From Sanghuangporus weigelae (lineage: Eukaryota; Basidiomycota; Agaricomycetes; Hymenochaetales; Hymenochaetaceae): 64,000 bases of DNA. Positions 1-64,000 of the stretch are shown here, piece after piece (position 1 is the first letter of the stretch; every line of letters starts with the position of its first letter). The stretch is taken from contig CP137318.1 in assembly GCA_033182465.1 (NCBI GenBank), positions 2,232,001 through 2,296,000 on the forward strand. The letters run 5' to 3'. Position numbers and translations under genes: made by a program. The notes below the pieces were generated by a model. It saw only the letters and a program-made list of their open reading frames with translations, was not told the origin of the DNA and ran no database searches.

Positions 1-2084
1 GGTTATGTTTCGAGTGACTTCGCGTGAGTATAAGACACTAGGCGCAAGTTGCAATTATCGGTAATCTGACTGACGATTGTCAGCGACCACCCTACGGCAC
101 ATCTTATCAGTTCCGTTTTTGGCATGCACGACAAGACGAAGTTTTCTGTGTTCGCCTATGCAACGAGTGTGTCCGATGGCTCGGCATATCGAGCGAAGAT
201 CGAAGAGCAAGTAGAAACTTTCCGGGACGTATCCACTTGGTCTACACAAGCGATTGTTGAAGGAATAGTCAAAGATCAAATCCACATACGTCAGTAGCAT
301 CGTATGGATTGAATTGGGTCTGCGACTGGAAGCTACTGACTGCTGCTGACTATTTCCTAGTTGTGAACTTGAATGGCTACACGAAGGGCGCCCGCAATGA
401 CATCTTCGCCGCGAGACCTTGCCCAGTCCAGATATCCTTTCTAGGATTTGCAGGAACACTCGCCTCCGGTAGTCAAGCAGTCTTTTTATTTTTACAATTT
501 AATACCGAGATATAGCCTTTAGGTTGGTGCGACTATCTCATTTGTGACCCGATTGCATGTCCGCCGAGCACTCGCGCATGCGAGCTCTGCGACAAGCAAG
601 ATTCTATGTCCAGTGCCTTGCCTGAAGAGAATGCAGAGACTTCGAACGGCCTTGACTACGATTTCGGACCGGATCCGGAATCAATGGCAGAGTGGAAATA
701 GTAAGTCATCTGGACATTTCGACAACTCCTGTGCCTGTAGATCTGATCTCTCTCGACAGTATTGAAAGACTCATTTATATGCCGGTAAATGAAAGCAGAT
801 GTGTCAAATGGTTCCCCGATCTCAAACTATAGAACAGCATACGTACCTTGTGACGGACCACAAGCAAACATACGGTACTAACGCGCGACCTGAACTACCA
901 AAAGACCTGCATGGGCAATGGAATAGTGCAGAGGAAAAGCGAATTCAACTGAGACACCAATTATTTCCGGACATTTTTGAGTACGACCGTCCTTCTTTGA
1001 CGATTAGTCGTGCGGCTAACATTAATTGTCGACCAATAGTGAAACGATAATATTTGCAAATTTCAACCAGGTATGCGACAATCATCTCATAAAGCGCTGG
1101 CACTGACTTCTATCAAGATGTACAAGGTAGGAAGCGTCATTACTTCAAAATTGCGGCATCACTGATCGAAACAACCTATGTTCATATAGTTTGATCCCGT
1201 AAGTGATCTAGATTACTGGCTATTCTGATCCTCAGGCAGTCCCGTCTTTCAGTCCATATTTGCAACATGGTTGCGCATCTTGAAACGCGTACCAAATAGC
1301 ATCCTATGGCTTTTACGTTTTCCACCTGCTGGAGAGGAGCATCTCCTTCGTACCGCCTCACAGTGGGCAGGACCAGAAATCGCGTCCCGTGTACACCTCA
1401 CAGATGTAGTCTTGAAGGATGAACATATTGAACGAGCAAGGGTGGCAGATATCTTTCTAGATACTGTTGAGGTTAGTCCTGAGGAGTAGCCATTGTGAAG
1501 CACATCTGATCGTTTCGCAAAGTGCAATGCTCATACTGTAGCCGCAGAGTGAGTTAGTCTCTCGCACACAGTTTATTTCGCTGATACAGGATTTCAAGCG
1601 TCCTTTGGGGAGGAACTCCTATCATAACATGGCCCAAATACACGTTCAAGATGTGTTCTCGAGTAGGAGCAAGCATCGCATTTGCGACAGGTTTCGGGTC
1701 CCAAATGGTGGTAGATTCTCTGAAGGCCTATGAAGAAAGAGCAGTAAGCCTGGCCTTAAGCGTGACATCTTCCACATTTGGGAGATTTGGCGGCGGAACA
1801 GGACTGGGAGAACTTGCTGATTTGCGATTCAATCTCTTTAAGAATCGCGAACGCATGCCTCTATTTGACTGTCAGAGGTGGACGCGAAACCTTGAAAAAG
1901 GTCTGGCTCGTCGTGACCAAGTCTTCGTGCTTTAGCTAACCATATAATCATCGCAGGATACATCGAAGCTTGGAGAAGGTGGGTCCGCGGTGGAACCACG
2001 ACACATTTCAATGTGGAAGGCGGCTCTCAACACCGCTATGAGCGATGTAATGGCTTTATTTGGATACGGGATGAAGGCACATAA
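1..2084 (+). CDS. OGT: O-GlcNAc transferase (GT41), C-terminal catalytic part; 5' end outside window
   Basis: This enzyme transfers N-acetylglucosamine from UDP-GlcNAc to Ser/Thr of nuclear and cytosolic proteins. The window opens inside the catalytic region with GYVSSDF, followed by [74 protein letters not shown] and a final YIEAWRRW. All are landmarks of family GT41. The TPR superhelix expected upstream lies outside the window. I see at least ten introns. Visible exons begin 1-23, 84-289, 361-468 and 523 onwards, and include two 9-nt exons (1118-1126 and 1190-1198). The stop is TAA at 2082-2084. The next gene converges on it only 57 bp away. The family assignment is very secure; the exact ends of small exons are inferred from conserved protein sequence. 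Confidence 0.92.
1118..1126 (+). other. OGT: 9-nt microexon of OGT (Met-Tyr-Lys)
   Basis: The previous exon ends at 1070 with NFNQ and a canonical GTATGC donor. An AAG acceptor precedes 1118, and GTAGGA follows 1126. The flanking introns are 47 nt (1071-1117) and 63 nt (1127-1189), both normal here. The exon supplies MYK, the counterpart of LYK in the conserved GT41 string NFNQLYKIDP. Confidence 0.75.
1190..1198 (+). other. OGT: 9-nt microexon of OGT (Phe-Asp-Pro)
   Basis: This exon has a TATAG acceptor before it and a GTAAGT donor after it. Introns of 63 nt and 54 nt (1199-1252) flank it. It supplies FDP, the counterpart of IDP in the family motif, and joins in phase 0 to [16 protein letters not shown]. 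Confidence 0.75.
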
Positions 2085-2141
2085 TTACTACTTAGCATGT
2101 GTGCGCGCGTGAAGCAGAAAGATACTTGTGTGATTGTCGCC

Positions 2142-2883
2142 TCACGGCTGCGGTGGACTAGTCGTTTGGTATCCTCCGGGTGCCTGAGGCGGCGGCGGGG
2201 CAGCATGCAATGGAGCAGGAGGTGCAGCAGGAGGTGCAGGAGGTCTGGGGTGCGACTCTACGTCACGTCCGGCGTCTACGTCTTGGTAGCCATTCCTGCC
2301 ACCTGCAAGGGAAGTGAAACCACCAGGCATAGACCAGACTTGAGATTAAACGATTACATTCATTAGTCGCAAATATGTATAATTCACTGTATGAATCACC
2401 TGTCGGACCACCGAGGTCACCGCCCCGGATGTTCAATCCCGAAAGGTGGTCACCGCGCTGACGAAGAGCAGCCACGAAAGCAAGCGTAGTGGGAGCCTGA
2501 AAAGTAAAGCAAAGTCATCAAAGGACCACGAATTTTTACAGTTCTTGAGTCGAACCTTCAAGATCAGAATAAGAAGGGAAATCAGCTTGATGAACCAGTT
2601 TTGATGATGCTTTGTCATCCAGATGATGTCGAACACTGCCGACGAGGCCACCAAACCTGTGAACTTGTATGGATATTAGAGAAAAATGCACCACGAGCGC
2701 TTGGAAAAACGCGCGTACCAGCCTCAACGACTGGTTTGATTCTGTGCTCTCTTGTGCATACACGCCGAAGAGGAATATCGGGAGATTGTATGTCGGCGAG
2801 GTGAACGGACTAATGATGAAGGAAAGACCAGCCTCGAGGATAACGAGGCTTCGTGGGTCCAAGCTTTGCAAGTAGTCTGCCAT
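2142..2883 (-). CDS. AGTRAP-like four-helix membrane protein with proline-rich tail
   Basis: This is a small integral membrane protein of about 185 residues. The exons read MADYLQSLDPRSL, a hydrophobic stretch with FGVYAQES, then SLRL joined to FTGLVASSAVFDIIW, KLISLLILILK, and LRQRGDHLSG. The order and spacing of the aromatic FGV...Q element, the FDIIW helix, the LSLLLK-like helix and a charged RxRG motif resemble the angiotensin-receptor-associated protein family (AGTRAP). The last 40 residues are Pro/Ala-rich (APPAAPPAP). There are three introns, and the stop is at 2142-2144. It is transcribed divergently from DPH7. The family call rests on pattern resemblance rather than a search; a generic fungal four-helix membrane protein is the alternative. 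Confidence 0.72.
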
Positions 2884-2990
2884 AGCTTTGTCGAGGTGGT
2901 AGACGCAGTGAAAGGAGACACGTTGGTACGCGCCCTGTAATTTGATGCTGATGCCGCGCCACGCAAAATGCCGATCCAGAACCTACCGTC

Positions 2991-4479
2991 ATGTTTCTAA
3001 AACGCACTCTGATCAAAACTACAATGAGGCTCGATACCATCTATCCAGCCGATTCTGTTGAATTCTGCCCTGTACAAGGATACAATGATATCCTCGCCTG
3101 TGGAACTTATAAACTCATTGAGGGTCCTTCTACCTCACTTGAACAAGAGTCTGAATCAGGAGAATCCACTACTACCACATCTCATCGGAAGAGGATAGGC
3201 AAATGCATCTTGCTCAAGGCTCATTCAAGTCAAGAGGATGAAAGATTGTGAGCTGCTCGGAAATCTCCCTTCAGCCAAATCATTTCTAATTCGTCAGAGA
3301 AATCTTGCAAGAAATCGACATGCCAGCCATACTGGACATGAAATGGTACATTTCAAATGCGCAAGCTTCGGCTCCAGCGGATCGGACGCTAAAGGAAGTA
3401 CTATATACAGGTCTCACTCATCTAGCTTGCTGGCCATTGCGGATTCTGAAGGTCACGTCTCGCTTCATGGGCTGGGCACAAACGTATGGGACTATGAGAC
3501 TGGAAAGTATGGCTTCGAAGTACCAACACAGCAGGCCCGACTCACGGAGATCCAAAACGTACAATGTCGTCCGAAGGACACGTTGTGCTTATCACTAGAC
3601 TGGTCTAACAGGCGAAACGCAAGGTTAGCTTCCCTTTTTACTTTCTTCTGGTAGCTGATGTGATATAGAGGTGACGGATGCATAGCCGTTTCCTGCTCGG
3701 ACGGCTCATTATCAGTATTGCAGCCAGATACAAGCGGATGTTTCGCTGAAATGCGATCCTGGCATGCTCATGACTTCGAGGCATGGATTACTGCATGGGA
3801 TTATTGGAATACCAATATTATTTATTCTGGTACGCGTTTCGTTCTTATTGACGCTCAAATAACAAGACGGTGACTACAGGCGGCGATGACCTGAAGTTGA
3901 GAGGGTGGGATATGCGACAAGATGATCATTCACCAATTTTCGTTAACAAAAGGTACGTCTCGGGTACATTACACGCTGATAGAGTATTTAACTCTATGCA
4001 TAGGTTCGATGCCGGAGTAACGTCTATTCAATGTCATCCATACAACGAAAATATCCTTGCCGTTGGAAGGTAGGCTAATCCGAGGTTCAATCAGACCTCA
4101 GAATCTCAGGCAAATAAATAGTTATGATGCCACTGTGCGCATTTTCGATACCCGAAAGCCGCTGGTACCTATCACGCAGGCTGATGTCGGAGGTGGCGCT
4201 TGGCGAGTCAAGTGGCATCCGAGTCCTGTAAGAGGCACAGATCTCCTAGTCGCATGTATGCATGATGGATTCAAGCTCGTCCGCTTTTCACCTTCGATTA
4301 TTCCCTCGAATAATGCCCAGTCGGAGAACAGTGAAGAGTGGGAAACGTTAAAGCGTTTTGATGCACATGAGAGTCTCGCATATGGCGTCGATTGGGCTTA
4401 TGGAGGAGTAACCGCAGAAGATACATTAATCGCAAGTTGCTCGTTCTACGATCATGTTCTGTATGCTTGGAAAGGGTAG
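2991..4479 (+). CDS. DPH7: Diphthine methyltransferase, WD-repeat protein DPH7/RRT2
   Basis: DPH7 removes the methyl ester from the diphthine intermediate so that diphthamide on elongation factor 2 can be completed. The N terminus LDTIYPADSVEFCP is diagnostic. WD-type blades follow: [73 protein letters not shown] with SYDATVRIFDTR, GGGAWRVKWHP, and the terminal ASCSFYDHVLYAWKG. The product is about 370 residues, normal for the family. There are six introns, including 3247-about 3300 and a donor after the blade IIYSG. Translation could begin at 2991 or at the in-frame ATG at 3024, which lies right before the conserved start and has A at -3. Confidence 0.9.
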
Positions 4480-4567
4480 CAATCAAGGACGAAGAGACTG
4501 GTATATAGATTGTTCTTCTATGTCTTTGGATCTATTCGGTTCAAATTATGCCTTGCTCTTATTCGAG

Positions 4568-6507
4568 TCAACCTCTTGGCATGCCCTTGAGGATGAACAT
4601 AGCTGTCCAGCGGCTCAATCCGCGCAAAGTTTCTGGACAATGCCTCGATGCGGAGACGATAGACGCCAAAGATAGTGCGAATGCAAGGCTAGCCAAGCTA
4701 GTCAGTCAAAATGATGATTTAGGTCATTACCTTGTACTACGCACCGTTCCATGGTCATCAAGCTCTTAGTACCACTCCTCAGCCAAGACTCGCTGAGAAG
4801 ACTTCGGAGAGCCCGAGGAAGTACATAAAGAGAGATTTCGCCTCGTCGTCTTCCCTGTTCTATCCAGATGCTGCCTCCACAAACCATGCACCCTGCCATG
4901 ATGCATCCGAATGGGCCGTCGATAAAGTTGTGCGATAATCGAGGGAAGAGACGTGCGATGCCCCATGACCGCGTGAAGCATACTGCTGACCAGATGGAGG
5001 ATATAAAGACGGACAGAAAGAGTGACGAACGAAGTAAGGACAGAATGAGTTTCTTCAGAACGACCGAGGAAAGAAGCTCTTTTGGTCTGGTCAGCAAGAC
5101 AGGTAAGAAATGAACCTGTCGGAAAGTTCGATGAATAAAGGTGAACGGACGGCGTATCTAGCACGTACAGGAGTGTAAAGCGCGAGAGCTTCCAGGAAAC
5201 CAAGTCCGCCTCTCGCCAGCGAATTTGCAGCACAACTGCCACCGACACCTCCAGGGATAACAGAGCTTCCAACACCTCCATGCACTATCTCGCACGGAAG
5301 TCCACCGACATCGCTCCTGCCACGTACGCCGAGTGCCTTCCAAGATGCCTCCGATACATTTCCTCCGTATTCTGGCAGATGAAGAGAATCGCCCCAAGAA
5401 GGCGGGTATCCTAGGTCCGCAGCCATTGTCGAAAGCAGTGTATGTGATTCCGGTTTACCATATCCCCAAGTTCCCTTTCTTAGCCTACGTAGTGCTTCTA
5501 AGAGCCGCTCGTCTACGTTTGCTAGAGCTCCAATCCTGAAACCCATTAGATTGGGACAGAAATCATATTCAGGATTCGTACCATCTGACATAGCTACGGG
5601 GTAGTCTGTGATATGCGGATCAGTGAAGGCGGTGGATATCAAGCTGATGGTTATCACCTCTCAGGCCGATAGAAAAAGCACCACATTATCCTAGCACAAG
5701 GGCAATCAATCCCATGTATATGAAGTAAAAAAGCTGATTCTCATACCTTGCAGAAGCAGCCCAGAAAACGAAAGCATCAAGCTTGTCAGTGAGAACTGCA
5801 ACCTTCTTCCGTAATAACCGCTTCCTATCGACTGATGATTCACCATACATCTCCGTTTGTCCGTTATCCACGACTTTCTCCGCATGTTGATGGAAGAAAC
5901 GTTGAGCAAACGCGTCCAGAGATCGTACGAGCAACAGCAAGGTGAGGTCAAGCGTTGGTGAGGACTTCTTGTCTCCCAATTCATCAATCGGAACCGTGAG
6001 TGGAATATCGGCCCTGCGCGTGTGTGAAGAGCGACGGCGGCTATGCATGAGGAAAATCGCCAAAAGGGACGTTATCGCATTGCAAATGAAAGTCTCGTAA
6101 AGCGGGCTGACTTCTGTACCGCGCAGAAGAACATCGGAAAGCGCTGAAAGTTTATGCGCCTCAGCTTTGAATTGCGCCGCTCGTCCGAGTCTTCTTGTAA
6201 AGCGTTTCCAATAATACTCCAGAGCGGCACCTCCACCGGCCGCAGCCGTCATAGCAAATGCAAAACCAGAGACGCTCAGTTCCTTTTTAAGGACCGAAGG
6301 GAGTTTATTTCTTCTTTTCTTGTTCAATTCGCCTCCGCTGAGCAACGGAATGAGAGCAGGACCGAGGGATAAAGAGAGCGAAAGCGCGTAAGTTCGCACC
6401 GCGATACGCGCTGGATGGTCATTTTCCAGCCGCTGAAATGTTTTTGGTATAATTCTATTGAGGATATTGTAAAGACTGGGGTAAGACTTGAACCTGTCCG
6501 GAGCCAT
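4568..6507 (-). CDS. TMEM135-like (peroxisomal/mitochondrial) multipass membrane protein
   Basis: This protein of about 560 residues belongs to the fungal TMEM135-like family. In animals TMEM135 acts at peroxisomes and mitochondria; the function in fungi is not established. Visible are ALSLSLSLGPALIPLL, GGGAALEYYWKRF, LLLLVRSLDAF, ASARIMWCFFYRPERLPRSY, GALANVDERLLEALR, LGYPPSWGD, the Gly/Cys segment GGLPCEIVHGG with SCAANSLARGGLGFLEALALY, VHFLPVLLTRPK, FPRLSHNFIDGPFGC and GLSRWTAMFILKG. Small exons of about 34 and 25 nt encode IMWCFFYRPER and LPRSYVRW. A final exon downstream of an intron near 4,710 gives ASLAFALSLASIVSASRHCPETL and a stop at 4568-4570. The start ATG at 6505-6507 is the first in frame; an upstream exon cannot be excluded. 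Confidence 0.82.
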
Positions 6508-6724
6508 GTAGAGGTTGCGGCGAAAGCGGGTGAAGGAGTAACTAGAACCAAAAATAACATAAAATAAAACCGTTGTACGAAATCACATGCGATGTATGCC
6601 GTAAATACGTAATGCTATCCTGAAAATCTACTATCAATATGACAATAAATAAGAGGAATAGATATTGTATGTACTATCTCGAAATAAAATGAAGGTAAGT
6701 AAACGATGTGATTATCAGTTGGAG

Positions 6725-8071
6725 TTATGATCGCAAGGCTTCTTGCAATCGGGAAAGATCAACAAAGGACGGGTTCGACTTGCTTATACCCAGCACTTCA
6801 GTCTCAGACAGCAGACCGCCTTTCGTCACCAGCGCCAATAGTTGGATCCGGGAGTAAGGATAGATGAAAGAGTGCAAAATCTCGTCTTTCTAAAGAAATC
6901 GTTAATTATTAAACCGAATTGTTTACAAAAGTACTAACGTGAGCTCGAAGAAGTCTTGACATCGATTCAGCAACCGCCTTGCTCGAGTCGCTCTTCGTTG
7001 CAGCCCTGGTCCAGTCCTTCCAGGCGTCCAGTTTTCTGCCATCGCGCCCTAGCTCGTGCATAACCTGACATAAGCGGGACCAGTCTTCATCATCTCCGTG
7101 CCAGACATGATTATAATCCACAGAGATCTGCGCTTTTGGTTCCTTAGCCGCATGAAATTTTATAAGTTCCTCGTCGCTCTGCAGTGCACTCAGCGGCGGG
7201 CGCTCCATAAGACGTATCCATCGGCGCCTTCTCACCCAAGCACCCGCGTTTAAACGACCGGCATTTGACCGCCACCCTTTGAATCGGAAGAACCAGTTGT
7301 ACTCAAAACCATCATGCTGAACGGTCTCGTCACGCATGTCGACCATCCATTCTTTGCTTGCCCATCTCCAGTTCTCGTCCGGAAGGGGGAAGTCTACCAG
7401 TGAAATATCGGGTTGAAGTGACTTCCGGACTGGTCGACCGTTGATTACAGATGAAGCAGGAGCAATTACAGAGAATGCTGGCGGATCCCTGGGAAGCAGA
7501 GATCGACTTGAATACCGCCGTGAGATACTACAAGAAAGGAAGCAAGCATGTTCGGTTGAGTGAAGTTCAATAAATAAATAAATCTCACATACCCTCTCTG
7601 GTTCTCGTAGACCATAGCCCAGCTATATAGATGCTGATCCTTTGAAGGATCTTGCTCGTCGAGTACGTCGATCAATATCTGACCGGTATCTGACGATTGG
7701 TTAGCACGGGCGTCAGAAGCAGTGCTTTCTGTGCGTTGAGATGGACCTGGCCCCGGAACATTGGTCGCCGCCACGATATCGACGGTCTCACGGGTAACAT
7801 CAAGAGATGTGGTGGAGCTAGTGCTTTCAGAATCAAAGGTTAGAACACGGGTACGTTTCTCGAGCAACGTCGGGACTGCTTTTCCCTTTGAGAAGAAAGG
7901 AATGCGCCACGACTTGGAGAGGCGTTCTCTATCTGTGAAATTCCTCTGGGCCAAGTCAGAGTCCTCTGGAGGCCCAGACTCAGGCAAAGGTGGATAGGCT
8001 CCATGAGAGACTGAGACCTCCATATTCAAAAAGTGATGGTTGAATGTGGAAGACCTGAGAAGACCAACCAT
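6725..8071 (-). CDS. Dysferlin (DysF/peroxin)-domain protein, Spo73/Pex23-related
   Basis: This is a protein of about 400 residues with a Ser/Thr-rich N-terminal half and one DysF domain. The first DysF half reads YSWAMVYENQRGISRRYSSRSLLPRDPPAFS. The second has NWRWASKEWMVDMRDETVQHDGFEYNWFF and the Arg/Trp cluster VRRRRWIR. DysF domains occur in Pex23/Pex30-type ER-peroxisome proteins, in TECPR1 and in yeast Spo73. I see no membrane helix, which favours a soluble Spo73-like form over the reticulon-type Pex30 group. Two introns are visible, after ENQRG and after LLRAH. The last exon encodes KDEILHSFIYPYSRIQLLALV and ends LQEALRS, with TAA at 6725-6727. An alternative start is Met at 8023. It is head to head with JAC1, 66 bp apart. 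Confidence 0.83.
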
Positions 8072-8137
8072 TGATCGACGCGGACTCGCACATTTGAATC
8101 GCGACTGACGTCCGAGTCTTTCTTTCCTTCTTCAGTC

Positions 8138-8961
8138 ATGATCATGATCACCGCAAACATGAATGCATTCCGTCTCGCTGCTTGGCGTTCAACGACACGC
8201 GCTGCAGCGAACAGATGGACTACGACGTCGCGACTCTATTCGTCATTGTCTCGTATCTGTTCAGCATGCTCTGCGCCCTTGCCGACAGCACTTCCAACAT
8301 GCCCCAAATGCTGCCACATTGAACCTCTTCCGTCATCGTCAACGTTCTTTGATCTCTTTGGCCTCCAGCGACTTCAGAATCCATTTAAAATAGACATCAA
8401 GGACTTGAGACGCCGCTTTCTGCAGGCTCAAAGTATCTGCCATCCTGACGCTTGGTCAGGCAAGGGAGAGGTGCGCTCTTTCCTTTGCATTTGTCATCGA
8501 CCAACTCAACCGCGAACAATGTTGGGCCGAAGAGAGAGCAAGACATAGCAGCTGCGCAATCTTCAATTCTGAATGAAGCCTACAAGACTCTTCAGTCTCC
8601 AGTGTTACGAGCCCAGTACATTTTGACGCAAGAAGGCTATCCTCCCTCAGAAACAGATAAACTGACGGATAGAGAGCTGATAATGGAGATAATGGAGAAA
8701 CGGGAAGAATTGGACGAGGCCGAAAGTCTAGAGGATGTCGAGCAAATTCGATCCAAAAATCAAGGTAGGGCATATAGCTTAGGCCCCAAACCTCGTTAAC
8801 ATCTATCGCTAACAGAAAAACTGGACGAGTTGATAGGAAGACTAACAAGCTTGATTGAAGGTAGAAGATGGGAAGATGCTAGGGATGCAGTGGTAAAATT
8901 GAAGTATTTGGAGGGTAATGAATTTGCTGCCAAAGATAAATGGGATTCACTATCACGATAG
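8138..8961 (+). CDS. JAC1: Mitochondrial Fe-S co-chaperone Jac1/HscB (type III J-protein)
   Basis: HscB/Jac1 stimulates the mitochondrial Hsp70 that transfers Fe-S clusters from the scaffold Isu. The N terminus is Arg/Ser/Thr-rich with few acids, as expected for a presequence. Next comes a two-knuckle metal site, CSAC and CPKC. The J domain begins STFFDLFGLQ and contains the HPD motif in SICHPDAWSGKGE. The C-terminal HscB domain has SSILNEAYKTLQSPVLRAQYIL, DRELIMEIMEKREELDEA and LDELIGRLTSLIEG. The length of about 230 residues fits the family. Two introns are predicted, one joining GKGE to QDIAAAQ and one near 8765-8818. The stop is TAG at 8959-8961. Confidence 0.93.
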
Positions 8962-9282
8962 ATTATGAACTCAGTTAAACTTGTACCGTACTAGTAGCCA
9001 TATACATGAAAGGGATGAGAAATATATTTTCGATGTAGAGGTCCCAAAGATCGACGCTATGCTATGCTGATCACGACGGGGTTCCGTCAGTTTTTTTTCT
9101 CTCTGTCTTTTGCTTCCGACATCGTCTACCGACGACCGAGAGCTGTGGCTTAGATTGAACTGGAAAAAATCGTAAGCGAAGAAAACTTTCACATAACGTT
9201 ATATTCGGTTCTGCAATCTACACTTTCTATAAATGTCTATTCGCTGACTGCATTCTTCACTTCAGGCCTTGAGCAAACGTCC
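8962..9282 (+). other. Intergenic, JAC1 3' flank and helicase promoter
   Basis: This gap of 321 bp separates two genes in the same direction. It contains AT-rich 3'-flank sequence and a T-tract near 9091-9098. I see no convincing gene or RNA in it. Confidence 0.6.
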
Positions 9283-12200
9283 ATGCGGATTGCTTTGCTC
9301 CTTCGGCAAAGGCGTGTCCAGCTTCTCAGACAAATGGATCTGAAGAAAGGAAATTCCCCAGTGCCATATGCTGGGCGGTTCGTACCTCCTCCGAAACGGT
9401 CCGCGAGCCAGGCCGCTGCAGCTCTGAAGACGGACGACTCACGAAAGCATGCCAGAGTCGATGCACATGATGTTGCAGACCAGATTCAAGGGGCTTCTTC
9501 GGCCACTGGTCACCAAAATCGCTTTGGACATGCTCAGCATTCGCATCCGAAGCCCGGACGGGGCCGAGGAAACCAGTCAAAGAAGGGAGACACGGGAAGA
9601 CTTGCAGTACTTCCTGAGCCACTCATGGATGAGGCGTACATACACGGCAAATATTCAGGTGTCGGTGCCGGTGTTAGCCTGAAGGGGTCTGGACTTGGTG
9701 CAGAGTGGAAGAAACAGCCAAAAGCTTCGCTTACGAACTTCATGTCCACACGACTTGGTCAAAATGCACATTGCGAGATCGAAACAGGCCTATTGCATGG
9801 GAGGAAAATTACAAGGTGCGTAGATACATTTCTAATAATCTGGTGTATTAACCGTAGTGATGGAATCTGTGTAGAGCAACCATAAAAGTAACTGATGACG
9901 TTGTTGGTGTGGGAGACGGAGCGAACAAACGAGATGCTGAACAGATGGCTTCACTAGCGGCTTGTTATGAGGTAATAACTCATGGCCTGGTAAGTCCTGT
10001 ATGCCAACCTCGGAAAGCGTCTGATTGTCATCGTTCCACAGCATAAACGGCCAACGGAAACAACTTCCTCAGCCTCCGCTGGCTTGATGGAAGCCAAACT
10101 GTCCGATGGAACGCGAATTGAGTATGAAAAGGCCCGGCAGTTCATGGACTACTACTGTCGTAAATTCCGGTTTGGTCAACCTTTTATTGAATACGAAGAG
10201 ACTGGGGGGAAGCGAACGCAGGGATGGGAAGCTATTATGACAGTAGGCGGACGCAAGATCGGAATGGGCACCGCAAAGAGCAAGAAAGACGCGATGAAGA
10301 ACACTTACGTAGACGTTGTCTGCTACTTGGAGAAATGTGATCCAGGACTATGGAAGGAGTTCGCAGAGAAAGCAAAGACAGGAAAGGACTTGGGACCTGC
10401 TCCCGAAGTCTGGTTGCAAATGTCCATGCGTTTGGAAGATGACATTCGAGGCGTCAATCTGCAAATGAAAAGGAGTACGCTCTTCCGTAACATGCCTGAT
10501 ACGATATCTGCGACAAAGGGTGGACCTATCGAGGATCCTTCGTCTGCGCGGGGTCCATACAGATATCCGACCTCTGAATTAACGGCGAAATCAGCAGAAC
10601 TTCTGAAACGTCGAAAGGCCTACCTATCGGATCCGGCACATGATGCGATGCGTAGGATCCGTCAAGCCCTCCCGGTCTACTCAAAAGCAGAAGATATATT
10701 AAAACACGTCGAGGAGAACGACGTGACCGTTTTAATGGCGGCGACCGGTTCGGGAAAGACGACTCAGATTCCCCAGCTCATACTTGATTCATTTATCGAT
10801 AAAAGCGAAGGGGCGACATGTAATATATTTTGCACTCAGCCTCGGCGGTTGGCTGCTATCAGTGTAGCCCAGCGTGTCGCTAAAGAACGTGGAGAACGAG
10901 CCGGAAAGAATAGCTCAATAGGATATCAGGTCCGATTCGAGTCGGCCCTTCCGGACGAAAACGGTTCAGTGACATTCTGCACTATCGGTGTATTCTTGCG
11001 GCGAATGCAATCGGCTCTACAGCGTGGACATGATAGGATCCTTGATGCCGTAACACATATCATTGTGGACGAGGTACACGAGCGTGATATCGATACCGAT
11101 CTTCTGCTAGTCGTCCTCAAACGATTAATCGAAGACAGGAAGGCGAAAGGGAATCCGCTCAAGGTCATTCTGATGAGCGCTACTGTTGATTCGACATTAT
11201 TCCGAAGCTACTTCACAGACCCAAGTGGGAAGCCTGCAAGTCTTATAGAGATTCCAGGACGGTCTTTCCCGGTGGAAAAGCATTTCCTTGACGAATTCCT
11301 CCCTTCGTTGATGCAGCGTGGTAGCGGATCGCAATGGGTCTTCAGAGATGAGAAGGTAGCCCGGTACATCCAGCAAGAATTTCCAGACGCTGTCCGATTT
11401 CTCCCTGACACCTCTGTTCTTACCACGAAGGTTGATCGGGACGAAGAGCTTGAAATACCCTACGCCCTTGTTGCACTGACCGTTTCTCATGTTCTCAGGA
11501 ATTCGGATTCGGGACATGTTCTTGTTTTCCTTCCAGGCTGGGAAGAGATACAGAGCGTGCAGAAAATTCTGACAAGTCGGGAATCCTCACAGTCGCTCGG
11601 ACTCGATTTCAACGACCGATCAAAGTTCTCACTTCATGTGTTGCATTCGAGTATTCCTCTAGCCGAGCAGGAGGTAATATTCGATCCACCTCCTGAAGGT
11701 GTTCGCCGCATCATCCTATCGACCAATGTTGCAGAAACTTCTGTTACGATTCCCGACGTTGTTTACGTCGTCGACACCGCAAAGATAAAAGAAAACCGAT
11801 ACGATCCAGAGAGACATATTTCCTCGCTAGTATCAGCCTGGGTAGGGAAATCGAATCTCAATCAGCGTGCTGGTCGAGCTGGTCGTCACAGACCTGGAGA
11901 GTACTATGGCATTTTAAGCCAGCAGCGTGCTGATAATCTACATTCGCACCAGACTGTGGAGATGAAGCGAATGGACCTGAGCAACGTTGTCATGCATGTA
12001 AAGGCGCTCGATTTCCCTGGTATGGACACCGAAGACGTCCTGGCAAGAACGATTGAACCTCCCTCGGAGGACCGCGTTGTCGCGGCCATGATGAACTTGA
12101 AGATGGTCGGCGCTCTAGACGAAGAGAAGAATTTGACTTCATTGGGCAGGATACTTCTGCAGCTTCCTGTTGACGTTCAACTCGGCCGCCTTGTCCTTTA

Positions 12201-13484
12201 TGGCAGCTTTTTCAAGTGTCTTGATCAGGCACTCACACTTGTTGCTATCTTTTCGAGTCGTGACCCTTTCCTTTCTCCACCATTGATGAGGAAAGAGGCG
12301 CAGGCTGTGAAGGACTCGTGGTGCCCCGAAGAGTTTCGATCAGACGCTTTGGCATGCTTGAGAGCATTCAACGCGTGGTATGAATTCGAGCAGCGGGGCG
12401 ATCGCAGAGGAGCAGCCCGATTTTGTGGAGAAAATTTCCTCTCCAAATCCACGCTTATCATGGCTGCAAAGGTGAAGAAGCATTTGCTAGAGTCACTAGC
12501 TAAGGCAGGCATTCTGGGTGTTTCTGCTGGTGGGGCTAGCAACATGACTTCTGGTCGCATTACTGCCGTGCCTCCCGAACTTAATGCCAACGAGGATTCC
12601 TTACCGCTCCTCGCTGCATTGATTGCAATCGCAAGCCAGCCTAAATTTGCGATTCGAACTGGTCAGATGACCTATAGAACTGCTCAAGATAAAGTGAGTT
12701 TTCTCTTCCTACGCAACCTATCAACGATTTGACTGTTTCAAAATCGAAGTTCACGGTTATGCACCCTTCGAGCGTCAACCACAAAAGGCGTGTGCAAGAT
12801 GATAATATACCTATTTATCGAGAGAAGCAACTATTTGCTTATTCCGAGAAGCGCCAGAATTTGTCCTCGGTTGCCCAGGGACCAGGACAAATGACGCTTA
12901 TTGGAACGACTCGTCTCGATCCGATGACTTATGTTTTGTTTGGCGCGTACAATCTTGAGGCGTCTGCAAAGGGTCTTGAATGCGACGAATGGCTGCCAAT
13001 AACCGGAAATGTTGATGCACTAGATGAAGTTCGTCGCTTGAAATTGTTGATGGAAGGATGCTTGCTTCGCGTTTTCGAGGGCATTAATAACAGTAATGCA
13101 AGGGGAGTACAACGGCGGAAACGCGAAGTGTTTGCATCCAACAAGTACATCCCGCCTGCTCTCCGTCAGAATCGGGACATTGATGAAGACGAGTCCGGCG
13201 ATGAGGAAGACTCGCCTGGACAGTCCCGTGGACCATTAACGGAGGCAGAGATAGTAGAACTGGACAGCTTCACACAGGCGATTGTGGACGTGCTGGATAG
13301 ATATGCTGATGAAAGACGACAGAGTCAGTCCCGGATGAGTTCACGGCCTGCTACACCAACGCTCAGTCCGTCATGGGCATCGAGATCTCTACCAGGTTCA
13401 GGCTGGCGATCTGGAACATCCACACCTCTTAGGTACGAGTCGAGGCCGAGTACACCGAGCTGGCCCGGCGCAAAGGGAGGCTGA
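9283..13484 (+). CDS. DEAH-box dsRNA-binding helicase, DHX9/MLE-like
   Basis: This RNA helicase of about 1,330 residues combines N-terminal dsRNA-binding domains with a DEAH/RHA core. After a basic low-complexity N terminus come two dsRBD-like segments. One contains ASLTNFMSTRLGQ...TIKVTDDVVGVGDGANKRDAEQMASLAA; the other contains ARQFMDYYCRKFRFGQP with GWEAIMTVGGRKIGMG and AKSKKDAMKNTYVDVVCYL. Helicase motifs follow in order: AATGSGKTTQIPQ (I), TQPRRLAAI (Ia), DEVHERD (II), SATVDS (III), VFLPGWEE (IV), STNVAETSVTIP (V) and QRAGRAGR (VI). The HA2 and OB-fold regions end with KFTVMHPSSVNH after an intron at about 12696-12752. A Ser/Pro-rich tail closes the protein. Three introns are visible. 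The start at 9283 gives a basic MRIALLLRQRRVQLLR; Met at 9334 is an alternative. Confidence 0.9.
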
Positions 13485-13714
13485 TAGCTGGCCCATTCCA
13501 AATTCCATCCCCACTCTATGTTTTGCTTATATGTCGCTCGATGATGCACTAGAAATTAAATTAATCTATGATGTCATTACATAATACAATACATTTGTGG
13601 TCGGTCTATGTAGAAATCTGGCTCAAGCACCTTTCAAGTCCACTGTCTCCTCCCCGTTTCCGAACTGCTTAACTCCACATATCTACCGCCTTTGTAGGCA
13701 TCGTATCTTCAGCC

Positions 13715-16700
13715 ATGGCGACAACGATGCGCGGATTGACACAGGTAATCTCTGCATGCGTTGTCTGCTACCTTCAGACTGCAGACTGACGCGCTTGTCC
13801 CCGACCGAATCTAGTTTATAGCGGATATTAGAGGTGCGCGAGTCAGAGAGTTGGAGGAGAAGAGGATAAACAAGGAAATGGCAAACATACGGAAGAAGTT
13901 CAAAGGTGCGAGCTTTGCCTGTCGATGTGCGAACGATCCCTCACGCACCTCTACCTTCAGACGGAAACCTTGATGGATATCAGAAAAAGAAGTCCGTATC
14001 ACGAAGCTTCCCTTGAACGCCGGCTTAGTTCTGTTGCAGATATGTGGCGAAAATTATATTCACATATATCTTGGGCTACAAGGTGGATATTGGACATATG
14101 GAAGCCGTCAATCTCATCTCCAGTCATAAATATAGCGAGAAGCAGATTGTAAGGACTGTCGTTCACTTTAAAAACTTCAGCTTATGGTTGGACATACAGG
14201 GATATCTAGCTGTGACCTTGCTTATGCACGAGAATTCGGACTTCTTGCGCCTTGTCGTGAATTCGATTAAAAAGGATCTCGATGACAATAACGAAATCAA
14301 CAATTGTTTGGCTCTTCATGCTATAGCTAATGTTGGTAGTGGGGAGATGGCGGAAGCTTTGGCAGAGGATGTCCATCGGCTTCTGATTTCTCCGTAAGGA
14401 ACTTGCTTTGTCTAGCTCCAGCGGATGCTGAACATTATCATAGGACTTCGCAGAGCATGGTTAAGAAGAAGGCAGCTCTTACCTTATTACGATTGTATCG
14501 TAAGCATCCAGATGTCATCCCTGCGGTGGAATGGGCTCTCCGTATAGTGGCGATCATGGATGACATGGACTTGGTGCGCATCGCTAGTTGTCTTGGGCTA
14601 AGAAGAATTATTGAGGCCGACGTCTGTTAAGGGAGTTGTGAATTGTGTGATGAGTCTGATCATGGCAATGGCTCAGGATCACTTGGATGTATATGCTATA
14701 TGCTACCAGAAGGCTGTTGACAGGCTACGACGGGTCAGACTTTTTAACTTCGACCAGATATTTCTTTGCTCATGTTTCCGTATAGATCATCATGGAGAGA
14801 GAATACTCAGCGACCTATGCTTATTACAAAGTTCCTTCCCCATGGCTGCAAGTGAAGTTGCTCCGCCTCCTGCAATATTACCCTCCTTCTGGTATGTCTT
14901 TTCTCCGATGTTCATGCACGCTTTTTAACGCTGTATCCGGAAGATGACCCGTCTATACGATCCGTCCTCCATGAAGTTCTTCAGACCATTATGAACAACT
15001 CGGCCGAACAGTCACGTAATGTACAGCATAACAATGCGCAAAATGCTGTTTTGTTCGAGGCGATTGGCCTCGCCATTCATCTTGATACAAATTCACCGCT
15101 GGTAGGGACAGCTGCGGTCCTCCTTGCTCGTTTCATAAGCTCAAAGGAGACGAACGTTCGGTATCTCGGCTTGGATACGATGGCACATCTTGCTGCGCGA
15201 GTAGACTCACTAGAGAGCATCAAGAAACACCAGGGTACGATCATCCTGTCTCTGCGAGATAAAGACATTAGTGTCAGGAGACGAGCTCTGGATCTCCTAT
15301 ACAGTATGTGCGATGTCGATAATGCAGAGCTTATAGTTGGCGAGCTTCTTCAGTATCTAAAAGTCGCCGATTACGGCTTGCGAGAGGAAATGGTTCTAAA
15401 GATAGCCATTCTAACGGAAAAGTACTCGACTTCATACAAGTGGTACGTTGATACCATCCTTCAGCTCATTAGTGCAGCTGGAGACCACGTTGGCGAAGAA
15501 GTGTGGTACCGTGTTGTCCAAATTACGACGAATACCGAGGACCTACAACCTTATGCAGCGAAAGTTGTTTTTCAACACTTGCGATCGCCGTCAAGTCATG
15601 AAAGTCTCATCAAGGTTGGCGGTGAGTAGAACATCGCATGATTCATTGACAGGTGACAATAATTTTCGAAATAAAGGCTATATCCTAGGCGAATACGGGC
15701 ATTTGATCGCGAATGAGCCAGGGTATAGTCCATCCGAGCAGTTCATGATTTTACACGCGAAGTCACAGTTCTGTTCCGCTCCGACACGCGCGCTTCTTCT
15801 ATCGACTTACATCAAATGGGTCAATGTGTTCCCCGAGATAAAGCCGCATCTCGTCGCAGTCTTTGAACGCTATCGATACGTACTGGATTCGGATCTACAA
15901 CAACGTGCTTGCGAATACTATGCTCTGGCGTCACGGCCAGACGATGACGAACTATTACAAAACGTTTGCGAAGAAATGCCGCCCTTCCCTCCGCGGGAGT
16001 CCGCTCTTCTCGGAAGGCTAAATCGCAAACTCGGTGACACGGAAGATAAACGCACCTGGATTCATGGAGGGAAGGAGGCTAACTTAGATCGTGAACTTCT
16101 TCGACAAAAGACAGTCCGAAAAGGAACTGTCAGTGTTCCAGAAAGCAACGGTGCATCTGCTTCATCGGCGACTGCAGCTGGCGATGACAGTGATATACTA
16201 AACTCGCTTGCTGGTCTTGATCTTACTTCGCCGTCCGAGATTAAACCACCTCTCAATGAAGTCAAACCTCCTGTTCCTCCTATCACTCACGGGGCGAACG
16301 TTGATCGTTGGTTTGAGAAACTCTGCTGCGCTCGAGAAGGCGTGCTATACGAGGACGTTCAAATTCAGATGGGAATTAAATCGGAGTACCATAGCCACGA
16401 GGGACGCTTGGCCATATACATCGGAAACAAGATGTCTGCACCGCTTACTTCATTCACTGCTACCCTTCATGTTCTGGAACCAGATACCCTTTCGGTTACG
16501 TTTCTGAAAATGCCACCTAGCTCAATCGCTTCACGAACGCAAGTTCAACAACTGTTGAACGTCGAATGCAAGAAGATGTTCAATCAATCGCCCCTTCTCA
16601 GCGTCGCGTTCCTCGCGGGAGCTCACCAGACGGTTACAGTTCGCTTACCAGTAGTTATCACGAAGTTCTTCGAGCCCGTCAAACTTGCACCTTCGGACTT

Positions 16701-17100
16701 CTTTGAGCGCTGGAAGATTATAGGCGGACCACCCCGAGAAGCACAGCTCGTCTTTCCGATCGATCTCGACAATGCAGGCCACATCGACAATTCGCGAAAC
16801 AAGCTAATCGTTTCTGGCCATGGTTTCGCTCTTCTGGATGATATTGATCCTAACCCATTGAATCTCGTCGGTGCTGGGGTCCTACACACGTCGGCTACGG
16901 GAAAGGTGGGCTGTCTACTCCGACTGGAACCTAATCGTGAAGCAAAGGTTCGTCGCAATACTGCTTTTCAACCTTGTTTATTCTTGTTCACGAGTCAATG
17001 AAATCAGCTTTGCCGACTGACGGTGAGAAGCACGTCAGAAGAAGTCGCTTCCGGTGTATTGCAATTGCTGGTAAAACCACTTCGTGCTCACACTACCTAA
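13715..17100 (+). CDS. APL3: AP-2 clathrin adaptor complex, alpha subunit
   Basis: Alpha adaptin is a large subunit of AP-2, which links cargo and PI(4,5)P2 to clathrin at the plasma membrane. Exons spell [155 protein letters not shown] and a long armadillo trunk. The C-terminal half holds an acidic linker, the beta-sandwich and platform appendage, and ends CRLTVRSTSEEVASGVLQLL with TAA at 17098-17100. The product is about 940 residues, normal for the family. About ten introns crowd the 5' half; the 3' half is nearly uninterrupted (15675-16948). Confidence 0.94.
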
Positions 17101-17327
17101 TAATTTTGTAAAGATTCTCTGTGCTGTGGATTTTTCTAGTTTAGCGCCGACTGTTTTCCCTAGTTCTGCTGCATTATTATAATAATTGATCGTGATGAAC
17201 ATCGTACAACTGATAAATATACAAGCGAATGTCTACAAGCAAATGTCTACAATGTACAATGGCAGATTACAGCTCAAACAAGATACCGAGAAACAAATAA
17301 CGAGAAGCATATACCTACCGGAACCAG

Positions 17328-20300
17328 TCATCTCTTAGTAAGGAACCCCCGAAAGAATCCCTTCCGCTTTTTGGTTTCATCGGGCGCCTCAGAAGTGTGT
17401 ACAGAAATACCTTCATCTCCGGCTCTTCGTGGTTCATCCCTGTCCAGGCTTATACTTTGCCTTGTCCGGGTAGCAGTGAGTGTCAGCTGCGTCCGCACAC
17501 TTCCTGCGCCAAGCGAGTTCCGAGGAATGACCTCATCCGCCGGACTAGATGGCAACGGAGGACTATTTGAATTAGATTCCAGATGCGTATTGGAAACCGA
17601 AACGGCATCGGGAGTAGACGGAGGTGACGACGGACGAGGCATTCTCGCAGTTAAACGCCTCTTCCCGGCACGTTTGCTTCCCTCGTTCAAGAACAGTCCT
17701 TGCGAAGATGCTACAGAAGCGGGGGTCTGCTGATGAGCCGAATTTACGTGTGTGATTGTCTGCGATCGAACTCCATGAGTACGTGGGCGTAGCTGACTGA
17801 CGTATTTTAGGGCTACGTTTTCGACTTCTAAGCAGCACTTCGTAAACTGTCGTAAAGACTCGTCGGTTTGAGAAAGTCCTCTACTTCGTTGGTATCTCGC
17901 GTTTCTTACGACGGCGGAAGTAAGAATGGCAAGGTGTTTCGGGATGTCTAGGAGATGCGGGAGGAAAAGGAGAGCCTCACGATGAAGTGTAGGCAACGTT
18001 GACTTCCGTTCTCGAAGAGCATTCATGACACAGATACGATCGTGTTTGTCCGTATTCGTTGGAGACGAAACCTTGAATTGCTCTGGGTTTGGCACTGAGA
18101 CCACGTTGATATAATCAATCATAGCACTCAGGCTGTTCTGGAGAAAGATCTTAACTCCCCGCATGAACTCCTCTTTCTGAATGTTCTATAATTCATAATG
18201 TTAGCCGGCAGATTAAATAGGTTACTTTATGAGATGACGTACTGTATTGAGGTTAGCTAGGCTTTGCAAGACTTTTGCTATCAGGGTTAAAGATCGCTGA
18301 ATCGGTGCAGGAGGCATGCCTGGTTCAATTTTAAGTCGACACCACGTTCCCAAGTTCCACACGTACCATGACAGAGCCCAAAAAGATGAGGGTGTAAGAT
18401 GGCCGGGACGAAAAACCGCAGGAAACAGAAAGCAGAGACACTTTGCCATCTCATGTCACGATTGCCCTGTTCAAATCTCCTTTCAACTAGCTGTCGTATG
18501 TGTTGAAACAGTTGTCGCAGTTCCCTACAGAACGATGAAGGGATACTTCGCTATACAAATGATTGATGGAGCTTACTGAGGGCAATCCTCCCGGACAGAG
18601 TAAATGTGGCTCCAGAATTCATTGCACCAAAATACTAGAAGTTCAACGTTTTTCTCCTGATCCTTTAGACCCCTACCGCTCCGGACCGGATCGACCTCAA
18701 TAATAACCTTCTCAGAGATCAGGCGCCTCACAACTGGGCCAACACTGAGTTCAAGGAAGGATTTTCCGAACCAGTTCATCGCGAGCTCCATTGTTTTTGT
18801 GAGAACTGAATTTCCACGGAACAAGGTATTTTGATCTGATATCAAAACTTTAGAACAAACAATCTATTAGTGAGGATTTGAAATGCAGGGGCTCACTGCT
18901 ACCCCCTACTTCTCGCTCCGCAAGCTCAAAAAGATCACGCATTAGGACATTTCTCGCGACAGCGATTGCTAAAATATGTTCTGCGACGTGCTCGAGTTTC
19001 AGATCTTGTTCCAGATCATGCAGAAGATCCAGCAGGTTCCTGTCTGACATGCTCTGGAAGACAGAATGGAGTGGGTCACCGGTGCCTAATGCCACGGTAG
19101 AAGCTCACCTGAAGGACGGATTCATATGCAGACGTCGGGAGCACGATTTCCCTAGAGCTCAGATCAATAATGGCTCATAATAATTTCAGGGATCGAGTTC
19201 AACCTACTCGTCAACTTTTATTTTGAGGCGAAGTTCGCCGACCTGTGTGCCACTGACAGATTGGTTCGCTGCTATGACAGGAAACCAGCCTTCAATCATG
19301 TCGCCTCTGCGAAAATTTCCAAGGTCAATCTGGATCGTGCCCAATAACTGCGGCTTGAACACCCTCTTCTCGCGATACACATGAATCAAGAGATCGCCAA
19401 AAGGTGACAAATCACTGAATGTGAACTGCTCATGCCATTCAGGTGAGCCCAAGCTCTTTTTAATTGTAGTGCGACCGCATAATGCATCACTTATGTAGAT
19501 TTCGCAGGAAACCTCCATGTCGACACCGTCATTAGATCCGTCAAAATCTGAGGACATAGGACTGGAGGTGAAGTCGGTGGGAGACCTTGATGAACCGAGA
19601 TTTCGCGCTTGGTTGATCTCAAGTTGAACCTGTCTCCACATGCGATACAGTCCGCCCTCGTCCGGAGCATGATTCCTCCCATATATCTCTGCAACAGCGT
19701 AGGAACGGAGAAGGGCAATCCAAGTATTCATTGAACCAGAACTTGAAAATTTCATGTATATGATATCCTCCGTGTTCTGGTCCAGCCATCGTTGGCCACT
19801 TACGAAGGCAAATACGTTAGCATCAGAACACACTTTGCTAGGTTATATTGCCGGCTCACGGTTTGACATGGATCCCGATGCAATCATTACGGAAGAATAG
19901 TGAACGGTCCGCAGGCCTTATGTCCGTGCAGCGCAACAAATGTACATATATTGAATGCTGCAGAATAGCCTCCTGTCCGTAAAGCTTATCATCAGAAGGA
20001 AATTCGGACCTGATTGAAAGTTGGCACTTACGTCGACGTAGATATTCAAAGCGCATCTATCATGTTCTTCTAACAGGATACAACGCGCAGGTCTCCAAAG
20101 TCCATTCGCGGTCGGGCTGTTTACGTGGCTCCTGAACCAACTAGGCTTTTCTGTGAACATTGTGACATATTAGAATCGATATTAATTGCTATTTTAAACG
20201 TGAAGACAGACGCACCTCTAATCTTACGCTCATCACCGCCTAGGACCGCACCTATCGATTCTCTCTTCTCCGATGCTTTGCGTGGAAGGTGAGGCTTGAG

Positions 20301-20500
20301 CGGAACGACGCAGTCAAAACGAAGGCTTCGAAACGATGGGAAGGTGCACGAGCGCTTACCTTTCGCGCGGATGAGTTCGCTGTCTTTGCGGGCACCCATA
20401 GTTCTATTGGGGCACTGAATTCGCGTAGGCCACCACTTTGCCAGGACGAGTCGTCATACCAGGAGTCCAAAGAGACGACGTCGCCGCCGCTGGCAGCCAT
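17328..20500 (-). CDS. Ras GTPase-activating protein with PH-like and C2 domains (BUD2-like)
   Basis: This protein of about 840 residues should stimulate GTP hydrolysis by a Ras-family GTPase. The N terminus MAASGGDVVSLDSWYDD is followed by a PH-like region (WRPARCILLEEHDRCALNIYVD, HSIYVHLLRCTDIRPADRSLFF, YMKFSSSGSMNTWIALLRSYAV). A C2 domain follows (CEIYISDALCGRTTIKKSLGSPEWHEQFTFSDLSP...LLGTIQIDL). The RasGAP domain shows LRDLFELAEREVG, the arginine finger in TLFRGNSVLTKTME, MNWFGKSFLELSV and FCFLRFFVPAILHPHLFGL. A Ser/Pro-rich basic tail ends GFFRGFLTKR. Around eleven introns were placed by frame. C2-RasGAP order matches fungal BUD2/CLA2 and animal SynGAP types; the target GTPase cannot be read from sequence. 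Confidence 0.86.
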
Positions 20501-21140
20501 TTACTGGGCGACCCGGATGACGGTCGAGTTTGAAGTTGGGGTTCTCGGGTGAACGAGCGCGGACGGCGGAGCTATTTCAGTAAACAGTTTCAATTCAATC
20601 TCATCGCACGTCAGGGGCGCGCTGATATGTTCGATAGCCGCAACTCTCGCGATGTTTTCCTGTCGCGGTGACGATGAAACAAAGAATTATATGTACGAAC
20701 AGGCAGCACATTATGTGGTTTACCACCAGAAAATATCTTACTCTCTAATTCGTCCGCGACTCAATCATAAATATCTATGAGAAAAACAGACATATTTGCT
20801 GCTATATTACGATGTATGCTAGTTGATCAATAGTGGAGCAAGCGAACAACGAGCGATGGTGGTCCCTCATCTAACCCAAGGAGATATAGGCTAGACGTCC
20901 GCGAAAGCACAACAAAAACACCAGAAGGGAAAAGAAAAGCGAAAGGTATCAATATGTACGGGACACGAAATTAAGACAACTGTGCCACCGTAGATACCGC
21001 AAAAAGGTCATCTGTTCTGTTCGTGTTTGACGTATAGAGCGCTCATGAAATGCTACGCGGAGCAGTGATCTAATTTGCTTTCCCGCTATGAATGAATACA
21101 CAGTCAGCTGCTTCAGATCCAGGCGGTGACGATCCGAAGC
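20501..21140. other. Intergenic, RasGAP 5' flank and elongase 3' flank
   Basis: These 640 bp lie between two minus-strand genes. They hold the RasGAP promoter side (20501 upward) and the elongase downstream region. No coding or RNA feature is evident. Confidence 0.5.
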
Positions 21141-22364
21141 TCACTTTGCAACACCATTTACCTTCGCACTTCCGTTTGCGACAGCATTCCCATTCGCGAC
21201 TGGCTTCTTCCCCTTGGCTGATTTCTTGTATGTCTGGATATAAAAGTTGATGAAGAGACCGAGATAACTTGTCAGTAGGCCGCAACCGAAGAGTGCGGCA
21301 CCTTCTGTTCCAGCACAAGTTCCCATAACCGGGAGCTGATCAGGAATGTAAGCGGAAACGAAATACGAATAGGCTAGAAAGCCCGGCATTAGCAAACATG
21401 TGATCCCAGGAGTGCAGAGATTGAACGTACTGCCGAAGTACACGGCAAATAGGTCAATGACAAACTGAACAATCTGCATGGTCGTAAGATGCTTCTTCCA
21501 CTACATCCGCTGTCAGCCAAAAGGAGCTTGAACAAGAGCAGATGAGAACTAACCCAGATACGAGCGCCACCAGCAGTTGCATAATAATAGTAATCTGTTT
21601 AAAGTGAGCTATGGTTGCGAGATAAAACAAGATCATTCCAACATACACATTAAGACGTGAACCGCAAGATTGAGCGTGATTACTACCCAAGACTGCATGA
21701 AAATCAGCAATGAGATTGAGCTCATGAGACGAGAGAATTTTTTTAGACATACCACACTGGTACGTCCATTAAGTTGGGTATAACAAAGCAATGCCGTAGC
21801 AGAGTGGTGGAACACGTGCAAAAAAGCTGAGATTTGGGTCAACATCGCATCACCCGAATATGCACAATACGCACCCAGCGGCTTCTTTTTCAGAGCGAGG
21901 AAGACTGTATCCAAGAGCTCGAGGTATTTGATATAATAGTTGATCATATAGTAGAATTCCATGCGCTGTTGAGTGATTCACATCCATTGCACATGAGGAA
22001 AACGTGAAGCAAAAAAAGAAAAAAAAACGCGTACAGGTGTCCAAGAGTTGTGGTTGCAGATGCCATAGAAAATGCCATGCTTCCAAACAATCGGAGCAAT
22101 TTCTTCAACCATCAAGACGAGCAATATCCCGCTTCCAACACTAAGAACGATATTGTGCAGCTGGAAAAGAAACTGAAGCCTTATCGGAGGTTGCGACTTC
22201 ATGAGATATCGAATGCCGAAAACGATGGCGAGGTAGGATGCGAGGGCCGCTGCGACCGAGTTGGACGTCGACAGGGGCGTTTTGCCTCGTTCATAGCTGG
22301 TGAGGTAGTGGGGAAGGGTCGGGAGGGGGACATGGGCGAGAATGAAGTCTGCAGTCGGGGCCAT
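21141..22364 (-). CDS. Very-long-chain fatty acid elongase (ELO/SUR4 family)
   Basis: ELO proteins are ER condensing enzymes that add malonyl-CoA to acyl-CoA, feeding ceramide synthesis in fungi. The protein begins [15 protein letters not shown]. Family landmarks are [58 protein letters not shown], the histidine box HVFHH in [45 protein letters not shown]-type sequence and [15 protein letters not shown]. It is about 300 residues with several membrane helices, typical of the family. The tail is rich in Gly/Asn/Ala and ends KVNGVAK, so it lacks a classical KKxx retrieval signal. About five introns are present; one donor near 21650 needs GTATGT to keep VLMYYYYYA in frame. An upstream in-frame extension lacks a better start. 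Confidence 0.92.
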
Positions 22365-22625
22365 GATGAGGGCGAGACGCGACACAACGAAGGACAAGGA
22401 CAGAGAGAGCTGTTGACGGGGGAAAACACAAAACAGCGAAAAAAACGCCGATCGCTTACCACCCAATCATTCTTCTTACATAGCGCGTGATTACAACATC
22501 TCCGGTCTCAGCTTCATCCGATACACAGGCAGGTATATATTTATTTTGCGTAAGCATGTCTTACTTGATACATAAGGGAACGGTGCAGAGCAGAGCAAAC
22601 AGTATGTATGAATGTCCATGTGTTT

Positions 22626-23325
22626 TCATGTCATAATAATAACAGGTCCTTCCCGCGTTCGTGCAAGAAGCGTTTTTCCATGCTCCGTATCCTGAGCAGT
22701 GGCCAGAAGATCATGGTCGATAGGAGGCTGCTGCTTCGATGTCTCGCCAGCTGATATTGAAATAGTAGCGAGATCGACGCTTGACGGAACCAGACGGTAT
22801 GTTGCCTGAATCTATTTTTCACATCGAGAATTAGCCATAAATTCTAGTCCATTGCAAATCTTATACACTCACTCCGCTAGCTCGCAGTAACTTCAGCAGC
22901 TCGTGTACGAAGACGATTGACCGACTTCTCAAGTCATGAAGATCATGCAAGTCCAAGCCTGTAAATCGATCAGCATTGGCGACCTTGAACCCCGCATATC
23001 GGAACTCACAATGCATAGGAGATGAGCTCCAGGTCGGCACGGTGCAGAGGAGGCGCAGAGACTGCCCATTAACTTTGGCTGTTACTCTGAGGAGGGTATA
23101 ACAGTCCATACATTCCAGATGAACAGACAGCAGAGGCACACTCACTGCTCAAACGAAGACACAGCATCCTCCGCATTGGACACCTGATCATTTTTGTCAG
23201 TCTCACGGTAAACAACAGGAGTGTGGTCAGCTCAGTCTGACCTCTTCCGTACGCGCATAACCGCGACGTCTCGTAGGGAGTCGCTGGGGAAGAACGCCTG
23301 ACGAAGATGCGATAGACACTGACAT
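22626..23325 (-). CDS. Small protein of unknown function
   Basis: I do not recognise this protein of about 155 residues. The model begins MSVSIASSSGVLPQRLPTRR (Ser/Arg-rich). It continues EEVSNAEDAVSSFEQ, then VTAKVNGQSLRLLCTVPTW, LDLHDLHDLRSRSIVFVHELLKLLRASG and ATYRLVPSSVDLATISI, ending GPVIIMT with TGA at 22626-22628. Four introns all have GT-AG ends and keep the frame: GTCAGA...ATCAG, GTGAGTG...CCTCAG, GTGAGTT...TTACAG and GTGAGTG...TTCAG. That consistency is the main evidence for a real gene. No membrane segment or clear domain is visible; the LxxLHDLHDL stretch may form an amphipathic helix. It is tandem with the elongase, 260 bp upstream. Confidence 0.55.
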
Positions 23326-24673
23326 TTTGATTTTTGCTTTTGCAAAACGGTTCTGGCTCTGAGGTGGGGTTGGGGGAGACCTCAAAGTGTGGGGTGACAA
23401 CCCGCATCTTTAAATGCAAGAAAGAGGCTCTGCAGCGGCGTGTATGCGCGCGTGCCAGTAATACGGACCGTAAAGATCGGACGATACCGGCTTCGATGTA
23501 GTAGGCAACACAAATATTGGAGTTCCGAGGTTCCGTGCCGGGTATTCGTTCTCGACTTGAATAAATCTCCTCTTCTGGCAGGAAATATGACATCTAGGCC
23601 ACCAGTTTACGAAATCTCGTAATTGAGGGTGAAGAATTACCGTACCGAGAAACCCGTCTGAATCCCAGAGCTGGTCCAAGTCCAGCGGTCCGTTGGTCTA
23701 GCGAATAGTCCTCAGCACCAGCTTTTGCGTATTTGGCAATGAGAGACTTCGACATCGATTTCAGCCAGTCTCTCACGACGATACCACTGAGCTTGCTGTG
23801 GGAACTTCGTCGCATATGACCTTTCATTCGTCAAACTTTCGCTTGTACCGACCATGTCCAGTCACAGGCAAGGCCAGTGCAGGGTCTGCAAATTAGCCGA
23901 CGTTTCATCTCAGCAAGGCAGGAAGCGCGCATGCCTGAGAAGAGTCGGAAAGACTAGACGGACGGAACAATTCTGATAAGTCGGAAGAATTGAAGTTACG
24001 TCAAGTATAAGGATGACGGTGGTGGCCAGTCGGCGTATCCCCATCGACAAGCCCCTCGGAACTGTGGAATCATCGCAAGGAAACTGTTTTCCAAAATACG
24101 TTGGCTGGGAGGAAGACTTCTTACGTTTATTCAAGGTGTATTGATCCCTGTGATAGCAAAATGAAATTGTATCTCTTGGCCTCTGTATGCAAAATACACC
24201 ACACGCGCGCAACTGTTGTCGCGTGTCTTTAAGAACACGATGTAGGTCTAAGAGGAACATATATACAGTATTATGTACACTATGTTTGATTCTCACTTCA
24301 GAGTGACAGACTATCGTGACAAGCGTCACGCATTCCGTCACAATGTCGTGACAACGTCTCTTCAAATTTATTACGATACTACTGCTTGTTATGATTCACA
24401 GCATCTTCATAAGACCCCTCAGAAATAGCATCAATGTCCAATTTTGAATGGACTCGTCTCTGTTCACGAATAATTTCGCACAGAAACCATTTCAATATGG
24501 TTGCTTCCGCACCAGTGCTTGTGCTGCGTGTCCAATTTTAGTATCACGCGTACCGGGTGGTGACGTACGGGTGCAACTTCAGTGAGAGATCATCACGACT
24601 CGGCTCCATGCGTGGCGCGCTCTTTCCTTCTCAACTCTCGGTCCTTATCCATCAGTAAATAAGGCAGAAAAAC
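23326..24673. other. Long gene-poor intergenic region upstream of VPS13
   Basis: This gap of 1,348 bp lies between the divergently transcribed small unknown gene and VPS13. Several open frames cross it (for example 23594-23827 on the minus strand), but none shows family motifs or splice-consistent extension. It contains a cluster of GTGAC/GTCAC words at 24303-24352. The last 100 bp carry the VPS13 promoter. Confidence 0.55.
24303..24352. promoter_or_regulatory. Cluster of five GTGAC/GTCAC pentamers
   Basis: GTGAC occurs at 24303, 24316 and 24348, and GTCAC at 24325 and 24337. Start-to-start spacings are 13, 9, 12 and 11 bp, close to one helical turn. The cluster lies about 320 bp upstream of the VPS13 ATG. 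A protein-binding array is an inference; no factor can be named. Confidence 0.35.
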
Positions 24674-27600
24674 ATGGATATATTCGCAGGTTATGCAAAG
24701 CCTTGGGTACATAGGGTGAGTATTGATTATTTCCCAAATTCTGGGCCTTGCTGAAAGTGGCGGTTCATTTAGCTCTTGATGAGCTTCATAGGCACATATG
24801 TAGAGAATCTATCACCCGACCAGCTATCTGTCGGTATAAACAATGGTTCGGCACTCTTTGTCAATGCGTCGGTAGTATCTACAGGCTCACTCTAACATGA
24901 AAGGCAACATCGACTTGCGAGATCTCCAGCTCAAGAACAGCGTGCTGGATAAACTTGATTTACCATTTAGCGTTATTGAAGGTTCGTTGACATCTGGATG
25001 TACTCATGCTCTCTCTCTCTCTCTGAAGTTATTTGTTATTAGGCCGCATAGGACGTTTCATGCTCTCTATAAACTGGGCCAAGAAGGAAACACCTGTCAC
25101 AATTGAAATCGAGGACGTGCAAGTCCTTATAGCTGCATCTTCTGCAACGGAGTACAGTCGAGAGGACGAGGAGGTTAGAGAACAGCAGCTGAAGATGGAG
25201 CGTCTCGAGCGAACCGAAGCAATGCGCATGGGCGAAGTGGCAGGTACGCATGTAGCCCGAGTCTTCCGCGCGAGGCTACTTATCATACTGAACTCTCGTA
25301 GATTCAGCTACAGCCAGCTCTTCTTTCTTTGATTCTTTCGTCGCAAGGATAGTCAACAACGTGCAAATAAAAATCACGAATATACATTTGCGATACGAAG
25401 ACAAACAGACCGTCCCATCGGTGCGTTTAAAGCTGGGTTACGAAGCGAAAATACTTATTATCCGCTTCAGCACCCTTTTGCGGTCGGAATTACACTAGCA
25501 AGCTTGTCAGCAGTATCCGTTGATGAGAATTGGATGCCCAAGTATTTGGATGCTTCCGAACAATCCATCCATAAGGTACGTGCATTTCCGACTCCACAGT
25601 TACTTGCTCGAAGCCAATGGTCTCTAGCTTGTTAGCCTAGATTCGCTTGCCGTGTACTTCAATACCGACTCCCAAAGTATCGCAGGTTTACCCTATGAAG
25701 AATCAAAAAAGCTCTTCAGAGAACTGGTTCGACTCTACTTCTGATCTGCATTGTTCTTCTTACCTGACCCAGCATAGATTTCATCCGAAGCTCATCCTGT
25801 CGACCACCACTTCATTCTCAAGCCTGTCTCTGGCGAAGGACGAGTATGTCTATCTTGTCTATTCTTCATTATCGGTTCTGACCGGAAATTGTATTATATA
25901 GAACATCTTGAACAAGCGCTGGGGAAAGAACGGATTGCCGCATTACGATGTGCAGCTGTTATTCAACGAACTAGGCTTCATATTAGACAAATTCCAATAC
26001 CGCAATGTTATCTCGTTGGCGGACGAGTATCATATCTTTGCGAGGCAACATAAGGTACTTTCTTAATATACATTTATATCATCTCTGACGCTTACTGTTT
26101 CCAAGTATCGGCGGTATCGTCCAGATGAATCGGAATTCGAGCAGAACAAACCAAAGGCGTTATGGAAATTCGCGTTAACTGCCATTCACGAAGAAGTTCA
26201 CGACAAAAATAGCAGATGGACGTGGGATCATTTCCGAACGCGCCGCGATGACCGACATCGTTATGTTGAATTGTTTAAACAAAAGGAGCTTGCAAACAAG
26301 AGCGAGGTATGGTTTATTATAGTGCACATTATCATAATGACTGAAGAAATAACAGGAGATCGTTCATGATCTGGCTGCATTGGAGAGAAAGCTTCCTTAC
26401 AATGACATTCGCTTTTATCGATCAATCGCTCGTTCACAGCTGAAGAAGGACAAGAATGCAGCGAAAGACCTGGAACAGAACAAGAACAAGCAACAAAGCT
26501 GGACGTCATGGCTGTGGGGCTCAACAGCTGAGTCGCCACCCAGGCCGTTAGACCAGATGACGGAAGAAGAGAAAAGGGGTTTGAACGAATTCTTAGATTA
26601 TGATGAGAGAGCGGAGTTGGCAGAAGCGTTTGATCCTTCTCGCGAAACTATTTCTGCTCGCATAAAGATGCATCTTAAGCAGGGTTCGTTACGACTGAAG
26701 CAAGGCCCCTTAGACGGATCTGGTGATGTCGTTTCACTTGTCTTTGACTCGTTCAATATGAACGGAACTCAGCGACGGGACAACTTTGACGCCTCGATTT
26801 CTCTCGGCAATTTCAGAGTCTTCGATGGGACTACATCAAATGAGGCCTATAGACAGATCGTGCATGTCAAGGAGAGCGAAGATGGATTCAGCATGTCCAG
26901 GTCAACGGAGCCGGGCCGTGATACGGATGAGAATGCTTTCTTCTACATGAAATACGAGTATAAGCCGTTGGACGAGCGTGCTGACAATGGATTGACCGTC
27001 AAATTACGTTCGATGGAGATCCTTTACCAGAGGGGTTATGTGGAGGCTATTATTGAGTTCTTCAGACCTCCAGAGAGTCAACTGCAATCTGTGGAGGCAC
27101 TCTTGGTAAGAAAGTGTTTTCTATTCGACTATTAGCTCTAACTTCTGGGCAGAATGTGGCTGGAGAGACGCTTGAGGGTTTCCAGAGAGAGACTCGTGCG
27201 GGTCTAGAATATGCTCTCGAGACTCACAAAACTGTTGATCTTCGTCTCGACATGCACGCTCCTATCATCATTATACCGGAAAGGTACGTCGATTCATAGA
27301 ATTGCGAGTCTGAGGGCATATTCTAACACATGGTTGCAATCGTTAGTTCGACCACAGAACGTTCCAATCATTTGGTTATTGATGCCGGGAGAGTGCTTGT
27401 GGAGAGCGCGTTGGCGAATAAAGAAATGATTCGCGAGATTGAGAAAAAGCGCAACAGCAAATATACGGACGATGACTATAGACGACTGGAGTCGATGATG
27501 TATGACAACTATTCGGTCAAGCTTATTGCCGCCCAGGTATGATCTTGTGTGTTCCGTCCCAAAAGCCTCTGCTGATCTTGTGTAAGTTTGTCATCGGGAA

Positions 27601-30600
27601 TAGCCTTGAGGCTTGTCGACATGCCTTACAATCAGAAGAGCCAGACCCTAAACTCCACATCTTAGAGCGCGTTAACATCGACTTAATGGCGCAGAACTCC
27701 ATTGTGCCTTCCGCACGTAGTCTCAGCCGCTTCAAACTTTCTGGAAGACTACCCAATCTGCATGTCAATTTTTCAGATAGCAAGTACAAGACACTCGTGC
27801 GCTTGATTGACGTTGCTCTGCCCCGCTTTGGGGATGATTCAGAGAACAAGCGAGCACCACAGCCTACCACAAAGACGAAACCAGCTTTTCAGACCTCGGT
27901 CAACTTGTTTGGTTCTGAACAGGAAGAGTACATTGTGGACGATGTATCCGTCAAAGAAGCCTCTGAAGATGAGGTGGAGTCATCAAATAAAATGGTGAGT
28001 ACAATGTTATTTCTGGTACATGCAATACCTGGTAACACGTTCTTTCCCTGAAAGCTATCGGACGTCCGTCAGCACCAGTTTGAATTCTCATTTCGAGTGG
28101 ATTCGCTGCAAGCGACAATGTCGCGGACGGCAGCGGATGGCACTGAGCGAGCACTAGGCAGTCTTGTTTTGGACCATTTCCTTCTCAGTTTTGCGATGGC
28201 TAAATTCGAAATGAAGGTTGACATAAACCTCAAGTAGGCGATCAGTCAGTAACATAGAATTTTCACTCACTATTATCTTAGGGCCATCAACTTGAAGAGT
28301 TCACCTCCCGGATTGGAACCTCTTCTACTCATATCAACAGAATCCGACTCTTCGATGGGAACGAATTTGATGAACATCGCTTACCGCCGCGCTCAAGAGG
28401 CTTCTCCTGACTTTATATCTGTATATGACGGTTACAACCAGTCCGTGGACGTTAGTCTGACCACGTTTGTTCTACGCTCCATGCCAGAGCACGTCTTATC
28501 GCTATATGACTTCATCATGACTACATTCGTTCCGAATAATAACGGCACTGCTTCCCAGCAAGTGGAAGGACCGATTTCGCCTGAGAGTCCCATTGACCAG
28601 CCTTCTGATCGGGTCTCTAGTGATCGTATTCGCGTACGTTCTAGATTGGCCAGTTTTCAAGGTCAGATCCCTGCATTTCTACATCGGATGCCTGCTCAAT
28701 TACAGTTTACCACAGTTTTACTGCTGGATAACGCTGCCACTCTGGCTAATTTATCTCTCTCAACGGCAAACGTGGACGTTGACCTGGGAGAAGACGGGAT
28801 GGTTGTCGTGGCTCGTCTCGGAAAGCTTCAACTTACGGATGAATCTCCATTGGAAACGAAGTCCGCTGACTTCAAGCACCTTCTCTCGATCGAAGGAGAT
28901 GAATTTGCTGAGTTGAGATACAAATCTTTCACTCCTGCGCAGTCTTTGCAGAAAGGAATCAATTCTTCTGTCGACTTAACGACCGGATCATTGAAGCTAC
29001 ACTTCCTCGAAGCTCCTTTGAACAGCATATACCTGTTTCTATTGAAGTTTGCGCGTCTCAAAGGGCTTTATGATGCGGCCGCCGAAGTTGCCGTCCAACA
29101 AGCAGCGAAGGTTGAGCGAATGGCCTTCCAACTAAATGTGCGGTCCCCAATAATAATATTTCCAGCCGATCCATCCCGATTGGACGACGTATTTACGCTT
29201 AAGCTGGGAGAACTGGAGGCGCATAACAAGTACGAGGGCTCCGCTCAGTTCATCATTGGAAGCCTAAGTGGAATCCAGTTGGCATCCCTGTTTTACGTTG
29301 CCGGAAAATCGGAATTGAGAATCATCGACGATGTAAACATCTCTACGGAAGTCATTCAGTCTCAACTTGCCGATAATCAGTCCCAAGCGGAGATTCCGGA
29401 GTTTAAGGCGAGATACTTCCGTCTGTCGTCGAATTCTGCTAAATTGTGAACATAGGTAAAAGTCGACGTCTCAGATGTCCGTCTTCAGCTAACAGAACTA
29501 CAATACTGTCGAGTCGTCGCACTGTCACGTTCGATTCCTGCTGTGTTTGCTGGTTCCACGCAGGTTGACACGGCAACGAGCCAGGCGCTCGTGAAACCAC
29601 AGCTGCCACGTTCCGACGCGCAAACAGATCTTCTTCCTGAACTGAGCCCGAAGTTGCCTTCTTCTGGGAAGTTGACGATTAAAAAATTCGATCTTGTTCT
29701 ATCAATGCGAGTGGTGAAGCTGCATTTGTATGGCCCAGGTGCACTCACCGAGGACAGCCTAAGTGATCACGGTATCGCCAAATTTGCGCTTTCTGGTACG
29801 ACCATGACGTTGGATGTGCTTCTGAGCGGCGCGCTGCAGAGCCAGCTTTGGATCAAATCGTTTACGATGAGCAATACAAAACCCGGACCCTCGAAATTCA
29901 GAGAAATCTTTCCTGCCGCAGATCACGACCGCGATCAATTTCACTGTCTCTTCACGTCATCAGAGGGTCCGGAGGCATCCTCGCAAATCGTGGCTACTCT
30001 CGATTCGCCGCACATAATATTTTCAGTCGAGCCTATATTTGCTTTGTTTAATTTCTTTTCGAGCGCATTTGACCCGGCGAAGAACCCTACAAGTTCGGCC
30101 CCGCCTACAAACGAGGCTCTGGAACAGACCGCGAAGCCCTCTGTTAGTAACGAAGTTCCCTCCAGTCCGACAATGAGTTTCCGTTTCGATCTCTACGATG
30201 CGATGGTCAATCTTCTCGAAGACGACCAGAAAAATGATGCTCAGACCATTAAGCTTTCATTGGCACGTCTATCGCTTTCTAAACAGGTACGAGCGGAAGT
30301 ATTTTCTATGCATACGTTTATCTGATTAAAGGGCTCAGAATGCAATGGTGTTCGACATGCATAAATTAGGCATGTCCCTGGCCCGCATGAACAAACAGGC
30401 AGACGCTGTCCGTTTTCTGGATGACGTCGATATCAAGTTGGCCTCAGAATCCCGCTCTGAATGGAATAGGCTGTTCACTGGCGTGAACGTAACTGTGGAA
30501 CAAGAACTCGTCCTCAGGGTATCATATCGAGACATATTGCTTATCCAGACGATAGTCAACAGAGCTACAACTCTATTCTCGGGTTCGGATACCAAGGAGG

Positions 30601-33600
30601 CTCAGGTTGCAAAGCAAGCCGCGTTCGACAATGCAGCAAGTGTGGTGGCTTCCCGAACCAAGACTGATGGTCGGAGTTCAAACACCTTGACGGGTCAGTC
30701 ACAGTCAAGTGTGGGCGCAAAAGTCATCGTGACCACAGAAGAGGTAATCTGGACCTCATGGCAATGGCAGGGAATGCTGACAACTATTTCAGTTAGAACT
30801 TGCATTAAGAGGTTTCCGATTAGTCCTCATTGGTGATCTGCACGAGGCTCCGGTACTCCAGCTCACCACCAAACCATTCTCAGTATCAGTAACCGATTGG
30901 TCATCTCAGGCAAGTTCTTGCTTTGTCTCTTACTTCAGCACCAAATGAAAGTTAGCCGGATCCAGCTTCAAGCAAGGACGACGATCCCGCTTTCGATTTC
31001 ATACTGGAATTTGAAAAATTCTCACTGGGAACCGTTCATTGATCCATGGAGTTTTACCGTTACGGTGAGTCGAACAATCTTGCATATTGCAATTTTTCAT
31101 CTCATAAGCTTTCCTACACAGATGCAAAGGATCACTTCGTCAGGAGGCATTTCACTTAACATGGCTTCTCCTGAGCTTCTTGATTTCAACATAAGTTCAA
31201 CCTTTGTTGAGCTGGCACTGGCGACGATTAACGTGTGGAACAAAGAAGGCGATCGTGTTCTAAAACGAGCGAGGGGAAGTCATGCACCTTATCGGATATC
31301 CAATAAGACGGGAGCGCCTATTTTCATCTGGATAGATTCCAATGACGTGGCAAATAACAGTTCTCTTGCTGCGGTCCGAATCGATCAAGGTTGCGTCATT
31401 GACTGGCGCTTTGATGATTGGAAAAAGATGAGAGAGGTATGATAGACATTCTTTTATTCGTACATCACGTCTTATACCTTTCTTGTAGGGTGGTATTACA
31501 TCGGGCACGAACTCCATCGGTATCAAGTTTGACGCGAAGCCATGGGAACAATTGCGTAGCGTTCCTGTGGACAGGGAAGGAATGTACATATACTCCTTAC
31601 GACCACGAGCAAAAACTGGATATAGCAAGCTCATGTGCGAAATCGTGATCAAAGACAATGTCAAAATCGTTACCCTTCGATCGACGTACAAAGTTGAAAA
31701 CCAGACATTCTATCCTTTGGAGATAACGCTAGTTGACGATACTGGGCATCCTGTCTATTCGATTGAAAAAATAGGTGAGGGACACGAATGTACCATCAGC
31801 TCGTAACTCACGTTTCCCTTGAAGTTCCCGGAGATGACTTCTTCCTTCCAATAGAGGCTGTCAGCCAAAATAGACTAAGGATTCAGCCTGACGGTAAGTT
31901 GCTTATGCTTTCTGAAAAACAGATATAACTGAACTCGGAATTTGAAGCCGGTTTCGGTTATAGATGGTCTCATCCAATAAAGTGGGAGGATCTCAGGGAA
32001 GTCAGACGTTCAAGTGGAATCACAGTTCGCTGTCCGCATGTGGACAAAAAAGAAGCGCCGTTTCATTTCACAGTCAGCCCAATTTGGAGCACCCATGCAA
32101 GGTATATACTCTTCTTTGTATATTTAAGCCAACTGACCCATAGACACTCCTATAAGGGACTATCCTCAATTGACGTTGCATCTCCGGGCTCCAATAGAGC
32201 TAGAAAATCTGCTTCCATTCGATGTCCAGTACAAAATATATGACAAAGACACAAATCACAACTGGAATAGCTTCCTACGGAAGGGCGGGAATACACCGAT
32301 TCATTCTGTAGAGCTAAATCACTCGGTTCTACTAAGTGTCACTGTTCTAGACACTGGTGAGTAATTGCAAACAGCATCCTTAAGCAAAGAAAGCTGATAT
32401 CTATTTGCAACAGTTTATAAAGCCAGTGATTTCACCATCATAAACGCCGATAAGAGATTCGAGTTCGACCAGGAAGATCAAGTGTCCCTTCCTGATCCGC
32501 AAGGCAGAAGGTTAAATTTGATGTTAAACTACGTGTACGCAGTAGAAGTACCATGGGAGAGTGCTCATCTAATGCATGTCTTATAGCAAATTCCCAGACG
32601 CTGGAGGAGCCTTCAAGATCCAGATGTATAGCCCGTTCATCGTCGTGAATAAGACGGGACTTCCTTTCTTCGTAAAATGTGTTCGATCTGCTGGCATGTA
32701 CAAGGAAGTGTCTGGAACTTTATCCAGAGGTGCGTAAATATATTTGCCCGTTCGATATAAGCATATTCATGTTAGGATATAGATGAATTAACGGCGGGCA
32801 GTCCCTTCCGTAAGTCTGTGCTACTGAATACGGCCAATGCTCTGAAACCAAATTCAAACAGTCCTTTCTCATGTGAATAAGAAAGGAAACGACTTTGTCT
32901 TCAAAGTCGGCGACTCAAGCTGGTCACAGGTGAGAATGACGTGTCATATCTTTAGTTTGTTCCTTTCAATGTCATTTTGGGATAGGTGATCCGATTTGAT
33001 GCACCGAGCGCCGAAACTGCAATGGTCATTCCACACACGAGTCAAAAATCGGAGATCCATGTTGGGCTTTCCTGGTCTGAAGGGAGTGGGAAGTACAAGC
33101 TAACCAAGGTCATCGAGCTCACCCCAAGATTCTTCATATACAATAAACTTGCTCAGGCCATTCGGTACCGCGAGGTCGCAGCACCTCTGTCTGGACCCTC
33201 AGAGCTCAATTCAGGGGAGCGAGCACCATTGCATTTCATGCGAATTGATGATCGTAGGCTGCTGCGCGTCGCATATCCAGGTCTAAATGCCCAATGGTAC
33301 TGTACAATCGAACGTTTTACTTGTCGGAAGAAAAGTGACCTGATAATATGTTCATTCAGGTCCGCCCCGGTTGACATGGAAGCCATCGGCACAGTGCATG
33401 TACGGATGTATCCTCCGGGTGCAACATCAGGGCAAGACGCCCACTTGATTGATATGAATGTCATTCTTGAAAAAGCCACAATCTTCATCGTCCTCACTGG
33501 CCACGACGGGCCTTGGCCGTTCGTGATCGAGAATAGAAGTGGTCATGATATCTCAGTTGGACAAGTTGTCAGTAACGTGCTATTTGATTATCTTCTTCGG

Positions 33601-36318
33601 ATAAGTTCATGAATTTGTACAGGATGAGGCCCACGAGAGGCCAGAGAACGATTATGTTTTTAAAGTACGAGCGGGTAGTCACTTGCCCTACGCATGGGAC
33701 TTCCCGGCTATGGAAAAGAAGAAATTATATCTCAGCTGCAACAAACGGGCGAGAAAGATTGACATAATGGAAATTGGAGTGCTTCCTCCCTTACGAGTGC
33801 GCGATGATCTTGTTTCACAATAGTTTTGCTGATTGTTTTGCCCTCAGCATAACTCTGGAGCAATCGCTTTGGACGTTCGTGCCGAGGGTCCATCCCAGCT
33901 GCTGACTATTACCGATTATCGTGAAGAAACGAGTATCTATAAACCAAAGCGTCGCAATACCGGAGAGAGTATTGCTCGTAGTGATTCTATGGCATCAACC
34001 CTAGAGTTCGAAGCCGTGCAAGTGGAGGTTCCGCCTACTCTTTCTATAACCCTTGATCTGAGAGGTCTTGGAGTTTCGGTCATGAAAAAGCATTTGATCG
34101 AAGTCGTTTACCTTTCAGCTCAGAACCTGAAACTTGAATACCACAACAGTCCAGTTGCTCAATCTGCCAACTTGTCCTTGGGAACGTTGCAGATAGACGA
34201 CCAGCTTCACGATGCCTTCTTCCCTGTTTTACTGCAGCCAACCCCTATCTCTGAGCAAGAAAGAGGTCTAGCGGCCCTGCCGACGGTCCAGGCGTCAGTG
34301 ATTATTCTAAACGATAGCGGTGAGTTGGTCTCGTACGGAGAGACTACTATGACCTGACACTGCCATCTAGCGCATGGAGTTCTCTTTATCAAGTATTCCT
34401 CAATCCTGATACAGGCCTTAACAATCCAGATCGAGGAGGCATTCTTGAATGCGATGATGGATTTTCTGAACGATGTCAATTGGCAGCCAGAATCAGAGAA
34501 GTCAGATTATTATTAATTATCTTCCTTGCCTGCACTGACACGTTCGTATAGTATTCTGATACGAGATGCGGACAAAATACCGGAACCATCGCCTCCTGAG
34601 CCTGGACAGGACGTTTACTTTGAAGTCCTTGAACTGCAACCGGTAATCCTCTCCGTTTCTTTTGTTCGCAACACTGTGGCATCCGATGATAATCCAAGAG
34701 CGTAAGTGTAACTTGTTCTGGCCTGGAGTAGATGTTTACCCATTTTCAGAATGACGAGTACAAATCCTCTTACTTTCGCTTTGGATGTTCTGACGACGAT
34801 GCTTGCTAATGCCGAAGGGATCGAATTGCAATTGAATGCGCTCGGAATAACCGACGTGCGACTGACACTGCCAGAAATTCAATCTCGCATTATATATCAC
34901 TACCGGCAGGAAGTATTACGTCAGATATATCGTGTGCTCGGAGCGGCAGACTTCCTGGGGAATCCAGTTGGACTATTCACAAACGTTAGTTCTGGTGTGG
35001 CGGATATATTCTATGAACCATGGCACGGAGTCATTCAGCATGGTGGGGGAGAACTGGGGATAGGCATCGCGAAAGTGAGTTCGCATCGGACTTGCATTGC
35101 TGTTGCTTACGATGAGGTTCTAGGGTGCGGCTAGCTTCGTGAAGAAGACCATCTTTGGTCTCTCGAACAGCGTGACGAAGATCACTTCGACTATTGGGAA
35201 AGGTGTGTGATCATGCAAAGTATATGCTCAACAAATTTATGCACATGACGCTACTAGGTCTTAGCGCGGCGACGCTCGATGCTGACTTCCAAGCGAGACG
35301 TCGGCTGACTCAACGTCGGAACAAACCTAGACACGCACTGTACGACCAATCAGACACTAGTTTTTTTAGTTTCAAACCTGACCTTTTTACCTCCGTAAGC
35401 ATCGGGGTTGCTTCAGGGGCAGAAGCATTAGCCACTAGTGTAGCTAGTGGTGTTGAAGGCGTATTGGTGAGTCCTGTCATTCGTTTCTTGCTGATATAAG
35501 TCTCCATACTGCATACAGATGAAGCCTCTCGAAGGCGCTGATGCGGAAGGCGCACTAGGTTTTTTCAAAGGCATTGGCAAGGGTTTCGTGGGGTATGCAT
35601 TTTCCCGTTTCGTTTCATTCTTATCATCTAACCGTGGGCCATCAGCGCGGTCACAAAGCCTGTCGTGGGTGTATTTGACCTTGCGGCTAACGTCAGTGAA
35701 GGCGAGTCAGAACTGGAAGATCTGATAGCGATGAGAGTATTGAGAACCTAAAATTCTCCTCAGGTATACGAAACACGACGACGGTTTTTGATGCTCCTCA
35801 ACGAGATCGTGTTCGAAAGGTGAGCGGTAAGATATCTCCACGACGATTCGGCATTAACAACTGCTCAAGCCTCGACATGTTTTTATGGAGGGTGTGTTAG
35901 AGCCATACTCTCCGAGGAAAGCAGTAGGTCAAGCCTGGATGCGGGACATCCAGGACGGCGTATATCGGAAAGACTATTACATTGCTCACATCGGTATGGA
36001 AGACCTTGAAACATACTCGGCTTGTAGCTTATGAATCCATGGCATTCAGATCTTCTAGGAACCGACACCATTGTACTACTGACGAATGTAAGGGTTATTT
36101 CGTTCTCATCAAGGGGACTCCGCCTGCACTGGGAGATGACTTTGACTGGCATCGCGGGAGTTCAAGGAGAACAAACAGGAATTAGATTTGTGAGCAAGAA
36201 CGGACGTGATCATGACAGATTTGTTGTTATCCAGGACGCCAGCTCTCGCGAGTGGTTCTTTGAGCAGGTCAAGGCAGTGGTGTTGTCATTCAATGCACGG
36301 CGTAGGCTAGAGCGATAG
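24674..36318 (+). CDS. VPS13: Bridge-like lipid transfer protein VPS13
   Basis: VPS13 moves bulk lipids between organelles at contact sites. The N-terminal chorein region reads MDIFAGYAKPWVHR, LLMSFIGTYVENLSPDQLSVGINNG, DLQLKNSVLDKLDLPFSVIEG and IGRFMLSINWAKKETPVTIEIEDVQVLI. It is followed by FDSFVARIVNNVQIKITNIHLRYED. The central repeating-groove region covers about 26-31 kb. The VAB/SHR-BD region lies at about 31.2-33.6 kb (PYRISNKTGAPIFIWI, YKVENQTFYPLEI, RFFIYNKLAQAIRYRE). The C-terminal part has SPIVRFLL-type helices and LFTSVSIGVASG, then VTKP-type GVFDLAANVSEGIRNTTTVFD, and a PH-like end (DTIVLLTNVRVISF...REWFFEQV). The product is roughly 3,100 residues, as usual. About thirty introns occur. 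One near the 3' end looks like a GC-AG intron. The stop is TAG at 36316-36318. Confidence 0.94.
25009..25024 (+). repeat. (CT)8 microsatellite in a VPS13 intron
   Basis: Eight CT dinucleotides lie inside the intron after the exon encoding DLPFSVIEG. The next exon begins shortly downstream, so the tract may serve as an extended pyrimidine tract. Confidence 0.8.
35702..35763 (+). other. VPS13: Probable GC-AG intron in VPS13
   Basis: Conserved protein sequence LAANVSEGIRNTTTVFD requires an exon ending ...AGTGAAG at 35701 and resuming GTATACGAAAC at 35764. The intron therefore starts GCGAGT and ends CTCAG, with a length of 62 nt. The neighbouring GT choices break the frame or the motif. Confidence 0.6.
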
Positions 36319-36598
36319 TTGTAACATCTAGCAGAACGAGTATTTATTCCCCTATTTAATTGATTATATCCACGAACAGAGATGCGAAATTAGAGCGAAG
36401 AAATAAAGCGTAGCCAAGAGTGCGAAGGGATGGCGCGGAAAGAAAGTCGAAAAGAGTGGGACAAGAAGTAGCGAACGAATGAATGGAATGGATATGGGCC
36501 ACAAGGGGCAGATCGACAAGATCATAGAGCACCAATTGTTTTTGCAATCGATATGATAAAGACAGATAAAATACTATAGAACAACGCCGAGCCGTAGA

Positions 36599-39500
36599 TT
36601 AGACCGTAATCGAAGGAGAAACGGCAACACGTCCTACTGCTCCTTTCTCTGTGAGTTCGCTCGCTGCCCTCTCCCTAGTGCGGTTAGCGATGGAGGGCGG
36701 GTCTTCAAAGTTGAAATTACCTTCATCGGGAATTTCGTTGGATACATCCTCTTCCTTTTTTGGGTAATTTGTATCTTTCTGGATGGCGTTGTCATCCGAG
36801 TCGCAGTAGCTTTCGCGAGGACTGGCAGAATACGCGCTCTGGAAGTCTGTATCAGAATCTTCCGTCGGAGCTATTGTTACTGATGGGGTAGTCGGAACGT
36901 TTGAAACTGCCGGGCTAAGCGTAGTTGTGGGAGAAGCTGAAGTTGGGCTTTTCTGTACCTGCTTGAGCTGTTCTAAAGAGACACGCTCGTACTTGGTCAC
37001 CACTGTGTGAGGTTTTACAGGAGAATCCACGGCTTTGGGAGTCATGGATTTGTCGCGCTTCCCTGCCCGGGCCTTCGGTCTGCTGGTACGGGTAGACGTC
37101 TGAGAGGAGGAAACAGTGTTGCTACGGGTCCTATTTGCGCCGCTCTCGTAACCCAGTGAGCGGCGTTTCTTGCCGCGCTCACGATCGCTGCCTTCTGTTT
37201 CACTGTCGAGCGAGGGTCGCCATTGAGCCACACGAGGATGAGCCAGAGCTTCGAGCTAATTCGATCAAAAAAGACGTTATTAAGAATTGCAAGCTGAGAA
37301 TATAATAGAATGGAAACATACCTTTTGCTGAATTTGAAGAACAGACTGCGCAATTCGATCAGTATTGGAATGGATGCCCTCGTCGACAGCAACCATAGCA
37401 TCCTGCGAGCGATCGACAGCCGTCTCAGTAGCATCGATATCCATCGTCGTAGAAACCGGTGCTTCCTCCTCTTCTTCCTCCGCGATTGTCGTCGTTTCGA
37501 GAGAGTGCTTCGTGATCTCCTCGCTTTCCGCGGTTCCAGCCAGGGTAGCAGAGTCGATGCTCTGCGTGCGCATCGGTGATCGGGTTGCATGACTTGATCC
37601 CATTCTGGACGAGGATCGTGATGAGACGGCTGAATTCTGCCCGCCAAGCTGAGAACCGTCCTCTTCTGAATCGCTCATCTCAATAGACATTGACATCGAC
37701 TGCAGAGCGCGCTCAATCTGCATTTCGACTTCCTCAACCAGCTTGTCACGCTCGTCTTCCATCTTCTGCATCGCTGAACGCATGTTCTCAAGCTCAATCA
37801 GGGCATCTCTATGAGCAGTTTCCGTATCACGAAGCTCTGCAAAGCAAATTAGGAAAGTGCATCGCTTGAATAGGAGTTGAAAAGACTTACGGCCTTCTAG
37901 CTTGGCCTTTTCCGCCGCAGTAAGCGAGACCAAGCCTGTCAAGCGCTTGCTCTCACGTTGTTCCTTATTGATCTTGTTCCTCAGCTCCGTCGCCTCGTTG
38001 CTGAGCTTCTCAGCAAACTGTTCAAAGGACACAAACTTGTCGCGCCACAGATCGGATTCGGTCATGAGGAAGTTCAGGCGCCGCGACAGGCGGCCTATCT
38101 TCGTCTCGAGGTCATCGCGTGCATCCACAAACGCTGTGGCACGCTTGCGAATCGAAGACTGTACTTGCTGCTCAGCGCCGCTCAGGCGCGGCGGACGCCT
38201 GTATTGACCAAACAAAGAAATGCGCTTGAAGAGAGAAGGCTTCTTGAACTGTGTACCATCAAAGTTCTTGAGTAAAAGAAAGTTAAATAAGGAAATGAAC
38301 ACGATGCATTACCTTGTCTTGCAGGACCTGATCGAAGGCTTGAATGATCTTCGTGGAATGCCACCATTCCGGAGGTTTGATGCTCTCAGCGATGACCGAT
38401 GATGAGGCGCCCCTCTTCGCTTGGATTTTGCAAATAGGACGAAAACGTCCTCCAGGGAAGGCTTCCTTGAATTCACTGCATGTGCGGTCGCAATTATTAG
38501 CCGCACAAATTGGTCAAGGCACACTAAGAACGCACATGGGTACGGAATGATCAGGATGATAATACTCCCCGAACGCCGCGAGCAGTTTCTGCCTGTACCT
38601 GTCTCTCTGCTGCTTCATAGAGAGGCATCCCGGTGGAGGTGAAGCACAATTCAAGTAGTTGATATCACTGCAAGCACGTGTCATAAGTCGAGACTTCGGT
38701 GATCGGAAGAATAGTATATACGTACAGATCACAGATGCAAACCTCTGATGGTGGACGGACTGCATAACGCATCTCGGAAGCCATACCAATGATCCAAGGT
38801 CCAGGATCCTCTATGTAGATACGTGCATCTCTGGAGTGCACTGCAGGAAGTGCAATACCGTTCCATCCACGTAGTTCGACCAAGTATTTGATGGTAGCCA
38901 CCGCAATCTGTGGTCTATGCATGAGCCCTCTGATAGTCACTAGATAAAACATATGTGAAGACTCACCCCGAGCATTGCAGGGTGACGGGAGAAGAATAGG
39001 ATGCGACCTGTAGGCGCAAGTGCAATTTCGCAAATAGTCAAAATATTATCTATATTTAGACACTTAAACAGTGGCCACATGGTGAACTATAAATGACCGT
39101 CAGTACCCGTTTACTCGATGAATTTTTCACGCATATATAGACATACATTTATATCGACGAGGCCACGCCCAAAGTCCAGGCCACCGGGGAATCGCGCGAC
39201 GACTTCCAAACTACCGTCACCTTTATCGCCGCCCTCCTTCGGCGAAGCATCAAGGCGAACAATTTCGCCTGCTCGTGGGGCAGGGTGGGAGAGAATTTTG
39301 GATATCTGTAGGGTATGCGATGCAACGTCCTTGCTGAAACGCGCCCAAGAAAGAGTGAGGTAGTCGCGCATGAGATCATAGATCGGTTGTCTAGAAACCA
39401 AGGCTAAAGGAAAACGATTAAGTTGTCTTGTTGAATGCGAATATTCGTAAATAGAACACACTTAGCGCATAAGGTAGCCAAAATACGGTATCGCCAGTCA

Positions 39501-41076
39501 AGAAAAGAGTGGATTCGCCCGGTCCATGAGCCGAGCTCGCGACTTCAAACTCGCTTTCGCTGATAGCATCCCCAACCTCAGATTCGCCATCCGTTTCGCC
39601 GTCAGCAACACTCCACGGACCTTTGCGCCCGCTGCGCACGGTACGACGCGCAAGTTGTGCCGGATCCATGTCCACGCGGAGCGCCTTGAGACGGCTCGCA
39701 ACAACACTCTGAGCGCTCTCCTTCCTTGAGCGTCCCGTTTCCAGAGTACGCCGAATTGCGGCACTGCGCTCTGCATCAGCGTGCGACCATACCGTTAGGC
39801 AAACACCGTGATACGTGACGCTCCCGGCGCCTCGCCCTTCGGTCCCAGCACCACCAAGATCCGGAGAGGTCGCAGAGGTACCGACGTTCCCATCCAAAGC
39901 GGAAACGCTGCTTGGACCAAGGTAGGCTGATGACGGGCGCGCATTTGCATCTGCATAGGAATACGGGAACGTCCCGTAAGAAGCGAGTGCGTTCGAGTAC
40001 CTATTATCACCCGTAGAAGACGAAAGGACGGAGTTCCTGAGGCCGGAAAGGGCAAGAGTCGAAGGTGGGGCAAGAGGGGTAGACGGTGCGGGAAGTGTAA
40101 ACGTGAACGTGTGCACCGTCGAAGCCGGCTGAAGAGTGGAAGCGATGATTTCGACTTCGCGCGAGAAGGAGAGCTAAATGTCGCGGTAGCAGTTCAGATA
40201 ACGGAAGCAAAGTTCAAGAATTAAAAAAAAACTTAATTTACGCGTACCTTCAGAGTTTTACTGAGCATCTTTGCTGTTTCATGCTTCGAGAGTGCCCCTG
40301 GGCCCTTAGTCGTCTCTGTGCCCTTCATCGTCTTTTTCTTTTTCCCACCGCCGACGCCGGGACTGACTGTGCTCCCAAGCACCTCGGCCCTCCACCATCG
40401 GTTAACTGCACCATCCGAATGGGTAAGGCCGGCCACCGCGTCTGGATCGGCAAGAGTCCACGTCTGAGGTCGCTTGGGCAGACCGCTTACTACGTACAAA
40501 CTGGCGAGGGGCATGGTAGGAGTGAAGGAAGGAGAAGGTGGGACTGCGCCTGCTGAGCGGGTGGACATGATTGAGTTGCGCTTTCTAACTGGAATTGGCT
40601 CCATGGAGGCACGGTGGGGGATACCGAGTATGATAGACGCCTTGTCTCTGCGTGCGACGTGAGTGATCTGGTTCGGGACTATGTATGAAATAAATAGTTG
40701 ACGGGAAGAGAACAATCAGTCTATAAGTCTACAAGGCCATCATCACTGACTACTCACGCGTCAATTCGCTAGTGCTGTCTTCACGTTTGTGTCTTGCACC
40801 AGTACCACCACCAGAGCGTCCGCCTCGAGATCGGTCAGAAGTAACAGACTTGATCTCGGCTCCTACGTCGTCTTCAAACTCCTCAGTGATCCGTCTCGGC
40901 GACGCGTTCGAAGAGGTCCACGCGTCAAGCACAGACTTATGCTTCCCGCCCGACTGCTTGCTCACGGGCTCGGGTGCCGCCTGGGGACGCTGTGAGGCGG
41001 AGTCCGCTAGAGCGGGGTTGGTAAAGGACGAAAAACGAAAACCGGAGGAAGAGTTGGTGCTGTTGACAACACTCAT
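36599..41076 (-). CDS. DENN-domain protein with coiled coil (putative Rab GEF)
   Basis: DENN proteins usually exchange nucleotide on Rab GTPases. This one is about 1,290 residues. The N terminus MSVVNSTNSSSGFRFSSF is Ser-rich. An upstream-DENN segment contains VTYHGVCLTVWSHADAERSAAIRR. The core DENN reads TLFLTGDTVFWLPYALTLVSRQPIYDLMRDYL, FTMWPLFKCLNIDNILTICEIALAPTGRILFFSRHPAMLG, VELRGWNGIALPAVHSRDARIYIEDPGPWIIGM and VCICDLDINYLNCASPPPG. A long coiled coil follows (RDDLETKIGRLSRRLNFLM to EVEMQIERALQSM), then an acidic and Ser/Thr-rich tail. About nine introns were placed. TAA lies at 36599-36601. The Rab partner is unknown. It converges with VPS13 across 280 bp. Confidence 0.86.
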
Positions 41077-41652
41077 AATGGATTAGTGCTGTGCCGTTTA
41101 TAGTCTCTCCGGGCCGCTCTGATGTCCGACCTATTGGCGTTCTAGTTTTGAAACAAATTACTACGACGACGATGACGATGCTGTTGGCGGGAGAGCGGTG
41201 TGAAAATAAGGAGAAAAAAACAGAAGAGATGACGAGAGGAGTGGTTGTTAAGTAGGAGTGTTAGGCCGGGCTGAATATTTGTATTACATGTTCTTCAGGG
41301 AATTCCAGAGTTCCTTAGAAGGAGGATAGCCGTCGCTAAGGCTGCGAGTAGGAGTAGGACAGCAAATCACATTCCATATCCATTCTCCGTATTACTCCCG
41401 AGCATTCAGGACACATATCAGAGATAAGTACAGACGCGAACGAACAGGAAGAATGAAATAAAACATGTCAAAACAAAGCGTGGGTGAGAAAATCTTGGCC
41501 GCAAAATGAAAAAAAAAAGTAGAATTTCGATCGTCATTGCAGAATTTATTTCCATATATGTACAGCCACGTGCCATGAGGGATCGTCGCGATCCGTGTCA
41601 GCCTACACCAGTCCAGTTTCACTTCACCCAACCCACATTCTACCTCCTTAGC
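41077..41652. other. Divergent promoter region, DENN gene and NIPA transporter
   Basis: This 576-bp region separates two divergent start codons. It has an A-tract around 41508-41518. No gene is seen in it. Confidence 0.5.
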
Positions 41653-43701
41653 ATGTATTCTGCCAATGACATAGACTCACAGTTTTCTATTGCCTGGGGC
41701 ATCACAGTCGGCCTCCTCGCCTCCTTCGTCCAAAGCCTTGGTCTCACTATCCAGAGGAAATCTCATGTCCTCAACGATCAACTATCCGACCTTCACCAGC
41801 GCCCTTACTACCGGAGACCGTAAGTCCAGCTTTATATTCATGACACATTTACTCCATTTTTCTGATCAATTCTCATCCAGCCTCTGGTTACTTGGTTTCA
41901 CTATCTTCATATCTTCGAACATCCTTGGTTCTCTTTTCCAAATAGCTTCTCTCCCTGTCGTAATCCTCGCCCCTCTCGGCGCAGTCTCTCTCTTATGGAA
42001 CGCTTTCTTTGCTAGATTCCTCGTACGTTCTCCCTATCAATCTCTTAGAAGGAAATTATTAATCTCCATCTGTTCTAGCTTGGAGATGTCTTCTCGTTAT
42101 GGATGCTTCTAGGCACTGTACTCATCGCGGGTGGTGCAGTCCTCATCGCAATATTCGGCATCGTACCAGAACCTACACATTCCCTCGAAGATCTCCTTCA
42201 ACTATTCAGACGCCCGGCTTTCATTGCTTATTTCTCTCTTCTCGGAGTAGCTCTTCTAGTATGCTTGATTATCGTGAGTTTAAGACCATTGCTTTTTATA
42301 GTATTATTTAACTCTGTGCAATAGACACACATCGCCGAGTTCTCTTTAAAGAGACATGAAACTACTCCTCCATTAACTCCACCTTTGACTCCTGGTCCAT
42401 TAGAGTCGGCCATCCCCCCTTCCTTTGCACCTCCACCTTCACACGTTCTTGCCGCCGCCTCCGAGAACACACCCCTTTTGGACAGAAAGCATCCGCCGAG
42501 TAGATCGTCAACACCTATCCCATTCAGTAATGGCAAGAAGGTGCGAACAAGGTTACTTATAGCTATTTCATACGCTTCAGCTTCCGGTATTCTGAGCGGG
42601 ATGTGCCTAATCTTTGCAAAGAGTGGGGTTGAGCTCCTTGTACTTACTATCGGTGGCAAGAATCAGTTCTGGCGTTGGGAAGCATGGGTCCTACTTCTAG
42701 GCCTCGCCGCTTTCGCACTATTACAGCTCTGGTACCTTCAGAAAAGCTTAGTCTATGCAGACCCGACAATCATATGTCCGCGTAAGTCCCATCGATCGGG
42801 TCTTATTACATTACTCGCTTATTGAAAGACTTTTCGTTCATTTTCGCTGCTAGTCGCATTCTGCTTTTACAACGTTTCATCTATCGTGAATGGATTGGTA
42901 TACTTCGATCAGTTCTCGCTTCTTTCGTCTCTTCAGCTATCCCTCGTTTCGCTTGGGATGGTCGTTCTTCTTGGAGGCGTATGGATAGTCTCCTTCCAGG
43001 CAGGAAGCGGGCGGGTCGACATCGGAACTTGGCAAGAGGGCGACGACGACATAGAGGAAGAGGAGGATGAAGAAGATGAAGTATCCATCCGGTCTCCCGA
43101 AGGCTACCATTCGCCCCTACTCGCGCGTTCGGGCCTTCAATCAGCACTATCCGACTCCGGAATGCACCATGCAACCCCCTTTTCACCACACACTATTACA
43201 TTCCCTACATCACCCGACTCAGCCGAGCATGACCGCCAGCATTCAGAGGGTGACCTGTCGCAGTCGCTTTCGCTCTCGCCGACGACCTCTCGCGCGAGAA
43301 CGTCGCCGCAGCATCAACGTCGACGTCCCCATCGGTTTTCCATCTTACAGCCATCGGAAGCGACGATGCCTGGTGGGAGCATTAGTATCGGCTTGTCACC
43401 TGCCAGCCCCGGCTTTGCTATCGTCCCGAAGCGCAGGATTGGTAGCAGAATCAGACGTGCTGTGCAACGTGCTGCGATGCGCAGGACGGTTAGCGACAGT
43501 GACGCCGACCCGGACAGAGTCGCATTTGCTCAAGGAAGTACCACTGAATCGGGATTACCTGACAGGCCTGGTGGTCCTGTAGAATCCGGTTCCAACGAGA
43601 ACAATATTAATATTAATATAAATCGTGGGCAACGTACCAGAGGTCTAGCGCGGTGGAAGTGGTTACGAAGTGTCTTCTCGGACAAAGACTCCTGGTCCTA
43701 G
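41653..43701 (+). CDS. NIPA-type magnesium transporter family protein (DUF803)
   Basis: This multipass membrane protein of about 580 residues belongs to the NIPA/DUF803 family, whose animal members carry Mg2+. It starts MYSANDIDSQFSIAWGITVGLLASFVQSLGLTIQRKSH. It continues with LWLLGFTIFISSNILGSLFQIASLPVVILAPLGAVSLLWNAFFARFLLGD, LGTVLIAGGAVLIAIFGIVPEPTH, FIAYFSLLGVALLVCLII, ASGILSGMCLIFAKSGVELLVLTI, WLLLGLAAFALLQLWYLQKSLVYADPTIICPLAFCFYNVSSIVNGLVYFDQF and GMVVLLGGVWIVSF. A hydrophilic loop rich in Pro/Ser sits between helices 5 and 6. The cytosolic tail is long, acidic (EEEEDEEDE) and Ser-rich, ending SDKDSWS. Five introns are predicted. Substrate specificity is inferred from the family. Confidence 0.87.
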
Positions 43702-43881
43702 ATATGCTGTAGAACATTCATTTGCACACATTTATATATGTACATTCATTGTACAATCAGATTGCATGCTACTTTCCTGTGAAAAGCTGACTTAAATGAT
43801 CGACACTCATCCAAATCAGGCATGTCAGCGATGTGCGATTCAGCTCCAAAATTGGACAGACAAGTCAGTCGACACTCGACC

Positions 43882-44875
43882 ATGTTCAAGCTAAGCAGAG
43901 CCGCCGTCCGCGCCGGGCGCACTTCAAGGCCTCTAACAATCTCTCGCACCCTCGCCTCTCAGTCCTCCACTCCTTCGACCTCTACATCATCCTCAGACGT
44001 CCCGGCAGAAGAGACCCAATCGACAACGGGAACCGCTCTCCCGGCGACGAAGCAATCGCCCAACTACCCCACGACGTGGTCGACGAGCCAGCAGTCCCGC
44101 GCGGCGGCGTACCAAGATGCGCGTTTCGAGCAGACGATTCTGGAGCTGCAGCCCCAGCCGCTGAGCGCGATGGATCTCATTGCGCAGGAGCCGGTGCGTT
44201 TTGTACGCGGACGGATCGCGGAGTGCGACGGAGGTGCGTTTCGTTTTTTTGGGATTCATTCCTCGTCTCGAGTTCTTTCTAAAGTTGATTTTGGTGGATT
44301 GCTGACTGCTTGCTTGTATCCAATAATTGCACATTCGGTCGCGTTCCTTCGTTGCCGACTACCCGTTCATGCGAACTCATTGCAACACCAGGCAAAGGCC
44401 CACTAGGCCATCCAAAGATCTTCATAAACCTCGTGTGTACTCCCCTTCCCCCTCCACAGCGCGCGCAAACATCTCATTTGCAAAATAACTCACTTTCGTA
44501 TCGTTATGTATATATAGGACCAACCTAAACCGAAACCCTGCGGGTACGTCACTCATTTTCCTATAATTTCTACTCCAAGCTGACCGGGGGCCCGCTTTCT
44601 TTCCCATTCCCAATCCGGCCTTTCCTGTCGGGTACTGTAAAACCTTCACTTAACGTTCTGAAACTGAAACTAAACCATCATCGATCGCCGCCATCACGCA
44701 CGCACGTCCAACGTCCCATCAAATCTTACCTCTACGTAATCACGCACACCCCACAGATACTGGTGACCAACCTTCTTCCCTTTTTATCATCGATATCTGA
44801 CTTGCTTTGTTTTATCTTCCTGTTCTTTGGCTTCACAGTGGTCTCCGATTCCAACAAGCACCGCATGATCATTAG
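43882..44875 (+). CDS. NDUFS6: Mitochondrial complex I 13-kDa zinc subunit NDUFS6
   Basis: NDUFS6 is a zinc-binding accessory subunit of the complex I matrix arm. The presequence-like start MFKLSRAAVRAGRTSRPLT is basic and Ser/Thr-rich. The mature part has PNYPTTWSTSQQSRAAAYQDARFEQT, GRIAECDGGKGPLGHPKIFINL and the zinc region DQPKPKPCGYCGLRFQQAPHDH. Exons are 43882-44233, 44392-44432, 44518-44543, 44757-44762 and 44839-44875, totalling 462 nt (153 residues plus stop). The fourth exon is only 6 nt and completes the CGYC zinc ligand pair. The family size and C-terminal motif fit well. An upstream Met at 43822 is possible but unnecessary. Confidence 0.92.
44757..44762 (+). other. NDUFS6: 6-nt microexon of NDUFS6 (ATACTG)
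   Basis: The upstream exon ends TGCGG at 44543 with donor GTACGT. The microexon ATACTG is preceded by CCACAG and followed by donor GTGACC. The last exon begins T-GGT-CTC at 44839 after TTCACAG. Splicing gives TGC GGA TAC TGT GGT CTC, that is CGYCGL, the zinc motif of the family. Flanking introns are 213 and 76 nt. Confidence 0.8.
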
Positions 44876-45554
44876 GCAGTATTATTTTAACTCGACGCTA
44901 GACTAAGCATGTCTGTTACTCATCTTGGTATTGAACCAATTTTCGTTGGACTAAACTCAATTGGCGATAGCTCTCGACAAACTCCATTCTCAAGACTTCA
45001 ATCAAATTCCATGTTCGCCTCATTGTATGTATAAGCGGGAGGAAACATTGATCAGAAGGCGCACAATTCAATCAGCCGGGACGAGCCTATCATGTCCCAC
45101 GAATCGCAATGTAAAGCGTGAGAGATGAGAATAAAAAAGCGTGTAATGTCCGCTAAGAGAGATAGAAATACTTGTACATTACATGTCTACTATGTCTCGC
45201 TCCGGGATTTCCACACTTCGAGCTTGTTAACAAGATGTGAGTTTGTTGATGGCGGGGGGGATACTAGCTAAAGTTACGGACACTGAACGAAACCTTTGGT
45301 GTTGTAAAGTAAAAAGAAAAAGTGGAGAGACAACTAATACTGCGCGGGAAACGGAAGCAATCCATGCGAACGAGAGTAGAGGAAGAGGAGAAAGGAACAG
45401 GTGAGACAGAAGACAGAAGAGAGAAAAGGAATGCCTATGCGATTAGCAAATAAGAGAACTTAAATCATGAACAAGAAGTCTCGAAGGAAAGTAAAGAAAG
45501 ACTGTGAGAAAGAAGTGCGCAGAGTGCATACGCAAGAGTAAGGACCGTGGGATG
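44876..45554. other. Convergent intergenic region
   Basis: This region of 679 bp lies between the NDUFS6 and kinase stop codons. It is rich in A/G on the plus strand from 45300. No gene or RNA feature is evident; it probably holds two 3' UTRs. Confidence 0.5.
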
Positions 45555-48500
45555 TCAGCTACCTTCAGTCTGACCTAAAGGGGGAAGAGGTTCGGCAATC
45601 GATTCCAGTTGTGAGAAGGGCGGCAAAGGACTGTGCTTAACACCGTCTCCAGTCTGTGGCGGCAGCGGAGGCTAACGAATTGAGAAATATGAGACAAAAT
45701 AGATACGCAATACAAAAGCTATACTTACGACTTTGAATATAGGATTTATGGCGGAGTGGGGTGCAATCGCAGGACTTGGCGGCTGCGCTTGGATCTGCCC
45801 ATATTGCCCATATTCGTAAGGACTGCTCGGAGTCGGAGCACGGAACGGCTGGTGCTGTACTGGGGGAAGGGGCGACGGTAACGTAATGAAAGGATGTCGA
45901 TTCATCAGATGCGCCTGTTGTTGCTGCGGACTCGAAAGAGATAGAGAATGTAGTGGTAAAGGAGAACTTGCTTCAGACATTGACGATCGAGCAGCATCAT
46001 AAGATGACATAGATGCCCTTGAATCAAAATCGCTAACAAGCTGTTGTTCAAATGATGGGGAGTTGGACGACCGAGCTGAAGCAGAGAAGTCGTCTCCGAA
46101 TGAGGTACGAAGAGAGGACGCGGACTGCATGCGTGTAACCCCGAAAAGACTCGGTCGATGTCGTAAACGCGCTGAGACTGGATCGCTCTCGGCGGTTGCA
46201 AAAGACATGACAGACAGTCTGCCAACACTTTGCAGGTCAGACGAGGACATCGAATGATCATCGTCTAAATCGCGTCGCCTTGCCTTTGTCCGGTGTTCGG
46301 CTTCACGGAAATTGTCATAATCCGATGGATTAGGGGCTTCATTTGCTCCGCGGAATCGACCACCGGCAGCATTGATAGTCGCAGATGAAGACGACGCCTG
46401 AGCGATATTAGATCGCTGTTTAGACTTCGGCTTCTGGACCCCGAGCAACTGGGTCGCATTAGCCGAATCCCAATCGAAGTCAGAACCGTGCTTCTGCTTG
46501 ATCATCTGGTTACGCTTTTGCATGACAGCTCTAGCCTGTTCACGACTCCGTTTCTCTGCCAGAGCACGACGGGCCTTTTCCGCCTCCAATGCAATGCGGT
46601 CTGCTTCCTTCTTGCGGGTTTTCGCATCCATTGGAGCGAGAGGTTCAACCACAATCGGTTCGCCAATGGAAGACATCTCTGACCCGACGTGGCTGTCCGT
46701 ACTTGATGTCTGCGTACGTTTGAGAGAAGGCGTTGACGATGACGATGGACCAGGCACTTCGTCCACAGGAGGAAGAACGCTCTGCTGCCCTTTCTCCGCA
46801 TTTCCAAACATGAGGCGGCCCAATCTCCCGGGTCGCCGGAATAAGCCCAGTCTGGAGTTGCTTGGTGGTTGTTGAACGGGCGGCAATACCACTGGTTGTT
46901 CCGGTACAGGGAGACGTTTCGGTGGTTCTGGAGCCGACGGTGATACTTCCATAGGTTGAGGCTCAGGAAGTTGTCGCCTAGCATCCGGCGGAGAAGAGGG
47001 AGAAACATCCATAGCATCTCCTTGGCCGTATTGCGACTGCGCATTGCCATCCACCCAGGTACCTTGGATATGATTTGCTCCTGTATACACAGAACTTGGT
47101 GCGGCTGAATGGTGAGACGAGACGCTGCTGTCATTCTGAATCTGCAATGCTTCCAGCAAGTCTGGCGAAGGTGCAGTGGGTAAGATACCACCACCATTGT
47201 GCTCAGCAAACTGAGGGTAGAACGGTTTTCTATGCGGATGCAAGCCGCCATTGAATGCCGGTTTGCTATCTGCAGGAGAATGCGAATGCGAAACAGGAAG
47301 GCTGCGGGGAGATACAGATGTCATGCTCGGCGCCGTCTTGACTGCCAAAAAGTCGATGCTGATCTGCAAAGGTACTTGCGGACCAGGCGGTATGTTTCCT
47401 GGCATTGTTTCCGAGATGTAAGGATGCTCCAAGCAATCCCGACAGGTCAAACGCATATCAGGATCATACTTCAGTAAGTCCGATACACACTGAATCAGAC
47501 TGCGTGGTACATTGCGGTCAAAGAGTGACTGAAATGGGACAGGCTTGAGCTAGAAAGCAGATTGAAACAGCATATCAGCAACTTTTGACATATGATAAAC
47601 GCATAGTCAACCATGCTTGCTTACCTTCGGAAACTGATAGCCCACAGCACGAGCCATCTTTATTCCTCGCACCCACTTCCCACCTCCGTTAGCGACACCG
47701 CGAGCGTCAACGCCATACTCGTCTGAAGGATCTCCCAGGATTTCGCAGATGCGCGCGACTTGGTCGATCTCCGTTGAACCAGGGAATAAAGGCTTCAGGT
47801 TAATGAGCTCAGCCATAATGGTGCCGAGTGCCCACGTATCCACAGGGTTTGAGTAGTCTCGGCTCCGCAGCAAAACTTCAGGTGCACGATACCAGCGCGT
47901 GGAAACATATTCCGTGTATGGTGGTCTGCTCTTCGTTTCCCGCGCTAGACCAAAGTCTGCAAGTTTGACGATCACGACGACATCCTTTTCAGGCGGAACG
48001 TTGGGTGCTGCCACCGGTGAAACGTTTCGGTAATCGAAAAGGCCGGTCGTTGTAACGAGAAGATTTTCAGGCTTCATGTCACGGTGGAAGTAACCATAGG
48101 CATGAATATGGTGGAGTCCAGACACGACCTGTCGGAATATACAAGAGACGAGGCCTCCGGCGAGAGGCCGCCCCTTTCTGGACTTTATCAGCTGGTATAG
48201 ATTGCCCTCCATAGACTCGAAGACGAAGTAAAGCTCCTTGGTAGTAGGGAGTAGAAAGAAGTCATATAATGGGATAATATTAGGGTGAAATGGTATGGCG
48301 CGTAGTGACTTGCGAACACACGCACAAAAAGTGCGAGTCAGTCCAAAAAAACAGCATATACAGACACAAATAATGAACGCACCTCCAACTCCTTCAATTT
48401 CTTACATTCGTCCCAACCTCCTTCCCACCGCTTCTTCATCCGCTTCAAAGCGACAAGTCTTTTCCCTGCCCACTCCGGCCTAGCGCCGGCGCCACATTGC

Positions 48501-48945
48501 ATAGGGGATAACGACGTGTTTGGCGGGAGGGCCGAGTGCCAGTCGACGAGCCATACGGTACCGAAGGAACCATCGCCCACGACCTTAATCGGAGTATAGG
48601 AACGTTCGGAACCTGAAGCGAAAAGAAGATGGGTTCAGTAAGTTTCTAAACATAAGAGGAAATATGCGCACTACTCTGCGCATCTCCATGAATGGGGCGA
48701 TTGCCATCGACGACGATGGAGGGGATCGCCTGGACACGAATGGGCTCCTTCGCCGCCGACGCGGCGGTGGCTCTGTGAGAGGGTGTCGGATGAGGATGGT
48801 GTGCCCCGTTTGCCTGCTGCTGTTGGTGCTGGTGCTGGTGCTGGTGCTGGTGCTGGTGATGATTGTGGTGTGCATGGCCATTTGGGATTTGGGTGTTGGT
48901 GTTGTGCTGCTGCTCAAGGATAACATTGTTTGAGGATGCGTACAT
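45555..48945 (-). CDS. RCK/MAK-family protein kinase (Ime2/Crk1-like)
   Basis: This CMGC kinase of about 1,000 residues resembles MAK/RCK kinases such as yeast Ime2 and Ustilago Crk1, which act in meiosis or morphogenesis. The N-terminal extension is His/Gln-rich (HQ repeats from residue about 30). The kinase domain shows the glycine loop VVGDGSFGTVWLV, VALKRMKKR, FHPNIIPLYDF, FVFESMEGNLYQLI, HRDMKPENLLV, ADFGLA, the RCK-type activation loop TEYVSTRWYRAPEVLLR, DTWALGTIMAELINLKPLFPG and LLKYDPDMRLTCRDCLEHPYI. A long disordered tail follows. It is Ser/Pro-rich with a basic helix (KTRKKEADRIALEAEKARRAL). The last exon encodes PPLPPQTGDGVKHSPLPP and ends EGS with TGA at 45555-45557. Introns fall after residues DAQS, KELE, FPK and FKV. 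The catalytic residues all appear intact. Confidence 0.9.
48825..48854 (+). repeat. (GGTGCT)5 hexanucleotide repeat coding His-Gln
   Basis: Five perfect GGTGCT units read on the minus strand as CAC CAG repeats. They give an alternating His-Gln tract in the N-terminal extension of the kinase. GGTGAT continues it imperfectly. Confidence 0.9.
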
Positions 48946-49075
48946 GATACTGCTGGATTGGCGAGCATTGCCCTAAGTCTGGGAGAGGAAAGACTTGGGT
49001 GGGATGAGAAAAGCTAATCGGACATGAAAAATGAGAGATAAATAACAAAAACAGCTGGGACTATGCAGACAGAAG

Positions 49076-49091
49076 GAGAGAGAGAGAGAGA
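49076..49091 (+). repeat. (GA)8 microsatellite
   Basis: A run of GA dinucleotides lies about 135 bp upstream of the kinase start codon. On the gene strand it is a (TC)n tract, a common feature of 5' leaders. Confidence 0.8.
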
Positions 49092-49220
49092 CGGCGTCTG
49101 TAGACTAAGAGGCGAGAAAGCGAGAGACGCAGACACAAGTGTCGGCTCGGCTTAACACTGGTGACCGGGGTCGGACCGAGAGCCTCGATATGAGACCGTC
49201 TGCACAGGCGAGCGCGGGGT

Positions 49221-49250
<30 letters not shown>
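49221..49250 (+). repeat. (CGGCGA)5 hexanucleotide repeat
   Basis: Five perfect CGGCGA units are followed by CGAGGACGAGGAGG. The repeat lies outside predicted coding sequence, roughly 280 bp upstream of the kinase start. Confidence 0.9.
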
Positions 49251-49252
<2 letters not shown>

Positions 49253-49568
49253 AGGACGAGGAGGAGATGAACCGAGGGCGCTGGTCGCTGGCGCGTGCTT
49301 GGGACTGAGAAGAGGAGAGGGAGACGTTGGAGGACCCGCTGGCGAATGATTGCCCGGTATGGAATAGAAGGGTGAAAACATAATGAAAAACAAATATATA
49401 TTATATAAGCTTCTTAGCGTGACATGAATCGCGTCGATCTGCGCATCAGGACCAACGACACCCCCGGCTAAATCATTTTCGGCCCGATGCTTTGCCGATC
49501 ATTGTCTGATCTGATCGTCATTAATATTGACTAGTACTCCTATAGTCCTCTTTACTCATCGGCATCCT

Positions 49569-50948
49569 TCAGAATGGCACCTCGTCAAACAGCTTGGACA
49601 CACTCTCTCCGTAGTGACTGCGTCGGATGACCTCCCCGAGCACTATCCCGATATCGATCACCTCTATCTTCGAGCACGCCGCCTGGTGCGCATCCTGAGG
49701 TATCGTATTCGTAACAATCAGCTTTTCCAGCGTACTCTCCTCCAGGTTCTTGATCGCGTTCCCACTCAATATCCCATGTGTCACAATCGCAACTACCTTT
49801 ACTGCTCCCGCTTCTGTCAACTGCTTCGCTGCGAGCACTAATGTCCCGCACGTGTCTGCCATATCGTCCACCAGGATCGCCGTCTTTCCTTTTACACGGC
49901 CCACAAGCACCATCCGCGAGACTTCGTTCGCCTTCTTGCGCTCTTTGTGGAACAAGGCGAAATCGACGCTCAGTCGGTCGGCAATCGAAGTAGCTCTGAG
50001 CAAATGAAAATAAGTACGGACGGCCGGACGTTGGGCGCTGCGGTCTAGACCTCCTCACCGTTTAGCACCGCCCGCATCCGGACTGACGATTACGACATCA
50101 TCCAAGTTGTAGTGTGTTTTGATGTGGAGGATGGCAGATGGCTCCGCAAACAGCTTCGTTCGTGACATGACATGCGTGTGATTTTCAGTTCTAATAGCTT
50201 ATAACCATATACAACTCACACTGCATAATATCATTATTTCACTCATCAATTCTTGTCTCACTGTGTGCAATTTCGACACTCACTTGTCCACTGGCACATC
50301 GAAGAATCCCTGGATTTGCGACGCATGCAGGTCCATCGTCTGCTCCAAAGCAGCGCGTCCAATGATATACAACAGAGTTATTTCTACCCAATAGCCGAAG
50401 AGAGCTGAGCTTCGCTGACGTACAATAACATGGTCGCAACCGCTCCTCTGCAACATGTTCGCGACGAGCTTTGCCGTTATCGGCGCACGGCTCTTGTCCT
50501 TCTTGTCCTGTCGCGCGTACGGGAACAACGGCAGCACCGCGGTGATGCGCTTCGCGCTCGCAATTTTACACGCATGGATCATGATGCACAACTCCATAAG
50601 TGATCTATTCACCTGCCCGTAGCCAGTATTCACAATGTATACATCGTGCTCGCGCACTGACTCCGCAACTCGAACAGAAGTCTCGCCGATCCCGTTGCAT
50701 GTTATTTCTGCCTTGGAAACAGGAATCCCAAGTCTGCGCAGTTGAGCGCCGGCGGGGTGTATGCGGTTCACAGTGAGCATCAATCGGTTGGACAGGAATG
50801 ACATAGGTGATATCGTACCGACGTGCTATAATCTCTGCAAGCTCAGGGTGGCTCGTCCCTATAGCAATCGACAGTGAGTTTATCCGTGAACATGGTGTCA
50901 GGTGGGTAATGTACCGGTGAAAATTTTGAGTCCACCCGCAGACAGCAT
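49569..50948 (-). CDS. PRS: Ribose-phosphate pyrophosphokinase (PRPP synthetase)
   Basis: PRS makes 5-phosphoribosyl-1-pyrophosphate from ribose-5-phosphate and ATP for purine, pyrimidine, His and Trp synthesis. The protein starts [39 protein letters not shown]. It contains [109 protein letters not shown] and the PRPP loop [13 protein letters not shown]. It ends [11 protein letters not shown]. The product is about 325 residues with no large insertion, so it is the catalytic, not the NHR-bearing, type. Six introns are predicted. Keeping PVDNLFAEP in frame needs a 1-nt exon at 50220. The stop is TGA at 49569-49571. Confidence 0.93.
50220..50220 (-). other. PRS: Apparent 1-nt microexon of PRPP synthetase
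   Basis: On the minus strand the upstream exon ends ...GTG GAC AA at 50284 with donor GTGAGT. A TATGCAG acceptor precedes a single T at 50220, which is followed by a second perfect GTGAGT donor. The next exon starts CTG TTT GCG GAG at 50153 after CGAAG. The T completes AAT (Asn), giving PVDNLFAEP. The introns are 63 nt (50221-50283) and 66 nt (50154-50219), normal sizes here. Direct joining without the T shifts the frame. An alternative acceptor TTAG would insert 13 residues in frame. Confidence 0.6.
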
Positions 50949-51686
50949 TATGGTAGTGGCCCGTCGATAGAACAGGAACAAGGAGAAAATAAAATAACGA
51001 TTCGGCAGTCGAGAGACGACTTGGGAAGATTTGTTGGAAGCCGTCAAAGGCCTTCCATGTAACGAGAGACTCTGAGGGAGAACGGAACAAGAGGAAGAGG
51101 AGAGAGTAAATGACGGAGCGGAGCAAGCCCAGTGTCCGGCAATTATGTCATCGCGGATCACGCACGTTCGACGTTCCTTCTGAGATGTTTATATACACAC
51201 ACACACACATACGTATACATACATACAAATCGGTGACACGACTAGGACTTGTTCTTTGATTCACACTGACGGCCCATATGACAGGCCCAGAGACAGGACT
51301 GCTGCTACAACAATACAAGTGCACGTACGACTGAGACGAGACGAAACAAGGCAGGGAAAAGGGAGCGATATTGGACGACTTTGTATGATGTACATAGAAG
51401 TAATGCCCAAGATAAAATGACAGAAGGGTAAAATGGATATAGGGAATAGAAGATGAATGAAACACGAGTCTGCAGTTCGCTAGGGACAATATACAGAGTA
51501 ATTCAAAAAGGAAGAAATGCAACCAAGATAGAATAATGACACAAAGATGCGGCAAAGAATCATAATTCATAAGAAACATCGCTAAGCCAGCGTCAAACGC
51601 AAGTGAAAGCAGAACAGGGGTGCAGAATATATACGCAATGAAGACAGTTGAACAGAGTGTATGCATGCACGTCGTTGTTCGATACA
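50949..51686. other. PRS 5' flank and DCP2 3' flank
   Basis: This interval of 738 bp lies between two minus-strand genes. The part nearest DCP2 is T-rich on the gene strand and is probably its 3' UTR. A 179-codon open frame begins at 51687 overlapping the DCP2 stop codon, but has no recognisable domain. A (CA)n tract lies at 51195-51208. Confidence 0.5.
51195..51208 (+). repeat. (AC)7 microsatellite
   Basis: Seven AC dinucleotides are followed by TACGTATACATACATAC, a related alternating purine-pyrimidine run that could favour Z-DNA. Confidence 0.85.
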
Positions 51687-54174
51687 TCAATGGAACGACG
51701 CGGCAGAGCTGCCGGACGGGAAATTAGGCCGTTTGGCATCTGCGACTAACGTAGTGGTACTAATAGGTCTTGCGGTAGCATTTGAGTTAAGAAGCGAAAG
51801 GAGCTGGGACGCATTAGGCGAGGATGTCTTTTGCGTATTAAGTGTCATATTACGTCCGTGTTGAGGAAATGATGGTTGCATAAGTCCAGGACGAGGTGCC
51901 AAAGGAGCGGTTAATGGACCAGGATTGAGGTGGAAAGAGCCCGGAGGAGGAGGCATAACTCTAAGTGGCTGAGGCGCATATGTATGCATCTGCGCGGGCG
52001 GCGCAAAGGGAAGAGGTTGCAATGGACCGGCGACGTATGGTACGGGTCCCTGACTATGCAAGGCACCGCGAAAAGGAACTGGCCCGTTCGGAGCAAGATG
52101 GTTCGGACCAGTCAAGATAGAAAGCAAAGAGCCTTGATGCATGCTCATATTAGGTCCATGACGGGGAACGGACGGCGAGGACGGAAACAATGCTTGACTC
52201 GTCATCGGCCGAACCGCGAATGGGTCGTTCAAGCCAGGAGGAGGCCTTCCCGCAGAATTAAATGACGCCGGGGAAAAGGTGCCGTTAATCGGTAAAGCAC
52301 CGGCCGGGTTATGAAACGAATTCTCCGCGTTGAACGACATCGGTGGGACAGATGATGGCTGGCCAGGATGAATCAATTGACGTGCTGCTGGCGAGGGAGT
52401 CGACAAGGCCAGTTCCCGGGCAACAGATTCAAGCAACGCTAGGTGCTTGCGATGGCGGTCGGAAGCAGGGATTGGCAATAGAGCCGCTGAAGATGTTGGC
52501 TGTGTGCTCTGAGACCTGATAGTCATGACGGAACTATCAGACCTGTAAGAATTCGACGGAGACTTCACACCTGACGACTCAAGCGGGTTCCCGGAAGTAT
52601 CAGATGACGATCGAGCACCTCCACCATTAGGCAAAATGGATTGATCCAGGCTGCTTTCCTCACTATCCTTAGCGGATGGTAGACTACTTTGCGCGGAAGT
52701 CGGGGTAATAGAAGTTGGTCGACCTTCAACGTCATCATTGAGAGCTGCCTTGCTCGCGGAAAGAGTAAGTCCGTTCAGCAAACGAGCAAAATGCGGATCC
52801 ATTGGATTCTCAAGACCCTCAATATCGACCTCTGTTGCGACAGGCAAAGCTTCAATCGCCTGAGGAGAAGGTGTTTGGGGCTCTCCGTTGTCCACAGACG
52901 ATGAACTATAGCCATGGACATCTCTATCGAGGCTGACGGCTCTGATTGAAGTCTGTTGACGTGGCTCGTTAGTTTGAACCTCATCGTCGTTATCAGGATC
53001 TGTCTGAATACTCAGATCTGCGGCCGAATCGTTACCGTTCTTTCGATGGTTCTGGCGCCTTTTACTCGGCTTGTTTGCTCGAATGAACTCTTTGAGGGCA
53101 CTTCATACTCTGTGAACAAGGGAAAGCAAAGCAATCGCAGAAACAACTCACTGGACGAAGGGAGAAATCAAGTAAAATTTTCCCGGCACCTGCTTATTTC
53201 GCTTCCAAGAAGGGAGATCCGAAAGCTTGAACCATTGGATTTTCTAGAGAGACATGAGAGATGGTACTTGAGAACGACAAGAAGCATGGTACGTACACTG
53301 ATCTCCTTCCTGGTGCGAGTCTGAAATGGATAATCTTCAGGTATCCCACTAACGATGAATAGCGTCACTCTTTGTTCCCTAATCGTCATCTCGATGTAGT
53401 CGCCAGGACGAATGAATGAAGTAATATTAAAACCAGTCTCTTCCGCAACCTGCAAATATTGATTCATCGTCAACTAAGATGCAAAACACCAAAGGCTTCT
53501 AAGTACCTCTCGTGCAGCGCACTCATGCGCTGGTTCATTCTGATTAATCTTTCCTTTGGGAAACCCCCAACCCGCGGAAGATTTCCAGCCCTTCACAAGT
53601 ATACACTAAAACCACGGTAAACTCAGTCGCAAAACATAACCGACGATCTGCGGATTGTAGTACCTTGTCCCATTTATCGTTGAGCATGATCGCGCCACAG
53701 ACAGGGACGCGGACCTTGTACTGCATGAAGGTGTTGAAATATTGCTCATGTTCGGCACTCCACTGCCGCAACAGAGGACACGAGTTGAAAAAGATGGAAG
53801 AAAACTTCTTGAGATTGAAACTGGGTAGTTTTGGATTTGCTTCTCGCATGAAATCTTCATAATACCAATGCCTGGAGAAACGTAGTATGAATGCGCGTGA
53901 TACTAAGGAATAAACTGTGACTGTGGCTCACGCTTGTTCGACCTGAAAACACATCCGCTCCACGGACTCCAGCTCAGTATCTGGTAAGTTCATGATGAAC
54001 CGGCTGGATGAGGAAGGGGAGAGTTAGAAGGATGTGGTAGAAAGTACCAGAGAGAACACACGTGGATAGTTCCTCAAGGACGTCGTCGAGGGAGGCATAG
54101 GAGAAGAATGATGGGTCGAAAGCGGGCGCTGAGTGCGATATTTCTGGAGAGGAAGATGAAGATGAAGATGCCAT
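51687..54174 (-). CDS. DCP2: mRNA-decapping enzyme subunit DCP2 (Nudix hydrolase)
   Basis: DCP2 hydrolyses the mRNA cap in P-bodies, committing the mRNA to 5'-3' decay. A Ser-rich start (MASSSSSSSPEISHS) leads to the Dcp1-binding N-terminal domain, LDDVLEELSTRFIMNLPDTELESVERMCFQVEQAHWYYEDF. Then comes the Nudix domain: RVPVCGAIMLNDKWDKCILVKGWKSSAGWGFPKGKINQNEPAHECAAREVAEETGF. It carries the intact Nudix box residues (REVAEETG). KIQWFKLSDLPSW marks its end. The long Pro/Ser-rich tail contains leucine motifs SLLSILTG and SQLLSLLN, similar to the helical leucine motifs that bind Edc3 or Pat1. The length is about 725 residues with five introns. The stop is TGA at 51687-51689. It shares a divergent promoter with HSP104. 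Confidence 0.94.
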
Positions 54175-54323
54175 AGGTGCATACAACAGAGAAGAAGAGA
54201 GAGGAGAAAGTGAGAAGGCGTGGTATAGTAGATGCTGCAGTGCAGTGCAGTCACTTGCGTACTCCCTCCATTTGTGACGTGACGTAAAGTCAGGTGATTT
54301 AATGTCACATCTTCTCTCGAGTT

Positions 54324-54338
54324 GAATCAAGAATGTTC
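54324..54338 (+). promoter_or_regulatory. Heat-shock-element-like motif upstream of HSP104
   Basis: The stretch GAATCAAGAATGTTC holds GAA at 54324 and 54331 and TTC at 54336. The last two form a perfect nGAAnnTTCn pair. A further TTC lies at 54312. It is a gapped, weak-to-moderate element about 90 bp upstream of the ATG. Confidence 0.55.
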
Positions 54339-54371
54339 TCTGCGTCCTCAGCAGACCAGTATCAAATTCGG

Positions 54372-54379
54372 TATATATA
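54372..54379 (+). promoter_or_regulatory. TATA box of HSP104
   Basis: TATATATA lies 48-55 bp upstream of the HSP104 start codon and downstream of the heat-shock-like motif, the expected order for an inducible promoter. Confidence 0.6.
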
Positions 54380-54426
54380 CCCATGTTCCCCTGTTCATAG
54401 TCTATACTCTAGAACGTACTTTCCTC

Positions 54427-57400
54427 ATGTCCAACTTTGACTTCACCGATAAAGCTCAGCAGTCTCTTGCTGCTGCTATTCAACTCACAAAGGACTATGC
54501 GAATGCACAGGTTTATCCTGCTCACCTAGCCTTCGTTATTCTCAACGAAGGCGTCGGTGAGGAGACTTCAAAGCATTCTCTCTTTGCTTCCGTTATCCAG
54601 AAAGCTGGTGGTGAACCGGTATGTGTCCTCCTCTCACTCCGCAATCATCTTCAAGCTACTGTGTACTGACTGGCGTTCTTCTGTCCAGCAACTCCTCAAT
54701 CGCGCTCTCCAGAAGCAAATTGTCCGCCTTCCCACACAGGACCCTCCTCCAGATGACGCTTCACTCTCATCTGCTCTGCTTAAAGTGCTCCGCGAAGCAC
54801 AATCAATCCAGAAGAATATGCATGATTCTTATATCGCCCAGGATCATCTTCTCCTTGCTCTGATCAAGGATCCTTCAATCCAGACCGTCCTTAAGGAATG
54901 TTCTTTGAACGAAAATACTGTAAAGACTGCTATTCAACAAATTCGAGGCGACCGACGCGTCGACAGCAGACAAGCAGAGCAAGGCTTTGATGCTCTCCAG
55001 AAATATGCTATTGATCTCACCGCGCTCGCTGAGGAAGGGAAAATTGATCCTGTCATCGGGCGAGACAATGAAATTCGTCGAGTAATCCGTATCCTTTGCC
55101 GAAGGTATGCATGATTCGATTATTATATGCACTTGCATTTCTGACTTTTTCGTTTAGAACGAAGAATAACCCTGTTCTCATTGGAGAGCCTGGTGTCGGC
55201 AAGACTGCAATCGCTGAAGGACTAGCACAACGTATTGTTAAACGCGACGTCCCAGCCTCTCTTTTCTGCCGCCTATACAGCTTAGATATGGGCGCTTTGA
55301 TGGCGGGAGCAAAATACAAGGGCGAATACGAAGAACGTGTGAAGGCCGTTTTGAATGAAGTCGAGAAGGCCACGGAAGAGGGCACTGGCGTCATACTATT
55401 CATTGATGAGCTTCATCTGATTATGGCTGGAAGCGGTAACGAAAGTGCTGGAATGGATGCAGGTAAGTTACCCTAAATTCTCGCCTTCTAAGATAAAGCT
55501 AAACTTACTTCAATATAGCCAATCTTTTCAAGCCTCTCTTGGCTCGGGGTAAATTACGTTGCATTGGTGCCACTACACTCGCAGAATACCGCAAATACAT
55601 CGAGAAAGACGCCGCGCTCGAGCGACGCTTTGCTCAAGTTCTTGTCAACGAGCCGTCGGTGCCCGAGACAATTTCGATTCTTCGAGGTATTCGTGAGAAA
55701 TACGAAGTGCATCATGGTGTCAGGATTCATGACGGTGCTCTTATCAGCGCAGCGCAATTGGCGCATCGCTACCTTACTTCAAGGAGGCTTCCGGATGCTG
55801 CTATCGACCTTGTCGACGAAGCTTGCGCAAGGTGAGTCTTCTGTTGCTTGACTTATGTTTACTTCCATTATTAACTCGTCAAACAGTGTTCGCGTAACCC
55901 GTGAGACTGCACCTGAAGAGATCGATAAGCTCGAACGACGCAAGCTCGAGCTTGAAGTTGAGATACACGCTCTTGAACGCGAAAAGGATGAAGCCAGCAG
56001 GGAACGCCTTGCTGTAGCTCGTAAAGCAATCGCAGACGTGGAAGAGAAGCTTGCACCTCTCAAGGCTCAATACGAAAATGAAAAGAAGCGCGGAGACGAG
56101 ATAAACGATTTACGCCGTAGGATTGACGAATTGAAAGCGAAGGCCGACGAGGCGGAGAGAAGGTGAGTTAATTTGACTGAACTGATTGTCTAGGAGAAGT
56201 TTTTAACTTCGTTATTTACAGATACGATCTCGCAACCGCATCCGATCTTCGATACTACGCTCTTCCGGACCTTACGCAACGTATGCAGCAGCTTGAGGCT
56301 AAGAAGGCCGAGGAAGACGCTCGTGCTGGTGGCGGAACCGACACGGTGACCTCAGATCAAATCGCTGAGATCGTGGCTCGCTGGACTAACATTCCTGTAA
56401 CGAGACTCATGTCAACAGAAAAGGAGAAGCTTCTTAGGGTAAGTGATGTTTGCTTGTAGTGTAAGAAATTTGCCCTCCTGATATGTTCGCAATATTCAGA
56501 TGGAAAAGACTCTTTCGGAGGAAGTAGTGGGTCAACCAGAGGCAGTCAAGGCGGTGGCAAATGCAATCAGGCTTTCGAGGAGCGGTCTAGCCAACGCACA
56601 ACGTCCCATCGCAAGCTTCCTCTTTGCTGGCCCATCTGGTACTGGGAAGACTTTGCTGAGCAAGACGCTTGCCTCCGTCCTGTTCGACTCCAAAGACGCC
56701 ATGATCCGTATAGACGCATCGGAGTACTCTGAGAAGCACTCGATTTCTCGGCTCATTGGTGCTCCTCCGGGTTACGTGGGTCACGATGCAGGAGGACAGC
56801 TCACAGAATATATTCGCCGCAAGCCGTACTCGATTGTCCTGATTGATGAGATCGAAAAAGCTTCTCGCGAGTTTGTGACACTCTTCCTGCAAGTTCTCGA
56901 TGACGGTCGCCTCACCGATGGCCAAGGCCGCGTGGTCGATTTCCGCAATACCGTCATCATCATGACCTCTAATCTCGGTGCGGCATATCTCCAGGACATG
57001 GGAGATGGCTTTGTTAAACCCGAAACACGTGCGCTGGTCATGAACGCCATACAGGGACACTTTCCTCCAGAGTTCATCAACCGTATCGACGAAATCGTCA
57101 TCTTCCGTTCGTTATCTCGTCGTAACATCACCAAGATTGTTGATATTCGCCTTAAGGAAGTTCAAGAGCGTCTTAGCGAGAGGAAAATGGTTTTACGTGT
57201 GTCGCTGGAGGCCAAAGAGTATCTCGCCTCTGTTGGATATTCGCCGATCTATGGTGCCAGACCTCTATACCGTGCCATCCAGCAAGAGCTTCTCAACCCT
57301 CTTTCCATTCTTATTCTGGAGAATGCTGTTCGTGATGGTGAGGCCATCGATGTACAATTTGATGGACCTCATAACCGTCTGGTTATCGTTCCCAATCACG

Positions 57401-57468
57401 AGCGTTCGGGTCAATCTATGGACGTAGATTGGGCGGACGATGAGATCGAGATTGAAGAGATGGACTGA
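54427..57468 (+). CDS. HSP104: Hsp104 protein disaggregase (ClpB family AAA+)
   Basis: Hsp104 is a hexameric AAA+ motor that extracts proteins from aggregates with Hsp70. The N domain starts [34 protein letters not shown]. The first AAA module has the Walker [14 protein letters not shown], pore loop KYKGEYEER, Walker B ILFIDELH and [11 protein letters not shown]. The coiled-coil middle domain runs from [21 protein letters not shown] to EAERRYDLA. The second module has [16 protein letters not shown], pore loop [10 protein letters not shown], Walker [11 protein letters not shown], and [12 protein letters not shown] with [10 protein letters not shown]. The tail is acidic ([15 protein letters not shown]), as in fungal Hsp104. 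It has about 900 residues, the usual length. Six introns interrupt it. No mitochondrial presequence is present, so it is the cytosolic form rather than Hsp78. Confidence 0.96.
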
Positions 57469-57787
57469 ATTGTTCTAATATTGCCTTTCTCCTGGTGATT
57501 TTCGATTAATTGATCAGGCGTAGCACGCCTCTACTGTTTCGTCCTTGTCGCATGATTTTGTACCAATAGAATTAGCTTTCAATCAACCAATGTACAATAG
57601 AGTATCAATACAAATGCAATATTATTCGTCAAATCAGAGAAACCGTAATCGAATCGCAGTACATAAGGAAACAAATAAAGATGGAAGGCTCGGACATGAT
57701 TGTATTAGAAAACTGTTTGGGTTGGATCAGATGGTTGATGTTACAGCAGAACATGATCTATGGTTGTGATGGTAGAAAGAAAACTGC
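57469..57787. other. Convergent intergenic region
   Basis: This 319-bp AT-rich interval separates the HSP104 stop from the stop of the next minus-strand gene. Nothing beyond probable 3' UTRs is seen. Confidence 0.5.
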
Positions 57788-59484
57788 TTAATGATGATAG
57801 ACATTAACCCACTCAAACTTGAACTGAGAAGAGGTCATAATCGAAGGTCGTCAGGGACAAGGTAACGTGTGCTTACCCGATCGTACTCCGGCTTCACTTG
57901 TCTTGGTCCATTCAGTTCAATCAGTTCGTATTGCGGATTACCCATGGCATCTCGACCATGACAATGGCGAGCTACATGCTTTATTCCAGCCATTCGTAAA
58001 TGTTCGTAGAAATGATGTTCGACGATGTCGTTAAACAGTTCGACTGCTCTATCAGTCGTGGGGCACCAAAACCCAGACCGGAGAAACTTCCTATCATCGT
58101 CGCCCATCCACTTGAAATTCATATGGTAAGCCTCTCGAAGATGAATGGAGTAGTTGCAAGTGTCGACGGGGCAATACCAGTTGGAACCGGCGGGAAAGGT
58201 AGGCTCTTGGTAGAATAAAGCGTCTGGTACGGCGGCAAGCACCTCGGGTTTGGTATACATCGCGAATTCTTCATCTTCGGGAAGTATTTGCCAGTCTTCC
58301 AAAAGCTCACTGCTCGCTTGCCTTCCACCGACTTGGCGATACTTTATCGAGAGTTATGAAGTTTGGTCAATGCAGCCATCAAGAAGAAGAACAATAAACC
58401 CTTACTGTGTGTTGATAGTCATGCTCGTACAGTATATCCTCGGGCTCCATAGAAATTTCTTGATTAGCTTGTTCCTCTTGGTCTGACATCAACTCGTCTT
58501 GCGGCCAACGTTGTTCCAAATCATCAATGTTACCGGCGCTTTGGCCCTGGCGGAGTTTCCCTGCTTCCTCAATGAACTCACTTAGAGACTGCTTGTCAAG
58601 TAATTTCGCCTTGGATACTTTGTTCAGAAGCCATTGGCCATACTGAGCAAGTAAGTTATAGACTTCCGCGCGATGTACACGTCGCACAGCGAGCGAAGGA
58701 TTCTGGCTGTTTTCGTTGGAATGCTCTGCATTTGCTTCAAGGTATTCGGAAACAAGCCATCTGGGCGTCCGCGCGATGATTGGTGTCCCTTTGTTGCTGT
58801 CAGTTATAGAGATTATTTGCCTGAGAAGTTTCCACTTTGCAAGATATTGCCTCGACAGTGCATAGGTCTGAATATGTAATGATCGAACTTCGAATTGGTG
58901 TTCAAGCATTGTTGAGCTGCGGAAGAACTTAGTTAATGAGATTTTTATGTGAGTCACCAGATATACTCAACGTATCGCGAGCCACGATAGTAAAGACATC
59001 GGAAGCTGAACAAAATAAATGTAAGAATGAGCATGGCAAATGAAAATCAAGGTACAGAACTGACAGTCTAATCCCTGTGGCTCAGCAAAGAGCTCGCCAC
59101 ATACATTTATCTTTGATTCAAACCTTGGACTATTGAAATGTTGTTCTCCCTCCCTCCCGAATCGCCTGGATAAATCACGCCGCAGGCGGTGTTTACCTTG
59201 CTCAGATAGGCAGGCTCTGTTCGACTCCGTAAGCTTGAGAGTACCCATGAATTGCACAGGACCTCGCTCTCTGAGGGCTATATTATCCATCATGTCAAGG
59301 CTAGATATACGTTATTGAAGGGATCCTGATAGGCTCTTGCGACATACCCAACAAGCTCCTTTCCTTGCCTGAAGGCTACAGAATAAAGCGTCAGGGTGAT
59401 TCGTGAACCTTTCCGGGTCTGAAGAATGTCGACAACATTATATAGACCAGATAGCTGTTCTGGTCTTTCGGCCAGAGTTGACAT
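57788..59484 (-). CDS. Protein of unknown function with Cys/His-containing C-terminal region
   Basis: I do not recognise this protein of about 460 residues. It begins MSTLAERPEQLSGLYNVVDIL, then GLDMMDNIALRERGPVQFMGTLKL, INVCGELFAEPQGLDC and YVEYICSTMLEHQFEVRSLHIQTYALSRQYLAKWKLL. A charged helical segment follows with LAQYGQWLLNKVSKAKLLDKQSLSEFIEEAGKL and an acidic stretch (MSDQEEQANQEISMEPED). The C-terminal domain holds NWYCPVDTCNYSIHLREAYHMNFKW, SGFWCP and VEHHFYEHLRMAGIKHVARHCHGRD, with a C-x4-C pair and several His that could bind metal. It ends EYDRFKFEWVNVYHH with TAA at 57788-57790. All introns are GT-AG and preserve the frame, supporting a real gene. DNA or RNA binding is possible but unproven. 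Confidence 0.7.
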
Positions 59485-59676
59485 CTCTCGGTGGTTCAAA
59501 ATCAACGTGACGGAGTTGGCTTCGGAATCAAATCTAACTTACAGAAACAGATCTAGATAGCCGTCGATCTACAGATTAGTCATCTTACTCCCTCTGCCAA
59601 ATTATAGTTCTTCATCCCTCTTGTCAATTATTAGTTGGGAGAGGACTACTTAAAACACAAAATGGTCTACAAGATG

Positions 59677-60799
59677 CTACCATAGTCCGAGAATACACGC
59701 TTGCCAGCCTTGGGCCCGAGCGTTTCCCAGCGCGGATTCCACCCTATCCCTCCAGGGGACTGTATCTTCAAGGTGATCAATCCCCGTTTGGGAGAGTTTA
59801 TTCGACACATGGAAGAAGTAAACATCATGAAATGGGATGCTCTGGATTGATGGGCGTCGGTCTATGCTCAGAACCAGAAGTCCAAGCTCCATGATTAGCA
59901 ATTTAAGGTCAACGGGACACTCTGAAGAGGAGGATATCCGAATAAGGGCGTTATGAGTCTTCGCAGGCATTAGACATGGTATAGGATTTGATGATGGACT
60001 TGTCATGATCCAGAATTTCGTGAAATTGTCTGAACGCCACATCAGCACCGTGCACTTGCAGCTTATGGTGCAACGTACCATGTTCGTTTTGTATTCCCCT
60101 CTCGAGTAACACAAGGCCTGGATATACGCTCGTACAGATTTCTGAGCTGATTGCCGCGCTACTATTGCCTGCGTCTGGAGCAAGTACAGCCTCCGCAGCT
60201 GCAGCTGTAGATGGTGTTTTCGTGCACGTAGCATCAGGCAGATGCTTCTTCAAGTAGTTACTGCATTGTCCTAGAGCCTAGAAAGGGACACATCATATGT
60301 TGTGGCTTCACAGTTAGAGAATCGTGGGCACTCACCTGCTCATGACTAAGCACGTTCTTGATATCTTCAAGTTTCGTGCCTTGTGCAGCTAGCAGACAGT
60401 GTTGAACTTGCAAGGTAACTTCTCCTGCTATCACCTTTTCTTTTCCGACTTCCGGCAGACGCAAAAGATCAAGTGTCTCGATAACAGTCCCAAAAATCGA
60501 GTTCTCCTCAGGGAGCACAGCTATCGATGCTTCCAACGGAATGGCCCTGAACGTTTCTTCGTAGCTAATAAAATGACTAGCGGACACGATTGAAGCACGG
60601 ACCTACCTGCTATGGACTCCTTTGCGATATATTCCACCCGAGTGCCAAATCGGTTAAAAGCAGCCTGGACAACAAGTTGCATGAGCACTGTGCATCACCG
60701 CGACGTTCCAGCAATGCTTACTTGATGAGTATACGTTCCCTCCGGACCTAAGAACGCGACTTTTGGCGGTACCTTGTCCACCACGCTGATGGGTGACAT
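59677..60799 (-). CDS. PHA2: Prephenate dehydratase
   Basis: This enzyme converts prephenate to phenylpyruvate, the committed step to phenylalanine. The N terminus MSPISVVDKVPPKVAFLGPEGTYTHQ is the family signature. It continues AAFNRFGTRVEYIAKESIAETFRAIPLEASIAVLPEENSIFGTVIETLDLL, VQHCLLAAQGTKLEDIKNVLSHEQALGQC, AAISSEICTSVY and the substrate-site motif NFTKFWIM. The C-terminal ACT regulatory domain is divergent, with LLVLSIDRRPS in place of the usual ESRP and VYFFHVS. The protein is about 290 residues with four introns. The stop is TAG at 59677-59679. It is a stand-alone dehydratase, as in fungi, not fused to chorismate mutase. Confidence 0.92.
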
Positions 60800-61172
60800 C
60801 TACGATACCAAGGAATGACTTTCAACACCTTGCAACACCTCACCTAACTGCCTGAGTTGTTATACTGGCTTGATAGTGTATGATGATGGTCAAAGGAAAG
60901 CGGGTCGAGGGATGACTCTGAAACCAATTGGTAATGTTGACTGACATGACGGCCGCAAGAGCTTAGAGACTGGCCAAGTTGAAGGTTCAGAGGATCGACG
61001 TGTCGCGTGAGTAAGTAATAATTCCTTACGAATCGTCACGATGCGATTGGAACAGCTGTATACCAAGCTACGAAATACAAAAACTTTCACTACAAGCATT
61101 ATGTTTAACGGAGTGCGAGAACCCGAGCAAAGCAAAAAAAAAAAGACATCATGATAGACCCGGAGGAAAATG
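60800..61172. other. Intergenic, PHA2 5' flank and regulator 3' flank
   Basis: This 373-bp region between two minus-strand genes has an A-tract at 61134-61144. No gene or RNA is seen. Confidence 0.5.
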
Positions 61173-64000
61173 TCAGTCAAAATTTAAAGGTGGTGCCCCA
61201 ACACCCATTAGAAAATCCAAACTGTCCTGAGCAATGGTTTGCATCGCGAATTCCGGGCTCGTGGGGAACGACGGATTCTGGAAATTAGGCAATATGACGT
61301 CTTCCAATATACCTACATTCTGGAAGATAATGTCGTCAAGCATTTTTGCGTAACGATCTAATTGATTGCTGAGTCGAGTCATAGAATAACAAGAATATAT
61401 GCACAATAGACGTACAGGCTAACGGTAGACGCATTCCAATTTTTACTAGGGCAATACTATGGAATAGTTAGAACGAACCGGGAATAGGAAATAAAGATCT
61501 ACCGCACCGAATGTACTCTAATTCTGTCCGAATAGCTTGACCTTGAATCTGATCGCCTGATTCCTTAGCTTGTCGCATAACATGCGTTAGAACCCTGCCG
61601 GCCATGAAAAAGGCGAACTGCACGAGAGATGATCAACGGTTCTGAAACACGAGGGACAGGTCTAACTATCACTCACACAACAAAAGTTTTCTAATAAAGT
61701 CAGGTCAAAGCTTGTTGACCATATGGCGTATAATTGGTCGAGAATCGCTCGAGCTGCCTCCAGAGTACGTTGAACTGAAATACACCCTCTCCGTTGCAAA
61801 TCAATATGAGGCTCGTGCAGTAGAATTTTGGCCCTGCCCTTATCAATCAGATTCCTCTACTTTCAGAGAAGGGTAGAAACTGACACGTTCGGTGCAAGGA
61901 ATGCAAGAAGTAAGTGGATATCGACAACACCATCTCGCGTTGCGCTCCTCAACCCTTTCGGGAAGCTTGGAATGAATGCAGAGACCAAGTGATCAGTCTT
62001 GATGAAACCTGGAGTGTCTCGAGGATCAATGTATTGAGCGGTTGCACTCTGTTCTTTATTAGAAGTTCCAGCGGGAGGAATCATATCCGGATCCCCAGCA
62101 AAATGTTTTGAGCGAAAGCGCAAGTTGAAATTCTTCACGCGTGACATAAGCTGTTTCATACGCATTGTGAGCAATGCCCAACGCGCATAAGAAAATGATC
62201 AAAGCACATACGATTGATGATTTGATGTATAATACGAAGGAGTCAGTTTGTTCCGGAGGATGATTCAGTAGCATGTTGGGGACATGAGCCCATTGCCTGC
62301 CTTTCGGAGGCACGAGAATCTAGAGAACCGGGACTCGAAGCTTAGCACTTTCTTGGTCGGGCGAAAGCGTTGGGCTCTACATACGCCTTGGTCAAATTCT
62401 TCACCTCGTACTGGCAGTAGCTGTGAAATATCCTCATCGTCTAGGGACATGGCCCAACCATTTCCGGAGGAGTAAAGTCGCTCAGTTGCGTAGGTTAGCC
62501 AAAAAGTATTTCGCCTCATCTCGTCTTCTATTACAGTCCGCGCGGGGGCAATTATAGATGGTGCTCGAAGAGACTTTGATATCGAATGGAACGGGGGACA
62601 CATGTTCAACCCAAGTGGGACGAGATATCTTAAGAATGCACGATTATCAGTCAGAGGGGACTTCTCAAATAGACAGATCAATCGCGCACCTCATAGCTCG
62701 CCCAGTCGTCAGAAACATCTGAAGATAAAAGGTAAAAATTATTCCTAAACGAGAATGTCATACGCACATCTGCCCATCTGTGCATAGAGTAAGAATCAGA
62801 CACTTTATTGAAATTGGAGGACATACTTTGCATGTGCATGGTAGAACCAAGTAAGGATGGTCGTCGCTGAGACACAAGCGATAAGTGAAAAGTGATATGA
62901 CCACTGCAAAACTAGCGAACCCTGTTGGCATTCAAAAAGCCGTTCACCCAGGCTTGTACTTTCCTCTACGGCCGCCATCGCGAACTTAGCATGTACCTCG
63001 CCAAACGAGTCCGGAAGAGCCTTTCGACGCTTGTACGCGCTCTGAAAAAGGTCATCTGGAAAATTTCAACGTCTGCGAACAGGCCTCAAGTATCTCTAAA
63101 TTGTACTTACCTGCCGGAGTCTCTGCGAAGTTCGGCAAGGGTGCTGGGGGAACAGCGGGTGTATATAAGCTACCGACAGCAGATATCGCATGTAAAATAG
63201 CTGGAACTGAAGTCAGTACTTGGATAAGATTTATTTTTCGACAAGCGCACCGATATGAGGGAAATTAGCATGCGTTGCCGGTAATGACAGTGACGCAAGA
63301 AAAGTCGGCCCATGAAATAGTCGGCCAGCATGGGGCTGGAATGCGAGAAAGACCTCTACTCTAAAGTCAAGCATTAGTATTCAGATCTACAAGCAGGGAC
63401 AGTGCGTGCTAACAGATGCTGTAGCAAGTCAAAGGAAGGCAAGTCATGAGGCCAATTAGGCCAAAGGACCTGCGTTGTATGATTCGTTGCACTTTTTGAA
63501 TCACCCGCAGACCCTGACGAGAAATTCAATGGAGGTGTGTTGACAGGAGAAATATGAGCAGGTATTATCGGAGAAAATGGCTGAGGAGGTTGCGCATAGG
63601 GCAAGCCGTGGTTTAATGTTGCAACAGTTGAAATGCTCGGTAAATTATTGTAAGTTAGTCTTCCTGAGTTACTTGGAACGGCAGAAGAGGAAGATCCGGG
63701 TGGAGAAATAGAAGATCGCGAGCGGTTGCTTTCTTCATCCTTCTGACGCAGAAGTGCTTCAAGTTCACCTGAATGATCAGGATATAGTCACTGCTATAGG
63801 TTAGTTAAACGATATGTGTGAAACGTACTTATTCTATTCTCGAGTCTTTCGTATTTATTCTTGGGAGCTGCATGCTGTTGTACCCCGTTTTCTGTCGGCT
63901 CATCAAACGTACACTCAAGCAGCGGAACCTCCACGCCCGGCGGAGCATGAGAAACAGTATTCCTGTGGGAGCGCACACATGTTGAACATGGACGACGAGC
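61173..64000 (-). CDS. Zn2Cys6 fungal transcription factor; 5' end outside window
   Basis: This is a regulator with a binuclear zinc cluster and a fungal_trans middle region. The right edge cuts it within the zinc cluster. What remains is ARRPCSTCVRSHRNTVSHAPPG...ECTFDEP, that is, the second half with three Cys in the extended spacing common in basidiomycetes. A short leucine/charged coiled coil follows (NKYERLENRISELEALLRQKDEE), then a Ser/Pro-rich linker (SSISPPGSSSSAVPSNSG, PPQPFSPIIPAHISPVNTPP). The fungal_trans domain includes LRYLVPLGLNMCPPF, RRNTFWLTYATERLYSSGNGWAMSLDDEDISQLLPV and later helices. It ends FLMGVGAPPLNFD with TGA at 61173-61175. Many short introns are present. The target genes are unknown; it lies next to PHA2 but nothing shows that it controls it. 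Confidence 0.82.

Follow-up and report, generated by a model that had tools for sequence, protein, structure and literature searches.

The T at position 50220 is likely to be an exon of a single nucleotide, probably a constitutive one, in a probably fungal PRPP synthetase gene on the minus strand (50948-49569) of the window, that is, the whole 64-kb stretch of DNA that was analysed. The reading phases of the two exons next to it differ by a single base, and inclusion of the T gives AAT, the conserved Asn codon of the motif PVDNL.

The PRPP synthetase gene and its product

The coding sequence starts with exon 1 (50915-50948) and continues with exon 2 (50819-50858), exon 3 (50424-50733), and exon 4 (50284-50339), all on the minus strand as are the features that follow. 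Exon 4 ends with VPVD-AA (GAC-AA), leaving two codon bases over before a GTGAGT. Intron I4 (50221-50283, 63 nt, GTGAGT...ATGCAG) separates it from the proposed exon at 50220, and intron I5 (50154-50219, 66 nt, GTGAGT...CGAAG, with a weak acceptor) lies between the T and the next exon (50059-50153), which begins with CTGTTTGCG and is read as CTG TTT GCG at the start of LFAEPS. The last coding exon (49569-49995) runs to the stop codon. The lengths of the introns are, in order, 56, 85, 84, 63, 66, and 63 nt.

With the T included, the coding sequence comprises 963 nt and specifies 320 amino acids followed by a stop, and its remainder is free of inner stops and frameshifts. The product matches PF13793 (4e-47), PF14572 (4e-40), and PF00156 (4.7e-14), all above the curated cut-offs. 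Its comparison with chains named Ribose-phosphate pyrophosphokinase 1, which we take to be human PRPS1, yielded an E value of 5e-125 and 200 identical residues among 314 aligned (64%); the alignment starts at residue 6 in exon 1 and is free of gaps at PVDNL.

Reference introns of the window

Splice site matrices were based on 37 introns from other genes of the window. In one setting, the unsupervised gene finder recovered few genes, and the PRPP synthetase gene was part of its training. Looser settings were discarded, since they produced more than 1000 false introns. When introns up to 260 nt were allowed, 32 were obtained after filtering, four of them of at least 130 nt (164, 212, 253, and 199 nt). 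The final parse, with a maximum intron length of 110 nt, yielded 53 introns in nine genes, three of them in the PRPP synthetase gene, and split the four long introns by added exons or shifted boundaries, which appeared partly plausible by eye. By hand curation, 37 of the 50 introns outside the PRPP synthetase gene were kept, while the 13 dropped lay at the end of a gene or adjoined very small, questionable exons; one further intron in a VPS13-like gene (about 30287-30339) was left out as well. Together with four introns of the PRPP synthetase gene, a set of 41 curated introns was obtained. All are of the GT-AG type with acceptors CAG (20), TAG (15), AAG (5), and GAG (1), and their lengths range from 47 to 85 nt with a median of 55 nt; the absence of introns above 85 nt is partly due to the 110-nt maximum of the parse.

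Splice solutions between exon 4 and LFAEPS

The original prediction had stated that the two exons are out of phase if joined directly, and this was borne out base for base: removal of the whole 130 nt between them abolishes the reading frame and leads to a stop at codon 168. Between the exons, the acceptor ATGCAG, the T at 50220, and a second donor GTGAGT at 50219 follow one another, the first donor GTGAGT being located at 50283. The arrangement CAG-T-GTGAGT is thus a canonical AG-N-GT, and the flanking introns of 63 and 66 nt have spliceable lengths. Both sites had been noted before, the second donor as a perfect one, which applies to positions +1 to +6 only, position -1 being a T. Likewise, the two lengths had been called the local norm; they lie inside the range of the 41 curated introns, but above their median.

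In an enumeration of one- and two-intron solutions, donors (GT or GC) and acceptors (AG) were taken from the vicinity of both exon edges; introns had to measure 40 nt or more, and inner exons no more than 45 nt. The sequence SAILHI was reached without a stop by six single-intron and 13 two-intron solutions. Exactly one of these gives VPVDNLFAEPS, namely removal of I4 (50283-50221), inclusion of the T at 50220, and removal of I5 (50219-50154). Three others also give VPVDN, each with a defect downstream: LFAE is lost in the first (acceptor GGAG at 50142), EIMILCS is inserted in the second, which requires a 42-nt intron ending with TGAG, and the third combines both the loss and the insertion. The predicted restoration of AAT and of an ungapped PVDNL by the T was confirmed, and the reading of this base as an exon gained support, being the sole enumerated solution that leaves PVDN-LFAEPS intact and one that is improbable by chance (see below).

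Among the single-intron solutions, a 93-nt intron (50283-50191) ending with TTAG (AG at 50192-50191) deserves attention. If it were used, the 37-nt stretch 50154-50190 would be exonic, and the protein would have experienced a lineage-specific gain. This had been foreseen as an in-frame insert of 13 residues; it is indeed in frame, but 13 codons replace the one Asn, so that the net gain amounts to 12 residues. The intron leaves no stop in frame, and stop-free in-frame tails of 37 nt are common, being found in 15 of the 41 curated introns. The coding score of the stretch is intermediate, corresponding to the 10th percentile of coding pieces and the 85th percentile of intron ends. With 93 nt, the intron is longer than all 41 curated introns, whose parse maximum was 110 nt. 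It also breaks PVDNL, and both AG-T-GTGAGT and the AG placed precisely where LFAEPS begins would be accidental. Considering also the conservation described below, it appears unlikely that this intron accounts for the gene.

The three possibilities predict different junctions in the mRNA. Inclusion of the T should result in GACAA-T-CTGTTTGC, skipping in GACAA-CTGTTTGC, and use of the TTAG acceptor in GACAA-AACTGAAAATC.

Conservation of the PVDNL motif

For comparison, at least 120 loci were collected; the 120 listed all have bacterial titles and are mostly from Oscillospiraceae/Clostridia and Rhodobacteraceae. Degenerate patterns designed for eukaryotic relatives gave no matches in viral contigs and none in genome contigs. 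At 120 of the 120 bacterial places listed (at least 120 in all), the codon after VD specifies Asn, 85 times as AAC and 35 times as AAT; the search pattern prescribed VD together with the two leading bases of the codon after it, leaving the choice of Asn or Lys free, but not the preceding motif. Of the 120 loci, 106 with an open frame of more than 250 amino acids were aligned and 14 were dropped. The columns of the insert specified by the TTAG intron are empty in all 108 aligned proteins (106 bacterial ones, PRPS1, and the product of the window with the T included), although this set, picked by pattern and narrow in its bacterial part, says little about the tolerance of an insert in a fungal lineage.

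In human PRPS2, the backbone of D143, the Asp neighbouring the Asn, is described as contacting ADP in the allosteric site (PMC10227994), and V142L, within the motif of the PVDNL region, is reported as a disease variant of PRPS1 (PMC7403961).

Splice site and branch point scores

Compared with the 37 reference introns, the donor of I4 outscores 21 and its CAG acceptor 11, and the donor of I5 outscores 12. The acceptor of I5, GAAG|C, is above only one reference intron and below 36, while the competing TTAG acceptor outscores 12 of them; the scores are 1.27 for GAAG and 2.96 for TTAG, in favour of the 93-nt intron. When the scores of the sites were summed with terms for length and a prior on intron density, the difference between the model with the 1-nt exon and that with the TTAG intron ranged from -0.33 to +2.0 nats, depending on the prior. 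Hence, splice signals alone barely favour the 1-nt exon over the 93-nt intron. By the same sum, the 130-nt intron is exceeded by 1.96 to 5.09 nats, before any penalty for the frameshift. A gene finder whose splice matrices had been derived without the PRPP synthetase gene picked the 1-nt exon, even though the 93-nt intron was permitted; its coding model, however, had been trained with a portion of this gene included, introns of 130 nt exceeded its maximum, and the last exon was misread.

Branch points were searched with fixed patterns. CTRAN was enriched, being present in 22 of the 41 curated introns compared with 10.0 in shuffled sequences. Candidates are TTGAT in I4, 25 nt before its end and a moderate pattern match only, and CTGAA in I5, 31 nt before its end. 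For the TTAG intron, CTRAN and YTNAY are absent 8-45 nt upstream of the acceptor, and none of the seven tested patterns was found in this range. This is weak evidence against it, because intron 3 of the same gene, which is supported by homology, also matched none of the tested patterns; in the fixed-pattern scan, CTRAN was absent from both introns 2 and 3. A branch point model learned by EM had drifted to T-rich tracts and was replaced by the fixed patterns; in it, the 2nd percentile was assigned to I4 and the 15th to each of I5, the 93-nt intron, and the 130-nt intron.

Inside I4, at 50261 on the minus strand, another overlap resembling an acceptor and a donor is present, CACAGTGAGAC, with a donor score of 4.33 and an acceptor score of 2.42. 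Paired with the I4 donor, this acceptor would define an intron of just 23 nt.

Chance occurrence and sequence accuracy

The interval was shuffled 20,000 times with dinucleotides preserved and six bases fixed at each end. In 0.105% of the shuffles, a 1-nt exon arose whose two inner sites equalled or exceeded the actual ones, and in 0.07% the Asn was restored as well. When every exon of 1-16 nt that restores the frame was counted, with sites of equal quality, the share was 0.775%. With lenient thresholds, the values rose to 0.61% for 1 nt and 3.06% for 1-16 nt. In the 64 kb, YAGNGTRAGT was observed four times compared with 1.49 expected, and four occurrences were reached in five of 100 shuffles. 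The motif by itself is therefore not rare; its place and phase are what count.

These values also bear on the possibility that a base is missing from the sequence, either by an assembly or sequencing error or by a real deletion of one base in this strain, and that the true or ancestral gene contains one in-frame intron of 130 nt. A base missing at either exon edge would account for the phase conflict, and the 130-nt intron would have a strong donor and share branch point and acceptor with I5. On the other hand, the AG-T-GTGAGT in the middle of the intron would then be a coincidence of about 0.001, or 0.03 under loose rules. The rest of the PRPP synthetase coding sequence is undisturbed, and a gene for Hsp104 in the window, with a coding sequence of about 2.7 kb, aligns at residues 2-888 of 895, its two best matches being 5d4w (Putative heat shock protein), presumably a Chaetomium protein, and 6d00 (Calcarisporiella thermophila Hsp104). 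By these matches, the DNA of the window is likely to come from a fungus. The intron would also be longer than every one of the 41 curated introns, which were obtained with a parse maximum of 110 nt; the earlier assessment of the single 130-nt intron as long and frameshifted was thus upheld. A missing base is considered improbable.

Proposed order of splicing

The interval is best explained by two short introns of the U2 type lying one base apart inside a single Asn codon, the first in phase 2 and the second in phase 0. Recognition of both would follow intron definition, for which the missing length of the exon would be no obstacle. I4 and I5 are not spliceable simultaneously, because the donor region of I5 (-3 to +6) contains the AG of I4, and splicing would consequently be sequential. 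Most likely, I4 would be removed first, joining GACAA to the T and converting the next donor from AGT|GTGAGT to AAT|GTGAGT. This order is favoured by the score of the I5 donor, which rises from 4.75 to 5.67 upon removal of I4. I5 would be removed next by means of CTGAA and GAAG, and the product would carry AAT and PVDNL. In filamentous Ascomycota, intron definition is described as the mode by which short introns are paired, and neighbouring introns as removable in successive reactions (PMC6616335). It is assumed that splicing of this kind takes place here too.

Both products might be made, inclusion of the T resulting in active enzyme and skipping or retention in early stops and decay, by which the enzyme level would be tuned. 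Stops would indeed be encountered early, at codon 148 upon retention of I4, at codon 154 upon retention of I5, and at the codon mentioned above upon skipping, and the weak GAAG acceptor could render removal of I5 inefficient. Premature stops upon intron retention are commonplace, though, and such a dual output, which overlaps with the explanation preferred here, is regarded as very unlikely. Equally unlikely is a role of the 1-nt exon as a checkpoint in this core housekeeping enzyme, in which the two introns would have to be removed in strict order through the weak second acceptor, failure leading to premature stops, and the level of PRPP synthesis would be set by the order and efficiency of splicing.

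A stwintron was also considered. In fungal stwintrons, a splice element of the outer intron is interrupted by an inner one, and no base from between the two is retained in the mRNA (PMC6616335, PMC5639578). Stwintrons and the arrangement in the PRPP synthetase gene have in common that two U2 introns are in immediate contact and need consecutive splicing. In the PRPP synthetase gene, however, one base would stay and no splice site is split. This reading was rejected, since removal of the whole interval shifts the frame and the I5 donor is uninterrupted. I4 and I5 are not similar to each other, their score being reached or surpassed by 975 of 1000 shuffles; the next best matches in the window were 15-21 nt in length with E values of 0.1 or worse. 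In view of this dissimilarity, nothing points to an origin by duplication of one intron.

Relation to known one-nucleotide exons

One-nucleotide exons had been called almost unknown in the original prediction, with plant APC11 as the case at hand. This view is outdated, since such exons are also reported for plant VPS55 (PMC8831610) and for CYP621A of Fusarium (PMC12940212). The exon of Arabidopsis APC11 is described with cDNA and GFP-construct tests and lies in a composite interval of 422 nt (PMC4674806, 2015). As in the PRPP synthetase gene, a single base between AG and GT restores the frame, but APC11 is a plant gene with a much larger interval. The 1-nt microexon of VPS55 is reported to be conserved across land plants and is supported by RNA-seq and RT-PCR (PMC8831610, 2022). 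It is also followed by a GTRAGT donor, but this is a plant gene again, and the exon is found throughout land plants.

The closest precedent is CYP621A, in which a 1-nt exon is located in a conserved motif, with a composite of 139 nt in F. graminearum; 18 RNA reads from two species are given, and the authors claim it as the first for a fungal gene (PMC12940212, 2026). Like CYP621A, the PRPP synthetase gene would be a fungal nuclear gene with two short introns around one base between out-of-phase exons, the frame being restored in a conserved motif. As described for CYP621A, the base is a G (AG-G-GT), is common to the orthologues examined, and is backed by RNA reads, whereas in the PRPP synthetase gene, which specifies an unrelated enzyme, it is a T predicted from the sequence. 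Papers using similar terms also deal with mitochondrial genomes, namely with cox1 of placozoans (PMC5436844) and with the mitogenomes of Ophiostoma (PMC12308204). In the open-licence literature, no 1-nt exon in PRPP synthetase was found in titles or shown abstracts among the matches listed.

Judged by its sequence context, the 1-nt exon of the PRPP synthetase gene is probably real. If so, it would be the second independent one in a fungal nuclear gene among the matches listed from the open-licence literature, and it would be located in a core metabolic enzyme, as opposed to a P450, CYP621A, which is called rarely expressed by its authors (PMC12940212). It would also support the notion that exon size has no lower limit under intron definition. 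For annotation it would represent a pitfall, as pipelines that do not consider exons of 1-2 nt would wrongly annotate an insert or declare the gene frameshifted or a pseudogene.

Further observations in the window

Scans of the 64-kb window for tRNA genes and Rfam families gave no matches. In an adaptin-like gene, an exon of 31 nt was predicted (13961-13991, plus strand), Adaptin_N being detected in another exon of the model, so that exons of such small size are perhaps nothing exceptional in this genome. On the C-terminal side of a DEAH/dsRNA-binding helicase (12694-12857, plus strand), either an intron of 164 nt or a 15-nt exon (12773-12787) was obtained, depending on the parse. The open reading frame suggests one shorter single intron, and the interval is doubtful.

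Intron 3 of the PRPP synthetase gene (50340-50423, minus strand) has a length of 84 nt, divisible by three, and is in frame without a stop; if retained, it would lengthen the protein by 28 residues and leave the frame intact. Codons 35-43 of this gene (50679-50705, minus strand) specify ITCNGIGET instead of TKKFSNQET in PRPS1. Comparable changes occur in yeast PRS genes. Phe and Asn are lost, and Glu (E39) is kept, a residue described as touching adenine (PMC13252144); a further stretch of 16 residues is kept as well. Judged by these changes, the gene may represent a paralogue whose nucleotide binding is altered.
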